A stretch of DNA of 64,000 nucleotides from contig JAGDWI010000001.1 of the NCBI GenBank assembly GCA_023269825.1, positions 554,492-618,491 on the forward strand, in the 5' to 3' direction. Under the pieces are notes generated by a model. The model made no database searches. It saw only the letters and a program-made list of their open reading frames with translations, and was not told the DNA's origin. The number at the start of each line of letters is the position of its first letter. Position 1 is the stretch's first letter. Made by a program: the position numbers and the translations under genes. The DNA comes from Desulfurococcaceae archaeon. Its GTDB lineage: Archaea > Thermoproteota > Thermoprotei_A > Sulfolobales > Desulfurococcaceae. Shown here one piece after another: positions 1 through 64,000 of this stretch.

Positions 1-1302
1 CCAAGCGTAAAGCTTGTAGTCAACGCAGTCCTTTCCGCACTTCGCTTTCAACACTACATCCGATATTGATGCATTGATTCTACTTAGCAGCGGATTTATT
101 CTACTAGCATACCTAGCCATCATTACGCCTTTCTTCTTGAAATAGAATACCTGGTTTTGCAGCAAGTGCATGTAGTTCTCTATGTCTTTCGTGGAGCTCA
201 TTAATACTCCGACATCGTGGAATACAACTTGTGCTGGATCATATTGTTCAACGAGCTCGTTCTCAAAAGCATTTAACTCGGGTAAACTGTATGCATAAGG
301 ATTTATCGGTTTAACAACCAGGTTTCTCAACGCATTGTCCACTACTCTACTATTACTCGCATGTTGCTTAATGACTTCTTCGAATAGGGCTCTTATACTC
401 TCCTCGGGATACTTGTAGGTTACGAATAGAACTGGTTTCTTGAACTCGCTGATAATCATGCCAAGTAAAGGGATCAGTACTCCGGGTTCTCCCACTCTAT
501 AGTGGGCAGGATACTCATAGTAAATAGTCATGGACTTCTTTAATTTCGGTAATGATATGCTGAGACTCCTACAGGGTGTTTCAATGAACTCGCGTACCTC
601 GCTTATCTCAGACAATATTGGTGGAGGTAGAAGAACTATGCCGCGTTGAGGCTGAATCGAGAAAGGTATTTCAGCTAACGTTAACTGGTAGCCCCGGATT
701 TTCCTTATCTCCATGTACCTAGCAATCAACCCTCTCATAACCCTGTGCTTGAGAACTAAGAATACGTCGCTAACGAATTCAATATCTCCCATTTCCAATT
801 GCTCCTTACCGAAAGGTAGTTCAGCTATAAGTATCACCGGCCCCTTCACGATTTTCTGGAGCTCGTAGAAGAAGTTTTGGAGGTAACTCCTAGCTTTTAT
901 GCTTGATGACGTTATCTTCAGTAAAGGCGATATAGAGTCTACTACGAGAACTCTGGGCGTGAACTCAACTATTTCCTTAGTGATTGAGCTCAGCAACTGA
1001 TCCAGCATCTCCTCGTCACTTATTAGAGGTAGCTTAATGAACTTGAAATACCCTTCCTTCTCGTACTTTTCGAGATTTAGACTTAAACCATATGTTTCCT
1101 CGTAGAATTTCTCCCTTGGTTCCTGGAAACTAATATATAAGCACTTATAACCCTGAGAAACCGCTGCAAGACTAATGGATGAAGCGAGAGTTGTTTTACC
1201 TGAACCAGGGTGACCAGCTATGACAATTAATTTCTCTTTTCCAAGGAATTCTCCAATGTATTTTTTGAGTTCACTAACTAAACTTATGGCATAGTTTTCC
1301 AA
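1..1302 (-). CDS. KaiC-like RecA-superfamily ATPase (partial, C-terminus beyond window)
   Basis: An open frame of 434 codons runs off the left edge of the window. It begins at a TTG (1302) preceded by GAGGGG at 1312-1317. The first half is a KaiC/RadA-like ATPase domain: Walker A GHPGSGKT at residues 30-37 and a Walker B strand VLVVDS near residue 120. A later segment (RKIRGYQ...QPQRGIVL) is typical of KaiC-family domains. The second half looks like a degenerate repeat of the fold without its own Walker A. Archaeal proteins of this family are signalling or scaffold ATPases, and the substrate cannot be told from sequence. The gene is transcribed away from the hydrogenase operon across a 490-bp intergenic region. 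The family call is firm; the cellular role is unknown. Confidence 0.8.
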   Translation of the reverse strand, partial: MENYAISLVSELKKYIGEFLGKEKLIVIAGHPGSGKTTLASSISLAAVSQGYKCLYISFQEPREKFYEETYGLSLNLEKYEKEGYFKFIKLPLISDEEMLDQLLSSITKEIVEFTPRVLVVDSISPLLKITSSSIKARSYLQNFFYELQKIVKGPVILIAELPFGKEQLEMGDIEFVSDVFLVLKHRVMRGLIARYMEIRKIRGYQLTLAEIPFSIQPQRGIVLLPPPILSEISEVREFIETPCRSLSISLPKLKKSMTIYYEYPAHYRVGEPGVLIPLLGMIISEFKKPVLFVTYKYPEESIRALFEEVIKQHASNSRVVDNALRNLVVKPINPYAYSLPELNAFENELVEQYDPAQVVFHDVGVLMSSTKDIENYMHLLQNQVFYFKKKGVMMARYASRINPLLSRINASISDVVLKAKCGKDCVDYKLYAW

Positions 1303-1349
1303 ACAATAATTCCCCTCATTAACACCACTAAATTCTCTGTAACACTAGT

Positions 1350-1357
1350 TTTATAAA
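1350..1357 (-). promoter_or_regulatory. TATA box for the KaiC-like gene
   Basis: The sequence TTTATAAA lies about 50 bp upstream of the TTG start at 1302. This would place transcription start near 1325 and leave a short leader containing the GAGGGG ribosome-binding site. The box is nearly palindromic, so its direction is inferred from the gene. Confidence 0.45.
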
Positions 1358-1720
1358 TTTTATAGTAGGTTTAAGTATTGAGATATGTATAACCTGGAGT
1401 TCATTTACTTAACCTAGGAGTCAACATATTAATCCCGAGGAAAAACATAAGCTCATCTCTATGAATCTTGTTTAGCAATATCTCTACTTAGATTCAAGGA
1501 TAATGAAGAACCATGTTTTCACTGGCTCCATGCACTTTGATGAGAAATCCTTCAATGTCTCCCAGCTATCTCGACTTCTCCATTACTCTAGTCTATTGTT
1601 TATAGTTGTTTACGTCATATTATCCACGCGCTCAGTGAACACTTGAATTTAGTGATTTTAATTCATTAACTCTATGCTTTAAACCTGGATCTCATTACCT
1701 TGTATTGTTTACGCTTGGAT

Positions 1721-1750
1721 TATTACATGTTATTACATGCTATAACATAA
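1721..1750 (+). repeat. Three tandem 10-bp repeats in the hydrogenase promoter
   Basis: Two exact-core copies, TATTACATGT (1721-1730) and TATTACATGC (1731-1740), are followed by a degenerate third copy, TATAACATAA (1741-1750). The third copy overlaps the likely TATA element of the operon. A 10-bp period places each copy on the same face of the helix, as expected for an operator that binds several regulator units. Confidence 0.5.
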
Positions 1751-1799
1751 CGAATTAAGCTCATTCTCATCTGATTCCTTATTGAGGTGATTAGTGCTT

Positions 1800-2321
1800 A
1801 TGAGTCAAATCGGAATCACAAGAGTTGAACAAGAAGTTCAAGTAGGTGTTGCAAGACTAGTTGACGCGGTAGTTAATAAGTATGGTCGGAGTAGAGGTAA
1901 ATTGATTCCAATGCTACAGGAGATTCAGAGCGAGTTAAAGTATCTTCCGAGGCAAGCTCTCGAGTATATTTCCAGGAAACTGGGTGTTTCATTATCTGAA
2001 GTAATTAGTGTTGCTTCATTCTACCACCAATTCAGGTTAGAACCTGTTGGGGACTATGTTTTCCAAGTGTGCTTCGGCACAGCGTGCTATTTAAGAGGCG
2101 CTAGTGAAGTCTACGAGTCACTGAAATCAGCTACGAGAAACACTCGTATAGCCGTAGAGATGACTGTTGAAAAAGCCAGGTGCTTCGGTTGCTGTAGCCT
2201 TGCGCCAGTGGTAATGGTGATAAATACTAAGACGGGGGATAAGAGCATATATGGGAGATTAACTCCATCTGAAGCAAGGAAAATAGCGTTGAAGTATTCT
2301 ACGTTAACACATGGAAAGTAA
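1800..2321 (+). CDS. NuoE-like thioredoxin-fold [2Fe-2S] subunit of hydrogenase/NADH oxidoreductase
   Basis: This is a 24-kDa NuoE/HydC/HoxE-family electron-transfer subunit. The [2Fe-2S] ligand pattern is complete: C-x4-C in VCFGTACYLRG and C-x3-C in RCFGCCSLAP. The helical N-terminal region ends in the typical VASFYHQF segment. The protein would pass electrons between the NuoF-like flavoprotein and the hydrogenase. I place the start at ATG 1800, nine bases after GAGGTGA (1784-1790); GTG 1794 is an alternative that sits too close to that motif. It is the first gene of a five-gene operon and the next gene starts 58 bp downstream. Confidence 0.9.
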   Translation: MSQIGITRVEQEVQVGVARLVDAVVNKYGRSRGKLIPMLQEIQSELKYLPRQALEYISRKLGVSLSEVISVASFYHQFRLEPVGDYVFQVCFGTACYLRGASEVYESLKSATRNTRIAVEMTVEKARCFGCCSLAPVVMVINTKTGDKSIYGRLTPSEARKIALKYSTLTHGK

Positions 2322-2379
2322 ACAATATAGGTTAAAAATTTTCTTCCTTAATACAGCTAATCTGATGAGGTAGTAGAGA

Positions 2380-4200
2380 TTGAATAGTGCCATGTATGAT
2401 ATAGTGTACGGGCGCAGAGACCTACGAGTACATGTCCCCTTATCTAGTTGCACCTTGGCTGCGGGTTCTCGAGAAGTATATAAAGCCGTGGAGGATTTCA
2501 TTAATAGAAAAGGTATAAATGCGGAGGTACACCGAGTTGGTTGCACGGGTTTATGTTACCTTGATCCATGGATAATGGTTGCTGGGAGGGGTTTACCAGC
2601 AGCTATATATGTAAACGTTAGACACGTTGACGTCGAAAAGATCTTAGCAAGGTACTTGAACCGTGATTTCACTGGTGCTTATGCTCTTAGATTCAAAGAA
2701 GGCAACGTAGATTACGGTGTACCATTACTAGATGAGAAACCCGAGTGGAGGAACCAAGTGAGGTGGGTTTCAAGAAACTGCGGGTTAGTTGACCCTGAAT
2801 CCATTGATGAATACATTATGACGGGTGGGTATGAAGGCCTTAGAAAAGCGCTGAGAATGAAACGCGAAGAAGTAATTGAGACAGTGAAGAAATCTGGTTT
2901 AAGAGGTAGGGGAGGAGCAGGTTTCCCTACTTGGTTAAAGTGGAAGATAACTTACGAGCAGAGAAGCGATGAGAAATACGTTATATGTAACGGAGACGAA
3001 GGAGACCCAGGAGCATTCATGAACAGACTTCTAGCTGAATCCGACCCACATAGAGTAATAGAGGGGTTGATAATAGCTGGTTACGCTGTGGGAGCAACTA
3101 AGGGCTATGTCTTCGTTAGAGCCGAGAAACCATTAATGGCTGATAGATTGGAGAAAGCTGTTATTGAAGCAAGAGAACGAGGATTCCTGGGAGAAAACAT
3201 ACTGGGTTCAGGGTTCAGCTTCGACATAGAGGTGTATAGGAGCGCTGGAGCATTCGTGTGCGGTGAGGAAACAGCGTTAATAGCCGCTATCGAGGGTAGA
3301 GCTAGGCCTCGTCAGCGACCACCATACCCTGCAACCAGTGGATTATGGGGTAAACCAACTGTTGTAAACAACGTTGAGACACTAGCACACGTAGCCACAA
3401 TATTCCAGTTTGGAGTAGATGAGTTCACGAAGTATGGAACAGAGAAATCTAAGGGAACAAAAATGTTCTGCGTAACAGGTGCTGTGAAGAGAACAGGAGT
3501 CTACGAGGTACCAATAGGAACAACGATTAAGAAACTGGTATACGAGCTAGCTGGTGGCCCTGTTGAAGGAAAGAAAATAAAAGCAGTCCAAGTGGGAGGC
3601 CCGAGCGGTGGATGCATACCCTCCAACTTATTCGACTTAGAATTAGACTATGAGACTCTTCAATCATATGGAGCTATAATGGGGTCAGGTGGACTCGTAG
3701 TTATTGATGACTCAGGCTGCATGGTTAACGTTGCTAAATACTTCACCGACTTCACTCTAGCTGAATCCTGCGGGAAATGCTTACCTTGCAGAGTTGGAAT
3801 GAAAATAATGAATGAGACATTGGAGAGAATAGTGAACGGTGAGGGTAGAGAAGAAGACCTTGAAATACTGCGAGACCTAGGTGTAACAGTTATCAAGACT
3901 AGTCTCTGCGGCCTAGGAGGCTCTGCACCAAACCCTGTTCTATCTACTCTCAGGTACTTTGAGAACGAGTATAGGGAACACGTTGAAAACAAGAAGTGCC
4001 CAGCTAAAGTATGCCCCAAGCTTGTTACATACGTGATAAATGAGGAGAAATGCCGTGGATGCGGTGTTTGCGCGAAATATTGTCCAGTCAACGCGATAAC
4101 GGGTGTACCCGGTAAACCCTTCACGATTGACTCCTCAAAGTGCATAAAGTGTGGTTCATGCCTCGTTAATTGCCCGTTCGGCGCAGTTGAGAAAGCATAG
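2380..4200 (+). CDS. NuoF-like NAD(H)-binding FMN/Fe-S subunit (HydB/HndC type)
   Basis: This 606-residue protein has three parts. An N-terminal thioredoxin-like domain carries C24, C55 and C59 (only three obvious ligands). The central NuoF domain has the FMN/NADH motifs GRGGAGFPTW (176-185) and NGDEGDPGAF (204-213), and an N3-type [4Fe-4S] site made of C464, C467, C470 and C510. The C-terminal 2[4Fe-4S] ferredoxin has CRGCGVCAKYCP near 558 and CIKCGSCLVNCP near 588. This layout is that of the NAD(H)-reactive subunit of multimeric [FeFe] hydrogenases and related bifurcating complexes. The start is TTG 2380, nine bases after GAGG. The next reading frame begins immediately after its stop, so the proteins are made together. 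Confidence 0.93.
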   Translation: MNSAMYDIVYGRRDLRVHVPLSSCTLAAGSREVYKAVEDFINRKGINAEVHRVGCTGLCYLDPWIMVAGRGLPAAIYVNVRHVDVEKILARYLNRDFTGAYALRFKEGNVDYGVPLLDEKPEWRNQVRWVSRNCGLVDPESIDEYIMTGGYEGLRKALRMKREEVIETVKKSGLRGRGGAGFPTWLKWKITYEQRSDEKYVICNGDEGDPGAFMNRLLAESDPHRVIEGLIIAGYAVGATKGYVFVRAEKPLMADRLEKAVIEARERGFLGENILGSGFSFDIEVYRSAGAFVCGEETALIAAIEGRARPRQRPPYPATSGLWGKPTVVNNVETLAHVATIFQFGVDEFTKYGTEKSKGTKMFCVTGAVKRTGVYEVPIGTTIKKLVYELAGGPVEGKKIKAVQVGGPSGGCIPSNLFDLELDYETLQSYGAIMGSGGLVVIDDSGCMVNVAKYFTDFTLAESCGKCLPCRVGMKIMNETLERIVNGEGREEDLEILRDLGVTVIKTSLCGLGGSAPNPVLSTLRYFENEYREHVENKKCPAKVCPKLVTYVINEEKCRGCGVCAKYCPVNAITGVPGKPFTIDSSKCIKCGSCLVNCPFGAVEKA

Positions 4201-4209
4201 GTGAATTAC

Positions 4210-4857
4210 ATGGTTAAAGTTAAAGTAAACAATGTTGAAGTAGAAGTACCACAGGAAGCATACATCATTGACGCAGTTGAGAAAGCTGGTTTCAGGGTTC
4301 CATTACTATGCTATCTACAAGGCTTATTCAATGAGGCAACATGCAGAGTATGCGTTGTTAAAGCCAATGGTAGAGTTGTACCAGCGTGCAGGTTCCCTGT
4401 TCAAGAAGGAATGAACATTGTTACAAGCGATGATGAACTAGAGAAAATGAGGAAGATAAACTTCGAGCTACTACTAGCTACTCATAACATACACTGCTGG
4501 GACTGCTATAGGAAAAGCACATGCACGTTGAGCACGCTCTCAAGAGAACTAGGAGTTGAAGGTATCCCAGTTTGCTCAGAGTGCCCACTATACGGTGAAG
4601 AATGCTTAGTCAAACAAGGTATTCCATGCCTCGGGCCCCTCACAGTTGCAGGCTGCGATGCTGAGTGCACGAGGCAGAGCGCTCCCTGCATTGGGTGCAG
4701 AGGATTTACATCTAGCATAGATGTCTGGAGAAACGCGATCAAATACTACAGAGATAACGGTATTAGTAGGGAGCACCTTGAATCAGCCCTATCTATTTTC
4801 TGGGTAGTAATCCCGGTTAAACTACGAGAAATAATCAACGAGGTGTATAAACAATGA
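4210..4857 (+). CDS. HoxU/NuoG-like ferredoxin fused to the C-terminal half of a [NiFe]-hydrogenase small subunit
   Basis: A protein of about 215 residues. Residues 1-75 form a [2Fe-2S] domain (C34, C45, C48, C60), followed by the NuoG/HoxU His-Cys [4Fe-4S] site H92, C96, C99, C105. The remainder carries eight cysteines (C122, C125, C132, C140, C149, C153, C160, C163) in the order CxxC, x6, C, then CLGPLTVAGC and PCIGCRG. That is the C-terminal two-cluster region of group 3 [NiFe]-hydrogenase small subunits. The active-site-proximal half of that subunit is missing here and lies two genes downstream. The start is ATG 4210, five bases after AGGTGA; GTG 4201 is the alternative. The next gene overlaps the stop by 4 bp. 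Confidence 0.85.
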   Translation: MVKVKVNNVEVEVPQEAYIIDAVEKAGFRVPLLCYLQGLFNEATCRVCVVKANGRVVPACRFPVQEGMNIVTSDDELEKMRKINFELLLATHNIHCWDCYRKSTCTLSTLSRELGVEGIPVCSECPLYGEECLVKQGIPCLGPLTVAGCDAECTRQSAPCIGCRGFTSSIDVWRNAIKYYRDNGISREHLESALSIFWVVIPVKLREIINEVYKQ

Positions 4858-6098
4858 CTAATTCACGCCTAGAACTAGAACTAGATAGAGTAGCTGGTGA
4901 ATCCAAAGTTAACGTGTACTTAATTAACGGTGAAGTACGCGTAGAGTACGCTAGTCAACTAAGTGAAAGAATGTTCGAGCGCTTAGTTACTGGACGAGAC
5001 TACCGGTACGCACCATACATAGCTGCGAGAATCTGCGGTGTATGTAGTCATGCCCACTTCTGGGCATCTAACCTCGCCATTGAGAACGCTCTTGGAATAG
5101 AAGTAGATGAAGTAACAGCTATACTTAGAGATGTTTGTAATAAGCTGCAAATAGTTGAAAACCACTTAGTCTATTTAATATTCCTGGCTTTACCGGATTA
5201 CCGTGAACTCGAAGCAGGCATTGTGACTAAAGCGATAAGAGCGAGAGAGAACATTAAAAACTCCTTGAACACGTTGTGCGGGAGGCTCTCTGGTCCACAA
5301 CCATACATGCCCGGCGGATTCATCAAGGAGATATCGCTGCAACACGTTGAGAAAACAATTAAATTAATGGAGGAATCAGTGCCCTTAGTAGAGGAGATCC
5401 TGGAATACGTGTTGAGCAAGGTTAATTCACCGAGTATGAGCGACCCTTCACCAGTGTACTTAGCTCTCTCAACGTTCCCGGAGAGAAGTGTTCCCTCGAA
5501 GGGACCATATATACTGGTGAGTAGTGGAGAATACTTCACAATAAACGAGGATAATTACTTAAACTACTTCAATGAGGTTAAATCAAGTTACTCCAATAGT
5601 AAAGCCTGCACTTTCAACGGGAAAACATTCTTCGTTGGAGCGAGAGCCAGGCTCCTCGCAAACAAGTATGTGGAGTTAAACTCGGAGCTACTGGAGGTAC
5701 TCCGCTGTAACCCCTACAGTAACATAGTTGCTAAAGCTATTGAGAGCCGCTACCTACTACGAGACATCGTATACAAGTTGAGGAGCATAAGTGGCAAGCA
5801 ACCTAGGAGGACTCCACCGAGTAGGAAACAAGGTAAAGGATTATCAGTTATTGAGGCACCGAGAGGACTACTAATACACTTCTATGAGTTAGATGAGAAT
5901 AGTAGAATTAAGTCAGCTAACATAATTACACCAACAGTCATGTTCACTAAGCACGTCGAGGCCTCCGCTGAAGCCTTGATAAAGCAACTATATAGTGAGA
6001 AAAACGAGGAGAATACTTTCACGAAGTATGTTGAAATGCTCGTTAGATCCTATGATCCCTGTATTCCATGCGCTGTTCACGTTGTGAAAGTACCTTAG
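4854..6098 (+). CDS. [NiFe]-hydrogenase large (catalytic) subunit, compact form
   Basis: A 414-residue large subunit. All four Ni-Fe ligands are present: RICGVCSHAH gives C61 and C64, and DPCIPCAVH gives C403 and C406. The conserved APRGLLIH segment with its arginine is also present. Two features are unusual. The N-terminal motif that normally reads R-x-E-G reads RVAGE, so the glutamate often assigned to proton transfer appears replaced. The chain also ends only five residues after the terminal histidine, so there is no obvious C-terminal extension for a maturation protease to cut. It sits between the two genes that carry the split small subunit. The Ni-Fe site should bind H2 or protons in the cytoplasm. 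The family call is firm; activity is not proven. Confidence 0.9.
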   Translation: MTNSRLELELDRVAGESKVNVYLINGEVRVEYASQLSERMFERLVTGRDYRYAPYIAARICGVCSHAHFWASNLAIENALGIEVDEVTAILRDVCNKLQIVENHLVYLIFLALPDYRELEAGIVTKAIRARENIKNSLNTLCGRLSGPQPYMPGGFIKEISLQHVEKTIKLMEESVPLVEEILEYVLSKVNSPSMSDPSPVYLALSTFPERSVPSKGPYILVSSGEYFTINEDNYLNYFNEVKSSYSNSKACTFNGKTFFVGARARLLANKYVELNSELLEVLRCNPYSNIVAKAIESRYLLRDIVYKLRSISGKQPRRTPPSRKQGKGLSVIEAPRGLLIHFYELDENSRIKSANIITPTVMFTKHVEASAEALIKQLYSEKNEENTFTKYVEMLVRSYDPCIPCAVHVVKVP

Positions 6099-6107
6099 GT
6101 GATCGAA

Positions 6108-7409
6108 ATGAAAGTAGCATTCATATCTCTAACTGGTTGCGAAGGATGCTTGTACAATGTAATCAACGAGGATTTATTCAATCTACTTGAAAAGTATAAC
6201 GCTGAGTTAGTTGATTGGCGCTTACTCGGAATTAGGAAAAGCAATGAATACGATGTAGCAGTAGTTGAGGGATCAGTTGTTAGTGATGAGAACGCTGAGC
6301 GACTCAAGTTGATCAGGGAGAAATCAAAGGTTTTAATTGCTTTAGGTGCATGTGCAACACTTGGCGGCGTACAAGCAGGTTTATACGGTGAAAACAATAA
6401 ACCAAGGTCTACTCCGCTACACCAGCACGTTAAAGTAGACTACTTCGTTCGTGGATGCCCTGTTAAAACAAGCGAGTTCCTCAGCCTACTTGAGCTCGTT
6501 TTAAAGGGTGTTAAACCAAGAGTCTACGAGAGAAGGTTCAACCTTGTTGAGAGACCTGTATTCAAAATAAGTGACAGGGATAACTTCCTGCAACTAGATT
6601 CCTCTAAGTGCATTGTTTGCGGTAGATGCATAGAAGTATGCAAGACGATGAAAGCAAGTGTTTTAAACTACGTGAACAGAGGCATAACAACACTGGTTTC
6701 AACACCATACCAGGATCCATTCGATAAAACCAACTGCCACTACTGTGGACTCTGCGTTGCGTATTGTCCAGCTGGCGCAGTCACGTATAAACTTGAGCCT
6801 GAGAGATTGAGAAGAAATAAGGGTGCTGAGATTTACATTGAGCCAGAGGCATTAGCATCGTTAGCGGAAGCTGAGAACCTGGATGTAGGCCAAGTATTCG
6901 CTGCACTTCGTTTACTTGGATACAGTAGGATCATAGTTTACTCTAACACAACGCATGTTCAACCAGGTAGAATCTACGCTAAATCCCCAGTCGAGTACCA
7001 GATATTGAGGAGAACTTATCCAAACCTAAGCGTGGAGCTCTTAGTTCCGAGAATACCGATTAATGCTATTTATGTTACTCAGTGCACTGCTTGGAGGAAG
7101 CAGTTGGGGAACTCTGTTACAACAAGAGAGCTTCAACTACTGATCAGGAGTATTCCGCGGGATATACTCGAGGAGGAACGCGAAAACCAGTTATCAGTTA
7201 ACCTAGATTCAAGTGTACACGTAGTCAGCGATTTACGTGAAGTAGAGAAAGCAATGAATAAAGAGCTGGATCACGCAGTAGTATACTCGGCTTGCCCAGG
7301 GGGATGCTTAATGGGTGGAGGTCAACCATTATCACTCGGAGACAACGCATTACACGCTGTATATGAGAGGAGGGCCGAGATCTTAAACAAGTATTTACGT
7401 AGTAGATAA
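6108..7409 (+). CDS. Hybrid protein: [NiFe] small-subunit N-domain + HydA-like 2[4Fe-4S] and H-cluster-type domain
   Basis: This 433-residue protein joins two hydrogenase families. Residues 1-135 match the N-terminal half of a [NiFe] small subunit, with proximal-cluster ligands in GCEGC (C11, C14), GAC (C82) and RGCP (C117). Residues 165-230 are the paired [4Fe-4S] domain of [FeFe] hydrogenases (CIVCGRCIEVC, CHYCGLCVAYCP). Residues 230-433 resemble the HydA catalytic domain, with QCTAW and VTTREL in the place of motif L2 and ACPGGCLMGGGQP for motif L3. Motif L1 (TSCCP) appears deleted and the usual L2 lysine reads W or R. Three of four H-cluster cysteines remain (C326, C396, C400). The start is ATG 6108, five bases after AGGTGA. 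It is the last gene of the operon. Confidence 0.85.
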   Translation: MKVAFISLTGCEGCLYNVINEDLFNLLEKYNAELVDWRLLGIRKSNEYDVAVVEGSVVSDENAERLKLIREKSKVLIALGACATLGGVQAGLYGENNKPRSTPLHQHVKVDYFVRGCPVKTSEFLSLLELVLKGVKPRVYERRFNLVERPVFKISDRDNFLQLDSSKCIVCGRCIEVCKTMKASVLNYVNRGITTLVSTPYQDPFDKTNCHYCGLCVAYCPAGAVTYKLEPERLRRNKGAEIYIEPEALASLAEAENLDVGQVFAALRLLGYSRIIVYSNTTHVQPGRIYAKSPVEYQILRRTYPNLSVELLVPRIPINAIYVTQCTAWRKQLGNSVTTRELQLLIRSIPRDILEEERENQLSVNLDSSVHVVSDLREVEKAMNKELDHAVVYSACPGGCLMGGGQPLSLGDNALHAVYERRAEILNKYLRSR

Positions 7410-7551
7410 ATACGTGTTCTTTCCTTAAATACATAGTTTTTTTATTTCCCTGGTTTAATTCAGTGCTCCTAGGTGAATACTTCGGGAGCATTTAGAGGAT
7501 TCAGGATTATTATTTATTATTAGATGCTACTACATAAGTATTTCTTGTGCG

Positions 7552-8394
7552 GTGGAGGATTTGAGCGTTGAAGTAAGGAAAGTTATAAGAGTTGGTAAGC
7601 AGTCAAGCGCGATCGTTGTGCCTTCAACGTGGATGAAGCAACTGGGGTTAAACCCAGGTGACCAAGTTAAATTAATCTATGATGGAAACAGAGTAATCAT
7701 GACTCCTGTGAAGGAAAGCGAGTTGCTTAGAGGACAGATCATGGTGGAAGGCTCCGATAAAGTTGCTTTTACGAAGCTTAAAGCTGCTTTCATGGAGGGA
7801 ATAGTTAACATTAAGCTGAAAGCTGAGTACGAGGAAGCAGTAAAATTACTCACCGAGTTGAAGAAAGAAGTCCCCTCTGTTTTATTCGTGACTAGGCCTG
7901 ACGCTAAGTATCACACAGTTATTTTTCCAGATATTGGTGTAGAACACGGTGATCTCATTGCGAAATTGTGCGAAGTATTCAAGAAAATAGTTAGGCGAGA
8001 TGGAGAACTAAGTGTCCTCTTATCTGATTTCAAGTACACGCAATTACTGTTGATGAGGCTACTTAAGATCAAGTACTACGAGGATACCATAAATGTCCCA
8101 GAAGCACTAGACTTAGTGCTCTTCACTAACACTCTAAGCGAAATAGTGGATTCCATAGTTAACGGAGGCTTAGAGATAACTGAGGAAATAGAGGATGCTT
8201 TGTCAATACTGGTTGAACAGTATTGTAGCAGCGACTTAGATACAGCTGTTAAAATAGGAAGCAACACTATTGTTAAAGTAGATAAGTTCCCGCATGAAAT
8301 ACAGAAACATGTCTTAAACCTAGTTGAATTAATATTTAGACGCTGTATAAGAGATAAAGCGTGTAGATGCAGACACTTCTTCCCAAAGATCTGA
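7552..8394 (+). CDS. AbrB-type DNA-binding and PhoU-like domain regulator
   Basis: A 280-residue protein. Residues 1-50 form a SpoVT/AbrB swapped-hairpin DNA-binding domain (VGKQSSAIVVPSTWMKQLGL, then GDQVKLIYDG). The rest is helical and PhoU-like, as in archaeal AbrB-PhoU proteins often linked to phosphate or ion-transport control. The C-terminal tail is cysteine-rich (RRCIRDKACRCRHFF), which could bind a metal. The GTG start at 7552 lies about 30 bp after an AT-rich TATA-like stretch (7511-7523), so a leaderless message is possible; TTG 7561 is an alternative. It stands alone between the hydrogenase and lactate operons. Whether it controls either is inference from position only. Confidence 0.75.
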   Translation: MEDLSVEVRKVIRVGKQSSAIVVPSTWMKQLGLNPGDQVKLIYDGNRVIMTPVKESELLRGQIMVEGSDKVAFTKLKAAFMEGIVNIKLKAEYEEAVKLLTELKKEVPSVLFVTRPDAKYHTVIFPDIGVEHGDLIAKLCEVFKKIVRRDGELSVLLSDFKYTQLLLMRLLKIKYYEDTINVPEALDLVLFTNTLSEIVDSIVNGGLEITEEIEDALSILVEQYCSSDLDTAVKIGSNTIVKVDKFPHEIQKHVLNLVELIFRRCIRDKACRCRHFFPKI

Positions 8395-8526
8395 TTTCTC
8401 TATTCTAGAAACCACGTTACTGTAAGAAGCACACCTGTTTCACGGTAACCATAACTAGTGTTCCTGCGCGGACTGAATTAAGTTTTTAGACTACTAAGCT
8501 AATATAGTTAGTTGAGGCCGTGGTTC

Positions 8527-9336
8527 ATGAATATACTTGTTTTAATTAAACCTACTCCTGACATAACTAAAGTAAGATTTGATGTTGAGAAAGGAGTTGT
8601 TGACAGGGGTTCAGCTTCACTCGAGATAAATCCCTTCGACTTATACGCTATTGAGGTTGCTAAGAGAATTAAGAGAGTATTCGGGGGATTCATTACATCA
8701 TTATCCATGGCTCCTCCACACGCTGAACCAGCTTTAAGAGACGCTATAGCGAGAGGTGTTGATAGAGCCATACTGCTTAGTGATAGGAGGTTTGCTGGTG
8801 CAGATACTTGGGCTACATCTTACACGTTAGCTTCAGCTATAAGGAAACTAGGGTCATTTAACATTATACTATGCGGTGAGAAATCAGTTGACGGTGATAC
8901 CGCACACGTTGGCCCAGAGGTTGCTGAGTTCCTTGGGATACCTCACGTATCCTTCGTAACTAGGATCATTGATGTCTCAGTGGATAAAGTAATCGTTGAA
9001 TCCGATTTCGGTGAAGCATACTATGAAGTCGAATTAAAACTACCCGCTCTAATAGCTCTCTCAAGACCCGTTATATTCAGAGACGAGTTCATTGAACCAT
9101 CTATGCCTAAGGTAAGCGATGTCTTGAGAGCTAAGAAAGCGAAGATCGATGTCTGGAGCGCTGATCAACTCGCAGACGTAGCCGATGTAAGTAAGTTTGG
9201 TTTAAATGGTTCCCCAACGAGAGTTGTGAGAGCATACTATGCTCTCGAGAAAGGCAGAGAAACCAGGGTCGTTAAGGGAGAGGAAGGAGTAAACATGATA
9301 CTGAGTGTTCTGAGAGAAACAGGTGTTATTTCATGA
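8527..9336 (+). CDS. etfB: Electron-transfer flavoprotein beta subunit (bifurcating-type candidate)
   Basis: EtfB/FixA family, 269 residues, beginning MNILVLIKPTPD as usual for the family. The segment VDGDTAHVGPEVAEFLGIP resembles the DGDTAQVGP motif of Etf proteins that carry an extra FAD in place of AMP, which suggests flavin-based bifurcation. ATG 8527 is chosen because it lies nine bases after GAGG (8514-8517); a TTG at 8512 would overlap that motif. The downstream etfA start overlaps its stop by 4 bp (ATGA). It is the first gene of an etfB-etfA-lactate dehydrogenase-larA operon, the order of the Acetobacterium woodii Lct genes apart from the permease. Confidence 0.92.
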   Translation: MNILVLIKPTPDITKVRFDVEKGVVDRGSASLEINPFDLYAIEVAKRIKRVFGGFITSLSMAPPHAEPALRDAIARGVDRAILLSDRRFAGADTWATSYTLASAIRKLGSFNIILCGEKSVDGDTAHVGPEVAEFLGIPHVSFVTRIIDVSVDKVIVESDFGEAYYEVELKLPALIALSRPVIFRDEFIEPSMPKVSDVLRAKKAKIDVWSADQLADVADVSKFGLNGSPTRVVRAYYALEKGRETRVVKGEEGVNMILSVLRETGVIS

Positions 9337-10316
9337 ATTGGCGAGGAGTACTCGTCTACGCTGAAAACTACAGCGGGAGAATACACAGAGCATCCTTCGA
9401 GCTACTGGGTAAAGCAAGAGAACTACTACCCAGGATAAGCGGGGAATTATTCGCAGTAACTGTTACTAGTGAAAATAAAGCTGAAGAGTATTCAAGGGAG
9501 TTAATAGCATATGGAGCTGATAAAGTAGTTGAATACGTTGTTGAGGAAAATCATTTAACCAACCCATTAATACATAGAAATGCTTTAATCGACGCCATTA
9601 AGTACATTAAACCTAAACTAGTCCTTGTCCCAGCAACCCCGTGGGGTAGAAGTATTGCTCCACGAGTAGCTGCAAGTATTGGTACCGGTATCACAGCTGA
9701 TTGCTTAGATGTATATGTTGACGATGAAGGAAACATTGTTCAAGTGAGGCCCGCTTTCACGGGGAACATCATCGCGCACATAAAGACATTAACTAACCCG
9801 GTGATAACTACTGTTAGACCAGGTGTTTTCCAAGTACCCTCCCCGGATTATGGGAGAAAAGGAGAAGCGTTGATTAGATCAATTGAAGCAAGCGGCGCTG
9901 ATAAACTGAGAGTTCTAAGAGTTGCCAGGGTGAAAACAGTTAAGCTCTCTGAAGCAGATGTAATTGTCTCAATAGGTAAAGGAGTGAGAAGCAGAGAGGA
10001 CATTAAGTTATTCGAGGAACTCGCTAGGGAGATAGGGGCTCAATTAGCGTGCAGTAAACCCCTAGTCGACATGGGTTGGATGGAGAGAGATAGACAAGTA
10101 GGGTTCAGCGGTAACATCGTTAAACCAAGACTATACATAGCCTTGGGGATTTCAGGTGCACCACAACACATTGCTGGAATGAGGGACTCCAAGTACGTTG
10201 TCTCAGTGAACATTGATCCATCCGCGCCCATAGCGAAGTACAGTGATTTATTCGTGGTAGGAGACATCTACGATGTTGCTAAAAAAATATTACAAGCTTT
10301 AAGAAACTTAAAATAG
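9333..10316 (+). CDS. etfA: Electron-transfer flavoprotein alpha subunit
   Basis: EtfA/FixB family, 327 residues. The C-terminal FAD-binding half is clear: VGFSGNIVKPRLYIALGISG, then APQHIAGM and VNIDPSAPIAKYSDLFVVGD. The N-terminal half has the family strand VLVPATPWGRSIAPRVAA. Unlike LctC of Acetobacterium woodii, it lacks an added ferredoxin domain. It pairs with EtfB to move electrons between NAD(H), ferredoxin and the dehydrogenase encoded next. It is translationally coupled to etfB through a 4-bp overlap. The family is firm; bifurcation is an inference from EtfB and context. Confidence 0.93.
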   Translation: MNWRGVLVYAENYSGRIHRASFELLGKARELLPRISGELFAVTVTSENKAEEYSRELIAYGADKVVEYVVEENHLTNPLIHRNALIDAIKYIKPKLVLVPATPWGRSIAPRVAASIGTGITADCLDVYVDDEGNIVQVRPAFTGNIIAHIKTLTNPVITTVRPGVFQVPSPDYGRKGEALIRSIEASGADKLRVLRVARVKTVKLSEADVIVSIGKGVRSREDIKLFEELAREIGAQLACSKPLVDMGWMERDRQVGFSGNIVKPRLYIALGISGAPQHIAGMRDSKYVVSVNIDPSAPIAKYSDLFVVGDIYDVAKKILQALRNLK

Positions 10317-10325
10317 GTGGAATAC

Positions 10326-11714
10326 TTGGCTCTACCCATTTCTCTAATCAATGAACTCAAATCCACTGTGGGAGATCAATGGGTTATCATAGAGGAGAAA
10401 GCTGTTGAGAGATACTTATACGATGAAACAGCCTACGGAGTTAGACCACAACCAGTTAGAGACATTGTCGTAGTGAAACCTGGTTCAACCGAGGAAGTAT
10501 CCGAGGTACTAAAACTAGCAAATAAGTACAAGGCAAAAGTCTACATTAGAGGCGGTGGAACAGGGTTAGTTGGCGGAGCTATACCAACAAAACCAGGGAT
10601 TGTTCTATCACTGGAGAGAATGGATAAAGTACACGTGGATTCAGAGAACATGGTTGCAGAAGCCGAAGCAGGAGCAACTCTCGGGAAACTCATAGAAGAA
10701 GCTGAGAAACACAACTTAATGTTCCCAGCACACCCAGGCGATGAAGGCGCATTCATTGGGGGGTTAATAGCATGTAACGCCGGGGGCTCTAGAGCCGTTA
10801 AAACAGGAGTTATGAGGAACTATGTTCTAGGCTTAGAAGTAGTCCTCCCTACTGGTGAAGTACTGAAACTCGGTGCTAAAACAATAAAGAACAACTTCGG
10901 ATACAACTTAGCCCACTTATTCGTAGGTAGTGAAGGAGTCCTAGGAGTAGTAACAAAAGCGTACTTGAGGCTATACCCGAAGTGGAGTTACACAGCAACA
11001 ATCGTAGTGCCATTCGATAGTAGAGTCAAAGCATTCAAGACAGCTAAGAAACTCTTGTTCTCTGGTTTAATACCACTAGCACTAGAATACTTTGATAGAA
11101 GAGTCATAGAAGCATCCGCGAAACACCTCGGGCTCCAATGGCCAATCATGGAGGGAGACTACTTCCTAATGGTGATACTAGCTGAGGCCTTAGAGGACGT
11201 TTTATTCTTGGAGTTAGAGTACGTGGATAAAGCAGCGAGAGAAGAGGGATCACTTGAACCCTTCGCCACTCAGAGAACAGATGAACAGAAAACACTGCTC
11301 AAAATTAGAAGTGAGATATTCACAGCTTTGAAGAAGGATACCTTCGACATCCTCGACACCACGGTTCCCTTAGGCAGCGTGGATAAATTCATTGAAGCAG
11401 TTATGGATATCGAGAGAAAGCATGGAGTATGGCTACCCGTCTACGGTCACGTAGGTGACGGAAACATCCATATACATGTATTAAATTACCAGGGTTACAC
11501 AAGGGAGCAGCTCATTGGAGTATCTGAGGAAATCTATGAAGCAGCCCTCAAGCTTGGAGGAGTAATAACAGGTGAACACGGCATTGGTTACATTAGGAGA
11601 AAGTACGTGAGGAGGCTTCTAGGCGATGTATGGGTAGAAACCATGAGGAAACTAAAGGGGATCTTAGACCCTAATAAAGTACTTAACCCGGATAAAGTAA
11701 TACCAGAAGAGTGA
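10326..11714 (+). CDS. FAD-dependent D-lactate/glycolate-type dehydrogenase (GlcD/LctD family)
   Basis: About 462 residues with two domains. An N-terminal PCMH-type FAD-binding domain holds YIRGGGTGLVGGAIPTKPG and CNAGGSRAVKTG. A C-terminal FAD-linked oxidase domain holds VYGHVGDGNIHIHVL and GVITGEHGIGYIRRKYV. This is the GlcD/Dld/LctD family, which oxidises 2-hydroxy acids. With Etf genes directly upstream and lactate racemase directly downstream, D-lactate is the best substrate guess. The TTG start at 10326 follows AGGTGG with a 5-base spacer, the same spacing used by neighbouring genes; GTG 10317 is the alternative. Glycolate or another 2-hydroxy acid cannot be excluded. Confidence 0.88.
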   Translation: MALPISLINELKSTVGDQWVIIEEKAVERYLYDETAYGVRPQPVRDIVVVKPGSTEEVSEVLKLANKYKAKVYIRGGGTGLVGGAIPTKPGIVLSLERMDKVHVDSENMVAEAEAGATLGKLIEEAEKHNLMFPAHPGDEGAFIGGLIACNAGGSRAVKTGVMRNYVLGLEVVLPTGEVLKLGAKTIKNNFGYNLAHLFVGSEGVLGVVTKAYLRLYPKWSYTATIVVPFDSRVKAFKTAKKLLFSGLIPLALEYFDRRVIEASAKHLGLQWPIMEGDYFLMVILAEALEDVLFLELEYVDKAAREEGSLEPFATQRTDEQKTLLKIRSEIFTALKKDTFDILDTTVPLGSVDKFIEAVMDIERKHGVWLPVYGHVGDGNIHIHVLNYQGYTREQLIGVSEEIYEAALKLGGVITGEHGIGYIRRKYVRRLLGDVWVETMRKLKGILDPNKVLNPDKVIPEE

Positions 11715-11719
11715 ATTAA

Positions 11720-12988
11720 ATGAGAGTGCTCTTCCCATATGGGAGAAAATTCCTGGAGCTAGATTTACCTAGTGAAACCACTGTACTATACTCAGCAATC
11801 CCGAGAGGAAGAAGTGGAGCCGAAGCAGTGACCATGGCTGAGGAGAGCTTGAAGCAACCCATTGACTCTCCATCACTACGTGAATTAGCCATGGGTAAGC
11901 AGAGAGTAGTAGTATTAATCACTGATAAAACAAGAGCTACACCTAATAAGCTACTCCTCGAGGCTCTACTAAGCGAGCTGAGAGAAGCCGGCGTGAGGAG
12001 AGACAACGTTGAGATCGTTGTTGCAACAGGGCTCCATAAACCACACACTAGGAGGGAGATCGAGGAACTCGTAGGCGTTGAAATCGCTGATGAGTACAGT
12101 GTCTACAGCCATAACTCAGATGAATACGATTCAATGGTTTACCTGGGTAGAACAAGTCATGGTACAGAGATCTACGTTAATAAATCAGTTGTAAACGCTG
12201 ACTTAGTCATAGGCGTAGGCCTCATAGAACCACACTTATTCGCAGGGTATAGTGGTGGGAGAAAACTCATTTTACCAGGTGTTTCAGCTACTAAGACTGT
12301 ATACCAAAACCATGGCTACAAAATGCTCACACACCCGAAGGCAGACTACGGTTACCTCGAAGGCAACCCTGTACACGAAGACATGGTTGAAGCATCTAAA
12401 CTAGTTAAAAACTACAAGTTCATAATCCATGTACTGCTAGATAAGGAGAAGAAAGTGTTCTCAGTTGTATCCGGGGACCCGTACAGTGCACATGAGCAAG
12501 GCGTAAGAATACTAGATAAGTACGTGAAGGTGAGTGCACCCTTCGAAGCTGATTTAACAATAGTTACTAACGGTGGATACCCACTGGATAGAGATCTATA
12601 TCAAGCTGTTAAAGGAATGGTTACAGCTTCTAGAGTTACGAGGAGAAACGGCTACATAATAATGCTCTCAGAGTGCATTGACGGAGTTGGACACGAGTCC
12701 TTCAGAGAACTAGCATCAATAAGTAAAAACCCGGAGGAGATACTACGCTACATACGGGAAAACGAGCCTATTAGAGACCAGTGGGAAGCCCAGAAACTCG
12801 CTCAAGTATTATTGAAGAACAGAGTCATAGTTGTCACTAGGAACATTAAGCATGAAACACTCGAAGAAATGAACCTCACGCCTGCATCAACATTCGAGGA
12901 AGCATTTGAAACAGCTTGTAGGAGTATTTCATGTAGACACATAATAGCAATACCTGAAGGACCATACGTTATACCTGTTCCACCATGA
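11720..12988 (+). CDS. larA: Lactate racemase LarA (nickel-pincer enzyme family)
   Basis: A 422-residue LarA-family (DUF2088) protein. The residues that bind the nickel-pincer cofactor in Lactiplantibacillus LarA have counterparts at nearly the same positions: H106 in GLHKPH, K182 in YSGGRKLILPG (the lysine that carries the pincer nucleotide) and H198 in YQNHGY. It would interconvert L- and D-lactate and so feed the dehydrogenase encoded just upstream; only 5 bp separate the genes. The cofactor-building genes larB, larC and larE are not in this window, so cofactor supply must come from elsewhere. Other LarA homologues racemise different 2-hydroxy acids, but the operon favours lactate. Confidence 0.88.
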   Translation: MRVLFPYGRKFLELDLPSETTVLYSAIPRGRSGAEAVTMAEESLKQPIDSPSLRELAMGKQRVVVLITDKTRATPNKLLLEALLSELREAGVRRDNVEIVVATGLHKPHTRREIEELVGVEIADEYSVYSHNSDEYDSMVYLGRTSHGTEIYVNKSVVNADLVIGVGLIEPHLFAGYSGGRKLILPGVSATKTVYQNHGYKMLTHPKADYGYLEGNPVHEDMVEASKLVKNYKFIIHVLLDKEKKVFSVVSGDPYSAHEQGVRILDKYVKVSAPFEADLTIVTNGGYPLDRDLYQAVKGMVTASRVTRRNGYIIMLSECIDGVGHESFRELASISKNPEEILRYIRENEPIRDQWEAQKLAQVLLKNRVIVVTRNIKHETLEEMNLTPASTFEEAFETACRSISCRHIIAIPEGPYVIPVPP

Positions 12989-13095
12989 ACAATTATCACT
13001 CTTAAATAAGGTTTAAATAGTAAGTAGTACTAAGTATACGGTGAACTCTTTGCTAATCAATAATAGGTCTCTATAATTAACACTGCGTATATTAA

Positions 13096-13218
13096 TGGGG
13101 CTCGCTCTACAACTACCTCCACGGGGTTAGGACTGCACCGGACAGCGTGGTCTACAAGGCACTCCAGTACCTGGAGGAACACGAGTTCAACGAGGTGGTG
13201 AAGGGCCTCGTCGCTTAG
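13096..13218 (+). pseudogene. Integrase-like fragment next to tRNA-Gly
   Basis: Forty codons between two stops encode a peptide beginning WGSLYNYLHGVRTAPD and continuing VVYKALQYLEEHEF. This resembles the N-terminal helix-turn-helix region of archaeal tyrosine integrases. There is no start codon and no catalytic domain follows. The fragment is visibly more GC-rich than its neighbours and lies 145 bp from a tRNA gene, the usual target of archaeal integrases. I infer a relic of an integrated element. The match is from memory of the family and could be to another HTH protein. Confidence 0.35.
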
Positions 13219-13362
13219 GGCGCTAACATCCACTCTATCATGCAAGGAGCTAGCGGACATGATTTCACCCAGTAAATCACATAGTAGTTGACACCCCCGC
13301 CACGGGAGCTTGAACTATGGGAAACAACTCTATAGAATTTATATGGGTATTTAAAGGAGGTG

Positions 13363-13438
13363 TGCGGCGGCCGGGATTTGAACCCGGGATCTCCGGCTTG
13401 GGGGGCCGGCGTCCTAGTCCAGGCTGGACGACCGCCGC
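13363..13438 (-). tRNA. tRNA-Gly (anticodon CCC)
   Basis: A full cloverleaf folds on the minus strand. The acceptor is GCGGCGG with CCGCCGC, the D stem GTCC/GGAC, the anticodon stem CCGGC/GCCGG and the T stem CCGGG/CCCGG with loop TTCAAAT. The discriminator is A and CCA is not encoded. The anticodon loop reads CCCCCAA, giving anticodon CCC, which reads GGG codons. Position 33 is C instead of the nearly universal U. There is no intron. Confidence 0.9.
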
Positions 13439-13490
13439 TTCGTTTTTATTGTTTTATTGGGAGGGGTTTATTTAGTTTTCTCGTGTATAG

Positions 13491-13775
13491 TTATGATGGT
13501 TTACTGTGAGCGGGTATAAATGTTGGTGCTCTTCTTCCTCCACTGTATGGTTTCAATATGTTTTGCTTCACTGCTTCTTTGAGTAATCTCTTAGCATCGC
13601 TTACTTTGATACTGTATGCTGCTGCGAGCGAGTATGGTGTATAGTACTTAGTGTTTCCTTTCTCAACTTCGCTTTTGAGTTTCCTGAGTAGTTCACTTAG
13701 TTCCACGGTTGTACGTAGTTGCACTTCCTGTGGAACCTCTATTTTCTCATGTCTCCTGGATTTGGGTGCAGACAC
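13491..13775 (-). CDS. rps25e: Small ribosomal subunit protein eS25
   Basis: About 94 residues with the eS25 winged-helix pattern: TVELSELLRKLKSEVEK, then KYYTPYSLAAAYSIKVSDAKRLLKEA. A short basic N-terminal tail is present (SAPKSRRHEK). It is a component of the 30S subunit found in archaea and eukaryotes. The start is GTG 13775, six bases after GAGGTG; GTG 13784 lies inside that motif and is less likely. It is transcribed toward the tRNA-Gly gene on the same strand. Confidence 0.85.
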   Translation of the reverse strand: MSAPKSRRHEKIEVPQEVQLRTTVELSELLRKLKSEVEKGNTKYYTPYSLAAAYSIKVSDAKRLLKEAVKQNILKPYSGGRRAPTFIPAHSKPS

Positions 13776-13832
13776 TTTAAGCACCTCTTAGCGTAGAATC
13801 ATGTTATATTATTATATCACGAGGTTTAAAAA

Positions 13833-14600
13833 TCACCCAGTTAAGTTCCGGATGTAGACTTTGTACGTGAACAATACTGCGAGAGTAGACCACACTATGA
13901 GACCAGTTAAATTGAAGAATACGTCGATTGATGAAACATAGTTGAAGCCATACCTGTATATATTCACCGTCATACTCATAGGAGAGTAGTAAGCGAAGGG
14001 AGCTGCTGAACCAAGTCTAACTGCTAGAGCTTTCTCAGGGTAAAACACGTTTGAAACAAAGAAGAAGACGAAGTACACTAGGGACCTAATCGCTGCTTGT
14101 AAGTTGAAATCCCTCGTCAGCGTGGACACTGTAATCGATAAACCAGACATCGTTACAGCTAGTAGTAGAGACGCTGTTAAAATCAACAACCATTTATCAA
14201 CACTAGGTAAACCCATCAATACTACAGCCAGTATAATGAACCCTGCTTGATACATAAACCCTCTTAAAACACCACCCAGTATTCTACCTGCAACTAGTTG
14301 TCCACGAGTAACAGGTAGAGACACTAAGTAGTGCGTCACCTCACGCCTCAACTCGATGCCAACTTCTCTACCAATACTGAACGCTGATATGAAGATCGAT
14401 AAGCACAATATGCCTGGAGTAATGAATCTAATGTAGTCAGGTATGTAAGCAGGATTCACTAACCCTCTGAAAATAACTGCGAATATCACTAAATCCGCAA
14501 TGTTCATTGCTAGTTGCCCAGCAAGCCAGTATATGTTCCGCCAGAACCTCGCGAGATCTCTTTGAGCAACTAGTAGTAGTCCTCTAAGCCAATCCATCAC
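13833..14600 (-). CDS. ABC-2 type transporter permease
   Basis: A 255-residue protein with about six hydrophobic segments, ABC-2 (drug or polysaccharide exporter) type. The segment IGREVGIELRREVTHYLVSLPVTRGQLVAGRILGG is the usual cytoplasmic coupling region, placed between the second and third membrane spans. It is the last gene of a three-gene exporter operon and its start overlaps the preceding permease by 4 bp. The two permeases probably form a heterodimer. The substrate is unknown; homologous systems export drugs, lipids or surface polymers. Confidence 0.82.
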   Translation of the reverse strand: MMDWLRGLLLVAQRDLARFWRNIYWLAGQLAMNIADLVIFAVIFRGLVNPAYIPDYIRFITPGILCLSIFISAFSIGREVGIELRREVTHYLVSLPVTRGQLVAGRILGGVLRGFMYQAGFIILAVVLMGLPSVDKWLLILTASLLLAVTMSGLSITVSTLTRDFNLQAAIRSLVYFVFFFVSNVFYPEKALAVRLGSAAPFAYYSPMSMTVNIYRYGFNYVSSIDVFFNLTGLIVWSTLAVLFTYKVYIRNLTG

Positions 14601-15421
14601 TTCCAGCCACCTGCTTCAAGTTTTCTCTCATAGTACTCTACTGCGAGAACAAGTAAACCCATGGAGAACGCAACCATGTAGACAACTATTGGTGCAACAC
14701 CATACTTGAAAACCATGTAGTACTCTGGGAAAACAAGTATTCTCAGGAAATCAGCTAGATTAGATATTGGGTTCATTAAGGCAATAACATAGTAGGGTGC
14801 TATACCAGATGCTTCAATAACGGGTAATGGGTAAAACACAGTACTCAACCTAACTAGTAATGCATCTATTGCACCTACAAGTATGTCCGTTAAATCAGTT
14901 GATTTAACGGAGAAAACAAGTAGTAGCACGAAGCTAACTACACCAATGGAGAACACGAGTGCTGAGATCAAAGATACAATTATGGAGAACAAGTTACTCA
15001 CACCTAGAATAACATACACTACTATCATCATGGGTAATGTGAAGATAATAGTTGACAAACTACTCCCCAGGACTCGGCCAACAGCGAAAACCCCTCTCTT
15101 AATCGGTAGAGATAAATGGTACTCAACTATTCCATCGTCGAATTCATCTGCGATAACGTAACCTCTCGAAATACTCGTAGAGTATATCAGAGATGTATAT
15201 ATTCCAAGCAAGTAGAAGTAATAGTAGTCTACCCCACCAGTGTACTCTAGGATGCTTTGACTAACAATGAATGAGATTGCTCTAGCGAATACTAGTACTT
15301 GTAGAGTAAACCAAGCTACACGCATAGCTAAGAACACTTTCTGGTTCTTGAGCTTCATTAAATCCCATGATGCCACTAGAAGAATGCTCCTAATATTGCT
15401 CGTGAAACTAGGATTCCTCAC
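14597..15421 (-). CDS. ABC-2 type transporter permease
   Basis: A 274-residue protein with about six membrane spans. The coupling segment reads ADEFDDGIVEYHLSLPIKRG followed by FAVGRVLGS, which parallels the downstream permease and marks it as the partner half-transporter. The start overlaps the ATPase gene by 14 bp. The central hydrophobic region VILGVSNLFSIIVSLISALV is typical of ABC-2 proteins. The substrate is unknown. Confidence 0.82.
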   Translation of the reverse strand: MRNPSFTSNIRSILLVASWDLMKLKNQKVFLAMRVAWFTLQVLVFARAISFIVSQSILEYTGGVDYYYFYLLGIYTSLIYSTSISRGYVIADEFDDGIVEYHLSLPIKRGVFAVGRVLGSSLSTIIFTLPMMIVVYVILGVSNLFSIIVSLISALVFSIGVVSFVLLLVFSVKSTDLTDILVGAIDALLVRLSTVFYPLPVIEASGIAPYYVIALMNPISNLADFLRILVFPEYYMVFKYGVAPIVVYMVAFSMGLLVLAVEYYERKLEAGGWK

Positions 15422-16352
15422 GTAGCTTCGCCCCCGTTATATACGTGAAAACATCATCCAGTGTTGGTTCTTTAACCATGATTCTCAGTATTTTAACGTT
15501 GTATCTTCTAAATAACTCAATGATATCTATCACTTTCTCCTCTCCTTTCTCCACGTATACTTTGAGCACACTTGAACGAGCTTCAACTCTCCCAATATCC
15601 CTTAGAGCTCTTAGGAGACCCTCGGGGATTCCACCACCCTCGAACTGAACCTCTACTAAGTCACCACTGGGTATGGAGTCCTTTAACTCACTTATTGTTC
15701 CAAGAGCGCGTAGTTTACCCTTATATATGATAGCTATTCTCTCGCAGACTTTCTCGGCTTCGAACATGTCGTTTGTCGCTATGATAACAGTTGTACCTTC
15801 ATCTCTGAGTTTCTTGATTACGTCCCACAGCGCATGCTTCGATAAAACATCGACTTGAGCTGTTGGTTCATCGAGTATTGCTACTCTGGGTTTCTGGATC
15901 AGTACTTTCGCTAACTCAACTTTCTTCCTAGTACCCCCGCTCAACTGGTAGAATTGCTTGTTCCTATGCTCCCATAATCCAAGTAGCTCCATTACGTCTT
16001 GAACCACTTTCTTCGCTTCACTAGACGAGTACCCTACTATCCTCGCATGCCATGTCAACAACTCATATGGCTTATCAATCCACATCGCCTTAGGATCCTG
16101 GAAAGCTATTCCAACGAGTTTTCTCACCACGTAGTCTTCTCTTGTAACACTGTGCCCGTATACGTAGATATCTCCACTCGTAGGTTTGTAAACAGTGGCG
16201 ATTGTCAGTAGAGTCGTTGTTTTACCTGAGCCATTTGGACCAAGTAAACCGAATACCTCGTTCTCATATATATCTAGGTTCAAGTTATCTACAGCTGTGA
16301 AGTCACCGAATTTCTTCGTGAAGTTCTCTATTTCAACAGCCTTCGACTTCAC
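15408..16352 (-). CDS. ABC transporter ATP-binding protein (DrrA/CcmA type)
   Basis: A 314-residue nucleotide-binding subunit. Walker A is GPNGSGKTT, the signature is QLSGGTRKKVELAKVL, and Walker B is VAILDEPTAQVD with an H-loop equivalent in VIIATND. A C-terminal extension of about 90 residues is typical of DrrA-like exporters. It is the first gene of the exporter operon and is transcribed divergently from the Mrp antiporter cluster. It powers the two ABC-2 permeases that follow. The GTG start lies after GGTGA. Confidence 0.9.
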   Translation of the reverse strand: MKSKAVEIENFTKKFGDFTAVDNLNLDIYENEVFGLLGPNGSGKTTTLLTIATVYKPTSGDIYVYGHSVTREDYVVRKLVGIAFQDPKAMWIDKPYELLTWHARIVGYSSSEAKKVVQDVMELLGLWEHRNKQFYQLSGGTRKKVELAKVLIQKPRVAILDEPTAQVDVLSKHALWDVIKKLRDEGTTVIIATNDMFEAEKVCERIAIIYKGKLRALGTISELKDSIPSGDLVEVQFEGGGIPEGLLRALRDIGRVEARSSVLKVYVEKGEEKVIDIIELFRRYNVKILRIMVKEPTLDDVFTYITGAKLREES

Positions 16353-16377
16353 TCTGTAATCACCATGTTAAGCTACT

Positions 16378-16391
16378 TATTTTTAAATTTT
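16378..16391. promoter_or_regulatory. AT-rich divergent promoter region between exporter and Mrp operons
   Basis: The stretch around TTTTTAAATTTTTA is nearly symmetric and could serve as TATA element for both the minus-strand ABC exporter (start 16352) and the plus-strand Mrp operon (start 16412). The gap between the genes is only 59 bp, so the two promoters must overlap. Confidence 0.4.
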
Positions 16392-16411
16392 TACGTGCTA
16401 ATTACTTAAAT

Positions 16412-16702
16412 TTGGTTGAGAAATTGAATGAGTACTTAGAGTTAGTTATGCTTATTGGAGCCCCTCTATACATTGCTGCAGTTATATTGTACTCAGTTAG
16501 ATTACTTAAGGGTCCAACAATACCAGATATTATTCTAGCAGTTGACTGTCTCTCATATGACCTCGCTGTTTTCTTAATGGCTCTCACATTATACTATAAG
16601 ACACCGTTCCTGGTTGCACCCTCAATTATGCTAGCTCTATGGGTTTACCTACTGGATGTATATGTATCAAAGTACCTTGTGACACGAGAGGTGGGAAAAT
16701 GA
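16412..16702 (+). CDS. mnhF: Mrp-type Na+/H+ antiporter subunit F
   Basis: A 96-residue protein with three membrane spans and the MrpF pattern: SVRLLKGPTIPDIILAVDCL in the first loop and PFLVAPSIMLALWVYL in the third helix. It starts a seven-gene Mrp cluster. The TTG 16412 start has no clear Shine-Dalgarno motif and lies about 25 bp after an AT-rich promoter, so the message may be leaderless. The downstream gene overlaps by 4 bp. Confidence 0.88.
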   Translation: MVEKLNEYLELVMLIGAPLYIAAVILYSVRLLKGPTIPDIILAVDCLSYDLAVFLMALTLYYKTPFLVAPSIMLALWVYLLDVYVSKYLVTREVGK

Positions 16703-17058
16703 TTGAACTCATATTATTCTGGACTGGAGCATGCTTATTCATTGTGGGCGGTGTATTCGACTTATTGGCAGCTATTGGAATGATCAGGTTCCCGAACTTC
16801 TACGTTAGATTACACGCTGCAACCATTGGAGCAATATATGGAGCCGTAGTACCACTCATAGGCATATCATTAATGGCCCTGGGCTCACCAGACATCCCGA
16901 GTAGATATGCTGTAGCTGGTGCATCGCTTGTAACTGCTCTTATACTACTAGTGGTTTCACCTGTTGGAAGCCATGTTTTAGCTTACGCTGCACATAAATC
17001 TCGTAGTGTACCATGGAGCCCTGTGGTTGATGCACTAGAGGAGGATGAAGAGAAATGA
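16699..17058 (+). CDS. mnhG: Mrp-type Na+/H+ antiporter subunit G
   Basis: About 119 residues with three membrane spans. The MrpG motif GMIRFPNFYVRLHAATIGA is complete. ATG 16699 is chosen because it forms an ATGA overlap with the mnhF stop; a longer frame extending back into mnhF is not supported. The acidic C-terminal tail (DALEEDEEK) is cytoplasmic. It contributes to the membrane scaffold of the antiporter. Confidence 0.88.
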   Translation: MIELILFWTGACLFIVGGVFDLLAAIGMIRFPNFYVRLHAATIGAIYGAVVPLIGISLMALGSPDIPSRYAVAGASLVTALILLVVSPVGSHVLAYAAHKSRSVPWSPVVDALEEDEEK

Positions 17059-17315
17059 TTATAACACTGATTCTACTAATAGCTTCCTTAATCCTTAGTA
17101 TTGTATTCGTTTACATGGCTATTACTGAGCGGGATTTATTGAAAGCAACAGCGTTCTCAGCTGGTCAAAGCATTTGCTACGCTACAATACTTCAAGCAAT
17201 GGGAGCTGCTGACATCGCCATGACCTACGTAGCCGTCTCCGCTGGATTATACTCCGCTATACTTGTTTTCGTTATAAGTAAAACGGAGAGATTCGAAGAG
17301 GTGAGCTCAGAGTGA
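17055..17315 (+). CDS. MbhD/DUF4040-like antiporter subunit
   Basis: An 86-residue protein with three hydrophobic helices. It resembles the DUF4040/MbhD unit, which corresponds to a C-terminal part of MrpA (ERDLLKATAFSAGQSICYAT, then MGAADIAMTYVAVSAG). The large NuoL-like part of MrpA is not attached here. It overlaps the neighbouring genes by 4 bp on each side, so translation is coupled through the cluster. Confidence 0.75.
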   Translation: MIITLILLIASLILSIVFVYMAITERDLLKATAFSAGQSICYATILQAMGAADIAMTYVAVSAGLYSAILVFVISKTERFEEVSSE

Positions 17316-18046
17316 AGAGAGTTATTGTGCTTGTTGTTTTAGTTTTAATCGCAGTGGTTTCCTCAGTGATTACTCCACTAGTGATCAGCATTGAAGTACC
17401 CCGGTATCTGAAAGACCTAAGCAGGTACTATATTATTAACACAATCAAGGACACAGCGAGCCCGGAAGCTGTTGCAGCCATAGTATGGGATTACAGGGGA
17501 TTAGATACTGTTTATGAAACACTGGTATTATACCTAGCTATCGTGGGTGGATTAACCATATTCATGTATACGGGTGAGCTCGCGAGAAAAACACCTGTGG
17601 GTTTAACGCTGCTGTCTAGAACCGCTACGAAGATCATCACGGTACTCATATCCACGGTGTCAGCGGCAATAGCTTTCCACGGTCATTTAACACCTGGCGG
17701 CGGATTCCCCGGTGGATCAGCTCTAGCTGTTGCAACAATGCTCATTATACCAGTATTCTCAATTAACACTCTACTAGAGAAGGGTGTGACGTCAACTAAG
17801 CTCGTGGCGATAAGAGGAGTCTCTCTAACAGGGTTGGGGTTAGTTGCTTTACTACCAGTAATTAGAGGCTTAGAGATTGTTACTAATCAGAGATTCTACC
17901 CTGGCTACCTAGATGGATTTATTCTAAGTGGTAGTATATCACTATATAATCTCCTAGAATTCTTAGCTGTCGCATCAGGTTTCACAGCTGTAGCACTCTA
18001 CTTATCTATACCCGAGGAATACTATAAAGGTGGAGACAATGCTTGA
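17312..18046 (+). CDS. mnhB: MbhE-like plus MnhB domain fusion, antiporter subunit B
   Basis: A 244-residue protein. The first 100 residues resemble MbhE (AIVWDYRGLDTVYETLVLYLA), which corresponds to the tail of MrpA. The rest is the MnhB domain with the hallmark FHGHLTPGGGFPGGSALAVA and four further helices. In Thermococcales the two parts are separate genes (mbhE, mbhF), so the fusion is notable. The start is GTG 17312, overlapping the previous stop as GTGA. Confidence 0.85.
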   Translation: MKRVIVLVVLVLIAVVSSVITPLVISIEVPRYLKDLSRYYIINTIKDTASPEAVAAIVWDYRGLDTVYETLVLYLAIVGGLTIFMYTGELARKTPVGLTLLSRTATKIITVLISTVSAAIAFHGHLTPGGGFPGGSALAVATMLIIPVFSINTLLEKGVTSTKLVAIRGVSLTGLGLVALLPVIRGLEIVTNQRFYPGYLDGFILSGSISLYNLLEFLAVASGFTAVALYLSIPEEYYKGGDNA

Positions 18047-18440
18047 AGAATTCACTTTCACTCTACTAATCAGTGTCTTAGCAATAAACTTCCTGATATC
18101 TATATACGGCATAGTATATAGAAGGAGTTTAACCAAGAAATTAATATCTCTCACGATTCTCTCAGACACAGTATTCGTTGCAATAATCCTCGCGGGGCTC
18201 ATATACACATACCCTATTGTTCCACCAGTATACAGTGACATGCAGGGTGGAGAAGCAGAGTTCCTGGCAACTCACGCATCTGATCCACTGCCACAGGCAC
18301 TTGTCTTAACTGGTATAGTGATAGGTTTAGCTACTAATTCATTAATAGCTTTCGGGATAATTCAAACCTATCGGTTGACAGGGACCATTGATGCGAGAAA
18401 AGCCGTTAAAACGCTTCTAGAGGAGGGTGCGGAGTATTGA
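18039..18440 (+). CDS. mnhC: Mrp-type Na+/H+ antiporter subunit C (NuoK-like)
   Basis: About 133 residues with three membrane helices. The conserved segment ASDPLPQALVLTGIVIGLAT is the MrpC/NuoK core motif. ATG 18039 follows GGTGGAG at 18029-18035; GTG 18030 would lie inside that motif. It overlaps the previous gene slightly. MrpC is homologous to complex I NuoK and lies next to the proton- or sodium-pumping MrpD. Confidence 0.88.
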   Translation: MLEEFTFTLLISVLAINFLISIYGIVYRRSLTKKLISLTILSDTVFVAIILAGLIYTYPIVPPVYSDMQGGEAEFLATHASDPLPQALVLTGIVIGLATNSLIAFGIIQTYRLTGTIDARKAVKTLLEEGAEY

Positions 18441-18922
18441 TCAAGTACATAGTAGTTGGTTTACTAGTATTCCTGGTTTACATGGTGTTCGTGGGTTCTC
18501 TCTCACTATACACTGTTTTAACAGGTTTACTCGTATCATTTATCTTAAGCGCTGTCTCAGCGAAGTACCTTGTAGTGGATGAGAAGAAGCTACTTGATGC
18601 TGGGAGACTATTATATATGGTATACTATTTCTTCAAGTACATAACCATCATAGAGATCAAAGCACACATGGATGTGGTTAAGAGAATCATAAACATGGAT
18701 ATTAATCCAGGAATAGTCAAAGTACCCGTGAACGTTAAATCAAGGTACGCGAGACTATTAGTAATGGGCTCTATAACTAATACACCTGGAACAGTGGTAG
18801 TTGATGAGAGAAACGACTACTTCTACGTTAACTGGATAAGTGTAACCACGAAGGAACCAGTTAAAGCGAGAAAGGAGATCAGCGAGGAGTTCGAGTACTA
18901 TGCTTACAAGATATTTGAGTAA
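18437..18922 (+). CDS. mnhE: Mrp-type Na+/H+ antiporter subunit E
   Basis: A 161-residue protein with two to three N-terminal membrane helices and a cytoplasmic C-terminal domain. The motif ARLLVMGSITNTPGTVVVD matches the MrpE signature (LLANSITLTPGT). It overlaps mnhC by 4 bp and adjoins mnhD. It is an accessory subunit needed for assembly of Mrp complexes. Confidence 0.87.
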   Translation: MIKYIVVGLLVFLVYMVFVGSLSLYTVLTGLLVSFILSAVSAKYLVVDEKKLLDAGRLLYMVYYFFKYITIIEIKAHMDVVKRIINMDINPGIVKVPVNVKSRYARLLVMGSITNTPGTVVVDERNDYFYVNWISVTTKEPVKARKEISEEFEYYAYKIFE

Positions 18923-18934
18923 GTGGTGTATGAG

Positions 18935-20479
18935 ATGATCGAGATCATAGCTGGCCTTATCCCATTCCTCCCAGCATTCGCTGGCTTCACTATCCCAGTA
19001 GTATACTTAGTTTCCAGGAAGAGATTAGTTGTCATGGGTTACGCTGCGCTCGTAATGACCATTGTAGCGGCTTTATCCGCAATTGTTGCAGTGGAAGCCT
19101 ACAGCGTGGACCACCCCCTCGTGTTCAAAGCAGGTGGTTGGCCTGCACCAGTTGGGATAACCTACATTGTAGATAGATTCTGTGCAGTAGTGGGTTTACT
19201 GACTTCTCTCATCGTGCTCGCCATAATGCTTTATAGTTTAAGCTACATTGTTGATGAAGCATACCCCTGGTACACGATATTACTACTAGGCAACGAGGCT
19301 GGATTACTCGGTGTAACTTACACTGGTGACTTATTTAATTTATTCGTGATGCTTGAAGTCACAGGTGTATCATCTTACGCGCTGGTAATGTATTATAGGA
19401 GGAGACCTATATCCCTTATCTCGGGTTTAAAGTATGCTTTCATTGGTTCACTGGGTACATCACTCTACCTCCTAGCAATGGGGTTAACATATAGTTTCTA
19501 CGGCACATTGAACCTAGTGGATTTCTCCTACAAAGCAATAAGTAGTAGTGAATTACAAGTATTCGCTTATGGTTTAATACTTGTACTCGCTTCTTGGACT
19601 TTCAGCATTAAAAGCGGGGTTTTCCCAAACCACTTCTGGTTACCGGATGCACACCCAGCTGCTCCAACCCCTATATCTGCACTGCTAAGTGGGCTCGTCG
19701 TTAACACGGGGGTAATTGGTTTATACAAGTTCTTTTACATTGCTTCATGGAGTACTACTAAACCCCCATTAAACACAATAACGCACTTAGTGTCTCTTGT
19801 AACAATCACGATGGGTGCATTATCAGGTGTTTTCGGAGCACTATTAATGAATATTCAGAGAGATATTAAGAGATTGATAGCGTACTCAACGGTTATGAAT
19901 CTAGGTTTCTTATTCATGGGTGTTAGTTGCTTAACACTGAAGGGTTTACAGGCCACATTATACTACGTTATAACTCACTCACTCGCTAAATCAACATTAT
20001 TCCTGAGTACTGGTGTATTCATTAAAGCAGCGGAGTCAAGGAACCTAAGTGACTTATCTGGTGCAGGAATGAAGTTTAAAGTTGCTGGCGTAGCTTTCGC
20101 TGCTTCAACTCTAACGCTAGCCGGGATACCTCCTCTACCAGGGTTCCTTGCTAAACTACTGCTATATGAGGCCCTCTTCGAGTACAACGTGGTATTAGCT
20201 GTACTGATGATTATTGCAAGCGCTATTGGTTTACTAGCTTACATGAAAATGCTGTACATCATAGTGTTCGGGACAACTGTGACTCAGCTCAGAGGAGTAG
20301 ACATGAAGCTGGCTCAAACAACACTAGTAGTTCTCACAGCTCTCATAGTGTTAGTGGGAGTAGTCTTCCTATTCAACCCTGATTTAACGCAGAGCATAGT
20401 GGGTTCAGCTGCAATGCAATCAACCGTTAACATTGAGGAGTACATTGAGTACGTGAAAAACACTTTTATTCAACCATAG
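18935..20479 (+). CDS. mnhD: Mrp-type Na+/H+ antiporter subunit D (NuoN/NuoM-like)
   Basis: A protein of about 514 residues with some 14 membrane helices, of the NuoL/M/N family. The core KSGVFPNHFWLPDAHPAAPT, then PISALLSGLVVNTG, holds the conserved lysine and histidine of the channel, and SSYALVMYY follows the conserved MLEVTG. It is probably the ion-translocating subunit here, because no full MrpA is present in the cluster. ATG 18935 follows GGTG by six bases; GTG 18923, directly after the mnhE stop, is an alternative. It is the last gene of the operon. Confidence 0.9.
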   Translation: MIEIIAGLIPFLPAFAGFTIPVVYLVSRKRLVVMGYAALVMTIVAALSAIVAVEAYSVDHPLVFKAGGWPAPVGITYIVDRFCAVVGLLTSLIVLAIMLYSLSYIVDEAYPWYTILLLGNEAGLLGVTYTGDLFNLFVMLEVTGVSSYALVMYYRRRPISLISGLKYAFIGSLGTSLYLLAMGLTYSFYGTLNLVDFSYKAISSSELQVFAYGLILVLASWTFSIKSGVFPNHFWLPDAHPAAPTPISALLSGLVVNTGVIGLYKFFYIASWSTTKPPLNTITHLVSLVTITMGALSGVFGALLMNIQRDIKRLIAYSTVMNLGFLFMGVSCLTLKGLQATLYYVITHSLAKSTLFLSTGVFIKAAESRNLSDLSGAGMKFKVAGVAFAASTLTLAGIPPLPGFLAKLLLYEALFEYNVVLAVLMIIASAIGLLAYMKMLYIIVFGTTVTQLRGVDMKLAQTTLVVLTALIVLVGVVFLFNPDLTQSIVGSAAMQSTVNIEEYIEYVKNTFIQP

Positions 20480-20497
20480 TCAGCAAGCTACATAACA

Positions 20498-20869
20498 CTA
20501 CTCGCTTAGCTCTATTTCGACTACGTCTCCATCACTTAAACCAAGTACCTCCCTTAGTTTAACTCCCGACACGACTTCCAGTACTCTGCAGTCATGCCTA
20601 GTTAAAGCAGGTTTAACAACGAGTACGCGTATGCCTCTTAAGAAACCGCGGTAAGCATAGACTACTCCAAGACCTGGTTTAGGTGGAGGAATAATGAGCG
20701 GCTTGAAGCCCCCTATGATTTCCTCCAGGCATTTATCGAGTTTAATGTTCAATGTCCCTGGGTATGGTTTAACACCGAGTAATTTCTCGAACTCTAAACC
20801 ATACTCCTCCACGTACCTAGATGCTTCACGAGTACCAGATACAATTACTCCACGTATATTGAGCGTCAA
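20498..20869 (-). CDS. ribK: CTP-dependent riboflavin kinase
   Basis: A 123-residue protein of the archaeal RibK family (DUF120). The substrate-binding motif VKPYPGTLNIKL and the C-terminal REVLGLSDGDVVEIEL are both typical. It phosphorylates riboflavin to FMN using CTP in the archaeal pathway. It lies tail-to-tail with mnhD. Flavin supply is relevant to the NuoF, Etf and lactate dehydrogenase proteins in this window, but the gene is not in their operons. Confidence 0.88.
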   Translation of the reverse strand: MTLNIRGVIVSGTREASRYVEEYGLEFEKLLGVKPYPGTLNIKLDKCLEEIIGGFKPLIIPPPKPGLGVVYAYRGFLRGIRVLVVKPALTRHDCRVLEVVSGVKLREVLGLSDGDVVEIELSE

Positions 20870-20948
20870 ATAATAACTCCCTCTTTAAGATTCATCGACT
20901 ATACTTGCATAGAAGACACTGTAATTATAGGTGAAATAAGAGTAAAAA

Positions 20949-22775
20949 CTACTTTAATTCAATTATTTTCTCGAGGACAGGTATCACGTACTCTAATTCG
21001 AGTTTTCTAAGTGCATCCCTCCTGGGTACTCCTCTCTCATCCCATCCACGTAGATCATAGTACATGTCGAGCATTTCATTATACTTCTGGAAATCTAATT
21101 TGTGCCCAGCATAAGGCCCCTTAGTTAACGGGTACTTAAACCACTTCAATGGAGCATAATCCATTTCTCTACTCCAATACCCGTGTTCACGTATCCAGTA
21201 GGCTCTAATCAATGAGTATATTCTACTACCAATCACTCTGATTTCATCCAAGCTCCACGCTAACCCAGTTACAGCTGTCAATAGCCTAGGGTAGTACTCT
21301 AAGTCTAATCCTACTTCAACCCATGGTAGCCTACAAGTAGTCAGTGACTCGAACATTCCGCCCCTGATATCCTGTAGGAACACGAGTCTCTCGGTTTTAT
21401 CCCTAGTGTATCCAAGTCTATCCGTTTTAACCTCGTAACTTATAATCCACGCATCCTTATGGTGTGCTCCTATAGGTGATGTACCGTAAGCTAGAGCCAT
21501 TCCTGGTGCAACGTGGCAGTCATACGCTGAAACCTCTAATCCTTTAACGTGTACTGCGAAGCCCTCTGCTTCTCTACCGAGGCTTCTAGCCATTCTCGCA
21601 ACTCCCTCAGCGATGAATGCTCCCAACCCTCTCCTGTAAGCTACATCCAGCGTTAACCTCTTGATCTCCCTGTAGTCCCCCCAGTCGAGTTTCTCATGCA
21701 CTAATCCCCGCTCACTTGCCTCCATGTAGAATCCCAGTGAGTTACCTAGACTGATTGTGTCTACACCTAGTTTATCAGCTAGTTTATTTACTTCTCCAAC
21801 TCTGCGTAAGTCACTTAGGAGTATGTTACTACCGAGCATTGCAACATTCTCGTAGTCTAATTCGCTCTCCTCGCCCGTATCATCAAGGATCACGTTTCCG
21901 CACGCCATATTGCAGAATGGGCACCCACGCCTATTGACTTTGAGTTTCTCCATTAAATCTCCGCTTATTGATTCATACTCATCCCATACTCCCTCCCTGA
22001 AATTCATTGTGGGTAGACAACTGTTCTGATTACTCCAAACTATTGTCCCCATTGTACCCTGCCTGATCCAGAACTCGTAGTTATCGCTCCTCAGTATCCT
22101 ATTGTATGCTTCCTCAGTTAACCTCCTGAATTCCTCTTTATTCGCTACTGATGGTTCAAGAGAGCCCTTAACAACAATTGCCTTAAGCTTCTTACTACCC
22201 ATGACTGCTCCAATACCGGGTCTACCTCCACTTCTACCCTTCTGCGAGATGATGGTAGCATATCTAACGAGGTTTTCGCCTGCTGGACCAATCAACAGTA
22301 TACCTGTATTTCTATCGTGTTCCCTAACTAGCTTCTCCTCCGCTGTAAACGCATCTAAACCCCACAAGTCCTCGGCATCCCTGAACTCGACTCTATTATT
22401 CTCAACGTAGAGGTAGCCCGGTTTCCTGAATGCTCCTGTTACAATTATTGCGTCAAAACCTGTTCTCTTCAAGTGGAAACTAGCCATGGATCCAAGGTTT
22501 CCGTCACCGTAACCGAGTGTCAGCGGGCTCTTAGATGCGACTTGCACTTTCCCACTGCTGGGTAGAGGCAGCGATGAAAGCGGCCCCGTGGCGACGACGA
22601 GGTGGTTATAGGGTGAAAACGGGTCTACTCCAATAGGGTTTAAATCCCACAGGAGCCTCGCTGCTAATCCTCTACCACCCAGGTAATCAGTGTAGTAGGA
22701 TGGATCAAGAGTTACTTCCTTGACTTGTTTAACAGTGAGATCCACGTATAGTACTTTACCCCACCAACCATGCAA
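20949..22775 (-). CDS. aor: Tungsten-containing aldehyde:ferredoxin oxidoreductase
   Basis: A 608-residue AOR-family enzyme. The N-terminal tungstopterin domain begins MHGWWGKVLYVDL. The pterin segment GRSGGRPGIGAVMGSKKLKA is typical of the family. The [4Fe-4S] ligands are CPFCNMAC near residue 290 plus a later cysteine in TTCRLPW. The active-site region SAYDCHVAPGMALAYGTSPI is present. It oxidises aldehydes to acids and reduces ferredoxin. Which paralogue it is (AOR, FOR, GAPOR or WOR type) cannot be settled by eye; the length fits AOR or FOR. It is probably transcribed alone from a TATA box at 22806-22816. Confidence 0.92.
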   Translation of the reverse strand: MHGWWGKVLYVDLTVKQVKEVTLDPSYYTDYLGGRGLAARLLWDLNPIGVDPFSPYNHLVVATGPLSSLPLPSSGKVQVASKSPLTLGYGDGNLGSMASFHLKRTGFDAIIVTGAFRKPGYLYVENNRVEFRDAEDLWGLDAFTAEEKLVREHDRNTGILLIGPAGENLVRYATIISQKGRSGGRPGIGAVMGSKKLKAIVVKGSLEPSVANKEEFRRLTEEAYNRILRSDNYEFWIRQGTMGTIVWSNQNSCLPTMNFREGVWDEYESISGDLMEKLKVNRRGCPFCNMACGNVILDDTGEESELDYENVAMLGSNILLSDLRRVGEVNKLADKLGVDTISLGNSLGFYMEASERGLVHEKLDWGDYREIKRLTLDVAYRRGLGAFIAEGVARMARSLGREAEGFAVHVKGLEVSAYDCHVAPGMALAYGTSPIGAHHKDAWIISYEVKTDRLGYTRDKTERLVFLQDIRGGMFESLTTCRLPWVEVGLDLEYYPRLLTAVTGLAWSLDEIRVIGSRIYSLIRAYWIREHGYWSREMDYAPLKWFKYPLTKGPYAGHKLDFQKYNEMLDMYYDLRGWDERGVPRRDALRKLELEYVIPVLEKIIELK

Positions 22776-22805
22776 GAATATACACCATGATTAAATAAGA
22801 GTAGC

Positions 22806-22816
22806 TTATAAAAATA
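22806..22816 (-). promoter_or_regulatory. TATA box for the aldehyde:ferredoxin oxidoreductase gene
   Basis: On the minus strand the sequence TATTTTTATAAG lies about 35 bp upstream of the ATG at 22775. This gives a transcription start close to the start codon, as in a leaderless or short-leader message. Confidence 0.45.
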
Positions 22817-22836
22817 CTTTAAACACGGCAACTAGG

Positions 22837-22845
22837 TTTAAAAAT
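22837..22845 (+). promoter_or_regulatory. Box A (TATA) for tRNA-Ile
   Basis: The sequence TTTAAAAAT sits about 30 bp before the mature 5' end of the tRNA at 22871, the usual spacing for archaeal tRNA promoters. Confidence 0.5.
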
Positions 22846-22870
22846 CTCGGTTAAATAATACATGGATTAG

Positions 22871-22944
22871 GGGCCCGTAGCTCAGCTTGGTGGAGCGCCC
22901 GGCTGATAACCGGGAGGACCGGGGTTCAAATCCCCGCGGGCCCA
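22871..22944 (+). tRNA. tRNA-Ile (anticodon GAT)
   Basis: A perfect cloverleaf: acceptor GGGCCCG/CGGGCCC, D stem GCTC/GAGC, anticodon stem CCCGG/CCGGG with loop CTGATAA (anticodon GAT) and T stem CGGGG/CCCCG with loop TTCAAAT. The discriminator is A. There is no intron and CCA is not encoded. Accessory DNA remnants start about 100 bp downstream. Confidence 0.95.
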
Positions 22945-23051
22945 CTACACATACATTTAGTCAACTACTTGTCCCTACGGATCAAGAATCTCTATTAGCT
23001 CTAAGCATGATGGGATAATCCAATGCTTTACTCTACATTATCACGTGCTGA

Positions 23052-23835
<784 letters not shown>

Positions 23836-23917
23836 TCACCCCTAACAATGTTGATTACTACCTGGTTCAACATTACTTTTTACTGTGCATAGCTATAATT
23901 CCATGTGAAACATGGAA

Positions 23918-24883
23918 TTAAAGTTTGGTTCTCGCTTGATAACCGACTTGTTCTCCTCCAGTTTTCTTTTTTAAGATCTCATTGATTTTAACTACTGGTA
24001 TAGCTAGGTTTTCCCCGTGCTCGTAGAATACGTCTCCCCCAATGAATACTATGTCTGGTTGCTGGGATCTAGCGAGTAGTTTGTAGGAGTGGTCTCCATT
24101 AATTAACGGCATGGATTTCAATGGGTTTTTCAAATCATATATTATTAGGTCGGATGCTGAATCTTTCTCAACGAAGCCGTTATCTATTCCAGTTGCTCTG
24201 TATAGGTTTGTCAGTAGTTTAAAGGATAAACTTGGGTCACCGGTAGCCATGTATACTTCCTCAATAGCTGTCGTAGTGTTCCCGTATCCTCTAGCATCTA
24301 CTAGTACGCAGTTGTCTCTTATTTCACTTGGTTTACAGATCGCTGATGAATAGTGACTTATCTTCTTGTCCTCGTAGTAAATGTACTCACCGTCTTGTTC
24401 AAGTAGTACAGTGAAGGGGTTCCCTGAAACAGTTCCCCTCTCAGCTATGATCCCTAATCGCAGACTATTCTCTCTAGCTATATCTACAACGACCTCCGGG
24501 TGACTCGTTGAAGCCACGGGCAACGTTACACCACTCATATACGCGTTCACTACTCCGGCTTTAGCTAATTTCCTCAACTCCTCTCTAGTGAAGACGCTTA
24601 AGTCGAAGCCTCTTATTCCTCTTACAACGTACTCAACTATGTCTACTAGTAGACTGTAGCCATGAGCTATAACTGCGTCTCCATTGAAATCGTAAACTAG
24701 CTCCGATAACTCGTACTCTGGTTCGGGTTCGCCTTCACCAGTGTCTCTTATCCTAGTTCCATAAATGAACACGTAGCCTTGCTTGAAACCAGTACTGGAG
24801 AGATACCAAGCGTTCTTAAACAAACACCTAGTGGTTAAACCAGTGGACAAACCCCTCTCCCTTGTTAACCATGGATTCACCAA
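23918..24883 (-). CDS. Amidohydrolase-like protein lacking the canonical metal motif
   Basis: A 321-residue protein with the look of an amidohydrolase/chlorohydrolase barrel. It has an N-terminal strand region ending in FNGDAVIAHGYSLLVD, where active enzymes have G-x-x-D-x-H-x-H, and a C-terminal segment SASDLIIYDLKNPL, where the family has the sheet-forming A-D-x-x-x-x-D motif. No HxH is visible, so catalysis of the classic kind is doubtful. TTG 24883 and the adjacent GTG are both possible starts and no ribosome-binding site is clear. It stands alone between accessory remnants and the SAM hydrolase gene. A role in binding rather than hydrolysis is possible. Confidence 0.6.
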   Translation of the reverse strand: MVNPWLTRERGLSTGLTTRCLFKNAWYLSSTGFKQGYVFIYGTRIRDTGEGEPEPEYELSELVYDFNGDAVIAHGYSLLVDIVEYVVRGIRGFDLSVFTREELRKLAKAGVVNAYMSGVTLPVASTSHPEVVVDIARENSLRLGIIAERGTVSGNPFTVLLEQDGEYIYYEDKKISHYSSAICKPSEIRDNCVLVDARGYGNTTTAIEEVYMATGDPSLSFKLLTNLYRATGIDNGFVEKDSASDLIIYDLKNPLKSMPLINGDHSYKLLARSQQPDIVFIGGDVFYEHGENLAIPVVKINEILKKKTGGEQVGYQARTKL

Positions 24884-25087
24884 TATGAAATGAAATAGAA
24901 CACTTTAAAACCTCATTTAGAGCTGGTACATCACGCACCTCAGATTATCCGCTGTTAATCATCGGAAACATGGCCGGGTTGAATGCGTCAACAATCATCA
25001 CGAGTCAGGCCGCCCGTCGACTCCATCCCCGGCTACTATACTAGTATTAAATCGAGATTATTATAAATTAGCATGGAGGAACCAGCT

Positions 25088-25900
25088 ATGAGGAGAATGA
25101 TTGTACTTTTAACTGATTACGGTTACAGAGACCCGTATGTGGGGGTAGTTAAAGGAGTCATTAAATCAATTAACCCCGAAGTAGAAGTCATTGATTTAAC
25201 TCATGGAGTCGAGAGACACAATGTACTAGAAGCAGCTGTAATACTAGCTGTTTCAGCGAGGTATTTCCCAAAGAACACTATTTTCATGGTAGTAGTGGAT
25301 CCCGGGGTGGGTGGCTCCAGGAGAGCAATCCTATTGGAGACAAGTAACTATATCCTCCTCGGACCCGACAATGGTTGCTTAACGCTACTAGCGGAACTAG
25401 ATGGAGTTAAACGAGTAATAGATATATCTAACTCCAAGTACAAGTTACCTGAGGTCTCACATACCTTCCATGGTAGAGATATATTTGCACCCGTGGCCGC
25501 ATGGATTAGTCGAGGAGTACCAGTTGAGGAAACAGGCGTAGAGATAGACTACAGTGAAATAGTTAAATTAAAGATCGAGAGACCATTAGTGAACCCTGAG
25601 AACAAGGCCATTAAGGCTTCAATTCTGTACATAGATGTATTCGGGAACATTATGACTAATGCTAGCAGCATCGATGTATCGAAATTGAATCCATCACATG
25701 GTTCAAGAATACTAGTTGAAGCGAACTCATCTAAACACATATGCGTCTTTGAAGCAAGCTTCAGCAGAGTACCAGAATATGAACTAGCATGCTACATTAA
25801 CTCCTGGGGTTACCTAGAAGTAGCTGTTAATAAGGGCAACGCTGCGGAATTACTTAGAGTTAAGCAAGGAGATACTTTAACCATGAAAATACTGAGTTAA
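25088..25900 (+). CDS. S-adenosyl-L-methionine hydrolase (adenosine-forming), DUF62 family
   Basis: About 270 residues. Family motifs are clear: LLTDYGYRDPYVGVVKG at the start, VVVDPGVG, GPDNGCLT, HTFHGRDIFAPVAAW, and YIDVFGNIMTN beginning the C-terminal barrel. Archaeal members use water to split SAM into adenosine and methionine. They are related to the fluorinase and chlorinase enzymes but lack the halide loop. ATG 25088 follows GGAGG by eight bases; ATG 25073 would include that motif and is less likely. TATA-like stretches precede at 25044-25052 and 25060-25068. Confidence 0.88.
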   Translation: MRRMIVLLTDYGYRDPYVGVVKGVIKSINPEVEVIDLTHGVERHNVLEAAVILAVSARYFPKNTIFMVVVDPGVGGSRRAILLETSNYILLGPDNGCLTLLAELDGVKRVIDISNSKYKLPEVSHTFHGRDIFAPVAAWISRGVPVEETGVEIDYSEIVKLKIERPLVNPENKAIKASILYIDVFGNIMTNASSIDVSKLNPSHGSRILVEANSSKHICVFEASFSRVPEYELACYINSWGYLEVAVNKGNAAELLRVKQGDTLTMKILS

Positions 25901-25914
25901 CTAATGGGTGAAAG

Positions 25915-26487
25915 CTACGTGCTCGTAAACATTGATAAAACAATCCACGCTCCAATGGCGATCATAACTAGTGCCGCGTACTTCTTCACTTTAACCCACT
26001 CTAATCTACTACTCGCAACTTTAGCTATTGTTAAACCAACAGTGTTCGCTAAAGCGTAACCAATGACTCCCCCTATTAGAACAACTAATGGGTAACCGTA
26101 GAGAATAGTTGATGAAAAAACAGCTAACTGCGTTTTATCACCCATCTCCGATAATAAAACCGCTAGGAAGCAAGCAGTTAACCCTACTCTTCTAACTCCA
26201 GTGTCTTCTCCGTTGCTACTGATGAGCATCCATATACCTATAACAATGAATAACGCAGCGGCCAGTAACTGGATAATGCTTAGATCAACTATTTGTCTAA
26301 CAGCGTAACCAACTCCAACCGCTAAAACATTAGCTAGTGTAAAACCACAAATTGAAGCCACAAACACCGCTATAAACCGCTGAGTTTGAACAGCAAATAT
26401 AGCTGTGGATAGCATTGTCTTATCTCCGAGTTCAGCTATGAAAACCAGTGCTATCGTTGTAACCAAAGTGTAAATAACATTATTCAA
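25915..26487 (-). CDS. GDT1/TMEM165 (UPF0016) family cation transporter
   Basis: A 190-residue protein with six to seven membrane spans and two copies of the family motif E-x-G-D-K-T: AELGDKTMLSTAIF near residue 20 and SEMGDKTQLAVFSS near residue 112. Relatives transport Mn2+ or Ca2+ in exchange for protons. The gene lies tail-to-tail with the SAM hydrolase gene. A palindromic TATA element (TTATATAA near 26553-26560) is placed to drive it from about 45 bp upstream. Confidence 0.88.
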   Translation of the reverse strand: MNNVIYTLVTTIALVFIAELGDKTMLSTAIFAVQTQRFIAVFVASICGFTLANVLAVGVGYAVRQIVDLSIIQLLAAALFIVIGIWMLISSNGEDTGVRRVGLTACFLAVLLSEMGDKTQLAVFSSTILYGYPLVVLIGGVIGYALANTVGLTIAKVASSRLEWVKVKKYAALVMIAIGAWIVLSMFTST

Positions 26488-26767
26488 CCCTAGACCCCGC
26501 TCACATGATGCCCTCTCAATTCAGGTAACCATGTTTAGTTAACTCTCCTAACCTTTATATAACAATTGATCCTCTGGCTCTCATGCACGAGGAAAAGAAG
26601 TGAAGTATGGTGAATGCTTTGAGGTAATTGATGCTGGTCAATACGGGAAATAATCAATACTGTTTAATCTCTCATACATCATCTCTCATACTATTAGTAT
26701 GTAACTACATATATATCCCTGTTAAGGAATCTATCAAATCAATAATGGGTTTTAACCGGTGATCTGA

Positions 26768-27748
26768 TTGAAAATAGGTATTTATGGTTTTGGATCAATT
26801 GGTAGACTCCTAGCTAAGGTTTCAATGCGGAGAGGACATGAATTATTATCCGTTGTAGATGTCGATGAGAGTATTTTAGGGAAAGATGCTGGTGAATTAA
26901 TTGGTGTAGGGAAACTCGGTGTCCCCGTGACGAAGAATGTTGAATCACTCGCTGAAGCAGATGTAGTTTTACACGCTACTAGCTCATACTTAGATAAAGT
27001 TTACTCGCAGTTAACCTCAATCATTGAACTAGGAGTCAACGTTGTTTCAACTTGTGAAACACTCGCATACCCTTACTACAGGTACCCTGTTTTAGCTAGG
27101 AGAATAAGTGAACTAGCTGAATCCATGGGAGTAGTTGTCGTGGGAACAGGCATTAACCCGGGTTTCATATTTGATGCTTTACTAGTAGCATTATCCTCAA
27201 CTGTTCCAAGAGTCAAGAGAATAAGGGCCACTAGGAGCCTCGATGCAGCTAAGAGGAGAGAGTCTTTTAGGAGGAAAATAGGCGTTGGCGAAAACCCTGA
27301 ACTAGTTAGAGAGAAACTAGCTCGAGGAGAGATAACTGGGCACGTTGGCTACGCTGAATCAGTTTACTTAGTTGGTTATGCAGGAGACCTCGAGTTCACG
27401 CGCGTAGTTGAGAAACAGGATCCTTTACCAGCCGAGGAAACCGCTGAATCATCAGGTGTTCGAGTAAGTAGAGGATTAAATAGGGGGATCACTGGTTACG
27501 GTGCAGGATACGTTGATGATAGAGAAGTCATCAGAGTAGAGTTCCACGCGTACGTGGGAGCACCAGAGTACGAGGAAGTAGTTGTTGAGGGAGAAGACTA
27601 TACTGTTATGTGGAGAAGCACTGGAACACCCGGAGACCTTGGAACAGCTTCAGTAGTTCTAAGCGTAGCTGAGAAAACAATGCACATGGCTCCTGGTTTA
27701 AGATTAATGACTGAGCTACTACCATTCAAGTTAAAGTTCGCGGTGTAG
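26768..27748 (+). CDS. 2,4-diaminopentanoate dehydrogenase-like NAD(P)-dependent oxidoreductase
   Basis: A 326-residue protein with an N-terminal Rossmann fold (GIYGFGSIGRLLAK, then VVDVDE) of the dihydrodipicolinate-reductase superfamily. The segments VVGTGINPGFIFDALLVALS and RSLDAAKRRESFRRKIGVG match the 2,4-diaminopentanoate dehydrogenase (Ord) family of clostridial ornithine fermentation. The other genes of that pathway (oraS, oraE, ortAB) are not here, so the true substrate may be another amino-oxo acid. The gene lies 3 bp upstream of a class III aminotransferase, which suggests a shared pathway. The TTG start follows GGTGATC. Confidence 0.72.
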   Translation: MKIGIYGFGSIGRLLAKVSMRRGHELLSVVDVDESILGKDAGELIGVGKLGVPVTKNVESLAEADVVLHATSSYLDKVYSQLTSIIELGVNVVSTCETLAYPYYRYPVLARRISELAESMGVVVVGTGINPGFIFDALLVALSSTVPRVKRIRATRSLDAAKRRESFRRKIGVGENPELVREKLARGEITGHVGYAESVYLVGYAGDLEFTRVVEKQDPLPAEETAESSGVRVSRGLNRGITGYGAGYVDDREVIRVEFHAYVGAPEYEEVVVEGEDYTVMWRSTGTPGDLGTASVVLSVAEKTMHMAPGLRLMTELLPFKLKFAV

Positions 27749-27751
27749 ATT

Positions 27752-29107
27752 TTGCTCAGCGTGGACGCTAAGCTAGTAGATTACAGTAAGAAACTGGAAT
27801 CAGAGTATAGAGCTAAAACTAGGAGGAGCATGGAGTTATATGAGAAATCCGTAAACCTACTCCCAGCTGGTGTAACCTACTCCCTAAGGTACTTTCACCC
27901 ATACCCATTATACATTGTGAGAGCTAAGGGTACGAGAGTATGGGATATAGATGGAAATGAGTACATTGACTTATGGATGGGCCACGGAGCACACTTACTT
28001 GGACACATACCCGAGGTCGTGTTGAAAGCTGTTAGAGAAGCATTAGAGTATGGGACACACTTCGGGTTCGAGCACCCATATGTAGTAGAGTACGTTGACC
28101 TCTTAACTAGAATAATCCCTGGTCTCGAAGAACTAAGGTTCACTAACAGTGGGACAGAAGCAAACATGTACGCTGTTAGACTCGCTAGAGCATATACGCG
28201 TAGAAAATACATCCTGAAAATAGAGGGTGGTTGGCATGGTAGCTATGACTCATTACACATAGCAGTGAAAAACTTCAACGGTAAACCAGAATCCGCGGGC
28301 ATACCTGATGATTACGCTAAGTACACTCTCACAGCTCCATTCAACGACGTTAACGCAGTGGATGAAAAACTCAGGAAACACGATGTAGCGGCAGTAATCA
28401 TTGAACCAGTCATGGGCGCCGCGGGATGCATTGAGCCAGATAAAAACTACTTAAGCGAAATCAGGAGAATCGTTGATGAACACGGGTCACTACTAGTATT
28501 CGATGAAGTCATAACCGGGTTCAGGCTCTCGCCTGGAGGCGCGCAAGAATATTATGGCGTGAAAGCAGACATAGTTGTACTAGGCAAAGCACTGAGTGGG
28601 GGAGTGGGAAGTATAGGAGGGTTCGGAGGTAGAAGAGATATCATGGAGTTATTGAATCACCTTAAACAAAGCGAAGCAGTATTCCATGGTGGAACATACA
28701 CTGGTAACCTACTAGCTGTTTCAGCTGGATACGCTCTAGTAAAATACCTTGCATCAAATAGAGGCCTCTACACTGAGTCGAACAGTAACTGGGATTACTT
28801 CAGGAGGAGAATAGGGGAAACATGCAGTGAGCTACTCATTAACTGCTGGCCAACTGGTGCAGGCACATTAACAGGAGTACACTTCACTAGGAGGAAGCCG
28901 AGAAATGCTAGAGAAGCAGAAGAGTACAAGTGGAGTAAACTAGTCGAGAAAACGCTTCACTTATATAGTAGAGTAAACGGTATACTATACATGTCTGAGA
29001 CCCATGTCCACTATCTACCATCACTAGTACATAGTAAACGGGAAATAATGCAACTCCTTGAAACACTCACTGCTTTCCTAGAGGATCTACAGAGGATCAC
29101 GCGTTGA
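27752..29107 (+). CDS. Class III PLP-dependent aminotransferase (GSA-aminomutase-like)
   Basis: A 451-residue fold-type I aminotransferase. The PLP pocket is visible: FTNSGTEANMYAVRLARAYT, GWHGSYD, VIIEPVMG, FDEVITGFRLSPGG, and the Schiff-base lysine in VLGKALSGGVGSIGGFGG. Overall it resembles glutamate-1-semialdehyde 2,1-aminomutase, but related archaeal enzymes are amino-acid racemases or omega-aminotransferases. The adjacent dehydrogenase argues for amino-acid metabolism and not tetrapyrrole synthesis. It is co-transcribed with that gene (3 bp gap). Confidence 0.8.
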   Translation: MLSVDAKLVDYSKKLESEYRAKTRRSMELYEKSVNLLPAGVTYSLRYFHPYPLYIVRAKGTRVWDIDGNEYIDLWMGHGAHLLGHIPEVVLKAVREALEYGTHFGFEHPYVVEYVDLLTRIIPGLEELRFTNSGTEANMYAVRLARAYTRRKYILKIEGGWHGSYDSLHIAVKNFNGKPESAGIPDDYAKYTLTAPFNDVNAVDEKLRKHDVAAVIIEPVMGAAGCIEPDKNYLSEIRRIVDEHGSLLVFDEVITGFRLSPGGAQEYYGVKADIVVLGKALSGGVGSIGGFGGRRDIMELLNHLKQSEAVFHGGTYTGNLLAVSAGYALVKYLASNRGLYTESNSNWDYFRRRIGETCSELLINCWPTGAGTLTGVHFTRRKPRNAREAEEYKWSKLVEKTLHLYSRVNGILYMSETHVHYLPSLVHSKREIMQLLETLTAFLEDLQRITR

Positions 29108-29133
29108 AAAACTTATTTACTCATCAACTCGTT

Positions 29134-30639
29134 TTAATCAATTTTCTTCACCCATTTGAATAAGCCATGTGCTTTAGGTTTCCCATGTTCCCTCACGCGC
29201 TCTTTCTCCTTAACCTCTGGTTTCTTATCTTCACCAGCTTCCTCATCAGCCAGCTGCTCAACTAGTTCCTTAAATCTATCTCTAACTGGTTCATACACTT
29301 TCTCGTAGAATAACCTTTGATCCCTCAACGTGGTCTCAGGGAATCTCGCGAGATACTTTAACGCTGCCTCCCATGCAACCTCGTATGGTATAACTTGGTT
29401 TATCTTGGATGCAATGTTCCTATCGTAGTCTCCAGGTGATTGTTCTCTATCACCAATCATGAAGAATCCTCTCGGTGAAACATATGCTTCCTCTCCCGCT
29501 ACTTCAACCAGCTTCCTCTCATTCTCCGGTATTGGTGGCCCCGTCGAGTACAGGGTGATCTTCTTTGGGACGTATCCTTTACCGTAGTGTTTAGCCCACG
29601 CGTAGAAAATAGCTCTATTTAACCCGAATGATTTAGCTTTCTCCATATCCCCTGTTAACAAGTAGTATCTTGCAGCTTGAAGCAAGCCCATGACTTGGAA
29701 TCTCCCAATTAGTTGAGGTTTCTCATTCCCTTGTTTAGCCTCAATACTCTTGGACATAGCTTGAACAACTACTCTCCCAGCGGATCCACCCTTAGATAAT
29801 AACCTTGATTTCCTCTCACTCACAGTTTTGAGTGCTTTCAAAGCGAGTTCATCTGCTTCACCCTCCTTGAATCTCCTCCAATTACTCCTATGCCTAGGAT
29901 TACTTGGATCAGCCCATGAAGGGTTAAATGAAGCAACATCATCTAGGTCAAAGAACACTACTACTAAATCTCTTCTCCTATGGAGAGATAGCGGGGCCGT
30001 GAAAACTCTCTTAGGGTCAACGAGGTTCTCTACTTTTAAGACGCCGCCTGATTCCCTCGTTAACTGCTCTAATTTATCAGCTGTATTTCTGAGAACATAG
30101 TCTGCAACCGCGTAAGCCACGTCTAACGGGTGGTTCCGGGACAGTAGCTCCTGTGAGAAAGCTCTCTCATGTAATCTAACGTGTGCTCCTTCACCGCTCC
30201 AAGCAATGTAGGTGCTCTCCGAGACTCCTTCGCTCTCCAAGTACTCTGCTATTACCTCAGCAGCTCTCAACGCGTACTCCCATTTCTCGAACACTGTGTC
30301 TATATCCCAGAACACAGTAGTGTAAACTACGTTGTCTGCTTTATCAACCAGACTGGAATCCGAGAGATCTCTGTATAAGTTGATCGTAGCGTAGATTGTT
30401 CTAGCATTCAACCTCCCATATCTCCTAAAAACACTAGCTACATCTCTCTCAGTATTGAAGACAAGGGGTTTGCCTCCAGTATACCTAATAAACACTCTTT
30501 TATCCCCGTAGGATCCTTCAACAGCTATCCACCTACTCTTACAGTACTCGGCGATCTCTTGTCTAACTTGTAGCTTCGAGTAGTGATCCTCAATAATCCC
30601 CGTAGATACCCCTGCAACGTAATCAAACATGGTAGGCAT
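29134..30639 (-). CDS. Archaeo-eukaryotic primase (PriS-like) superfamily protein
   Basis: About 501 residues. The central region carries the signature elements of the AEP fold. A metal-binding D-x-D pair lies in VFWDIDTV (near residue 112). SGEGAHVRLH (near 148) resembles the SGxxGxH nucleotide-binding motif. A later LVDPKRVFTAPLSLHRRRDL resembles the DxxVTxDxxxLxRxPxSLH block. The C-terminal 70 residues are charged and probably disordered (EEAGEDKKPEVKEKERVREH). I chose ATG 30639, about 25 bp after a CATATTT promoter-like element; TTG 30663 and ATG 30630 are alternatives. No PriL partner or replication gene is adjacent. A polymerase or primase activity is inferred only. Confidence 0.65.
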   Translation of the reverse strand: MPTMFDYVAGVSTGIIEDHYSKLQVRQEIAEYCKSRWIAVEGSYGDKRVFIRYTGGKPLVFNTERDVASVFRRYGRLNARTIYATINLYRDLSDSSLVDKADNVVYTTVFWDIDTVFEKWEYALRAAEVIAEYLESEGVSESTYIAWSGEGAHVRLHERAFSQELLSRNHPLDVAYAVADYVLRNTADKLEQLTRESGGVLKVENLVDPKRVFTAPLSLHRRRDLVVVFFDLDDVASFNPSWADPSNPRHRSNWRRFKEGEADELALKALKTVSERKSRLLSKGGSAGRVVVQAMSKSIEAKQGNEKPQLIGRFQVMGLLQAARYYLLTGDMEKAKSFGLNRAIFYAWAKHYGKGYVPKKITLYSTGPPIPENERKLVEVAGEEAYVSPRGFFMIGDREQSPGDYDRNIASKINQVIPYEVAWEAALKYLARFPETTLRDQRLFYEKVYEPVRDRFKELVEQLADEEAGEDKKPEVKEKERVREHGKPKAHGLFKWVKKID

Positions 30640-30810
30640 TAAAACGCTGAGTCCGCTGATCAAATATGCTAGTGATCAGTGGAACCACTTCACTGGGTTA
30701 GATCAAGTGCCACCAGTATAATATATTATGAATATAAACCAAGACCAATCAACAATAAAACAGTAGAGGGTAATTAAACCAGTTAAACACATTGAATCAG
30801 CTGGTTTAAT

Positions 30811-31770
30811 ATGAAGGGGTTAATTATAGCTGGTTACGGTGGTCACGCAGGGTACTCATACGCTGTAGCATACGAGTTAGCGAGGAAAGGAGTTAAACTA
30901 GATGTCTTATTGCCGAAGGGGTACGATTACCTAGCTAAGAGATTCGAGAAGCTGGGAGAAGTACAATACATGACTCTACCGCGTAAACCACTTGAGCCGC
31001 TCCATAAGGGTTTACACAGGTGGCTTAAAGCATTTATTGAGTCACTTAGACTACTGAGTAGAGAATACGATTTCGTTTTCAGCGGGGGCTCGAATTTCTC
31101 AGTGCCAGCTAGTTACACGTTGAAGCTACTTAAGCATATTAAACTATACACTGTTGAAGCAGCGGATCACGTCTACACGAAGAGCAAAGCCGTGAACGCA
31201 CTAAGCAAAATACGTGCAGTAGTCTTCCTTCAATGGGAGGAACAGAGGAAAATGTACCCTGAAGGAATCTTAGTGGGCCCAGTATATGAACCAGCAATAT
31301 ATGAACCATGGGATGGAGGCTACGTCCTAGTTACAACTGGTACAACGGGGGCCAAGGAACTATTCGATGCATTTATCGAGTTAGACGTTGAGAAAGCAGT
31401 GGTGAAAACAAGCAACGTGAACCCTGAACCATATATTAAGAGGAAGCCAAACTGGGTTTTCTACAAGTACGTGGAGGACATGGATAAACTCATAGCTGGA
31501 GCATCAGTAGTAGTGACTCACCCTGGGGTAACAGCGTTAACAGCTAGGTTAGCCTACGGTAAACCAGTTGTAGTAGTATACACTGAGACGCACGCCAAGC
31601 AGTTCACATTAAGCGAAGTCAAAGTCTTCGCTGAGAAAATAAACGCTGTTTTCCTCGAGAAAGTAAACCCGAGGAAACTAGAAGACAGCATATTGAAAGC
31701 CAGGAAACTAAGTAAACCAGTTTACCCAAATGGCGCAGTTGAAATAGCGAGAATACTTGCATCCCAATAA
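30811..31770 (+). CDS. Alg14-Alg13-like fused GlcNAc transferase (Agl24-like)
   Basis: A 319-residue GT28-type glycosyltransferase. The N-terminal half begins with a GYGGHAGYSYAVAYEL motif, as in Alg14 and MurG N-domains. The C-terminal half has YVLVTTGTTGAKELFDAF and VVVTHPGVTALTARLAYGKP, as in Alg13 and MurG C-domains that bind UDP-GlcNAc. In Sulfolobus the related Agl24 adds GlcNAc to the lipid carrier for N-glycosylation. No transmembrane helix is obvious, so membrane association may be peripheral. A polytopic GT-C-like protein is encoded next on the same strand. The family call is good; the exact sugar is inferred. Confidence 0.78.
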   Translation: MKGLIIAGYGGHAGYSYAVAYELARKGVKLDVLLPKGYDYLAKRFEKLGEVQYMTLPRKPLEPLHKGLHRWLKAFIESLRLLSREYDFVFSGGSNFSVPASYTLKLLKHIKLYTVEAADHVYTKSKAVNALSKIRAVVFLQWEEQRKMYPEGILVGPVYEPAIYEPWDGGYVLVTTGTTGAKELFDAFIELDVEKAVVKTSNVNPEPYIKRKPNWVFYKYVEDMDKLIAGASVVVTHPGVTALTARLAYGKPVVVVYTETHAKQFTLSEVKVFAEKINAVFLEKVNPRKLEDSILKARKLSKPVYPNGAVEIARILASQ

Positions 31771-31985
31771 AAACCAATATTCTCCCAGGACTAATTCCAC
31801 GCCTAAAACAGTACTTACGAGTTGCAGAATCACACCACTAACTACAAGAACCATTAAGGGTTCATAAAAACAAATAGAAGACATGGTTTTTATTTACTTA
31901 GCGTAATTAATTCTTTAAGGAAAACATAATAACAGTATTCCACCACATTATGAATCAACAGTAATTATCCAGTGAAGTGATTTAA

Positions 31986-33722
31986 ATGAGCCAAGAGGCC
32001 CCCACTGCACGGTTTAAAGAGTTGTTTTTCAAGATGAAAAACAACGTGAGACGTCTACGGCTTACTTCGAGTTACTTGGTTGGTATTATTTTATGCGTGT
32101 ACTTAACCACTGCTACTCTCTACATCTCTGCTCAAACCAGATTGGGTTTCTATCTCGTTGTTAGAAGAGTGTCAGTGTACACTATTGTACCTTTCGACGA
32201 GTTTTATATCATTGTTTTAGCAGCGTCATCTATGATTCTAGCTTTGAATACCCTGATTAAATGGAGATCTCTTAGCTGGAAAATGCGTGCACTATCTTTA
32301 GTGATCCTTCTCTCGTTCACCATGATGCTTGCGTCTTCAATCATCGCAAAGATAGCCTTATATTCTATTGGTTTAATCGCTGGAATATTACTTCTCTACA
32401 CATACGGTGATGTATATAAAGGGTTTACGTTTACATGGCTTGCTTTAATCATCCTATCATCGTCTTCACTAATCCTCGGAGTTATCGGGGTTAAATCAAC
32501 TACATTATTCAATACCCCTATTTACATCATCAGTGTTCTTCAACCTGTTTCAGTTTACTTATTACTCATTTCCCTATGTTTCTCAGCGATTACCTTGTTT
32601 CTTTCACTATTGAGAGCGAAGAGCGCATCGTTTGAAGCAGGAAATCCTAGAAGCGAGTATTACTACTTAATTATGGCTATGATTCTATCCATTATTCTAT
32701 ATGCTACACCTTACATTGTAGCCGTTAACCCTAGGGGGATGATTGCTACGACGGATATACTCGTCTATGTTGATTTACTGAATGAAATGATTAAGAGCAG
32801 TAACCCCCTCGAAGCAGCTTTAACGCTTAGATCAGGCGATAGGTTTCTCTACATGTTACTCATATATTACCTAATGAAATTCACGGGCCTTGACCCGTGG
32901 ACTATATCAACTATTAGTGGCTGGATGTGGGCGCCGTTTTTAACTTTCTCAACATGGTATATGACTAGACAACTATATGGATACAATGTGGCACGCCACG
33001 TTGCTTTTCTAACACCATTATCTACGCAGGCTTTCGGATTCATTTATGGCGGGTTTCAAGCTAATCACTTTAATTTAGCATTAATTTTTCTAGCAGTAGG
33101 GTTATTGAAGAGTGAAAAGTTTACTCGTCAGGTACTTGGTTCAATGTTGATTCTAGTATCTATTGGGGTTCACGCGTGGAGCTGGATACACATTGTTCCA
33201 GCTATTCTCTTATGGACTATAATGGAACTAGTTAAGAAAAAGAGCAGAGCGAATGCTCTCAGATTTCTAACATTGTCAACCGCGATCGCAGCTGCGTTAC
33301 TCTTTGTTTCAAGCACAGTGAAGTCTTACGAGTTCATAGTTGAACAAGCATTACTATTGGTATCAAAGTATACTTTGAATAAACCGTTAATGGAGAAGAT
33401 TAATGGAATATCTCTAGCACTTTCCATATATGTGTGGGGAGCACTATGTAATCCATTAATAAAGATAATGAGTATTGCTGGGCAAACACTTCGATTAAGC
33501 ATACGTGATCATAACCCATTAGATTACTTGTTTATAGCTACACTGATAGGGCTTTACGCTTTCTCACCGCAAATAGATATGATTTCAAGGTTGATCTTGG
33601 ATATACCGTTACACGTATTCGTGGGCCTCTTCCTGTCAAACTCCTCGAGAGAAACAAGAATCCTAGTTTACTCAACTCTAATATATAACAGTATATACCT
33701 GGCTATAAATGCTCCACCTTAG
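31986..33722 (+). CDS. Polytopic membrane protein, GT-C glycosyltransferase-like
   Basis: A 578-residue protein with about 12-13 hydrophobic segments and a charged cytoplasmic N-terminus. A polar loop after the sixth span (NPRGMIATTDILVYVDLLNE, followed by RSGDRFLYMLLIYYLM) and the later GVHAWSWIHIVPAILLW resemble GT-C fold glycosyltransferases, which use polyprenyl-linked sugars. The catalytic acidic residue cannot be assigned by eye. It follows the Alg13/14-like gene after 215 bp with its own TATA-like stretch, so it may belong to the same glycan pathway. It could equally be an uncharacterised membrane protein. Confidence 0.5.
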   Translation: MSQEAPTARFKELFFKMKNNVRRLRLTSSYLVGIILCVYLTTATLYISAQTRLGFYLVVRRVSVYTIVPFDEFYIIVLAASSMILALNTLIKWRSLSWKMRALSLVILLSFTMMLASSIIAKIALYSIGLIAGILLLYTYGDVYKGFTFTWLALIILSSSSLILGVIGVKSTTLFNTPIYIISVLQPVSVYLLLISLCFSAITLFLSLLRAKSASFEAGNPRSEYYYLIMAMILSIILYATPYIVAVNPRGMIATTDILVYVDLLNEMIKSSNPLEAALTLRSGDRFLYMLLIYYLMKFTGLDPWTISTISGWMWAPFLTFSTWYMTRQLYGYNVARHVAFLTPLSTQAFGFIYGGFQANHFNLALIFLAVGLLKSEKFTRQVLGSMLILVSIGVHAWSWIHIVPAILLWTIMELVKKKSRANALRFLTLSTAIAAALLFVSSTVKSYEFIVEQALLLVSKYTLNKPLMEKINGISLALSIYVWGALCNPLIKIMSIAGQTLRLSIRDHNPLDYLFIATLIGLYAFSPQIDMISRLILDIPLHVFVGLFLSNSSRETRILVYSTLIYNSIYLAINAPP

Positions 33723-33776
33723 CGTGATTGTTATCGTATCGTTCAACTAGGGGACCAGTGTTTTAAATGGAGAAAA

Positions 33777-33789
33777 TATTTATATATAT
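33777..33789 (+). promoter_or_regulatory. TATA box for the Thr-rich surface protein operon
   Basis: The sequence ATATTTATATATATC lies about 35-45 bp before the TTG start at 33822. The expected transcription start is near 33808, and GGTG at 33811-33814 then serves as ribosome-binding site. Confidence 0.5.
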
Positions 33790-33821
33790 CCTTGAACATA
33801 TAGTTAACGCGGTGTGTTCGA

Positions 33822-34472
33822 TTGAAAAACACACGCAGAACAACACTGTTATTGACACTGGTGCTGTTGATTGCTATACTAATGATGGTAAAAATACCCA
33901 CATTAAGTATGAGTAATGGCTACTACTACTACTACACATACACTTACTATACATACTACACATATGCCACTGTAACTGAGACCACGACTAAAACTGTGAC
34001 GACAACATTCACGTCTCCTGTTACACTCACTAAAACCGTAACTGTGCCAACCACGGTGACGACCACTATTGTTAGCAACGTAACGCAAACTATTCCAACA
34101 ACTTTAACAAGCGTGTTAACAACTACTTATACGACTACGCAGCCTACAACTATTACGTACACATCCCCTGTTACAACCACTTATACAACATCAGTACCCA
34201 CAACTATTACTGAAACCAGGACTACAACGATACCCACTACGATTACAACTACACAGCCAACAACTATAACAACTACGACTGTAGTTCCCACAACAAAGGA
34301 AGTAACGACGACGTCATTTATTACAACTACTTCTTCAACGGTAATAACATCCACAATCGAGAAAACAATTGAGGTTATTCCATGGTGGGTGTGGTTAGTG
34401 ATAGGAGTACTAGTAGTATTAGCAGTAATAGCCATGATAATGGGAAGATCGAGACCCCCTGCTCCCCGCTAA
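33822..34472 (+). CDS. Threonine-rich membrane-anchored surface protein
   Basis: A 216-residue protein with a clear architecture. A signal segment (residues 8-25, TLLLTLVLLIAILMMV) is followed by a short Tyr-rich stretch (YYYYYTYTYYTYYTYA). About 130 residues built mostly of Thr, Val and Pro follow, with repeated TTT and P-T-T units. A C-terminal membrane helix (WWVWLVIGVLVVLAVIAMIM) and a basic tail close the chain. It is probably an O-glycosylated stalk on the outer face of the cell. Codon-level repeats of ACN make the DNA low in complexity. It opens the MoxR/DUF58 region and is followed after 160 bp by moxR. Confidence 0.7.
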   Translation: MKNTRRTTLLLTLVLLIAILMMVKIPTLSMSNGYYYYYTYTYYTYYTYATVTETTTKTVTTTFTSPVTLTKTVTVPTTVTTTIVSNVTQTIPTTLTSVLTTTYTTTQPTTITYTSPVTTTYTTSVPTTITETRTTTIPTTITTTQPTTITTTTVVPTTKEVTTTSFITTTSSTVITSTIEKTIEVIPWWVWLVIGVLVVLAVIAMIMGRSRPPAPR

Positions 34473-34634
34473 TTAAATTTTTAATTTTTGACTCAAATAT
34501 ATTTTTATTCATAGTATGCAACGTGTTTAATACGTTGTCGCCCCTAGCAGTAACTGAAGCTTGTATTCAATAAGTTTTTAAGTTCTTGTACTCATCAACT
34601 ATACTTCGAGCATATTTTTCAACGGTGTAAACTC

Positions 34635-35588
34635 GTGGATTTTGATAGGGCATGCGAGATTACAAATGATATATTGAAATCTGTTTCCAGGGTCATAATT
34701 GGTAAAACTCTACTATTAAAACATGTTCTCGCCGCACTCATAGCAGGTGGACATGTACTAATTGAGGGTCCACCAGGGGCTGCCAAGACTTTGACTGCGA
34801 AAGCTATCGCTAAAGCCATTGGAGGAGAATTCAGCCGTGTGCAGGGAAACCCCGATATATTGCCAACGGATTTAACTGGTTACTATATTTATAGTATTGA
34901 TGGATCCAAAAGGTTTGTAAAAGGCCCCGTTTTCGCGAATATATTGATGTTCGACGAGCTTAATAGGACTCCTACGCGTGTACAATCCGCTTTATTACAA
35001 GCAATGGCTGAGTACCAAGTAGTCATAGATGGCACTATATATCAGCTTCCAAAACCATTCCACGTTATCGCAACGGAGATCCCCGAGGAAAGCGAGGTAG
35101 GGGTCTACCCATTAACGTTGAATCTCAGAGATAGATTCTGGTTAAAGTGTACATTTACCTATAACCCTGTGGATGAAGAAATCGAGATCATTAAGAGAGC
35201 TGATAAACTATACTTAAATGATGTATCTGATGTAGAGAAAGTAGTTGATGTAAACGAGTACTTAGAGCTACAAGACTTCATCTCCAATGGAATATATGTT
35301 GATGAAAGAATAGTAAAGTACATTGTAGACATAATTAACTATGTTAGAAACCATAGGTATGTTAAGCAAGGCATGAGCCACAGAGGCTCCATACACCTCT
35401 ATAGAGTATCGAAAGTAATAGCGCTAATGGATAAAAGAGACTACGTGATACCCGATGACGTTAAGGAAGTAGCATTAGAGATCTTAGCGCATAGAATAGA
35501 CTTAAAAGATGAAGCCCTAGCAGAGGGTTTGAAGCCTGGAGATATAATCAAGGAAGCACTAGATAAAGTGGAGGTACCTAAAGAGTGA
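34635..35588 (+). CDS. moxR: MoxR-family AAA+ ATPase
   Basis: A 317-residue MoxR ATPase. Walker A is GPPGAAKTLTAKAIA, Walker B is ILMFDELNRTPTRVQSALLQ, and the family loop MAEYQVVIDGTIYQLPKPFHV is present along with sensor motifs. MoxR proteins act as chaperone-like ATPases that insert cofactors or assemble surface and secreted complexes, usually with a DUF58 protein, which is encoded about 3.8 kb downstream here. The GTG start lies seven bases after GGTG. Confidence 0.92.
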   Translation: MDFDRACEITNDILKSVSRVIIGKTLLLKHVLAALIAGGHVLIEGPPGAAKTLTAKAIAKAIGGEFSRVQGNPDILPTDLTGYYIYSIDGSKRFVKGPVFANILMFDELNRTPTRVQSALLQAMAEYQVVIDGTIYQLPKPFHVIATEIPEESEVGVYPLTLNLRDRFWLKCTFTYNPVDEEIEIIKRADKLYLNDVSDVEKVVDVNEYLELQDFISNGIYVDERIVKYIVDIINYVRNHRYVKQGMSHRGSIHLYRVSKVIALMDKRDYVIPDDVKEVALEILAHRIDLKDEALAEGLKPGDIIKEALDKVEVPKE

Positions 35589-35617
35589 AGCCCCATTATC
35601 ATGGCGGGTAAACCAAC

Positions 35618-36298
35618 ATGGAGTCAAAGTACGTTATCGCTGGTTTAGCGATAAACACTATTGCAGCAGTATTCGCTATCTACGGGGTTCTAACCAGTAG
35701 TTACAGCGTCATTGGATCAGCATTATCGGCCATAGTCCTCGGCGTCGTCATAACAGTTATTGGAGTAACACACGTTGAACCAGTAGAAGAATTGTTGAGA
35801 CACTATGTCAGCGACATAGATCTCTTCTCTACGAGGATCCTGGAAGACATGGGAATAATGAGTGAACACAGGGTGAAAACTTGCTCAGAGAAAAAACTAT
35901 TAGTGTTCTTCGAGAAAAACATATCATGCGACAACGTATCATCAGGCATTGGTGTTTTAAACAACACTCCGTACATTGCTATACCCATAGTACATGTCAT
36001 GGAATACGTTTCAAATAACACCGAGGAGTTGAGAAATCTCATTGATAAATTGAAGTTGATATTTGTAGATATATCCAGTATTTGTAAAGGCGTGTCAGTA
36101 AATTGGGAGAATGATACATTAGTCGTGGAACTAGTAAAGGTATTAGATAGAGGACAAAACTACGTAAATACACCTGTAAATCTCGTTAGATTATACGTCT
36201 TAGCTATTATATCGAGTCATTTCAAGAAAGACGCAGAGATCTTGGAAGAGACCAGGACTCAGGATGGTTACAGAATAAGGATAAAAACAGGTGATTAA
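35618..36298 (+). CDS. Membrane protein of unknown function in the MoxR cluster
   Basis: A 226-residue protein. Two N-terminal hydrophobic helices (residues 6-25 and 30-50) are followed by a soluble domain of about 170 residues with no motif I recognise. It starts 29 bp after moxR and overlaps the next gene region, so it belongs to the same operon. In archaeal MoxR/DUF58 clusters this position often holds small, poorly conserved membrane proteins. Confidence 0.6.
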   Translation: MESKYVIAGLAINTIAAVFAIYGVLTSSYSVIGSALSAIVLGVVITVIGVTHVEPVEELLRHYVSDIDLFSTRILEDMGIMSEHRVKTCSEKKLLVFFEKNISCDNVSSGIGVLNNTPYIAIPIVHVMEYVSNNTEELRNLIDKLKLIFVDISSICKGVSVNWENDTLVVELVKVLDRGQNYVNTPVNLVRLYVLAIISSHFKKDAEILEETRTQDGYRIRIKTGD

Positions 36299-36299
36299 T

Positions 36300-36551
36300 G
36301 TGCATAGAACAGACGTGGGGTTGATTCTGCTTACTTCACTAGTATCTTTGTTTACCGGTTTCCTCGCAGTCATTGGAGAACAAAGACCTGACGCTTACGT
36401 TGCTGTATCTATTTTAATCTACTTCGTATACACTGCAATAGATTCATCTATTAGGAAGCGATCTAGAACAATACTTCTCGACTTAATTTTAATATCGATC
36501 TTCGCGTTAATAACAACTTATAGAGTACTCTCCGTGCTAGGGGTGACATAG
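36300..36551 (+). CDS. Small membrane protein in the MoxR cluster
   Basis: About 83 residues with three predicted membrane helices (GLILLTSLVSLFTGFLAVIG, AVSILIYFVYTAI, ILLDLILISIFALIT). GTG 36300 is preceded by AGGTGA with a 5-base spacer, the same arrangement seen at other starts in this window; GTG 36291 is the alternative. No function can be assigned. It lies between two other membrane proteins of the cluster. Confidence 0.55.
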   Translation: MHRTDVGLILLTSLVSLFTGFLAVIGEQRPDAYVAVSILIYFVYTAIDSSIRKRSRTILLDLILISIFALITTYRVLSVLGVT

Positions 36552-36596
36552 AATACGGGGAAGAGGCAGTGAAACCAGTAAGAATAAGTTGAAACG

Positions 36597-38519
36597 GTGA
36601 ATTACTCATTGTATAAGGTGCGCTTTAAATACATAACAGCTATTACCCTATTATTCTTCCTAGCTCAATCAGTATTTTGCGCATTACCTTTAAGTGGACA
36701 ATCATGGAGTTCGAGTATAGATGCCGCTCCACTACTTAAACTACTACAAGATACATTGATGGCTGTGATCAGTGGAGAATATGATACAGCATTAACCATG
36801 TGTAAGTTTGCTTTAAACATTTCTCTACCAAGTGAAGTCAGTTACATCCATACAAAACTATACTTTAAATTGAATGATACGATTAATTTACTTATTCGCA
36901 CGGAAAACTTGTTGAGCAATGAAACCATTAACGCGGGAGCCTATGGAGACTATATTCTCCACACCATATATGATCTTTACTTGACGAAAATAGACCTCAC
37001 AGAAATCATGAATAATTACGTTAACGAACTAGCCCGCTTTATTCCGGATCAGGGAACAAGGTATTACATGACGAGTAGCTTCGAGGAATATGTTATCAAT
37101 CTGCAAATAAGATTCGACTACTTTTTAAGTAAACTCACTCAACTATACCTCGGCAACCTGTACGGTGGTGAAATACATATACATTTATCACACCCTGAAA
37201 CAATTAGTGGAGGTGAAAACTATCAAATAAACGTAACTACAACTTCTAGTACTTCATTGAAATACGTTAATTTAACGTTAATCATAATATATGGCGGTGT
37301 AATTATAGACCGGTTTTCCATCAATGGATCATTAAATAAGACGATAACCGTGAACACTAGAGCACCGAGCGCCGAGAAAATAGCGTCAATAATCAACCTG
37401 GGTTTAAACCCGTCTCTAATAAATAGTGCGAAAATAATTGCAGTAGCGGGATCAAATGTTGGAAACACTACTTTAACTGGTTATGCTTTATCCAATATGA
37501 CACTGATTTACGTAACGCCTACTGTGAATTTCACAGCACCTGATTATATTTATCCCAGTCAATCAATCGACATTAAGATTAAGGCGTCTCTGGATTATCC
37601 TCTAAACATAAAGTTGTACTTGGATAAAGTATCCAACAGTAGCATGCTACTAAATACAAGTATCCGAAGCGGAGAAAACGTTTTCTCCTTGAAACCACTG
37701 AATTTGTCGCAGGGACTACATAAAATCATTTTAGTAACTGAGCCCAAGGGTAAGTATTTACCGTTAACCTACACTCATATTATTGAATTAAAACTACGCG
37801 AGATCTATGTTGCAGCAGGAGTTGAGGCCCTCGCATTAGTGCCATTAAGGAAACCCAGCGTCAACTTGTACGTGGACTCAAATACATCATATGACGTAAA
37901 CATCTACGTAGAGAACTCTAAAACTAACACTTATAGAGGTTTAACAAGTAAATTCGAGTATACTTTACCGATAGATCTTCCTTTTACTCTACTCATGTGG
38001 AGGTATAGAGTAGTAGTAGTAGAGGTCAAGCCCCATGACCCTAATTATGTGACCAGACGCGTTGAAAGCTACATTAGCGTCATCAATATCCCTATCCTCG
38101 CTGTTTTAACTTGTTTCCTAGTCATTGCGTTTACAACTCCGACTAAAACCAGGTACGTGATTCACTCATTAGTATCTATAGTCAATACTGTGAAATATCG
38201 CCTAGTTAGAGCAATGGGGAGGAAAAACAAGAGCGAACTATCGGCAAAACCAGCTAAGTATTATTTTAGAACACCGAGGTTGATTCACTTATATAGGAGA
38301 CTCATAGCTGTGATCTCCAAGTACATAAATCCACCGGGAAACTCTGAGACACTGAGAGAATTCTACCGTAGAGTTGATAGAACAATCAATGAATCGATGA
38401 AAAAGTTGGTTAAAGGTTTTCTAGATATCTATGAGAAAGACCTATACTCAAACCATGACGTAAACACCTCTGAGGCCGAGAAATACTTGGATGAGTTGAT
38501 GAAAATTGAGAGTAAATAA
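36597..38519 (+). CDS. Large secreted/membrane protein in the MoxR-DUF58 cluster
   Basis: A 640-residue protein. An N-terminal signal segment (ITAITLLFFLAQSVFCALPL) is followed by about 460 extracytoplasmic residues rich in Asn-x-Ser/Thr sites. A single membrane helix lies near residues 494-514 (IPILAVLTCFLVIAF), and a basic cytoplasmic tail of about 120 residues follows. The tail segment ETLREFYRRVDRTINESMKK resembles the C-terminal part of DUF4129 proteins that accompany MoxR. GTG 36597 is used; TTG 36609 is an alternative. The next gene overlaps by 14 bp. Confidence 0.65.
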   Translation: MNYSLYKVRFKYITAITLLFFLAQSVFCALPLSGQSWSSSIDAAPLLKLLQDTLMAVISGEYDTALTMCKFALNISLPSEVSYIHTKLYFKLNDTINLLIRTENLLSNETINAGAYGDYILHTIYDLYLTKIDLTEIMNNYVNELARFIPDQGTRYYMTSSFEEYVINLQIRFDYFLSKLTQLYLGNLYGGEIHIHLSHPETISGGENYQINVTTTSSTSLKYVNLTLIIIYGGVIIDRFSINGSLNKTITVNTRAPSAEKIASIINLGLNPSLINSAKIIAVAGSNVGNTTLTGYALSNMTLIYVTPTVNFTAPDYIYPSQSIDIKIKASLDYPLNIKLYLDKVSNSSMLLNTSIRSGENVFSLKPLNLSQGLHKIILVTEPKGKYLPLTYTHIIELKLREIYVAAGVEALALVPLRKPSVNLYVDSNTSYDVNIYVENSKTNTYRGLTSKFEYTLPIDLPFTLLMWRYRVVVVEVKPHDPNYVTRRVESYISVINIPILAVLTCFLVIAFTTPTKTRYVIHSLVSIVNTVKYRLVRAMGRKNKSELSAKPAKYYFRTPRLIHLYRRLIAVISKYINPPGNSETLREFYRRVDRTINESMKKLVKGFLDIYEKDLYSNHDVNTSEAEKYLDELMKIESK

Positions 38520-39384
38520 ATTACTATTAGTAACATTGATATTCACTATTTTAGTTGCTTCGTTATCCATAGTTGCAAATATGCCTTCATCGACTCCGTA
38601 TAGTCCATTTAACAACGGTGATAAAGGATACTCGGAGGTATTATCCATATTGAATAATGCTATTCTCACGCGGGATCTAGGCAACATCGAGCCGGGATCA
38701 ACCGTTATAGTTCCAGTATTACGGGAAATTAATGAATCAGAATATAAGTCACTTGTTGAAATACTAGATAAAGGATCCACGCTTATATTTCTGGATGAAA
38801 ACGGTTTCGTAAACGGTTTCTTAGAGTACATTGGTCTTAAGGCTAGAATTATGCACGTTAAAGTGCTAGATGAAGTCTCTAAAGTCAAATCCAGGGAATA
38901 CCCCTTGTTAACACTACGTATTAATGGAGAAAACTACGAAGTAGTCGCACATGAACCCTCATACATTGCGATCAACGATTTCGATAACTTGATCGCTTAT
39001 GGGAATACTTCGAACTATGCTTACGCCGATGTAGATGGAAATAAGTATTATTCGATAGGGGAAGAAATGAAGAGTTACACTATAATAGCCTTATTTAGAA
39101 TTAAGGAAGGATCTCTTTGGCTAATATCCGACTTAGATCTCTTCACGAACAATGTTGTTGAACTCGGAGATAATATTAAACTTTTAAAGCAAATCAGTGA
39201 GTCAAATAAAACCTTCTTCGTTTTAAACTACGTTGATTTAAACTCTCTGGATGAAGCTAAATTCTGGTATATTTCAGCTCTCTCTACACACATACTTGGG
39301 AACACTTTGGTAAACGGATTACTGGTCTATGTTTTATTGCTTACAGTAACGGTGATCATAAAGTATGCTGAGGAGGGAATTTGA
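38506..39384 (+). CDS. DUF4350-like membrane protein
   Basis: A 292-residue protein with one N-terminal helix (LLLVTLIFTILVASLSIVA) and one C-terminal helix (TLVNGLLVYVLLLTVTVII). Between them is an extracytoplasmic domain containing the DUF4350-like start FNNGDKGYSEVLSILNNA and a strand STLIFLDENG. Such proteins sit between DUF4129-type and DUF58-type genes in archaeal MoxR clusters, as here. It overlaps both neighbours (14 and 20 bp), indicating coupled translation. Function unknown. Confidence 0.7.
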   Translation: MRVNKLLLVTLIFTILVASLSIVANMPSSTPYSPFNNGDKGYSEVLSILNNAILTRDLGNIEPGSTVIVPVLREINESEYKSLVEILDKGSTLIFLDENGFVNGFLEYIGLKARIMHVKVLDEVSKVKSREYPLLTLRINGENYEVVAHEPSYIAINDFDNLIAYGNTSNYAYADVDGNKYYSIGEEMKSYTIIALFRIKEGSLWLISDLDLFTNNVVELGDNIKLLKQISESNKTFFVLNYVDLNSLDEAKFWYISALSTHILGNTLVNGLLVYVLLLTVTVIIKYAEEGI

Positions 39385-41050
39385 GAGATTTATAGATAAC
39401 GCGGCATTCTTGTACACGCTTATTGCTCTATTATTTGTCTCATACTCTACACGCTCATACCTTGTCTTTCTTCCATTATTATTCCTACTTGCACCATTAA
39501 CAATTAAGAGGCTTAAGTTTCTACAGCCACTCGCAATATATTCTACGATACCTTTTCTAGTAGTAGTTATTCCCGAGGGATCTTTCCTCTCAGTACCATT
39601 AGCAATAATGACCCCTCTCATACTTAGGAAAAGAATTTTCAGAGCGAATAGCATTGAACCAAGTTTCCTTGGGCCTTCTTCTTCGGCCGTCGTCAGATAC
39701 TTAGTTATTACATCTCTACTAATACTAGTGGATCCTCGTTTATCTCTTCCCATCGCTATTATGTTTTTCTCAACTCTACTTTACTCTTCTATTAGCTACT
39801 CGAAGTTATCGAGAATACATATAGAGGTAGTCAATGTACCTAGTACAATACTACTTGGTCAAAAAGCAACCGCTACGATAGCTATATATTCTCCTGTTGA
39901 AGCACAAGTAGTCTTCGAATATGGGTTTAACAAGGTTTTACTCAGTGTTGATGACAAATTAATCACATCCCTAGATCTCCCTGTCGATCACATTGGGAGG
40001 CACTTAATCGATGTCTACGTTTACGCTTTCGACAACTATGGTTTCTCCGGTAGGCAGTTAGCTAAGTTCACCGTCGAATACAGGGTTGTACCAATGACGC
40101 AGCGAATAATTGAAATAACTGAAAGCTATTTAAGAGAACTACGTGATTTGAGATCACTTATTTCAGCTGTGGATTTAGCTGTTGCTGAGCTAGGTCCAAT
40201 GAATATAACAACCTTTAGTGGAGTTGAAGCTGCGAGAATAATGCGTAAAATTGTTCACAGAGGCTACATGCACCCCAACTTAGCCTGGTTAATTGAGAGA
40301 TTTGCTGCAACCTTCGAGGAAATTACTCGAGAAACACGTGAAAACAAATACATATCTAGAAAAAGCAGGCGTGGAGAATATGATGGAGTCAGGCAGTACG
40401 TGCCTGGAGATAGCATAAAGCAAGTGCACTGGAAGAAGTCTCTGAGCAAGGGTTTTTTAGTCGTCAAAGAACTTAGCGAAGATGGATCGAGGTATGCTTT
40501 GAATACTAGTGAAGTAGAATTAGAGCCCATCATATTGGTTGATTTATATGCACCTAATATATATGAATTCGACTCGATCTCATTCACGCTATTAAAGCTG
40601 TGCCTCGAGTTGTCAAGGAGATCTCTGACAACTAGAATCAACGTATTACTGGTTATTGGGGAAATAGCGTTAATTCTCAGCGGTAAATCCATAGATGTAC
40701 TGTATCAACTATACAAAGTATTCAAAGACATGAAGACACAAGTACTATTCAATTATAAGCATATCGATGAATTAAGTGAAGAAGCAGTCGAGAAGTTATT
40801 GAGACTCCCGAGGAAACCAAGACCGGTTTCAATCATGGTTTTTAGCAATAACCTATACGCCGAGAAATTAACTGAGTTCATGCTGAAGAACAATATCACA
40901 CCCTCTAAACCATTCACAATCATTTATAGTGAATCCCTGAGATTCAAGTACACCATTGTGAAACGAGTTCTCGCTAATAATGGATTTATTTATGTAGAGG
41001 CAAATGCTCTACCAAACCTAATTAAACGGGGAACAAGCGGTGGACCCTGA
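39365..41050 (+). CDS. DUF58 (VWA-like) membrane-anchored protein
   Basis: A 561-residue protein. Three to four N-terminal helices (within residues 15-140) precede a beta-rich region and the DUF58 domain, whose signature RRGEYDGVRQYVPGDSIKQV, then HWKKSLSKGFLVVKEL, begins near residue 335. DUF58 proteins partner with MoxR ATPases and are thought to be membrane-linked assembly factors. The reading frame overlaps the upstream gene by 20 bp, and its TGA overlaps the ATG of the following small frame by one base. Confidence 0.85.
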   Translation: MLRREFERFIDNAAFLYTLIALLFVSYSTRSYLVFLPLLFLLAPLTIKRLKFLQPLAIYSTIPFLVVVIPEGSFLSVPLAIMTPLILRKRIFRANSIEPSFLGPSSSAVVRYLVITSLLILVDPRLSLPIAIMFFSTLLYSSISYSKLSRIHIEVVNVPSTILLGQKATATIAIYSPVEAQVVFEYGFNKVLLSVDDKLITSLDLPVDHIGRHLIDVYVYAFDNYGFSGRQLAKFTVEYRVVPMTQRIIEITESYLRELRDLRSLISAVDLAVAELGPMNITTFSGVEAARIMRKIVHRGYMHPNLAWLIERFAATFEEITRETRENKYISRKSRRGEYDGVRQYVPGDSIKQVHWKKSLSKGFLVVKELSEDGSRYALNTSEVELEPIILVDLYAPNIYEFDSISFTLLKLCLELSRRSLTTRINVLLVIGEIALILSGKSIDVLYQLYKVFKDMKTQVLFNYKHIDELSEEAVEKLLRLPRKPRPVSIMVFSNNLYAEKLTEFMLKNNITPSKPFTIIYSESLRFKYTIVKRVLANNGFIYVEANALPNLIKRGTSGGP

Positions 41051-41370
41051 TGATTAATAATGAACCATGTAAGATAACGAAGCCAAAACCATTCACGGTT
41101 TCCATTACTTCACTTAATTACAGGTTCCACACTGGTATAAAGTACATTTACGTGGAAACAGTGAAAACAAATAACTATAATTACTTCTTAGTTGACTACG
41201 CGGATGATGCAACTATCCCCCTAAAACCTCGTTAGTGGGGATTTATATGTATCTGCGAGAATACTTAACAAGGAATTCGTTGAGGGAGGTTGAAAAACAT
41301 TATTGTTGAATACATGGGATCTTTTTTACCTGAAGTAGTCTTCAAGGGCTTCATCGAATTAGATAGTTAA
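41050..41370 (+). pseudogene. Small gene interrupted by compensating frameshifts
   Basis: A 61-codon frame (41050-41235) starts at an ATG overlapping the DUF58 stop and ends with ATIPLKPR. A coding-like stretch then continues in the +1 frame (GDLYVSARILNKEFVEGG, stop at 41291). The original frame resumes with KNIIVEYMGSFLPEVVFKGF and stops at 41368. This pattern fits a protein of about 105 residues hit by two opposite one-base changes, or sequencing errors. No family is recognised. The two outer pieces could instead be separate short genes, the second from TTG 41290. Confidence 0.4.
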
Positions 41371-41387
41371 AGAGAGGTCAGTGAGCT

Positions 41388-41843
41388 ATGAATAATGCTT
41401 CAATACGCAAAGAAATCGCCGCGTTAACCCTTACTTTCCTACTGGTATTTATGGTTCTCATTCATGCTGATAATACTATGGCACAAATCGAGGAAGATGC
41501 TTACGGCGAGTTCATTAAAGTATACATTGACGTAGTCAAGCTTGCGGAGAAAGGACTAGATGTTACACACCTAGTGGAAGAACTCAAAAAAGCTCATTAT
41601 CTACTGTTAAACAATGAAACAAGTGAAGCAGCATTACTGTTATCTAGTATTAAGGATGAAGTGAAGAAACTGGAGAATAATGCTCCCTCATTAATACTGT
41701 ACATGAATGCTTCCAAAGCCTTACTGGTTGCCCTGCTGGCATCAATGCCTTTACTTGTATACATCCTGCTACCAAGACTCTATCTATACTTATGGTTCAA
41801 AACTAGGAGAAAGTGGGTGATTAAACATGAACCTACTAGATGA
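41388..41843 (+). CDS. Exported, membrane-anchored small protein
   Basis: A 151-residue protein with an N-terminal signal segment (LTLTFLLVFMVLIHADNTMA), a helical and probably coiled extracytoplasmic stretch with leucine-rich heptads (residues 35-100), and a C-terminal membrane helix (ALLVALLASMPLLVYILLP) before a basic tail. It overlaps the next gene by 17 bp. Unknown function; it belongs with the DUF1616-like pair downstream. Confidence 0.6.
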   Translation: MNNASIRKEIAALTLTFLLVFMVLIHADNTMAQIEEDAYGEFIKVYIDVVKLAEKGLDVTHLVEELKKAHYLLLNNETSEAALLLSSIKDEVKKLENNAPSLILYMNASKALLVALLASMPLLVYILLPRLYLYLWFKTRRKWVIKHEPTR

Positions 41844-42339
41844 AGAAGTATTCGCTGTAATAATGGCGGTTACAATAATTGGTTCAACTCTTGGAATAGC
41901 ACTAGTCCTGAAACCAGAGATAACCGAGCCGTTTACTAGTTTAGGTCTCTTAAACCAAGAATGCAAAATAGGGGATTACCCAAACAGGGTATATCCCGGT
42001 CAAAGCCTAGTGCTATGTGTATTTATTTACAATCATAGAGATTACCCAGCACTCGTTCAAGTAAGATACAAGATTGGTGATAAAACCACTCTCCCCACGA
42101 ACACTACTCCCAGCCCCCATTATGCGATAAAAATCTACGAGTTCCTTGTAGGTGTCGGAGAAAACATCACTGAGAAGATATCTGTACCCATATTATTAAG
42201 TGACACTAATGTCGATGAAGTAGCTTTGATCTTCGAGCTTTGGATCTATGATGTGAACTCTAATGAATGGATATATACGGGTATATGGAACCACTTGTAC
42301 GTAAATGTTATAAAGGTGCCATACCTTGAAGTCAAATAA
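41827..42339 (+). CDS. DUF1616-like extracytoplasmic domain protein
   Basis: A 170-residue protein with one N-terminal membrane helix (VFAVIMAVTIIGSTLGIALVL) and a beta-sandwich-like domain (RVYPGQSLVLCVFIYNHRDYP, then VQVRYKI). This resembles the C-terminal extracellular part of archaeal DUF1616 proteins. The membrane part of such proteins is encoded by the next gene, which overlaps by 14 bp. I read the two as a split DUF1616 pair; the order of the halves is reversed relative to the usual single-chain form. Confidence 0.5.
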   Translation: MNLLDEEVFAVIMAVTIIGSTLGIALVLKPEITEPFTSLGLLNQECKIGDYPNRVYPGQSLVLCVFIYNHRDYPALVQVRYKIGDKTTLPTNTTPSPHYAIKIYEFLVGVGENITEKISVPILLSDTNVDEVALIFELWIYDVNSNEWIYTGIWNHLYVNVIKVPYLEVK

Positions 42340-42934
42340 ACCAGTTAAGAAAGAGGTAAAAACACTCGAAGAATACATGAGAACAAGCAAAAACAAAGAA
42401 GCAAAAACCTATGATTTTTTAAAGAAAACATACGAAGACATAGTATCAGGTAAAATAGTTCTGATCGATCCAAGTCCTCCCAAGGATTTCCTAGAGTACT
42501 TGCTTAGACTAGATTACTCTCTCTGGTTATGGACTATAATAGTGCTTACTGCATTAACCGTGCTCACTGTTGCGTTAACAAGCATTATCCCCTGGGTAAT
42601 TTACTTTAGGTATGTTGTGGGTTCAATAGCTGTTCTTTTCATGCCTGGATATGTGACTGTGAAAGCCCTGTATCCCGGTGAACAAGACTTAACGCAATTA
42701 GAGAGATTGGCTTTATCTATTGGCTTATCTCTCGCAATAGTTCCATTATTGGGATTAATATTGAATTATATGCCTTGGGGAATAAGGCTAGAACCTGTGC
42801 TCATATCGCTGTCCCTATATACCGTTATAGTAGCTCTAATTGCTAGCTATAGAAAATACCATGAGCTAAGCGAAAAACAAGCCGCCGGCCGCTCTTACAT
42901 GTTAGAAGAACTTACAAGGAAACAGGTACTATAA
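42326..42934 (+). CDS. DUF1616 family membrane protein
   Basis: A 202-residue protein. A charged N-terminal region of about 65 residues precedes four membrane helices. The DUF1616 core is visible: VLFMPGYVTVKALYPGEQDL, then LERLALSIGLSLAIVPLLGL. These proteins occur near glycan and surface-layer genes in archaea, and their function is unknown. It is the last gene of the surface cluster. Confidence 0.7.
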   Translation: MKSNKPVKKEVKTLEEYMRTSKNKEAKTYDFLKKTYEDIVSGKIVLIDPSPPKDFLEYLLRLDYSLWLWTIIVLTALTVLTVALTSIIPWVIYFRYVVGSIAVLFMPGYVTVKALYPGEQDLTQLERLALSIGLSLAIVPLLGLILNYMPWGIRLEPVLISLSLYTVIVALIASYRKYHELSEKQAAGRSYMLEELTRKQVL

Positions 42935-43153
42935 ATAGATGATGTAACTTAACTCTGTGAGAGCAGTATTTACAGTAATAGAAACGGTGTACGTTTTATT
43001 CAATTAGCTTAATACATGGTTTCACAACTATGCTGTAAATTAATTAGGCTACAGTAACATTACCATTGTCTACATTGACCTGTTTTAATAAATATAGGTT
43101 TCAATGATGTCCTGATAGTTCCCACTATGATATTATCCATGGTGTTATAGTAG

Positions 43154-43228
43154 TGGGGCCGCGGGGATTTGAACCCCGGGTCACGGGGGCCCAAGCCCCG
43201 CATCCTAGCCAGGCTAGACGACGGCCCC
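43154..43228 (-). tRNA. tRNA-Pro (anticodon TGG)
   Basis: A cloverleaf on the minus strand: acceptor GGGGCCG/CGGCCCC, anticodon stem CGGGG/CCCCG with loop CTTGGGC (anticodon TGG), T stem CGGGG/CCCCG with loop TTCAAAT, discriminator A. No intron and no encoded CCA. It lies between the surface cluster and the PGI/PMI gene, close to the 5' side of an otherwise empty 220-bp gap. Confidence 0.93.
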
Positions 43229-43268
43229 TTCTCAATATTGATTAATTAATAGTGAAGGGGTTTTAATA

Positions 43269-44267
43269 TTATTTATGAAATATTTTGCTTGCTTCTTGCT
43301 TGTAGAGAGTTATGTTTTTTGTCTCCGCGGGGTTTAATCCCCTTAGCTCTGCTAGCATAACACTGGATAATCCCAGTACTAGGCTTCCATACATTAGTTT
43401 CTCGAGTATGTTTCCTCCTCTCAGTGTTAACTTATATGCTACTGCATCGTGTTGACTGTAGATTTTCTCCATGAATTCCACGAGTTTAAATCCTGCTTCA
43501 TCCTCCGGGTCAACTATTTCCAGCGTGAAGAATCTCCTTGTGACAGGGTGTTCATACCCCACGATACTGTTGTGCATCCACTCGGGCGCAATGTCAACGT
43601 TGACTATTAACTTACTGTTCTCATTGAACTCGTTTTTACCCCTCAAAGCCAGGGAGTCTAGTGGAGTATGTGTTGCTATCACGAATAATCTTTCTTCTCC
43701 AATCACTTTCTCATACACCCATTTCGCTATCTCTCCGGCTACGAGTTCAGCGTGCTCAGTGTTAGCTTCAAGGAACTTTAAGCTCTCGTAGGCCTCTTTT
43801 CCCGTCACTAAGCTATAACCACTGGAGTCAAGTAATCCCAGTATACTGTAAAGCATTGCTGGTAGTGATGCTCTCGGCTGTAAACCACTTGGTACAGGGA
43901 TATGTAGTAGTTTATGTTTTAATGCCTCATTCTCCAAGATTCCTCCACTCGACACAGTTACCACTTTAGCTCTACTGGCAATCGCTTTCCTGAGAGCACT
44001 CAGTGTTTCATGAGTATTACCACTATAACTCACAGCTAGGATCAACGTGTTTTCATCCACGAAGCTGGGTAAAATATGTGATTTAACCGTGTAAACAGGT
44101 ATGCTCCCACGAGTCAACGATAAAACCTGCAGGTAGTCACCCACTATTCCGCTTCCACCCATACCAACGACGAGTACTTCGTTGAATAATCCTTCAACTC
44201 TATACTTACCCCAGGATTCAAGAGCCCCTTTGATTTGCTTAGGCCAATTCAAGTAGGCTTCCAGCAC
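43269..44267 (-). CDS. Bifunctional phosphoglucose/phosphomannose isomerase
   Basis: A 332-residue archaeal PGI/PMI with paired SIS domains. The first has VVGMGGSGIVGDYLQV and the sugar-binding loop ILAVSYSGNTHETLSAL. Further family segments are VPSGLQPRASLPAMLYS and GKNEFNENSKLIVNVDIAPE, then WMHNSIVGYE, which hold the catalytic glutamate and histidine. It interconverts fructose-6-phosphate with glucose-6-phosphate and mannose-6-phosphate. It is transcribed toward tRNA-Pro on the same strand. Confidence 0.9.
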   Translation of the reverse strand: MLEAYLNWPKQIKGALESWGKYRVEGLFNEVLVVGMGGSGIVGDYLQVLSLTRGSIPVYTVKSHILPSFVDENTLILAVSYSGNTHETLSALRKAIASRAKVVTVSSGGILENEALKHKLLHIPVPSGLQPRASLPAMLYSILGLLDSSGYSLVTGKEAYESLKFLEANTEHAELVAGEIAKWVYEKVIGEERLFVIATHTPLDSLALRGKNEFNENSKLIVNVDIAPEWMHNSIVGYEHPVTRRFFTLEIVDPEDEAGFKLVEFMEKIYSQHDAVAYKLTLRGGNILEKLMYGSLVLGLSSVMLAELRGLNPAETKNITLYKQEASKIFHK

Positions 44268-44369
44268 ACTCTACACCCAGACACTTTGAATAAAGTGATT
44301 TAAAGCATTATTAACATCAACAATAAAAACCATGGATTAAATACTTAAGTATTAGAGTAAGTGACTGAC

Positions 44370-45026
44370 ATGGAGTTAAGTGATGTTCTACGTGAATTGT
44401 CTCACGGTAGAAACATCGTTATCTCACACTACACTAACGTCATGCTTAAGTTATTGTTCCTCACAGTGCTTGAAGCTGTTGAAGATAAACGTAGAGTAAT
44501 AGTTGTCGATGAGCATGACTACGTGGCACGCTTCATTCCACTAGAACTCGCTGAGAGAATTCAGATCACTCACAGCGTTGAGGAAGCATGCGGTGAAAGA
44601 GAGGTATTCGTAGTAGTGTTTATGCCTAAGTATCTACGTAGAATACTCCACTGCAGAGCAGTAGATGCCCTAGTGTTCACTAAGCCCACGCGAATGATTC
44701 AACCAGGTGAGTACGTTAAATACTACGTTGGCAAAGTAGCTGAGGAAGAGTATGTTCTGAAATCGCCTTTAAAAGGCATAGCGATCAGGCTTAAAGTTAG
44801 AGGAGATGGCGTAAAAGTATTTGAGAAACCCCCAGGTATCTTAGCTCAGGTCCTCGAAATCCTTAAAAACATTGCGTCAACATATGGAGATGTAACAGTT
44901 AAAGATGCAGTGGTCATAATAGCGAAGGAAACAGGAGTTGATAGGAGACAAGCTAGAAGCATATTAATTAAACTCGCAAGAAAAGGCTATATACGTGTTC
45001 AAAAAGGTAAAATACAGCTCGCTTAA
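44370..45026 (+). CDS. Crenarchaeal protein with C-terminal winged helix
   Basis: About 218 residues. The N-terminal part (VISHYTNVMLKLLFLTVLEA, then RRVIVVDEHDY) looks like a degenerate P-loop or Rossmann-type strand-helix unit without a Walker A. The C-terminal 70 residues form a winged helix (VTVKDAVVIIAKETGVDRRQ, then ARSILIKLARKGYIRVQKG). A DNA- or RNA-binding role is likely. ATG 44370 is favoured as a leaderless start after an AT-rich TATA stretch; GTG 44361 is the alternative. Tail-to-tail with the next gene (4-bp overlap). Confidence 0.55.
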   Translation: MELSDVLRELSHGRNIVISHYTNVMLKLLFLTVLEAVEDKRRVIVVDEHDYVARFIPLELAERIQITHSVEEACGEREVFVVVFMPKYLRRILHCRAVDALVFTKPTRMIQPGEYVKYYVGKVAEEEYVLKSPLKGIAIRLKVRGDGVKVFEKPPGILAQVLEILKNIASTYGDVTVKDAVVIIAKETGVDRRQARSILIKLARKGYIRVQKGKIQLA

Positions 45027-45490
45027 ATACGTGCAAGTGATTCATCAAAATATATCTTCATTAAACCGAGTTTCTTTAGAACAAGGTTCACGAAGTCGTC
45101 TACTACTTGCCTCTGAACACCCATTTTCTCAGCTCTAGATAAAACAATGTTCTCCACTATCGCGTACTTTTGATACTTCTCATTGAGCTCTTTCCACGGA
45201 ATACCAGTCATAGCTCTTAACACTTCACCATCAACTGGTAAAATATCTTTAACCATCATGAATGCTATAATCGGGTAACCAATGTAGCCTCGATGAATTG
45301 TGCCATTATCACTACTATAAGCTCTATAAACCTGGTTCCCCTCGCTCACTAGAACAACCTTGTACTCTCTATCACCCATACTAGATTTCACAGAGGCCTT
45401 TACATCCGTCATCAAAGTTACTCTCTTATCGCCGACTGCTCCAATAGCTTCTAGAACCTTTATCCTGGGTGGCTTAGTGAGAACCTTCAT
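45023..45490 (-). CDS. Conserved crenarchaeal protein of unknown function
   Basis: A 155-residue soluble protein with no signal or membrane segment. The first half is beta-rich (RVTLMTDVKASVKSSMGDRE, then YKVVLVSEG) and the second is helical (GVQRQVVDDFVNLVLKKLGL). I do not recognise a family. It overlaps the 3' end of the convergent gene by 4 bp and lies just upstream of the divergently transcribed gene at 45642. Confidence 0.5.
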   Translation of the reverse strand: MKVLTKPPRIKVLEAIGAVGDKRVTLMTDVKASVKSSMGDREYKVVLVSEGNQVYRAYSSDNGTIHRGYIGYPIIAFMMVKDILPVDGEVLRAMTGIPWKELNEKYQKYAIVENIVLSRAEKMGVQRQVVDDFVNLVLKKLGLMKIYFDESLARI

Positions 45491-45592
45491 TTAACTCAGA
45501 CACCTTCTCATAGCTAAGTGATTAATGCTTTACTTGACATATACGTGTTTAATTATTAGCTTAAAGCAACTATATATTTTTACAAATCTAGT

Positions 45593-45600
45593 TTTTATAA
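45593..45600 (+). promoter_or_regulatory. TATA box for the DUF2258-like gene
   Basis: TTTTTATAAG lies about 45 bp before ATG 45642. The expected transcription start is near 45625, and GGTGA at 45632-45636 then provides a ribosome-binding site, which supports ATG 45642 over ATG 45621. Confidence 0.45.
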
Positions 45601-45641
45601 GTAAAAGTCAATAATTATATATGATGTTAACGGTGAAACAC

Positions 45642-46445
45642 ATGGAGCAAGCTCCTCTAGAGAGAGAGCTCAGCAGTGGTTTAATTATAGCTGGAGCTTA
45701 CGCTGATAAAATAAGGAGAACTCTCTTCGCGCAGCTCAGAGACCTCGTTAAACAAGATAAAAATGTTTCGAGAGAAATAGCTCGAGCTACAGCTGAGTTA
45801 AACATTGTCTTATACCGTATCCTAGTGGATGAGCTCAAAGTTGATAAAGGCGATGTCGTAAGAGTTAGAATCAACTATACATACGACGCTGGAAGCAAGA
45901 GGATCAACTGGAACTATAAGTCACTGAAACTTGAAGCCTTTAAGAGGATACCTGATGAACAAGTAACGAGAACAGTGAACGATGTCATCACGAATAAACT
46001 AAGTAAAATACTTGAGGAATTCAAGTTGGCTCCTAGTAAAGCTGAGGAGGCCGTTAAATCATTTGAAGTATCAGAGGAGAAAACCGAGGAGAAACCTACA
46101 CCTCCAACAACTCCGACTCCGATTACTCTAAGCGATATAGTGGCCTCAGTGGACTTACTCGGGGAGACCATTGACGGGGGATTACTAGTAAAATTCACGA
46201 GTAGAGAAGGCCAATCAATTGGTTTAGCCACTATATCACCAAGTGGAGACGAATTAGTGCTAGATTCCGTTATAATACATGCTGGTTCATCTAGAAGATA
46301 TCTTGGAAGAGTGAAGGGCAAAATAGACGTGTATAGAGAGAACCCGGATAAAATACTGGTCGAACTCGAGAAAGCTACACAAACAGAGATAACTAAGGAG
46401 CAAGCCGAGAAACTCATTAGGGAGAAAATGCAGTCCTTACTCTAG
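45642..46445 (+). CDS. DUF2258-like crenarchaeal protein
   Basis: About 267 residues. The first 135 residues (ERELSSGLIIAGAYADKIRR, then TLFAQLRDLVK) match what I recall of the crenarchaeal DUF2258 family. A Pro/Thr/Glu linker (EEKPTPPTTPTPIT) follows, then a second domain of about 105 residues. ATG 45642 has GGTGA five bases upstream. It precedes xerA by 82 bp on the same strand. No function is known; the linker suggests two independently folded domains. Confidence 0.6.
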   Translation: MEQAPLERELSSGLIIAGAYADKIRRTLFAQLRDLVKQDKNVSREIARATAELNIVLYRILVDELKVDKGDVVRVRINYTYDAGSKRINWNYKSLKLEAFKRIPDEQVTRTVNDVITNKLSKILEEFKLAPSKAEEAVKSFEVSEEKTEEKPTPPTTPTPITLSDIVASVDLLGETIDGGLLVKFTSREGQSIGLATISPSGDELVLDSVIIHAGSSRRYLGRVKGKIDVYRENPDKILVELEKATQTEITKEQAEKLIREKMQSLL

Positions 46446-46527
46446 TGAAAACAAATTTGTTTTTCATCAACTTTGACTCCCTCTATTTTAAAGCAGTATC
46501 CTTCAGCATATTTATCCCGGGGAGGAG

Positions 46528-47529
46528 TTGCCTAAGCTTGATCTAGGTGATGCACCCGAGGAAATACTCGAGCTCAGCAATGAGGAAATAGTTAAGGAGT
46601 TTGAAGCAATACTTCAAGCTGCTGGAGCCTCAAAGGAGACGATTAAATCCTACATGGCCGCTATACGCGACTTCATATCATTCATAGGTGATAAACCACT
46701 TCGAGAAGTAACATTAAGAGATGTAATAAACTGGAGAAATGATAGACTCGCGAAAGGGTTTCCAGGAGCTAAAACAATTGATAAGAACAAGTGGCAGATA
46801 ACTCTACACTACTACACTATACTTTTAAGGAGATTCTTCAAATGGCTTGGATTAAGAGTTAAAATACCTGGAGTAAAGAAGCTCCCAGCGAGAATAGAGG
46901 CTTTACGCGAGGAGGAAGTAGATGCTTTAATTAGAGCAGCTAAGAAACCAGTTGACAAGCTAATACTTCAATTAATGTTAACCACTGGTTTACGAAGCAG
47001 AGAGCTGCTGGAGTTGAGGGTTGGAGATATCGACTTCAATAGGAGGATCATAAGGGTTAGATCAGCTAAGTACGGTAAAGAGAGACTTGTAACAGCTCCT
47101 CAAGAAGTCTTCGATACTCTTGAAGCATGGATAAAACTAAACGGCCTAAGAGACAAGGATAAATTATTCAACATTACGTACACTGGTCTATACAAGAAGC
47201 TGAAAAGACTAGCTGTTAAAGCAGGAGTAGACCCGTTGAAGGTTAGACCACATGTTCTCAGGCATACTTTCGCCACAACAGCTATTAGACGGGGCTTAAG
47301 TCTCCCGAGTCTACAGAGGTTGCTTGGACACAGCGATATCAGAACTACTCAGGTTTACCTCCACATAACCATTGATGACATTAAGGAAGAGTACGATGAG
47401 AAAATGAATAACGCGTTGAATAGAATAAAGCAGTGTCCCACATGCGGTAGAGTTGTTCCACTAGATGCAGTGTTTTGCCCTTACTGCGGTACGAGGCTAG
47501 CAAGTGAAACAGGTGAATTATCAACTTAG
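46528..47529 (+). CDS. xerA: Tyrosine recombinase XerA with C-terminal zinc ribbon
   Basis: A 333-residue Xer-family recombinase. An N-terminal SAM-like core-binding domain (TIKSYMAAIRDFISFIGDKP) precedes the catalytic domain with the full set of residues: R in TTGLRSRELLEL, K in SAKYGKERLV, H-x-x-R in HVLRHTF, H in LLGHSDI and the nucleophile in TTQVYLHIT. About 35 residues at the C-terminus form a zinc ribbon (CPTCGRVVPLDAVFCPYCG), not usual in studied archaeal XerA. It probably resolves chromosome dimers at a dif site. The TTG start lies directly after GGGGAGGAG. No attachment site or mobile genes flank it, which argues against a phage integrase. Confidence 0.9.
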   Translation: MPKLDLGDAPEEILELSNEEIVKEFEAILQAAGASKETIKSYMAAIRDFISFIGDKPLREVTLRDVINWRNDRLAKGFPGAKTIDKNKWQITLHYYTILLRRFFKWLGLRVKIPGVKKLPARIEALREEEVDALIRAAKKPVDKLILQLMLTTGLRSRELLELRVGDIDFNRRIIRVRSAKYGKERLVTAPQEVFDTLEAWIKLNGLRDKDKLFNITYTGLYKKLKRLAVKAGVDPLKVRPHVLRHTFATTAIRRGLSLPSLQRLLGHSDIRTTQVYLHITIDDIKEEYDEKMNNALNRIKQCPTCGRVVPLDAVFCPYCGTRLASETGELST

Positions 47530-47539
47530 CTCTCTCTTA

Positions 47540-47998
47540 CTACTCAATGATCCTAGCAACAGCAATCCTCGGTATACTTTTATAGTGCGGATTCCTACTC
47601 TTATATTCTTTCACGAGGTTTTCACCGTCTTCAACTGGGTACGCGTCATCGTAGCTGTTTAAAATACTCAGGAATTCCTCATCGAAAACAACAATGTACA
47701 GCGGGTTAACCGGTATACTCCACTTCTCACTGGAGTGCTTTAATTCAAGTAATTTATTCATGAAGCTTCGATCATCCGAGTAACTATTATCTAGGACTGC
47801 TCTATAGTATTGAGTTATGTAGTGTGCAATAATGTACGCTACGAACTTTTCATCTCTAAATACTTTAATAGCTGATAACTCGCTGTGATCCTCTAGAACA
47901 ACGTGAGGCCCGTGCTCAACGAAATAACCTGATTCGCTTAGTTTACTAATAAATTTATCGAGGTTTTTCACCTCCTCAAACTCAATGATCCTAGGCAT
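47540..47998 (-). CDS. Hypothetical soluble protein
   Basis: A 152-residue protein, acidic to neutral, with no signal peptide or membrane span. Segments such as FRDEKFVAYIIAHYITQYYR and NPLYIVVFDEEFLSIL suggest an alpha/beta fold. I do not recognise a family. It lies tail-to-tail with xerA (10 bp apart). Confidence 0.5.
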   Translation of the reverse strand: MPRIIEFEEVKNLDKFISKLSESGYFVEHGPHVVLEDHSELSAIKVFRDEKFVAYIIAHYITQYYRAVLDNSYSDDRSFMNKLLELKHSSEKWSIPVNPLYIVVFDEEFLSILNSYDDAYPVEDGENLVKEYKSRNPHYKSIPRIAVARIIE

Positions 47999-48109
47999 TT
48001 AAACACCTCTTTCACCTGCTTGATTAATAGAATAATTATTGTCATCTAATATACCGTGTCATGTATTAGTCATTAGTGTATGTGAAAAATAACGTGGAGG
48101 AGAATTCTG

Positions 48110-49687
48110 TTGAGAATCGAGGGCATTACACCCGGTAGCATTGAGGAGAGGAAAACAGTTAGTTTTCTTAGGAGTGCTTTAAGGGAATTACTGGATCAAG
48201 TGTACTACGTAGATGTACCGGTTTACGCGTGGAGTTGGAGCTGCTTAGTGGAGATTAATGGTTCTACGAGGCCCTGCGTTCTTCTACCTTATAGTCTAGG
48301 AGTAGATTTAACAGTTAACCCCAGTGGAATAGTGAGAATCGAGGACATTGCGTTGCTCGATGAAGTTAACGTTGAGGATAAAGTAGTATTATTGAGTTAT
48401 CCTAGAAACCACGTTGAGTTAAGGTTGATCACGAACATTGTTGCCGAGAAAAATCCTAGACTAATACTATTGAATACAGGGATTACGGGTTTATTGAAAG
48501 CAGATGTAGTTCTCGGTTCAACTGGTTTCACTTACACCCCCACTTCTCCTCTGAAAACACCGGTTGTATGCTTAGATGAAGCATCAACCAGAGAAATGCT
48601 CTCACATGGTGGGAGAGTATTAGCTAAATCTTCAATGGAGAAAACTACTGGTAACATCATAGCTGGTTACTTGAATGGAAGCGGAGAAGACGAAGTACAC
48701 GTCACTGCACACCACGACAACATTATAGGAGCCCCTGATTCAACTCCATCACAATACCTAATTAAAATCGCTGAGAACCTGGGGAAAGCTAATCTCCCCG
48801 TCAACATTGTATTCGTATCATACACATCTCGTGAAATAGGGGACTTAGAGTTCACTGAGTACCACTACAACTGGGGTGAAAGATACTTGTTGAGCATACT
48901 TGAAAACAAGGGTGAATTAGAGAAAACACTGTACGCTGTTTCAATAGGCCCGCTCAACATGGGTGGCGAACTCTTGGCTATGGGGCACCCAGTTCTCAGA
49001 GAATACTTACCTAGTAATCAAGTAATCTTCTCGGAGAACACGTTTCACACGGAGTCTCACTCGTACATGGAGCATGGTGTTCCATCAGTAACGTTCACTA
49101 CGCTGAATTCCTTGAAGTACAGGAACACTAACATAGTTGGCTCCGCTGGGGATAGCGGAGTCCTGGTTGGAGAACTAGTTGATTTACTGAAGAGATTGTT
49201 AAGTAACGTTAAACCACGCGATGAGTGGATTAGAGTTCTCAGAGAGCATTCTATCAGCGTCTTAGGTGACGCGGTGCTAAGTGCGAGAATTGAGGCAACT
49301 AGGTTAATGGATTTAATGCATCAATTACCCTTAATTAAAGGCGTGAAAACATTAACAAAGACTGCTTACACGACTTTCTACTATTATTGCCTGCAACCAT
49401 TTAAAGCACACGTTGAATCAGCTTTATGGTGTAATCTAGCTAGGAGAAACCTCGATGCGTTGAGTCAAGTGCTGGGAACTTGTAGGAAACACTTAGTTAT
49501 AGGTGATGAATACAAGTCACTGAAGCTGAATATGCACAGCGTATTCGGCGATCAATACCTTGACTTAATTCTTGAAAACACTGTTAAAAACTTAAGGAGC
49601 ATTATAAATAATGAGTTATTTAAAACCACGTGTATTAAGCTAATGAGGTGTTATAAGAGTGTCGAGGAAAACCATAGGGATCGATAA
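48110..49687 (+). CDS. M28-type metallopeptidase-like protein
   Basis: A 525-residue cytoplasmic protein. The central region resembles M28 aminopeptidases: VTAHHDNIIGAPDSTPSQYL in place of the usual AHYDS metal motif, then VFVSYTSREIGDLEFTEYHY in place of the E-E pair, and HTESHSYMEHGVPSVTF in place of the last metal histidine. An inserted PA-like region precedes it (residues 60-180). Metal ligands are plausible but not textbook, so activity is uncertain. The TTG start follows GGAGGAG. Its 3' end overlaps the ProRS gene by 29 bp. Confidence 0.65.
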   Translation: MRIEGITPGSIEERKTVSFLRSALRELLDQVYYVDVPVYAWSWSCLVEINGSTRPCVLLPYSLGVDLTVNPSGIVRIEDIALLDEVNVEDKVVLLSYPRNHVELRLITNIVAEKNPRLILLNTGITGLLKADVVLGSTGFTYTPTSPLKTPVVCLDEASTREMLSHGGRVLAKSSMEKTTGNIIAGYLNGSGEDEVHVTAHHDNIIGAPDSTPSQYLIKIAENLGKANLPVNIVFVSYTSREIGDLEFTEYHYNWGERYLLSILENKGELEKTLYAVSIGPLNMGGELLAMGHPVLREYLPSNQVIFSENTFHTESHSYMEHGVPSVTFTTLNSLKYRNTNIVGSAGDSGVLVGELVDLLKRLLSNVKPRDEWIRVLREHSISVLGDAVLSARIEATRLMDLMHQLPLIKGVKTLTKTAYTTFYYYCLQPFKAHVESALWCNLARRNLDALSQVLGTCRKHLVIGDEYKSLKLNMHSVFGDQYLDLILENTVKNLRSIINNELFKTTCIKLMRCYKSVEENHRDR

Positions 49688-51101
49688 GTACGCTGATTTC
49701 GATGACTGGTATCAAGCTGTTTTAAGGGAAGCAGATGTCGTCGATATAAGGTACCCAGTGAAAGGAATGATCGTTTGGCGCCCATATGGTCTCAAAGCAT
49801 TAAGGCTCGCTCAGAGAATACTAATGGATTTACTCGAGAGAACAGGCCACCAGGAAGCGTATTTCCCATCACTTATCCCTGAATCAATTTTCGCGAAGGA
49901 GAAGGATTTCCTCGAGGGCTTTGGAGGCGAAACATTCGTCATAGAGGGAACTGGGACGAAGAAGTTTAATGAGAAGTTCTACTTGAGGCCAACTAGTGAA
50001 ACCGTTATGTACTATATGTGGAGTCTCTGGGTTAAGGGACGCAGGGACCTACCGTTGAAAATGTACCAAGCAGTCAACGTGTTTAGATATGAGACGAAGA
50101 TGACTCACCCAATACTCAGAGTGAGGGAGATAATGGGTTTCATTGAAGCACACACAGCTCACGCTACTTTCGAGGAATCAGAGGTTCAAATAAGAGAAGC
50201 TGTTGGATTATACAAGGAGTTCTTTGATAGGCTTCAATTACCTTACTTCATAGTTAAGACTCCGCCATGGGATACATTCGCGGGAGCTGAGTACAACTAT
50301 GACTTCATAACAGTAATGCCTGATGGAAAGGGATTAGAGCTAGGTAGCGTTATTAATCTAGGTCAAAGATTCGCCAGAGCATTCGACATAAAGTTCATGG
50401 ACACAGATGGAAACGTGAAACACGTTTACCAAACATGCTACGGTGTAAGTGAGAGAGTTCTAGGAGCTGTTATAGGAGTACACGGTGACGAGAAAGGATT
50501 ATTCCTACCACCCGAGATCGCTCCTATACAAGTAGTCATAGTACCGATAGCTAAACCAGATGAAAAAGAAATCCACGAGTACGCTAGAAGAGTGAAAGAA
50601 TACCTTGAATCAAACAGTGTTAGAGTATACTTAGATGAAGACTCAGAGCATACGCCTGGATGGAAGTACTATTTCTGGGAAATGAAGGGTGTTCCAACAC
50701 GCTTAGAGATAGGCCCCAGGGAAGCAGAGCTTAAAACAGTCACTATAGCTAGAAGAGATAACGCGCCTAAGACCACGGTGAAACTAGAGGAGTTAATGAG
50801 CTCCCTTAACCAAGCATGGAGAGAAGTGAACAAGTATCTTAGAGAAAGAGCTCTAGAGCACTTGAAGAAACTAACCACCATAGTAACAGATTGCTCAACC
50901 CCCGGAGAGAGAACTAAGGGACTAATAGTAGCACCATGGGATGGCAGTAAGAGAGATGCTGAGGAATTAGAGAAAGTGTTCAATAGAGGAGTGCTGGGAG
51001 AAATAACGGAGTCCCCCATAGATTTACCACCGGCTAGCAACTACTCTACTTGTAGCGGTGGAAAAGCGGATCGATGGGCTCTCCTAGGAGTAACATATTG
51101 A
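49659..51101 (+). CDS. proS: Prolyl-tRNA synthetase, archaeal/eukaryotic type
   Basis: A 480-residue class II synthetase. Motif 2 region VFRYETKMTHPILRVREIMG, then FIEAHTAHATFEE, and motif 3 region GVHGDEKGLFLPPEIAP identify ProRS. A C-terminal extension with cysteines (CSTPGER...YSTCSGGKADRWALLGVTY) fits the zinc-binding archaeal form. It charges tRNA-Pro; one tRNA-Pro gene lies 6 kb upstream. The GTG start at 49659 is supported by GAGGTG nine bases upstream, which makes it overlap the peptidase gene by 29 bp. Confidence 0.95.
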   Translation: MSRKTIGIDKYADFDDWYQAVLREADVVDIRYPVKGMIVWRPYGLKALRLAQRILMDLLERTGHQEAYFPSLIPESIFAKEKDFLEGFGGETFVIEGTGTKKFNEKFYLRPTSETVMYYMWSLWVKGRRDLPLKMYQAVNVFRYETKMTHPILRVREIMGFIEAHTAHATFEESEVQIREAVGLYKEFFDRLQLPYFIVKTPPWDTFAGAEYNYDFITVMPDGKGLELGSVINLGQRFARAFDIKFMDTDGNVKHVYQTCYGVSERVLGAVIGVHGDEKGLFLPPEIAPIQVVIVPIAKPDEKEIHEYARRVKEYLESNSVRVYLDEDSEHTPGWKYYFWEMKGVPTRLEIGPREAELKTVTIARRDNAPKTTVKLEELMSSLNQAWREVNKYLRERALEHLKKLTTIVTDCSTPGERTKGLIVAPWDGSKRDAEELEKVFNRGVLGEITESPIDLPPASNYSTCSGGKADRWALLGVTY

Positions 51102-51204
51102 TTTTTCATAGAAATAATGCTCATTCATTGATCTAACAGTCTAAGTAAGAAATTTAAGGGGTGTTCTAGCTTATTTAAATCAAACTGATTAAAAGTTGAT
51201 AGAA

Positions 51205-51456
51205 ATGAGCGAGTACTTAAAGCAACTAAAGATCCAAGTAGCTGGAAAAGTGCAGGGAATAAGGTTCCAAGACATCTCTCCACTCGAAATCTCTGTTTTC
51301 AAGGAAGGATACCCGGAGATTAGAATAAAAGATGAGAAAGACTACGTTACAGTGAAGTACGGGGATCAATCAATCAAGTACGATAAATGGTATACTAAGC
51401 CAGAGCACCTCGCCGAGATGATAAAAGTCTACTATGCAAAGGAGCCATCCAAGTAG
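51205..51456 (+). CDS. Small conserved protein of unknown function
   Basis: About 83 residues starting MSEYLKQLKIQVAGKVQGIR, basic at the ends and predicted to be mostly beta. ATG 51205 is used; TTG 51196 is an alternative and neither has a strong ribosome-binding site. The phrase VAGKVQGIRFQ recalls acylphosphatases, but the rest lacks their catalytic arginine and asparagine arrangement. It lies between proS and dph6. Codon use matches its neighbours, which supports a real gene. Confidence 0.6.
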   Translation: MSEYLKQLKIQVAGKVQGIRFQDISPLEISVFKEGYPEIRIKDEKDYVTVKYGDQSIKYDKWYTKPEHLAEMIKVYYAKEPSK

Positions 51457-51466
51457 GAAACCTAAA

Positions 51467-52171
51467 CTACGTGGTTTTTTTAACTAGTTTCACTCTACTT
51501 ATTTCGTAGTATCCCTCGTAATCGGAGACAATGATTGTTCTACCAGTTAAGATCAACTTATACTTGAATAATGGTGCATTAGTGACGAATGTTTCAGCTT
51601 CGCCTCCCTCAAAGGATAAGTTAAATCCATACTTCTTAGATAACTTCACTAGTTTATCCAGGTCTCTCCACGTGAAGACTTTTCCCAGTAGCTCGTGGGG
51701 TATACCCATTGATGTAATAGATATCAACGAGAACTCTATGTTTCCCCTGAGAATGCTCTCCATGTACTCCTCCTCGTTAACCCCCCAGTTAGGCGCATAT
51801 AGTTCTAATCCAACCCCTCTGGATATTTCTCTGAATGCTTTGTACTGAAACACGCTTTTCACAGCACCTGTTACAACCATGTTTACTCCATACTTGCTTT
51901 TCGCTCTTTGAAGTAGCGTAGTTAAGGCTTCTCTCTCCCTGCTTGGATCCAGTAGGCCCATTGATTCAAGAGGTATTGAGAGTGATTGAGCTTGAGCAAC
52001 TAACCCCGTGAAGATGGGTTGATGGTATAGCAGTGAGTACTTGTATAATGGTATAATTGAAACTAGTACCTTGACTTCTACTCCGTTCTCTATAGCTTTA
52101 TGTAAAGCGTAAACTGAGTCTTTTCCACCCGTGAATAAAACTGCTGCAGCATCCAATGTTTTCGCACCCAC
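51467..52171 (-). CDS. dph6: Diphthine-ammonia ligase (Dph6 family)
   Basis: A 234-residue PP-loop ATPase. The PP-loop reads FTGGKDSVYALHKAIE, and GLELYAPNWGVNEEEYMESI and NLSFEGGEAETFVTNAPLF match the Dph6/MJ0570 family. It performs the last step in making diphthamide on elongation factor 2. Most members have SGGKDS and GEGGEYET; here the residues are TGGKDS and FEGGEAET, conservative changes. It is transcribed divergently from the metallo-beta-lactamase-fold gene. Confidence 0.87.
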   Translation of the reverse strand: MGAKTLDAAAVLFTGGKDSVYALHKAIENGVEVKVLVSIIPLYKYSLLYHQPIFTGLVAQAQSLSIPLESMGLLDPSREREALTTLLQRAKSKYGVNMVVTGAVKSVFQYKAFREISRGVGLELYAPNWGVNEEEYMESILRGNIEFSLISITSMGIPHELLGKVFTWRDLDKLVKLSKKYGFNLSFEGGEAETFVTNAPLFKYKLILTGRTIIVSDYEGYYEISRVKLVKKTT

Positions 52172-52212
52172 GTGTTAAAAACCATGCACTAATTTATTTT
52201 AAAGGGGGAGTT

Positions 52213-52917
52213 ATGAAGATAGTTGTTTTATCTGATGATAAAGCGGGAAGAGGGGATCTTTTAGCTAAGCACTCTCTCTCACTATATATTGAGAGATACG
52301 GTGAATACATTCTATTCGATCTAGGAGTTGACTCAACTATTTTAGAGCATAATTCAAGTGTACTCGATGTAAGTATCGACTTAGTGGACTATGCCGTAAT
52401 ATCTCACGAGCACACTCCACACTACGGTGGATTCAAGTACTTATCTAGCCAAGCACCATACACAGATGTATACATACCTTTCACTACATTGGAATCCCTT
52501 GGTAGAGCCCTGAAACTGCATGGACTTAAACCCATTGAAGTAACAAAGTGGATGAAGCTGAGTGATGGAGTATATGTATCTAAACCATACTATGGTCCAC
52601 CATACGAGCACATACTGGTACTAGATGAACCTGGGGGCCTAGTAGTGCTTACAGGCTGCCTTCACCCAGGTTCAAACGCTCTATTGGATATAGCTAGGAC
52701 TTTCAATAGGAGGATACATGGATTGATCGGGGGTTTCCACTTGCACAATGCACCGGAGGACTCAATAAGGGTATTTGCCTCTAGGATTATTGATGAAGTA
52801 AAACCAGAGTTTATTGTGCCGCTTCACTGTAGTGGAAGTAGGATTATTGAAATACTGAAAAACACTGGCGGAGTCGACGTTATTGAGGCTGGAACAGGTG
52901 TTACATTAACTATATAA
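52213..52917 (+). CDS. Metallo-beta-lactamase-fold protein, RFA-P synthase-like
   Basis: About 234 residues of the MBL superfamily. KHSLSLYIERYGEYILFDLG and VLTGCLHPGSNALLDIARTF, then HGLIGGFHL, match the branch that includes archaeal beta-ribofuranosylaminobenzene phosphate-linked proteins (COG1237). The usual metal motif HxHxDH reads HEHTPH (H65, H67, P69, H70), so the aspartate that binds the second metal appears lost. ATG 52213 has a GGGGG-type ribosome-binding site a few bases upstream; a longer frame from 52156 lacks support. Confidence 0.78.
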   Translation: MKIVVLSDDKAGRGDLLAKHSLSLYIERYGEYILFDLGVDSTILEHNSSVLDVSIDLVDYAVISHEHTPHYGGFKYLSSQAPYTDVYIPFTTLESLGRALKLHGLKPIEVTKWMKLSDGVYVSKPYYGPPYEHILVLDEPGGLVVLTGCLHPGSNALLDIARTFNRRIHGLIGGFHLHNAPEDSIRVFASRIIDEVKPEFIVPLHCSGSRIIEILKNTGGVDVIEAGTGVTLTI

Positions 52918-52945
52918 TAGTTTTAATGATTAAGTAACACTAAAA

Positions 52946-54013
52946 CTACTTGTTTCCTTCTCTAGACTCATTGTTTTCAATGTATACATATGCTACGTCT
53001 CCGAGAACAATGTAGTATTTGCCAACATTCTCCGAGTATATGATGGGGATATTGAATCTCTTAGATACACTCTCGAAGTCTCTGTAGTTACTTATTTGAA
53101 TCAATTTTAGGTTTGACTCATCCACCAAACCTTTTAGTACATTTCTACGTGGCTTTGTCTTACCAGTAATGTTCTTGGGTTTATATGTATTAATGGTAAT
53201 GAATATGAGTGCTATTGACATCGCACCTAGTGTAAGTGTAGAGTATAGTGTTATCCTCCTAGAATCAGCAATACTGATCTTTAGGCCCATTGGTAGGTTC
53301 AACGTGTTTTCCACGCTTATTTGAGTATTATTTGTAAAGGTCTCTGAAGACTCGTTTATTGTTATTATTAATATATTGTTTAGCTCATTCACACTCAGTA
53401 GCATGGATGGATTTAGATCAAATCTTTTACGCTCCCCATTCATATATAGTACGTTAATCTCGAAATTCATAGTGATATTGACGTCGTATCTCCTAGAGCT
53501 TACAAGTACTTCTGAGTCTATTGCTCTCACGAGGTTGTATAGATCACTCATATTTAACTCTCCCTGAATCAATACATGTTTATCTCCACTAACCGCATCG
53601 GCTTTGAGAGGGAATTTTTTACTCCAAGTGGGTGTGCTTATAGTCATTGCAGGGGTCACGGTGTAGTTTATATTAGATGCTACTCCACTATATGTATCAT
53701 TGTAGACCTCCCATGTAATGTCAAATAAATACTGGATTCTATGCACTAGTGATAGGTAGATCATGGGGTAATTCACGATTGTGGCGTAATCATATATCAT
53801 TGAGGGCTTTACACTTACATTGTATAATATATCTGTGTTTATCTGGGCTAATTTATACGTGTTTTTATAAATAGCTATGGGTTCTACTCTAAAGCTTTCT
53901 GCAAAGTAGTAACAGCTAATGGAGAATAAAGCCATTGATAGAATAGTTAGAGCTAGAAGCAGTCTTCTAGCAATTGAGCTGGAGAAAGTAAATTTTAAAC
54001 CAATATTCTTCAA
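52946..54013 (-). CDS. DUF5305-like membrane protein of the fibre cluster
   Basis: A 355-residue protein with an N-terminal helix (LLLALTILSMALFSISCYYF), an extracytoplasmic beta-rich domain with many N-x-S/T sites, a second helix near residue 260 (TLGAMSIALIFITI), and a cytoplasmic tail of about 80 residues. The layout matches DUF5305 proteins, which in archaea are encoded beside S26 signal peptidases. Its start overlaps the signal-peptidase stop by 4 bp. It may assist export or anchoring of the fibre-like proteins upstream. Confidence 0.6.
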   Translation of the reverse strand: MKNIGLKFTFSSSIARRLLLALTILSMALFSISCYYFAESFRVEPIAIYKNTYKLAQINTDILYNVSVKPSMIYDYATIVNYPMIYLSLVHRIQYLFDITWEVYNDTYSGVASNINYTVTPAMTISTPTWSKKFPLKADAVSGDKHVLIQGELNMSDLYNLVRAIDSEVLVSSRRYDVNITMNFEINVLYMNGERKRFDLNPSMLLSVNELNNILIITINESSETFTNNTQISVENTLNLPMGLKISIADSRRITLYSTLTLGAMSIALIFITINTYKPKNITGKTKPRRNVLKGLVDESNLKLIQISNYRDFESVSKRFNIPIIYSENVGKYYIVLGDVAYVYIENNESREGNK

Positions 54014-55206
54014 TATAAAACAACCTCTTTAGCTATGTAGTAGACGTAAATTAGGGATATTAAACTAAGCACTAGAGACACCATGTTTATGAAACTACCC
54101 GTAGCCTCTAGAAGGAGTGCTGCGGGATACCCTACTAGTGGAATAATGAGAAATACCTTTCCCACAACACTATCTCCACAGGCCCATAATGGGTCATTAT
54201 TCTCATTTGCATCACCCCTAGTTATAAAGCAATTGTCCCGACTGAATCCAACTACTCTGTGAACGACGAGGTTTGAGTCTCCCTTGAAGACTATTATATC
54301 CCCTGTTTTTACATCACTTACTGAAACAGGGATCGAGACAACCACGTCTCCAATATTGATTTCTGGGGTCATACTACCGCTTGTAATAGCGAGGAATCTT
54401 ACTCCACAAAGGAATGAAATGAGAAACCCCAGTGAAATAGCTAAGCTCGTAGTAGAAATAATCTTGGAGTACTTACTTGAATTAACGTGTTGGTAAATTA
54501 CCGCGTTGTGCGGATTAATTGGTTTTGCTATAATATATAGTACTACTGCGATGAAAATACTTTGAATTATTAATGGGAACACATAGCTCATTAAATTAGT
54601 GTTCAATGGAAGAATCGGTGAAACCTTGTAGAATCCAGTGAAAGCCACCATATGCGTGATCAGGGTTCTTAAATCATAGATCCACGCAATAACGGACAAC
54701 AACGCGTTGTATGAAAGTAGAGCTGTGTATTTAATAAACCAGTTGATCCCTGTGGGAGATCCCTCAAATACATAAATATATAATGTGGTTGATACAATAG
54801 TTGCAATAATTAATCCAATTAATGGATTCTTATAGAATACACGGTTTTTTACTAGGAGAGTTCTCGTTGATTCAATGAACAATATAGAGGATGCGAGGAG
54901 AGTAATCTTTAGTATCAGGGTTAAGGGTGAGAGAATTAAGGTGTTTAATCCGATTCCAAAAATTAGTCCTGAAAATATAAAAGATGCAGTATAGGTGATC
55001 AAGGATAAAACTATGAACTCTACTTGAGAGTCACCGTGCTCTTCCATGAACCTTATATTGATTGTGAAGCCCATTAACATTATGATTGATGGGATCAAGT
55101 AGTAGGCTAATCCATAGATAACCTTGAAGGACAAGAAGTAAACTATAATCGTGAAGATAGATACAATGTTGACAAATGGAATGATACGGGTTAAAAAAAG
55201 ATTCAA
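54010..55206 (-). CDS. Signal peptidase I (S26B, SipW/Sec11-like) with polytopic N-terminal region
   Basis: A 398-residue protein. The C-terminal 150 residues form an S26B signal peptidase: FLAITSGSMTPEINIGDVVV with the catalytic serine near 276, TGDIIVFKGDSNLVVHRVVG with the catalytic histidine near 316, and CFITRGDANENNDP with the conserved GD aspartate. About 260 residues with six to seven membrane helices precede it, an extension not found in ordinary signal peptidases. It lies directly downstream of two fibre-type precursors, so it is probably their dedicated processing enzyme, as SipW is for TasA in Bacillus. Confidence 0.85.
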   Translation of the reverse strand: MNLFLTRIIPFVNIVSIFTIIVYFLSFKVIYGLAYYLIPSIIMLMGFTINIRFMEEHGDSQVEFIVLSLITYTASFIFSGLIFGIGLNTLILSPLTLILKITLLASSILFIESTRTLLVKNRVFYKNPLIGLIIATIVSTTLYIYVFEGSPTGINWFIKYTALLSYNALLSVIAWIYDLRTLITHMVAFTGFYKVSPILPLNTNLMSYVFPLIIQSIFIAVVLYIIAKPINPHNAVIYQHVNSSKYSKIISTTSLAISLGFLISFLCGVRFLAITSGSMTPEINIGDVVVSIPVSVSDVKTGDIIVFKGDSNLVVHRVVGFSRDNCFITRGDANENNDPLWACGDSVVGKVFLIIPLVGYPAALLLEATGSFINMVSLVLSLISLIYVYYIAKEVVLY

Positions 55207-55229
55207 TTAAACCTTCCTCGCACGCTACA

Positions 55230-55910
55230 TTAACCTCCGGATGGGACGTAGTATTCATTCCATGCAACTGCATCTAGCGATATTGTGAACGACAATGTTG
55301 CACCCTGTGGTGCTGTTTGTAGTATTGTCAAGTCTAAGCTGATATCGGCTGATTGACATGGGTGGAGTTGAACACCGAAGTTGTCCCCCCACCACACAAG
55401 TATATCTGGTTCTCCATCTTTATCTATATCTACTTCTACTCCTTGTTGGAGTACGTGTCTGTTTATTTCGTAGTATTCACTTCCATCGAATACGACTCTC
55501 CATATTTTTAATGGTATTGTACCGTCATTGTGTACTTTGAATGCAACGTGGTTGTAATACCATGGGTATACATTATACATTGTAATGTTCAATGTGTCCT
55601 TGTCTCCATCTCCATCAGAGTCTATTAGGGTAACGGTTGTGCATCCAACGTCTTTGTCGAGCTGTAATGCACCCGGCCCCGGTAGATATGTTGCGTTCCA
55701 ATCATTTCCTGCAAAGTCACCATATCCTGGTGGTAGTCCACATGCATCTTTATATAATACTGTACCAGGCATGAATTCCCAGTCGAGTTCACCACTAGCT
55801 ACGTATACATTGGCTCTTATACTTGTTAGCCACATTGCTATTCCAACCAACACCATTACACCTACGAATCCAGCTATTAACGCATTTCGAGTGCTTTTAT
55901 TCAAATACAT
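55230..55910 (-). CDS. TasA/SipW-type secreted fibre-subunit candidate with calcium-binding-like loops
   Basis: A 226-residue exported protein. The N-terminal segment ALIAGFVGVMVLVGIAMWLT, then SIRANVYVASGELDWEF, shows the W-x3-[LI]-[RK]-x-N-x-Y-V pattern shared by three proteins in this cluster and similar to SipW-dependent precursors. The mature part is beta-rich. Two acidic loops, DSDGDGDKD (near 100) and DIDKDGEPD (near 162), look like calcium-binding loops. It lies 23 bp upstream of the signal-peptidase gene. Fibre formation is inference from the resemblance to TasA and archaeal bundling-pilus proteins. Confidence 0.68.
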   Translation of the reverse strand: MYLNKSTRNALIAGFVGVMVLVGIAMWLTSIRANVYVASGELDWEFMPGTVLYKDACGLPPGYGDFAGNDWNATYLPGPGALQLDKDVGCTTVTLIDSDGDGDKDTLNITMYNVYPWYYNHVAFKVHNDGTIPLKIWRVVFDGSEYYEINRHVLQQGVEVDIDKDGEPDILVWWGDNFGVQLHPCQSADISLDLTILQTAPQGATLSFTISLDAVAWNEYYVPSGG

Positions 55911-55976
55911 ACACCTACCCGATTCATTATGGATGAGTGCCCGCTATGCACAGGCACTATTTACGCATTTAAAAAA

Positions 55977-56531
55977 CTATGGTACCTCGTTCCACTGTGC
56001 GAACGTGTATTCTACTTCAAACGTGTACGTTGTTAGCTCCTCCGCGCCTTGCTCTACTGCGATCTCAATGCCCAGATCGAGTGTACCATTTGGGTGTATC
56101 TGTGTATTCTGCGGTATAGTTAAGTCTACTGATAGTGCTGTTGTATTCACGCCTGTTATAGTGTAGTTTAGTAGTTTAACTGGGATTGTTCCAATATTCT
56201 TCACTGTTAGAGTTACTACTGGTGCGTATCCTGGATACGCATTTACGAGAGTTATATTAACTTTAACTACGTTTCCCTCCTCATCATATACCTCTGGTCC
56301 CACTATGCACTGAGCTACGTTTTTGTCCTCTGAATTATGGTATGAATCTCCAGACTGAGGGTCTGGACCTGTATCTGAGCAAGCCCAATTGACCCATGCT
56401 ACTTTGACTTCACCAGTGTGTACGTATGTGTTTACTCTTAGTGTCTCCATCCACATTGCTGACGCTACGCCTATTGCTAGGAGGATTAATCCTACGAGGG
56501 TTATTCCCTTTATGTTTGTTATTCCTATCAT
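55977..56531 (-). CDS. TasA/SipW-type secreted fibre-subunit candidate
   Basis: A 184-residue exported protein. The precursor N-terminus GITLVGLILLAIGVASAMWM, then ETLRVNTYVHTGEVKVAWV, is the clearest copy of the cluster pattern, with a likely cleavage near ASA. The mature domain is a beta-sandwich type with a late segment TTYTFEVEYTFAQWNEVP that mirrors the C-terminus of its neighbour (SLDAVAWNEYYVP). Sharing both ends suggests homologous subunits. It lies 66 bp upstream of the other candidate on the same strand. Confidence 0.68.
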   Translation of the reverse strand: MIGITNIKGITLVGLILLAIGVASAMWMETLRVNTYVHTGEVKVAWVNWACSDTGPDPQSGDSYHNSEDKNVAQCIVGPEVYDEEGNVVKVNITLVNAYPGYAPVVTLTVKNIGTIPVKLLNYTITGVNTTALSVDLTIPQNTQIHPNGTLDLGIEIAVEQGAEELTTYTFEVEYTFAQWNEVP

Positions 56532-56635
56532 GTTTTACACCTTTTTGCGAGTTAGATTTATTTCTTTAATTATTTTAAAAATATACCGTATTGGTTATAT
56601 ATACAAACCATACATATAAATAATACATTTATGAG

Positions 56636-57238
56636 TTAAATTATAATGAATTTTGGTTTAACTTTTGGTTCCGATGTTGATAACAGATTCGTAATCGCGT
56701 TGATTATTCCTTTATTTCTCGCAACAATCAATAATGGTAACTCAGTGTCATTAGATACTAGGATGGAATAAGCAAGACTACGTAGTAAATACTGAGAAAC
56801 ATTTTTCTCGTTGATAAATAGGATCAAATATTCTCTGTCTCTATAGCTTATTGATAAATGCACATGTCTTAAGCCTGATTTCCCATTGAGAAATCTATAT
56901 GTTAAAGATTGGTCATCTACGTTGAGTGCTCTTCTCAACACGTCCTTTAGTAAAGTCAACTCGTTCTCATGAAACCTATCATTGTTTCTTAATGCTTCAT
57001 TTATGCTTTTTAATTTCTCGAGGATCTCGAAACCTTTAGGGGTCAGAATGTACACTATATTTCTGCCTTCCTTAAACATGTAAATTAAGCCTGCTTGAGT
57101 CATAAGACGTAAATATTTCTCGAGGCTAATTGTATTGAGGTTCACTGAGTAGAGAATATGTGTTTTAAATGCTTTTTCCCTCATTGCAAGATAATCCATT
57201 ATTTTTTCAATAATGTCGATTCTGCTTCTATAAATCAA
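56636..57238 (-). CDS. Winged-helix transcriptional regulator of the fibre cluster
   Basis: A 200-residue protein. The N-terminal 75 residues form a winged helix (FKTHILYSVNLNTISLEKYL, then RLMTQAGLIYMFKEGRNIVYILTPKGFEIL) of the COG3432/PadR-like type common in crenarchaea. The rest is an alpha/beta domain with no motif I recognise (HVHLSISYRDREYLILFINE). It sits between two fibre-subunit candidates, so local control is likely but unproven. Confidence 0.65.
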   Translation of the reverse strand: MIYRSRIDIIEKIMDYLAMREKAFKTHILYSVNLNTISLEKYLRLMTQAGLIYMFKEGRNIVYILTPKGFEILEKLKSINEALRNNDRFHENELTLLKDVLRRALNVDDQSLTYRFLNGKSGLRHVHLSISYRDREYLILFINEKNVSQYLLRSLAYSILVSNDTELPLLIVARNKGIINAITNLLSTSEPKVKPKFIII

Positions 57239-57382
57239 ACAATAAAATCCTCTAAGCCTATCCTAGTAGCTTGGTATAAAGATTAAGTTCCCTATAAATC
57301 TTATGTATTTTTTATACATTATATAAAATTTCAAAATATTTTTATTATCCTTGGTTAAAAAGGATCTTTAATAACCTAATTT

Positions 57383-57955
57383 TTATTGATCATGCGAAAT
57401 TATTTTCACTGTTATTTCAGTGTTGCTTAAACCTAGCTCCAAGTAGATCCAGGCAACCATTTTGTAGCCTGATTTAAGTGATAGAGGGAACACTGTTGAA
57501 TAACCATCCACAGGGAGATCACCGCATTTCACGCCATCCCAGTATGGTTGATTACCTATACCAGTCTTAATAGGTTCATATAAGTAGAATAAAGGAGTAA
57601 CATTGTATTCGCCTAGGGAATCGTTTAAAACTACACTGATCCCGTTGAGATCGTAAATTACTCCCTTATTGTTCTCTATAACTAAACCTATCCACATGTA
57701 GTTCACAACGTTATTTCCAATTAAAACATGTAGGGTATCATTATATTGAGATAAATAAATGTCATTAAATCCTCTACACTTATTATCTGGATATATCGCA
57801 AAGACTTTCCAAGAACCAATCTCTAGCTTCGTCTGCAACATGTAGACGTAAACATTGGCTTTAAGAGAACTACTCCATAATCCATAACCAACGCCTAATA
57901 GTAGAATTACTAGGAATATAAGCATTATTGTATATGGATTATTCAATTTCGACAC
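57383..57955 (-). CDS. TasA/SipW-type secreted protein, third member
   Basis: A 190-residue exported protein. The N-terminus IMLIFLVILLLGVGYGLWSS, then SLKANVYVYMLQTKLEIGSW, fits the shared W-x3-L-K-x-N-x-Y-V pattern. The mature region is beta-rich with two cysteines (C59 and C162 approximately). It is the most divergent of the three and is separated from the others by the regulator gene. It could be a minor or tip subunit; that is speculation from divergence and position. Confidence 0.6.
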   Translation of the reverse strand: MSKLNNPYTIMLIFLVILLLGVGYGLWSSSLKANVYVYMLQTKLEIGSWKVFAIYPDNKCRGFNDIYLSQYNDTLHVLIGNNVVNYMWIGLVIENNKGVIYDLNGISVVLNDSLGEYNVTPLFYLYEPIKTGIGNQPYWDGVKCGDLPVDGYSTVFPLSLKSGYKMVAWIYLELGLSNTEITVKIISHDQ

Positions 57956-58337
57956 CTACTGTTCACAGAGAACTTTGCAACTAATATACTAAATGTAGTT
58001 TTCATATGTAAAAAGGATATTTTTCAAAAACTAATTGTGAATTTAAGACATTGCAGTAAATATTAGAGAAGATTGATGAGAAGTAGATAATTATAAGCTT
58101 CGAACCAATGAAACGATGGGAATTACACCATCATCTACTGTGAAACAGAGTACTACAAGCTCTCCGTATTTAAACTGCTTTTTGCAGAGAGTATTTAGTG
58201 CTGTAGATCCTACTCTTAATTAAAATCATTGAGGAAATGATACGGTGTCGTAAACCAATATATTTATTACATTGTTTTAAATTTCTATCTCATAGTTGTA
58301 TATAGGTTGACTGAGGTGTGTTTCTACGAGTAGTATC
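57956..58337. other. Intergenic region before the ATP synthase operon, 380 bp
   Basis: No gene is supported. The region separates divergent units and is AT-rich. A small hairpin, CTGC-TTTT-GCAG, lies near 58172-58184. TATA-like stretches at about 58257-58265 and 58272-58283 precede the ATP synthase operon. All frames are interrupted. Confidence 0.45.
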
Positions 58338-58628
58338 GTGAAGGATATTGAGTCAGAGGCCGCTAGGATTATTGAGGATGCTAGGAGGAAAGCTGATGAG
58401 ATATTGAGAGAAGCTAGGAGGAAAGCCATGGAGATTCTTGAAGATAAATCATACCTCGTGGATTTAATGAATGAGAGAAAGAGCCTCGAGGATAAAACCG
58501 AGAGTGAAGCTAGGCGAATAATTGATGAAGCACATAAGAAAGCCCGTGATTTAAAAGAGTCTATGAAAACTAGAATTGATAGCATAGCTAAGCGAATAGC
58601 CTCAATGGTTGCCGGTGTCGAGGTCTGA
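58338..58628 (+). CDS. A-type ATP synthase subunit H (stator coiled coil)
   Basis: A 96-residue highly charged, helical protein (SEAARIIEDARRKADEILRE, then ARRKAMEILEDK) with repeating hendecad-like spacing of Ala and charged residues. This matches AhaH/subunit H, which pairs with subunit E to form the peripheral stalks. It stands first in the operon directly before subunit I, as in other archaea. The GTG start lacks a nearby ribosome-binding site (GAGGTG is 19 bases away), so the exact start is uncertain. Confidence 0.78.
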   Translation: MKDIESEAARIIEDARRKADEILREARRKAMEILEDKSYLVDLMNERKSLEDKTESEARRIIDEAHKKARDLKESMKTRIDSIAKRIASMVAGVEV

Positions 58629-58634
58629 TAACGC

Positions 58635-60620
58635 TTGTCTCTTCTCTCAAAGATCTCCTTAAACAAGCCGGATATAGCTTTAAGAGCATACGTTATTACG
58701 CCGAGAGAAAGCACTGAAACCCTCGTTGAGGAGCTAGTAAGAAAAGGGCTCTTCGAACCACTACCACCACAAGAAGCTGGTAAAGCACTGGAGATTGCTA
58801 AGAAAAGGTATGAGTTATCCGAGAAAGCGCTCGGGTTATTTAGAGAACTGAGCTCACTGGTTAAGAAGAAAGTTGAAGTAGAAGTTAAGGAGTTACCGTG
58901 GGATACTGATAAAGCACTCGAGAAACTCGTAGCTGATTTCGAGGAGTTAATGGATGCTGCAGCACGCTTAATCAGTGAATCCGAGAAGCTTAAAGGGAAA
59001 CTGGAGAAGCTTAAAGCATTAAGAGTAGTTGTCACAGAACTTTCGAGAGAGGGACTTCTCGACAAGTCGTTATTAGACTATGAAGGAGTATACTTGGCAT
59101 CAAAAACACTTTATGGAAGCGTTAAGGATCTAGAGTATATTGCATCGAGGTCTCTGAAAACGATTTTCCATAGTGTTCTAAGCGAGGAGAGAGCGGTTGC
59201 TGTAGTTCTACTTGAAAAGAAAGTATATGAGAGCAATAAGCCCCATATCGAGAAACTCGAGATCCCGGTAAGAGACCTTGTGAGAGACGAGGAACCGCTA
59301 ACTCCTCAAAGTGTGGATAACCTTATTAGAGAAGTTGAAGCAGAGCTGAGTGCAACTGAGAGTAAGCTCGAGGAATTATTGGAGAGCAGGCTATACGAGC
59401 TAGCACTACTCAAAGTCCTAGCTGAAATCATTAACTCAGAGCTAGGGGTTCTCGGTAAGGCTCTGAGCTCAAAGTACATGGCTGTTGTAGCAGGTTGGAC
59501 TCTTAAATCCCGAGTTAGCGAGTTAGAGAAAATAGTGAGTGCATGTAGTGGCTACGTAGTCTACGAAGCTGATCCAAATCCACCCGTGGACTTCAATAAC
59601 CTCAAGCCATTCAAGCCATTCGAGTTGCTTACGGAGGTCATGGGTTTACCATCCCCGAGTGAGTGGGATCCTACACCGTTACTCACATACTTCTACTTGA
59701 TATTCTTCTCGCTAATGTTCCCGGATGTCGGGTACTCCATTGGTTTAATTATTGGAGCAAGACTCGTACTACCTTACTTCGTTGATAACAAGGAGACCCT
59801 CAAGAAGTTAATAAACATAGCAACGTACGCAGGTATAGTTGGATGTATAACTGGGCTCCTCGCTAACAGCTTCTTCGGCTCATTGCTTGGATCCTACATA
59901 GGGTTAATAGTTCCAAAATTATTGCCAAGTATACCAGCTGGTCTATCTGACCCCATCGCTATGAAGTCGGCTGTAATAGGTTATATAGCGCTTGCACTAA
60001 TTCTTGGATACTATGTGGTATTATTTGCCCATATATTGGGTGCCCTGAAAAACGCTATAGCTAGGAACAAGTTTGGATTCCTCTTTGAGCTATTGACGAT
60101 GCTTATCATGGTGTTTGGACCAGCATCTATACAAGCTAGTATTGGGCTTAGTACTGATGTGTGGGGATTACTGAGATTTATGAGTGGAAAAGATGTAATT
60201 TACTCCACGATCCTGCTCATAGTAATCTACTCGATACTGAGAAGCGTTTTCGATAAACCGTTTGGCGCTATCTTGTGGCTTTTCGATGTTATAGGAATAC
60301 TAGCAGATGTTCTCTCATTTGTGAGAATAGCTGGTATAGCTTTAGGCAGCGCCATGCTAGCGGAGATCTTCAACGGATTAATACTTAACGTATACTCATC
60401 TCTAAGTTCACTCAGCTTCATCGTGGGCGTTCTAGCAGGTGCATTGATCACAGTAATACTCCACATCGTAAACCTCGGCTTCTCGTCACTAAGCCCCTTC
60501 ATTCACTCACTAAGACTAGTGATGTATGAGCTCTCTTCGAAATTCTACGAAGGCTCTGGTAGAAGAATATCGCCTGCGGCTACACCATTACTTAGAGTAA
60601 AAATAGGGACAATGAGTTGA
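58635..60620 (+). CDS. atpI: A-type ATP synthase subunit I (a subunit)
   Basis: A 661-residue protein. The cytoplasmic N-terminal half (residues 1-330) is helical and binds the stalks. The membrane half has about eight helices beginning at LLTYFYLIFFSLMFPDVGYS. The segments DVLSFVRIAGIALGSAMLAE and VNLGFSSLSPFIHSLRLVMYE carry the conserved arginines that face the rotor. It conducts the coupling ion. The TTG start is nine bases after GAGGTC. Confidence 0.92.
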   Translation: MSLLSKISLNKPDIALRAYVITPRESTETLVEELVRKGLFEPLPPQEAGKALEIAKKRYELSEKALGLFRELSSLVKKKVEVEVKELPWDTDKALEKLVADFEELMDAAARLISESEKLKGKLEKLKALRVVVTELSREGLLDKSLLDYEGVYLASKTLYGSVKDLEYIASRSLKTIFHSVLSEERAVAVVLLEKKVYESNKPHIEKLEIPVRDLVRDEEPLTPQSVDNLIREVEAELSATESKLEELLESRLYELALLKVLAEIINSELGVLGKALSSKYMAVVAGWTLKSRVSELEKIVSACSGYVVYEADPNPPVDFNNLKPFKPFELLTEVMGLPSPSEWDPTPLLTYFYLIFFSLMFPDVGYSIGLIIGARLVLPYFVDNKETLKKLINIATYAGIVGCITGLLANSFFGSLLGSYIGLIVPKLLPSIPAGLSDPIAMKSAVIGYIALALILGYYVVLFAHILGALKNAIARNKFGFLFELLTMLIMVFGPASIQASIGLSTDVWGLLRFMSGKDVIYSTILLIVIYSILRSVFDKPFGAILWLFDVIGILADVLSFVRIAGIALGSAMLAEIFNGLILNVYSSLSSLSFIVGVLAGALITVILHIVNLGFSSLSPFIHSLRLVMYELSSKFYEGSGRRISPAATPLLRVKIGTMS

Positions 60621-60917
60621 ACTATGACTGAAAGAAGCGAAGTTGCTTAAACTTATATTCATTCCACGTTGACCTTAGAAGACGTTGCTTTCAGTAATGA
60701 GCAGTAGTGATCTATGAGCTATAGGTAACGGATAATTAATCATTAACTCTGAGTTTAGAGAAGGATGAGATCAACTGGTCGAATACTGGCTCGAGATTAA
60801 ACTCTCATAAAGTGAGCGTGAACTCAACTCATCTCGCTACCTCAAGGAGTGGAGGGGTTTTATAATGAGGCAGTGTTTTTTAACCCAGTACTTCATAGTA
60901 ACGATGGGTGATATTCC
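60621..60917. other. Intergenic gap inside the ATP synthase operon, 297 bp
   Basis: The gap between subunits I and K is unusually long for this operon. A TATA-like GTTTTATAATG near 60856-60866 precedes subunit K by about 60 bp, so K may have its own promoter to raise proteolipid output. No gene or RNA fold is evident. Confidence 0.45.
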
Positions 60918-61406
60918 ATGACTGACGTATATACTCTTATAGCGGCACTAGGGCCTGCGTTAGCGGAGGGTTTAGCTGCAGCTGGAACTACTTTGGGAAT
61001 AGCATCGGCAACTGCCTCAGGTGTCCCCACGCTAGCTGAAGAACCCGGTATGAGAGGTAAAATATTTATCTTAGCGTTTCTGCCAATGACGCAGACTCTT
61101 GTCTATGGGTTTGCATACATGTTTATCTCCTACTTCGTGGTATTGCCAAGTCTACTCGCTAAGTATGGTGGCGCTATACCACCATTCGCAGCTGGAGCTA
61201 TTCTCGGTGTAAGCATTCTAGTAGGCCTCGCAGAGATGGTTTCAGCGTGGCAGCAAGGCGTAATCTGCGGCCAGGTGGGAGCACAGCTCATTAAAACGCG
61301 TGGAGGCATTTTTGGTGTTGGTGTAATACTGGCGATCTTTGAAGAATTGTTCGGTATACTAGGCTTAGTGTTTGGGCTATTAGTGTTATTCGTGGTTGTA
61401 GTGTAG
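60918..61406 (+). CDS. atpK: A-type ATP synthase subunit K (c-ring proteolipid) with Na+-type ligand set
   Basis: A 162-residue duplicated proteolipid with four membrane helices. The first hairpin holds LPMTQTLVYGF, the second holds WQQGVICGQVGAQ and IFEELFGILGLVFG. These correspond to the L-x-x-T-Q, Q and E residues that bind Na+ in Enterococcus hirae NtpK. Only the second hairpin has the carboxylate, as expected for a 16-kDa type proteolipid. Each copy in the ring would carry one ion. The identity is firm; Na+ specificity is inferred from the ligand pattern. Confidence 0.9.
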   Translation: MTDVYTLIAALGPALAEGLAAAGTTLGIASATASGVPTLAEEPGMRGKIFILAFLPMTQTLVYGFAYMFISYFVVLPSLLAKYGGAIPPFAAGAILGVSILVGLAEMVSAWQQGVICGQVGAQLIKTRGGIFGVGVILAIFEELFGILGLVFGLLVLFVVVV

Positions 61407-61427
61407 TAACAAATAGGTGTTATCTCT

Positions 61428-62009
61428 TTGAGCCTAGAGGAATTAAAAAGAACAGTGTTGAACAAGGCTAAGTTAGAGGCTGAGGAGATAATAAGAGATG
61501 CCTATGAGAAAGCAAAAAGCATTATTAGAGAAGCTGAGGAGAAAAAGAAGGCGATTATTGAGGAGGAGCGTAGAAAGAGCATAAGTGAGATCGGGTTAGA
61601 GGCTAAACTAGCTGAAGCTAGGAGAGAGGCAAGACTTATTGTTGCTAAGGCTAAACAGGAGATAGTGGAGGAGATTAGGAGGAGAGTTAAAGAAATACTT
61701 GAAAACATGAGTCTAGAGAGTAGGAGGGATTCACTGAGAAAGCTCCTCTACGAGTCCCTAGAGGAGATGAAGAAGTGTGGTTTCAGAGTTGAAGGCCTCA
61801 TAGTGCATGTATCACCTAGGGATAAGAGTACCATGGCGGATCTTCTCAGGGAACTAGGAGTTAATGCGAAAATAGTTGAGGATCGAGGGATTAGCGGTGG
61901 GTTATTACTGTCGACACCCAATGGCGAGATCTCCATTGACAATACATATGAGGCTAGAGTAGAGAAAGTACTTCGCTCAGTCCTCACAGAAGTCTTCAGG
62001 GGTGCTTAG
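61428..62009 (+). CDS. atpE: A-type ATP synthase subunit E
   Basis: A 193-residue stator protein. The N-terminal 95 residues are a charged coiled coil (KAKSIIREAEEKKKAIIEEE). The C-terminal globular domain carries ILENMSLESRRDSLRKLLYE and GGLLLSTPNGEISIDNTYEA, then RVEKVLRSV, typical of subunit E. It binds subunit H and the A/B headpiece. The TTG start follows AGGTG by about nine bases, and its stop overlaps the subunit C start. Confidence 0.92.
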   Translation: MSLEELKRTVLNKAKLEAEEIIRDAYEKAKSIIREAEEKKKAIIEEERRKSISEIGLEAKLAEARREARLIVAKAKQEIVEEIRRRVKEILENMSLESRRDSLRKLLYESLEEMKKCGFRVEGLIVHVSPRDKSTMADLLRELGVNAKIVEDRGISGGLLLSTPNGEISIDNTYEARVEKVLRSVLTEVFRGA

Positions 62010-62802
62010 TATCGGTGATAAAGAGACTGCTAAGGCTACACTATACATAGAGTTGTCGAAGCCTCCGCTCGTACAGGATCTAATAAAGTTTGTTGAAGAA
62101 AAAGCACCGCCGAGTAGAGTACCCGCTCTCGAATCCTATAAGAGCATACAAGTCAAACTCACTGCTGTTAAGAACCTCGAAGACCTAGATACAGCTCTAC
62201 TTGATTTACTCACACTGGATTTAAAGAATGCATTCTGGTATCTGCCTGAAAAATATGCCCGGATTCTCAGCTCCTTAGCGGAGGCCTATGAACTAGAGAT
62301 CTTGTACTCGAAGATCGCGTCTAAAGTACTAGATGAGAAACCACTGCGATATGCAAAGCTCATGGATTACATCAATTGCACTAATAGGTTTAGCTGCATA
62401 ATTTCAAAGCACCTATCCAAGATCAAGTCAATATACAGCGAGATCGACGAGTACTACTATAGTGCTCTAGGAGTAGCTGGGTTGCTTGACGCACTCCTAT
62501 ATGCTAGACACCTAAATAACTTAAAATCCCTCAAGCTAGGAGAGGATGCAGCCATGAGGGATCTAATTATCGACTGCTACTACTTTGAGCCTGAAGTTGC
62601 AAGGCTTTTAGAGGCATTAAAGAGCGAGGGAGACCCATTAAAGGCTTGGGTAAACGGTGTTCAAATACTCTACGACTCAGCTAAGAACGCTCTTTACTAC
62701 ACTAATAGACTCGTAGATCTCGTTACACTGTATGGCGTTGATCGAGTGTTAAGATTTAAGTTACTAAGAGTAATTTACTCAAGGTGGTTAAAGCCTTGGT
62801 GA
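62002..62802 (+). CDS. atpC: A-type ATP synthase subunit C, short and divergent
   Basis: A 266-residue helical protein between subunits E and F, the standard place of subunit C, which connects the rotor ring to the central stalk. Typical archaeal members have about 340-380 residues, so this one is short. It keeps helical features such as YYYSALGVAGLLDALLYARH. The call rests mainly on gene order plus helical character. GTG 62002 overlaps the 3' end of subunit E. Confidence 0.75.
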   Translation: MLSIGDKETAKATLYIELSKPPLVQDLIKFVEEKAPPSRVPALESYKSIQVKLTAVKNLEDLDTALLDLLTLDLKNAFWYLPEKYARILSSLAEAYELEILYSKIASKVLDEKPLRYAKLMDYINCTNRFSCIISKHLSKIKSIYSEIDEYYYSALGVAGLLDALLYARHLNNLKSLKLGEDAAMRDLIIDCYYFEPEVARLLEALKSEGDPLKAWVNGVQILYDSAKNALYYTNRLVDLVTLYGVDRVLRFKLLRVIYSRWLKPW

Positions 62803-63131
62803 ACGAGCTTAAGAAAGCAGTGGTTATAGCTAACAAGGAGACAGTGAGTTTCTACAAACTACTGGGATTCAGCATAGTTCACGGTGTAAGTGACCCGAGC
62901 GAGGCCCTTAAACTAATAACTGAATACAAATCCAGGATGGATGTTGGAGTAGTCGTGATCGAGGAGTCCATAATGCATAAACTGGGATTAGATCACATGA
63001 GTTTCAACGATAAAGCCTTAACACCACTAATAACCACTATACCGGATACAAGGGAGTTTTTAACACGTAACCCTAGTTTATACTACAAGAAGCATGCTTT
63101 GAGAATAATCGGTTACGAGGTGTCGATATAA
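62799..63131 (+). CDS. atpF: A-type ATP synthase subunit F
   Basis: About 110 residues. The core matches subunit F: VVIANKETVSFYKLLGFSIV, then DVGVVVIEESIMHKL. It belongs to the central stalk and regulates catalysis. GTG 62799 overlaps the subunit C stop as GTGA, the usual coupling in this genome; GTG 62784 is an alternative further upstream. It ends two bases before the subunit A start. Confidence 0.88.
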   Translation: MNELKKAVVIANKETVSFYKLLGFSIVHGVSDPSEALKLITEYKSRMDVGVVVIEESIMHKLGLDHMSFNDKALTPLITTIPDTREFLTRNPSLYYKKHALRIIGYEVSI

Positions 63132-63132
63132 A

Positions 63133-64000
63133 TTGTCTTCTAGACTGGGCAGGATCTATAGGATCGCTGGGCCACTAGTAGTTGCAGAAGGTTTAGAGTC
63201 CCCGAGAATGTATGAGGTTGTATACGTTGGCGGAGAAGGGTTGATCGGGGAGATTATAGCCATTAGGGGTGAAAAAGTATACATACAAGTCTACGAAGAG
63301 ACAACGGGGCTCACTGTTGGAGAGAGAGTTGAAGCAACTGGTAGACTCCTCTCAGCTGAGCTGGGTCCAGGCCTCATAGGCACAATATACGATGGCCTGC
63401 AGAGACCAGAAATAGAGATTGGGAAGCTAACAGGCGATATATTCATTAAAAGAGGTGTGAGAGTAAACTCCCTCGATAGGAGTAGGAAGTGGGTTTTCAA
63501 TAGGAGTAGTGGAGTCAAGATCGGAGAGAAAGTTTCTGAAGGAGATGTTCTCGGATCTATCCAGGAAACCCCTATACTAGAACACAAGGTAATGGTGCCG
63601 CCAGGTGTTAAAGGCGTAATTGAGTGGATTGCTGACAGCGGAGAATACACTGTTGAAGAAACAGTGGCTGTTATCTCCACGGGAGAAGCAAAGATTGAGG
63701 TTAAGCTACATCAAGTGTGGCCTGTGAGAGTTCCAAGACCATACAGGGAGAAACTAACACCCAGCGAGCCCCTTATCACGGGTAAGCGGGTAATAGACCT
63801 TGTTTTCCCAATAGCGAAAGGCGGTAAAGCAGCGATACCCGGAGGCTTCGGAACAGGTAAAACAGTTCTCCTGCAATCTCTAACTAGGTGGGGTCACGCG
63901 GATGTAGCGATATTCGTTGGTTGCGGAGAGAGAGGTAATGAGATGGCTGATGCACTGAAGAGTTTCAGAGAACTCTTCGATGTTAGGCGTGGTAGACCCA
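63133..64000 (+). CDS. atpA: A-type ATP synthase catalytic subunit A (partial, C-terminus beyond window)
   Basis: The open frame starts at TTG 63133, ten bases after GAGGTG, and runs off the right edge after 289 codons. It begins [20 protein letters not shown]. The non-homologous insert typical of A subunits follows, then [20 protein letters not shown] and the P-loop [18 protein letters not shown]. This is the ATP-hydrolysing or ATP-forming subunit. The missing part should include the catalytic Walker B and C-terminal helical domain. Confidence 0.95.

Follow-up and report, generated by a model that had tools for sequence, protein, structure and literature searches.

Introduction

In the NiFe-HydABCSL complex of Acetomicrobium mobile (7t2r/7t30, Feng et al. 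2022, PMC8880783), the C-terminal domain of HydA is devoid of the H-cluster motif and, as seen by cryo-EM, holds a [4Fe-4S] cluster, A5, in which a branch terminates (PMC8880783; PMC9304861). This cluster relays or buffers electrons and helps to hold the complex together (PMC8880783), and the path from the [NiFe] site runs along S1-A3-A2-A1-B1-FMN (PMC8880783; PMC9304861). The 64,000-nucleotide stretch of DNA from a heat-loving archaeon analysed here (the window) encodes a complex with the same elements, namely BfuABC, the [NiFe] subunits S and L, and a HydA C-terminal domain without the H-cluster motif. Nar1/NARFL, a eukaryotic hydrogenase-like Fe-S assembly protein, is a further H-domain relative; like the window protein it has no [2Fe] site, but it keeps four cubane cysteines and is not known to form part of a hydrogenase. 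Hybrid [FeFe]/[NiFe] hydrogenases reportedly occur in ten archaeal orders, according to the abstract of a 2024 report by Greening and co-workers. We file the window complex, in which [FeFe]-type and [NiFe]-type subunits are fused in one archaeal complex, as a presumed member of this kind (Cell 187:3357, doi 10.1016/j.cell.2024.05.032).

Our results indicate that the last gene of this complex probably carries a vestigial H-cluster domain within an archaeal hybrid, NAD/ferredoxin-linked and predicted bifurcating [NiFe]-hydrogenase, and that a plain Fe-S cluster in this domain would serve as a side-branch relay.

Operon organization and domain swap

The operon consists of five genes on the forward strand. 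The first encodes a thioredoxin-like [2Fe-2S] subunit of the BfuC/HydC type (1794-2321; PF01257, 3.5e-38), and the second a BfuB/HydB-type flavoprotein (2380-4200; E 1e-199 to 7t2r_B, the NiFe-HydB of A. mobile) with the FMN/NAD domain and, by ligand spacing, the B1, B3, B4 and B5 clusters. The third (4201-4857) fuses the N-terminal [2Fe-2S] and His-Cys3 part of HydA (NF040763, positions 1-121) to the C-terminal half of a [NiFe] small subunit (NF040836, positions 164-260), which carries two [4Fe-4S] clusters. The fourth (4854-6098) is the [NiFe]-hydrogenase large subunit, identified by domain matches and by its Ni-ligand motifs RICGVC (aa 59) and DPCIPC (aa 401). The fifth is the hybrid protein, an open reading frame of 436 amino acids with a GTG start (6099-7409). 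Residue numbers in the earlier note are lower by three, apparently because they were counted from the ATG at 6108.

The hybrid protein has three parts. Residues 4-141 (6108-6521) correspond to the N-terminal half of a group 3 [NiFe] small subunit, which bears the proximal cluster (Pfam Oxidored_q6, 1.6e-21; cluster cysteines C14/C17/C85/C120). Residues 160-235 (6576-6803) carry the two ferredoxin-like [4Fe-4S] clusters of HydA, A2 and A4 in the Bfu naming, on C171/174/177/181 and C213/216/219/223; all eight of these cysteines are invariant among 19 homologs. Residues 237-436 (6807-7406) form a degenerate H-cluster domain, that is the C-terminal domain of HydA.

The third and fifth genes, A' and S', are reciprocal domain-swap products of HydA and the [NiFe] small subunit. 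The organism's own intact delta subunit (253 aa, encoded just upstream of the window) matches the hybrid protein with residues 3-157 (36%) and the partner protein with residues 145-217 (44%). In the same way, the HydA of an unswapped relative (L140), which has C300 and lacks C299, aligns through residues 5-130 with the partner and through residues 139-211 and 455-508 with the hybrid protein, and the gene order there is C-B-A-S-L. The order C-B-A'-L-S' was found in all loci of the named collection that were long enough to show it, from Desulfurococcales, Sulfolobales, Pyrodictiaceae, Ignisphaera, Thermofilales, Wolframiiraptor and one MAG labelled Archaeoglobales. The distribution is patchy, with matches in two of eight genomes of the same genus at the threshold used, which counts against the reading proposed here. 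Just outside the window on its upstream side, and directly next to the hybrid operon, lies another [NiFe] operon, which is sulfhydrogenase-like and has its delta subunit unsplit (L141, 5339-9338; G000:C2:550338-554337).

The arrangement thus differs from that of A. mobile, in which a separate full-length HydA accompanies a short one-cluster S, whereas in the window HydA and S have been split and recombined and the small subunit keeps its other two clusters.

The H-cluster-type domain

The structural model of the domain (AF2; pLDDT 93.6, pTM 0.89) had [FeFe]-hydrogenases exclusively as its top Foldseek matches, among them the HydA of T. kivui, CpI and CbA5H, with TM-scores of 0.59-0.70 on the query. 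When 29 hybrids were aligned, profile against profile, with 41 true HydA proteins (hhalign), the probability was 100 and the E value 4.5e-48. In this alignment the segment AKSPVEYQILRRTYP pairs without gaps with the L1 helix of HydA, SCCPAWV...YP. Both hhalign and an alignment in which hybrids and unswapped relatives were combined with HydA place A294-K295-S296-P297-V298-E299 (6978-6995; Ser296 at 6984-6986) on S-C299-C300-P301-A302-W303, so that C299 is replaced by Lys295, C300 by Ser296 and W303 by Glu299. The spacing agrees with this, as S296 lies 12 residues before P308, just as C300 lies before P312 in CpI. The register is fixed by the related hybrid L131 (G251), which reads IPCCYSAKKFVETYYP exactly at the L1-equivalent position.

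The earlier note had held that motif L1 is missing from the domain. This stands insofar as there are no L1 cysteines, but the alignments and L131 lead us to conclude that the motif was substituted, with AKSPVE standing at SCCPAW. Accordingly, the alignment with HydA upheld the losses of the L1 cysteines and the L2 lysine and not the register in which the note had read them. The note's register, which amounts to equating AKSP with the S323-P motif that follows L1, has a literal likeness to AKSP in CpI but was rejected; it needs extra gaps, hhalign did not select it, and the sequence of L131 contradicts it. An error of frame or annotation that masks an L1 was likewise discarded, the frame being open and alignable across homologs.

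The true deletions flank L1. About 18 columns are missing before it, corresponding to the helix with E279/E282, and about 19-22 after it, corresponding to S323-P-Q325. We take the roles of these residues in CpI to be the proton path for E279/E282 and the lining of the [2Fe] site for S323-P-Q325, with C299 in proton transfer and C300 as a cubane ligand. At the L2 equivalent, T327-Q-C329-T-A-W332-R-K-Q...VTTREL (7077-7106 for the first part; C329 at 7083-7085), the cysteine is kept and Trp332 stands at the position of K358, so the lysine is gone, as had been noticed before. L3 is intact (ACPGGCLMGGGQP, 7290-7328; C399 at 7293-7295, C403 at 7305-7307). The equivalents of C355, C499 and C503 are thus retained as C329, C399 and C403, and these are the only cysteines of the protein past the ferredoxin clusters, which bears out the earlier count of three remaining [4Fe-4S] ligands out of four.

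Compared with group A HydA (CpI; HydABC of T. maritima and T. kivui), the window protein has the fold, the two ferredoxin clusters, the cysteine of L2 and the two of L3, but neither the TSCCP of L1 with its cysteine pair nor K358 in L2, the proton path and the CN-ligand loop are deleted, and HydE, HydF and HydG gave no family-level match in its own genome. Because these defining motifs and maturases were not found, we do not file it as an [FeFe]-hydrogenase, and annotators should be warned that such hybrid proteins should not be counted as archaeal [FeFe]-hydrogenases.

Conservation and the probable remaining cluster

The comparison covered 36 distinct archaeal hybrid homologs, which share 38% identity on average and fall into 27 clusters at 70% identity. 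All 36 have C329, C399, C403 and the G-x-G of L3. S296 and E299 are likewise fixed in 35 of them, and L131 alone departs at both positions. At the K358 position 22 proteins have R and 11 have W, and three Wolframiiraptor-type proteins retain the L2 lysine. Only 11 of 210 profile positions of the domain are invariant (29 homologs), and since S296, E299, C329, C399 and C403 are among them, the motif pattern is not due to chance.

This conservation suggests that the domain still holds a cluster. It could be argued instead that the domain is clusterless and purely structural, a scaffold through which the [NiFe] module docks to BfuBC: the surroundings of the [2Fe] site have been lost altogether, the gene has decayed in some relatives, and the A4/A5 branch of A. 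mobile leads no further and could therefore be dispensable for turnover (PMC8880783). However, docking alone would require neither three cysteines that converge as in HydA nor their invariance, along with that of the L3 G-x-G, in 36 of 36 proteins of 38% mean identity, and we regard a mere scaffold as rather unlikely.

In the alignment Ser296 occupies the cubane-ligand position, and in the AF2 model it stands at the start of helix 297-306; the candidate fourth ligand in place of C300 is the invariant Ser296 (or Glu299). In this the protein departs from A. mobile, in which the fourth cubane cysteine is not a serine. Ligation of the fourth iron by Ser296 is a tentative proposal that we hold possible but less likely than not, as S296-x-x-E299 is also a classic helix N-capping box, which would explain the invariance without any metal. 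Ser296 may equally be a helix cap that leaves the iron site open, and with three cysteines the domain may hold a [3Fe-4S] or a labile cluster. The histidine in TTHVQ, put forward earlier as a nearby fourth ligand, is not conserved among homologs and was rejected as a cluster ligand. The domain lends itself to a defined mutational test of the fourth ligand required by the cubane of a former H-cluster.

An open iron site invites another interpretation, according to which the three-cysteine cluster is a catalytic or ligand-binding centre, as a sensor or for a new reaction, and not a relay. Site-differentiated [4Fe-4S] clusters of other families are often catalytic, and the fourth ligand here is weak or absent. 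Against this, the domain has gained no added domain, the loci read show no substrate gene associated with the operon, and the pocket-forming L1 and post-L1 segments have been deleted rather than remodelled. Such a centre seems to us improbable, and nothing points towards the sensor role that the earlier note had allowed for.

Proposed evolutionary order

In the maximum-likelihood tree the hybrids with serine lie on one side of a branch with 98/98 support, and L131 branches between them and the group of HydA and unswapped proteins. The placement of L131 is consistent with loss of the [2Fe] pocket ahead of that of C300. The L131/L138 hybrid (G251) keeps Cys-Cys at the L1 position (IPCCYSA) and is likely an evolutionary intermediate between HydA-like proteins and the other hybrids. 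The unswapped archaeal HydA-like proteins L132-L134 keep C300, C355, C499 and C503, and of the cysteines have lost C299 alone. The unswapped archaeal relatives L139, L140 and L142 (from G216, G361 and G237) have a full-length HydA-like protein beside an intact [NiFe] small subunit; their L1 reads ACPA or ECPA, with C299 lost and C300 kept.

A stepwise route is thus visible by which a hydrogen-making catalytic domain was converted into part of another enzyme, from bacterial HydA with all four cubane cysteines and C299, through unswapped archaeal proteins that lack C299 only and one hybrid without the pocket in which Cys-Cys is still present, to the remaining hybrids with serine. It is conceivable, though we hold it unlikely, that the end point is a fixed Cys3Ser (or Cys3Glu) cubane across the hybrid clade, in which deletion of the [2Fe] pocket was followed by C300 to Ser and W303 to Glu, and the dead site was retuned into the relay of a [NiFe] bifurcating enzyme.

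In some relatives the hybrid gene is interrupted by several stop codons (L027/L028 from G115, L130 from G210), and the complex is therefore being lost in some lineages. Three phylum-level matches (L135-L137) were not taken for hybrids, as they resemble, judged by eye, molybdopterin formate-dehydrogenase-type proteins.

Maturation and hydrogen activation

No match to HydG was obtained in 40 hybrid-type or related genomes (the window's own, 22 at order level and 17 at phylum level), a set that includes the genomes of the unswapped relatives (G216, G237, G361), that of a decayed hybrid gene (G210) and that of L131. In the window's own genome (96.6% complete; controls worked) HydE gave no match and HydF only generic GTPase matches below the cut-off. 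The genome search for hydE, hydF and hydG that had been proposed earlier thus returned no family-level match. Hidden maturases were considered and dismissed, there being no HydE or HydG, and HydF-type GTPase matches appearing in 14 of 14 controls as well.

The [NiFe] large subunit is intact, and the complex has the large-subunit motifs and proximal-cluster cysteines of group 3-type enzymes and, for Hyp maturation, HypD in the genome. The earlier note had suggested that the [NiFe] subunit would be the only catalytic centre. With the [2Fe] pocket and proton path stripped, HydE and HydG absent from the genome, and RICGVC/DPCIPC and HypD present, we agree that this domain is most probably no second H2 site. 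The overall HydA fold, the intact L3 and the two L1 cysteines kept in one relative, L131, might be taken to mean that a functional H-cluster is still present. The window protein, however, has lost the equivalents of C299, C300, K358, E279, E282, S323 and Q325, and HydG was found in none of the 40 genomes, L131's included, which makes a second H2 site extremely improbable.

Proposed electron route

We propose that the domain neither binds nor matures a [2Fe] subcluster any longer, and that it most likely still holds one [4Fe-4S] cluster on C329/C399/C403, the fourth iron being bound by Ser296 or solvent. By analogy with A5 of A. mobile NiFe-HydABCSL, this cluster would end the A4-A5 side branch and act as a redox relay, and we file the complex as one that presumably works like the A. 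mobile NiFe-Bfu enzyme. The electron relay that the earlier note had offered for a three-cysteine cluster is thus plausible. H2 would be activated at the [NiFe] site alone, from which electrons would pass to the proximal cluster in the hybrid protein, to the two small-subunit clusters and the His-Cys3 cluster of the partner, and onward by way of A2 and A1 to the FMN of BfuB.

As in the Bfu family of bifurcating enzymes (Schut et al. 2022), the complex has BfuC and a BfuB with the FMN/NAD domain, clusters B1-B5 and the histidine conserved at B2; the BfuB core is intact and close to BfuB proteins that bifurcate, and the complex may thus bifurcate electrons. BfuB retains four of five B2 ligands, His534 and three cysteines (His534-x5-Cys-x4-Cys, Cys447 and the other cluster motifs align with 7t2r_B). 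The fifth, C476 in A. mobile, is Val485 here and Thr in NfnB (9n5u_B); bifurcation is therefore not certain.

Downstream of the operon (8512-12988) lie genes for EtfB, EtfA, a GlcD-like FAD 2-hydroxyacid dehydrogenase and a LarA-type nickel racemase, which resemble an electron-confurcating lactate dehydrogenase/Etf module; such a module would have NADH and ferredoxin in common with the hydrogenase. Also downstream of the operon, a gene with an N-terminal AbrB/MazE-type DNA-binding domain (7552-8394) is a possible regulator.
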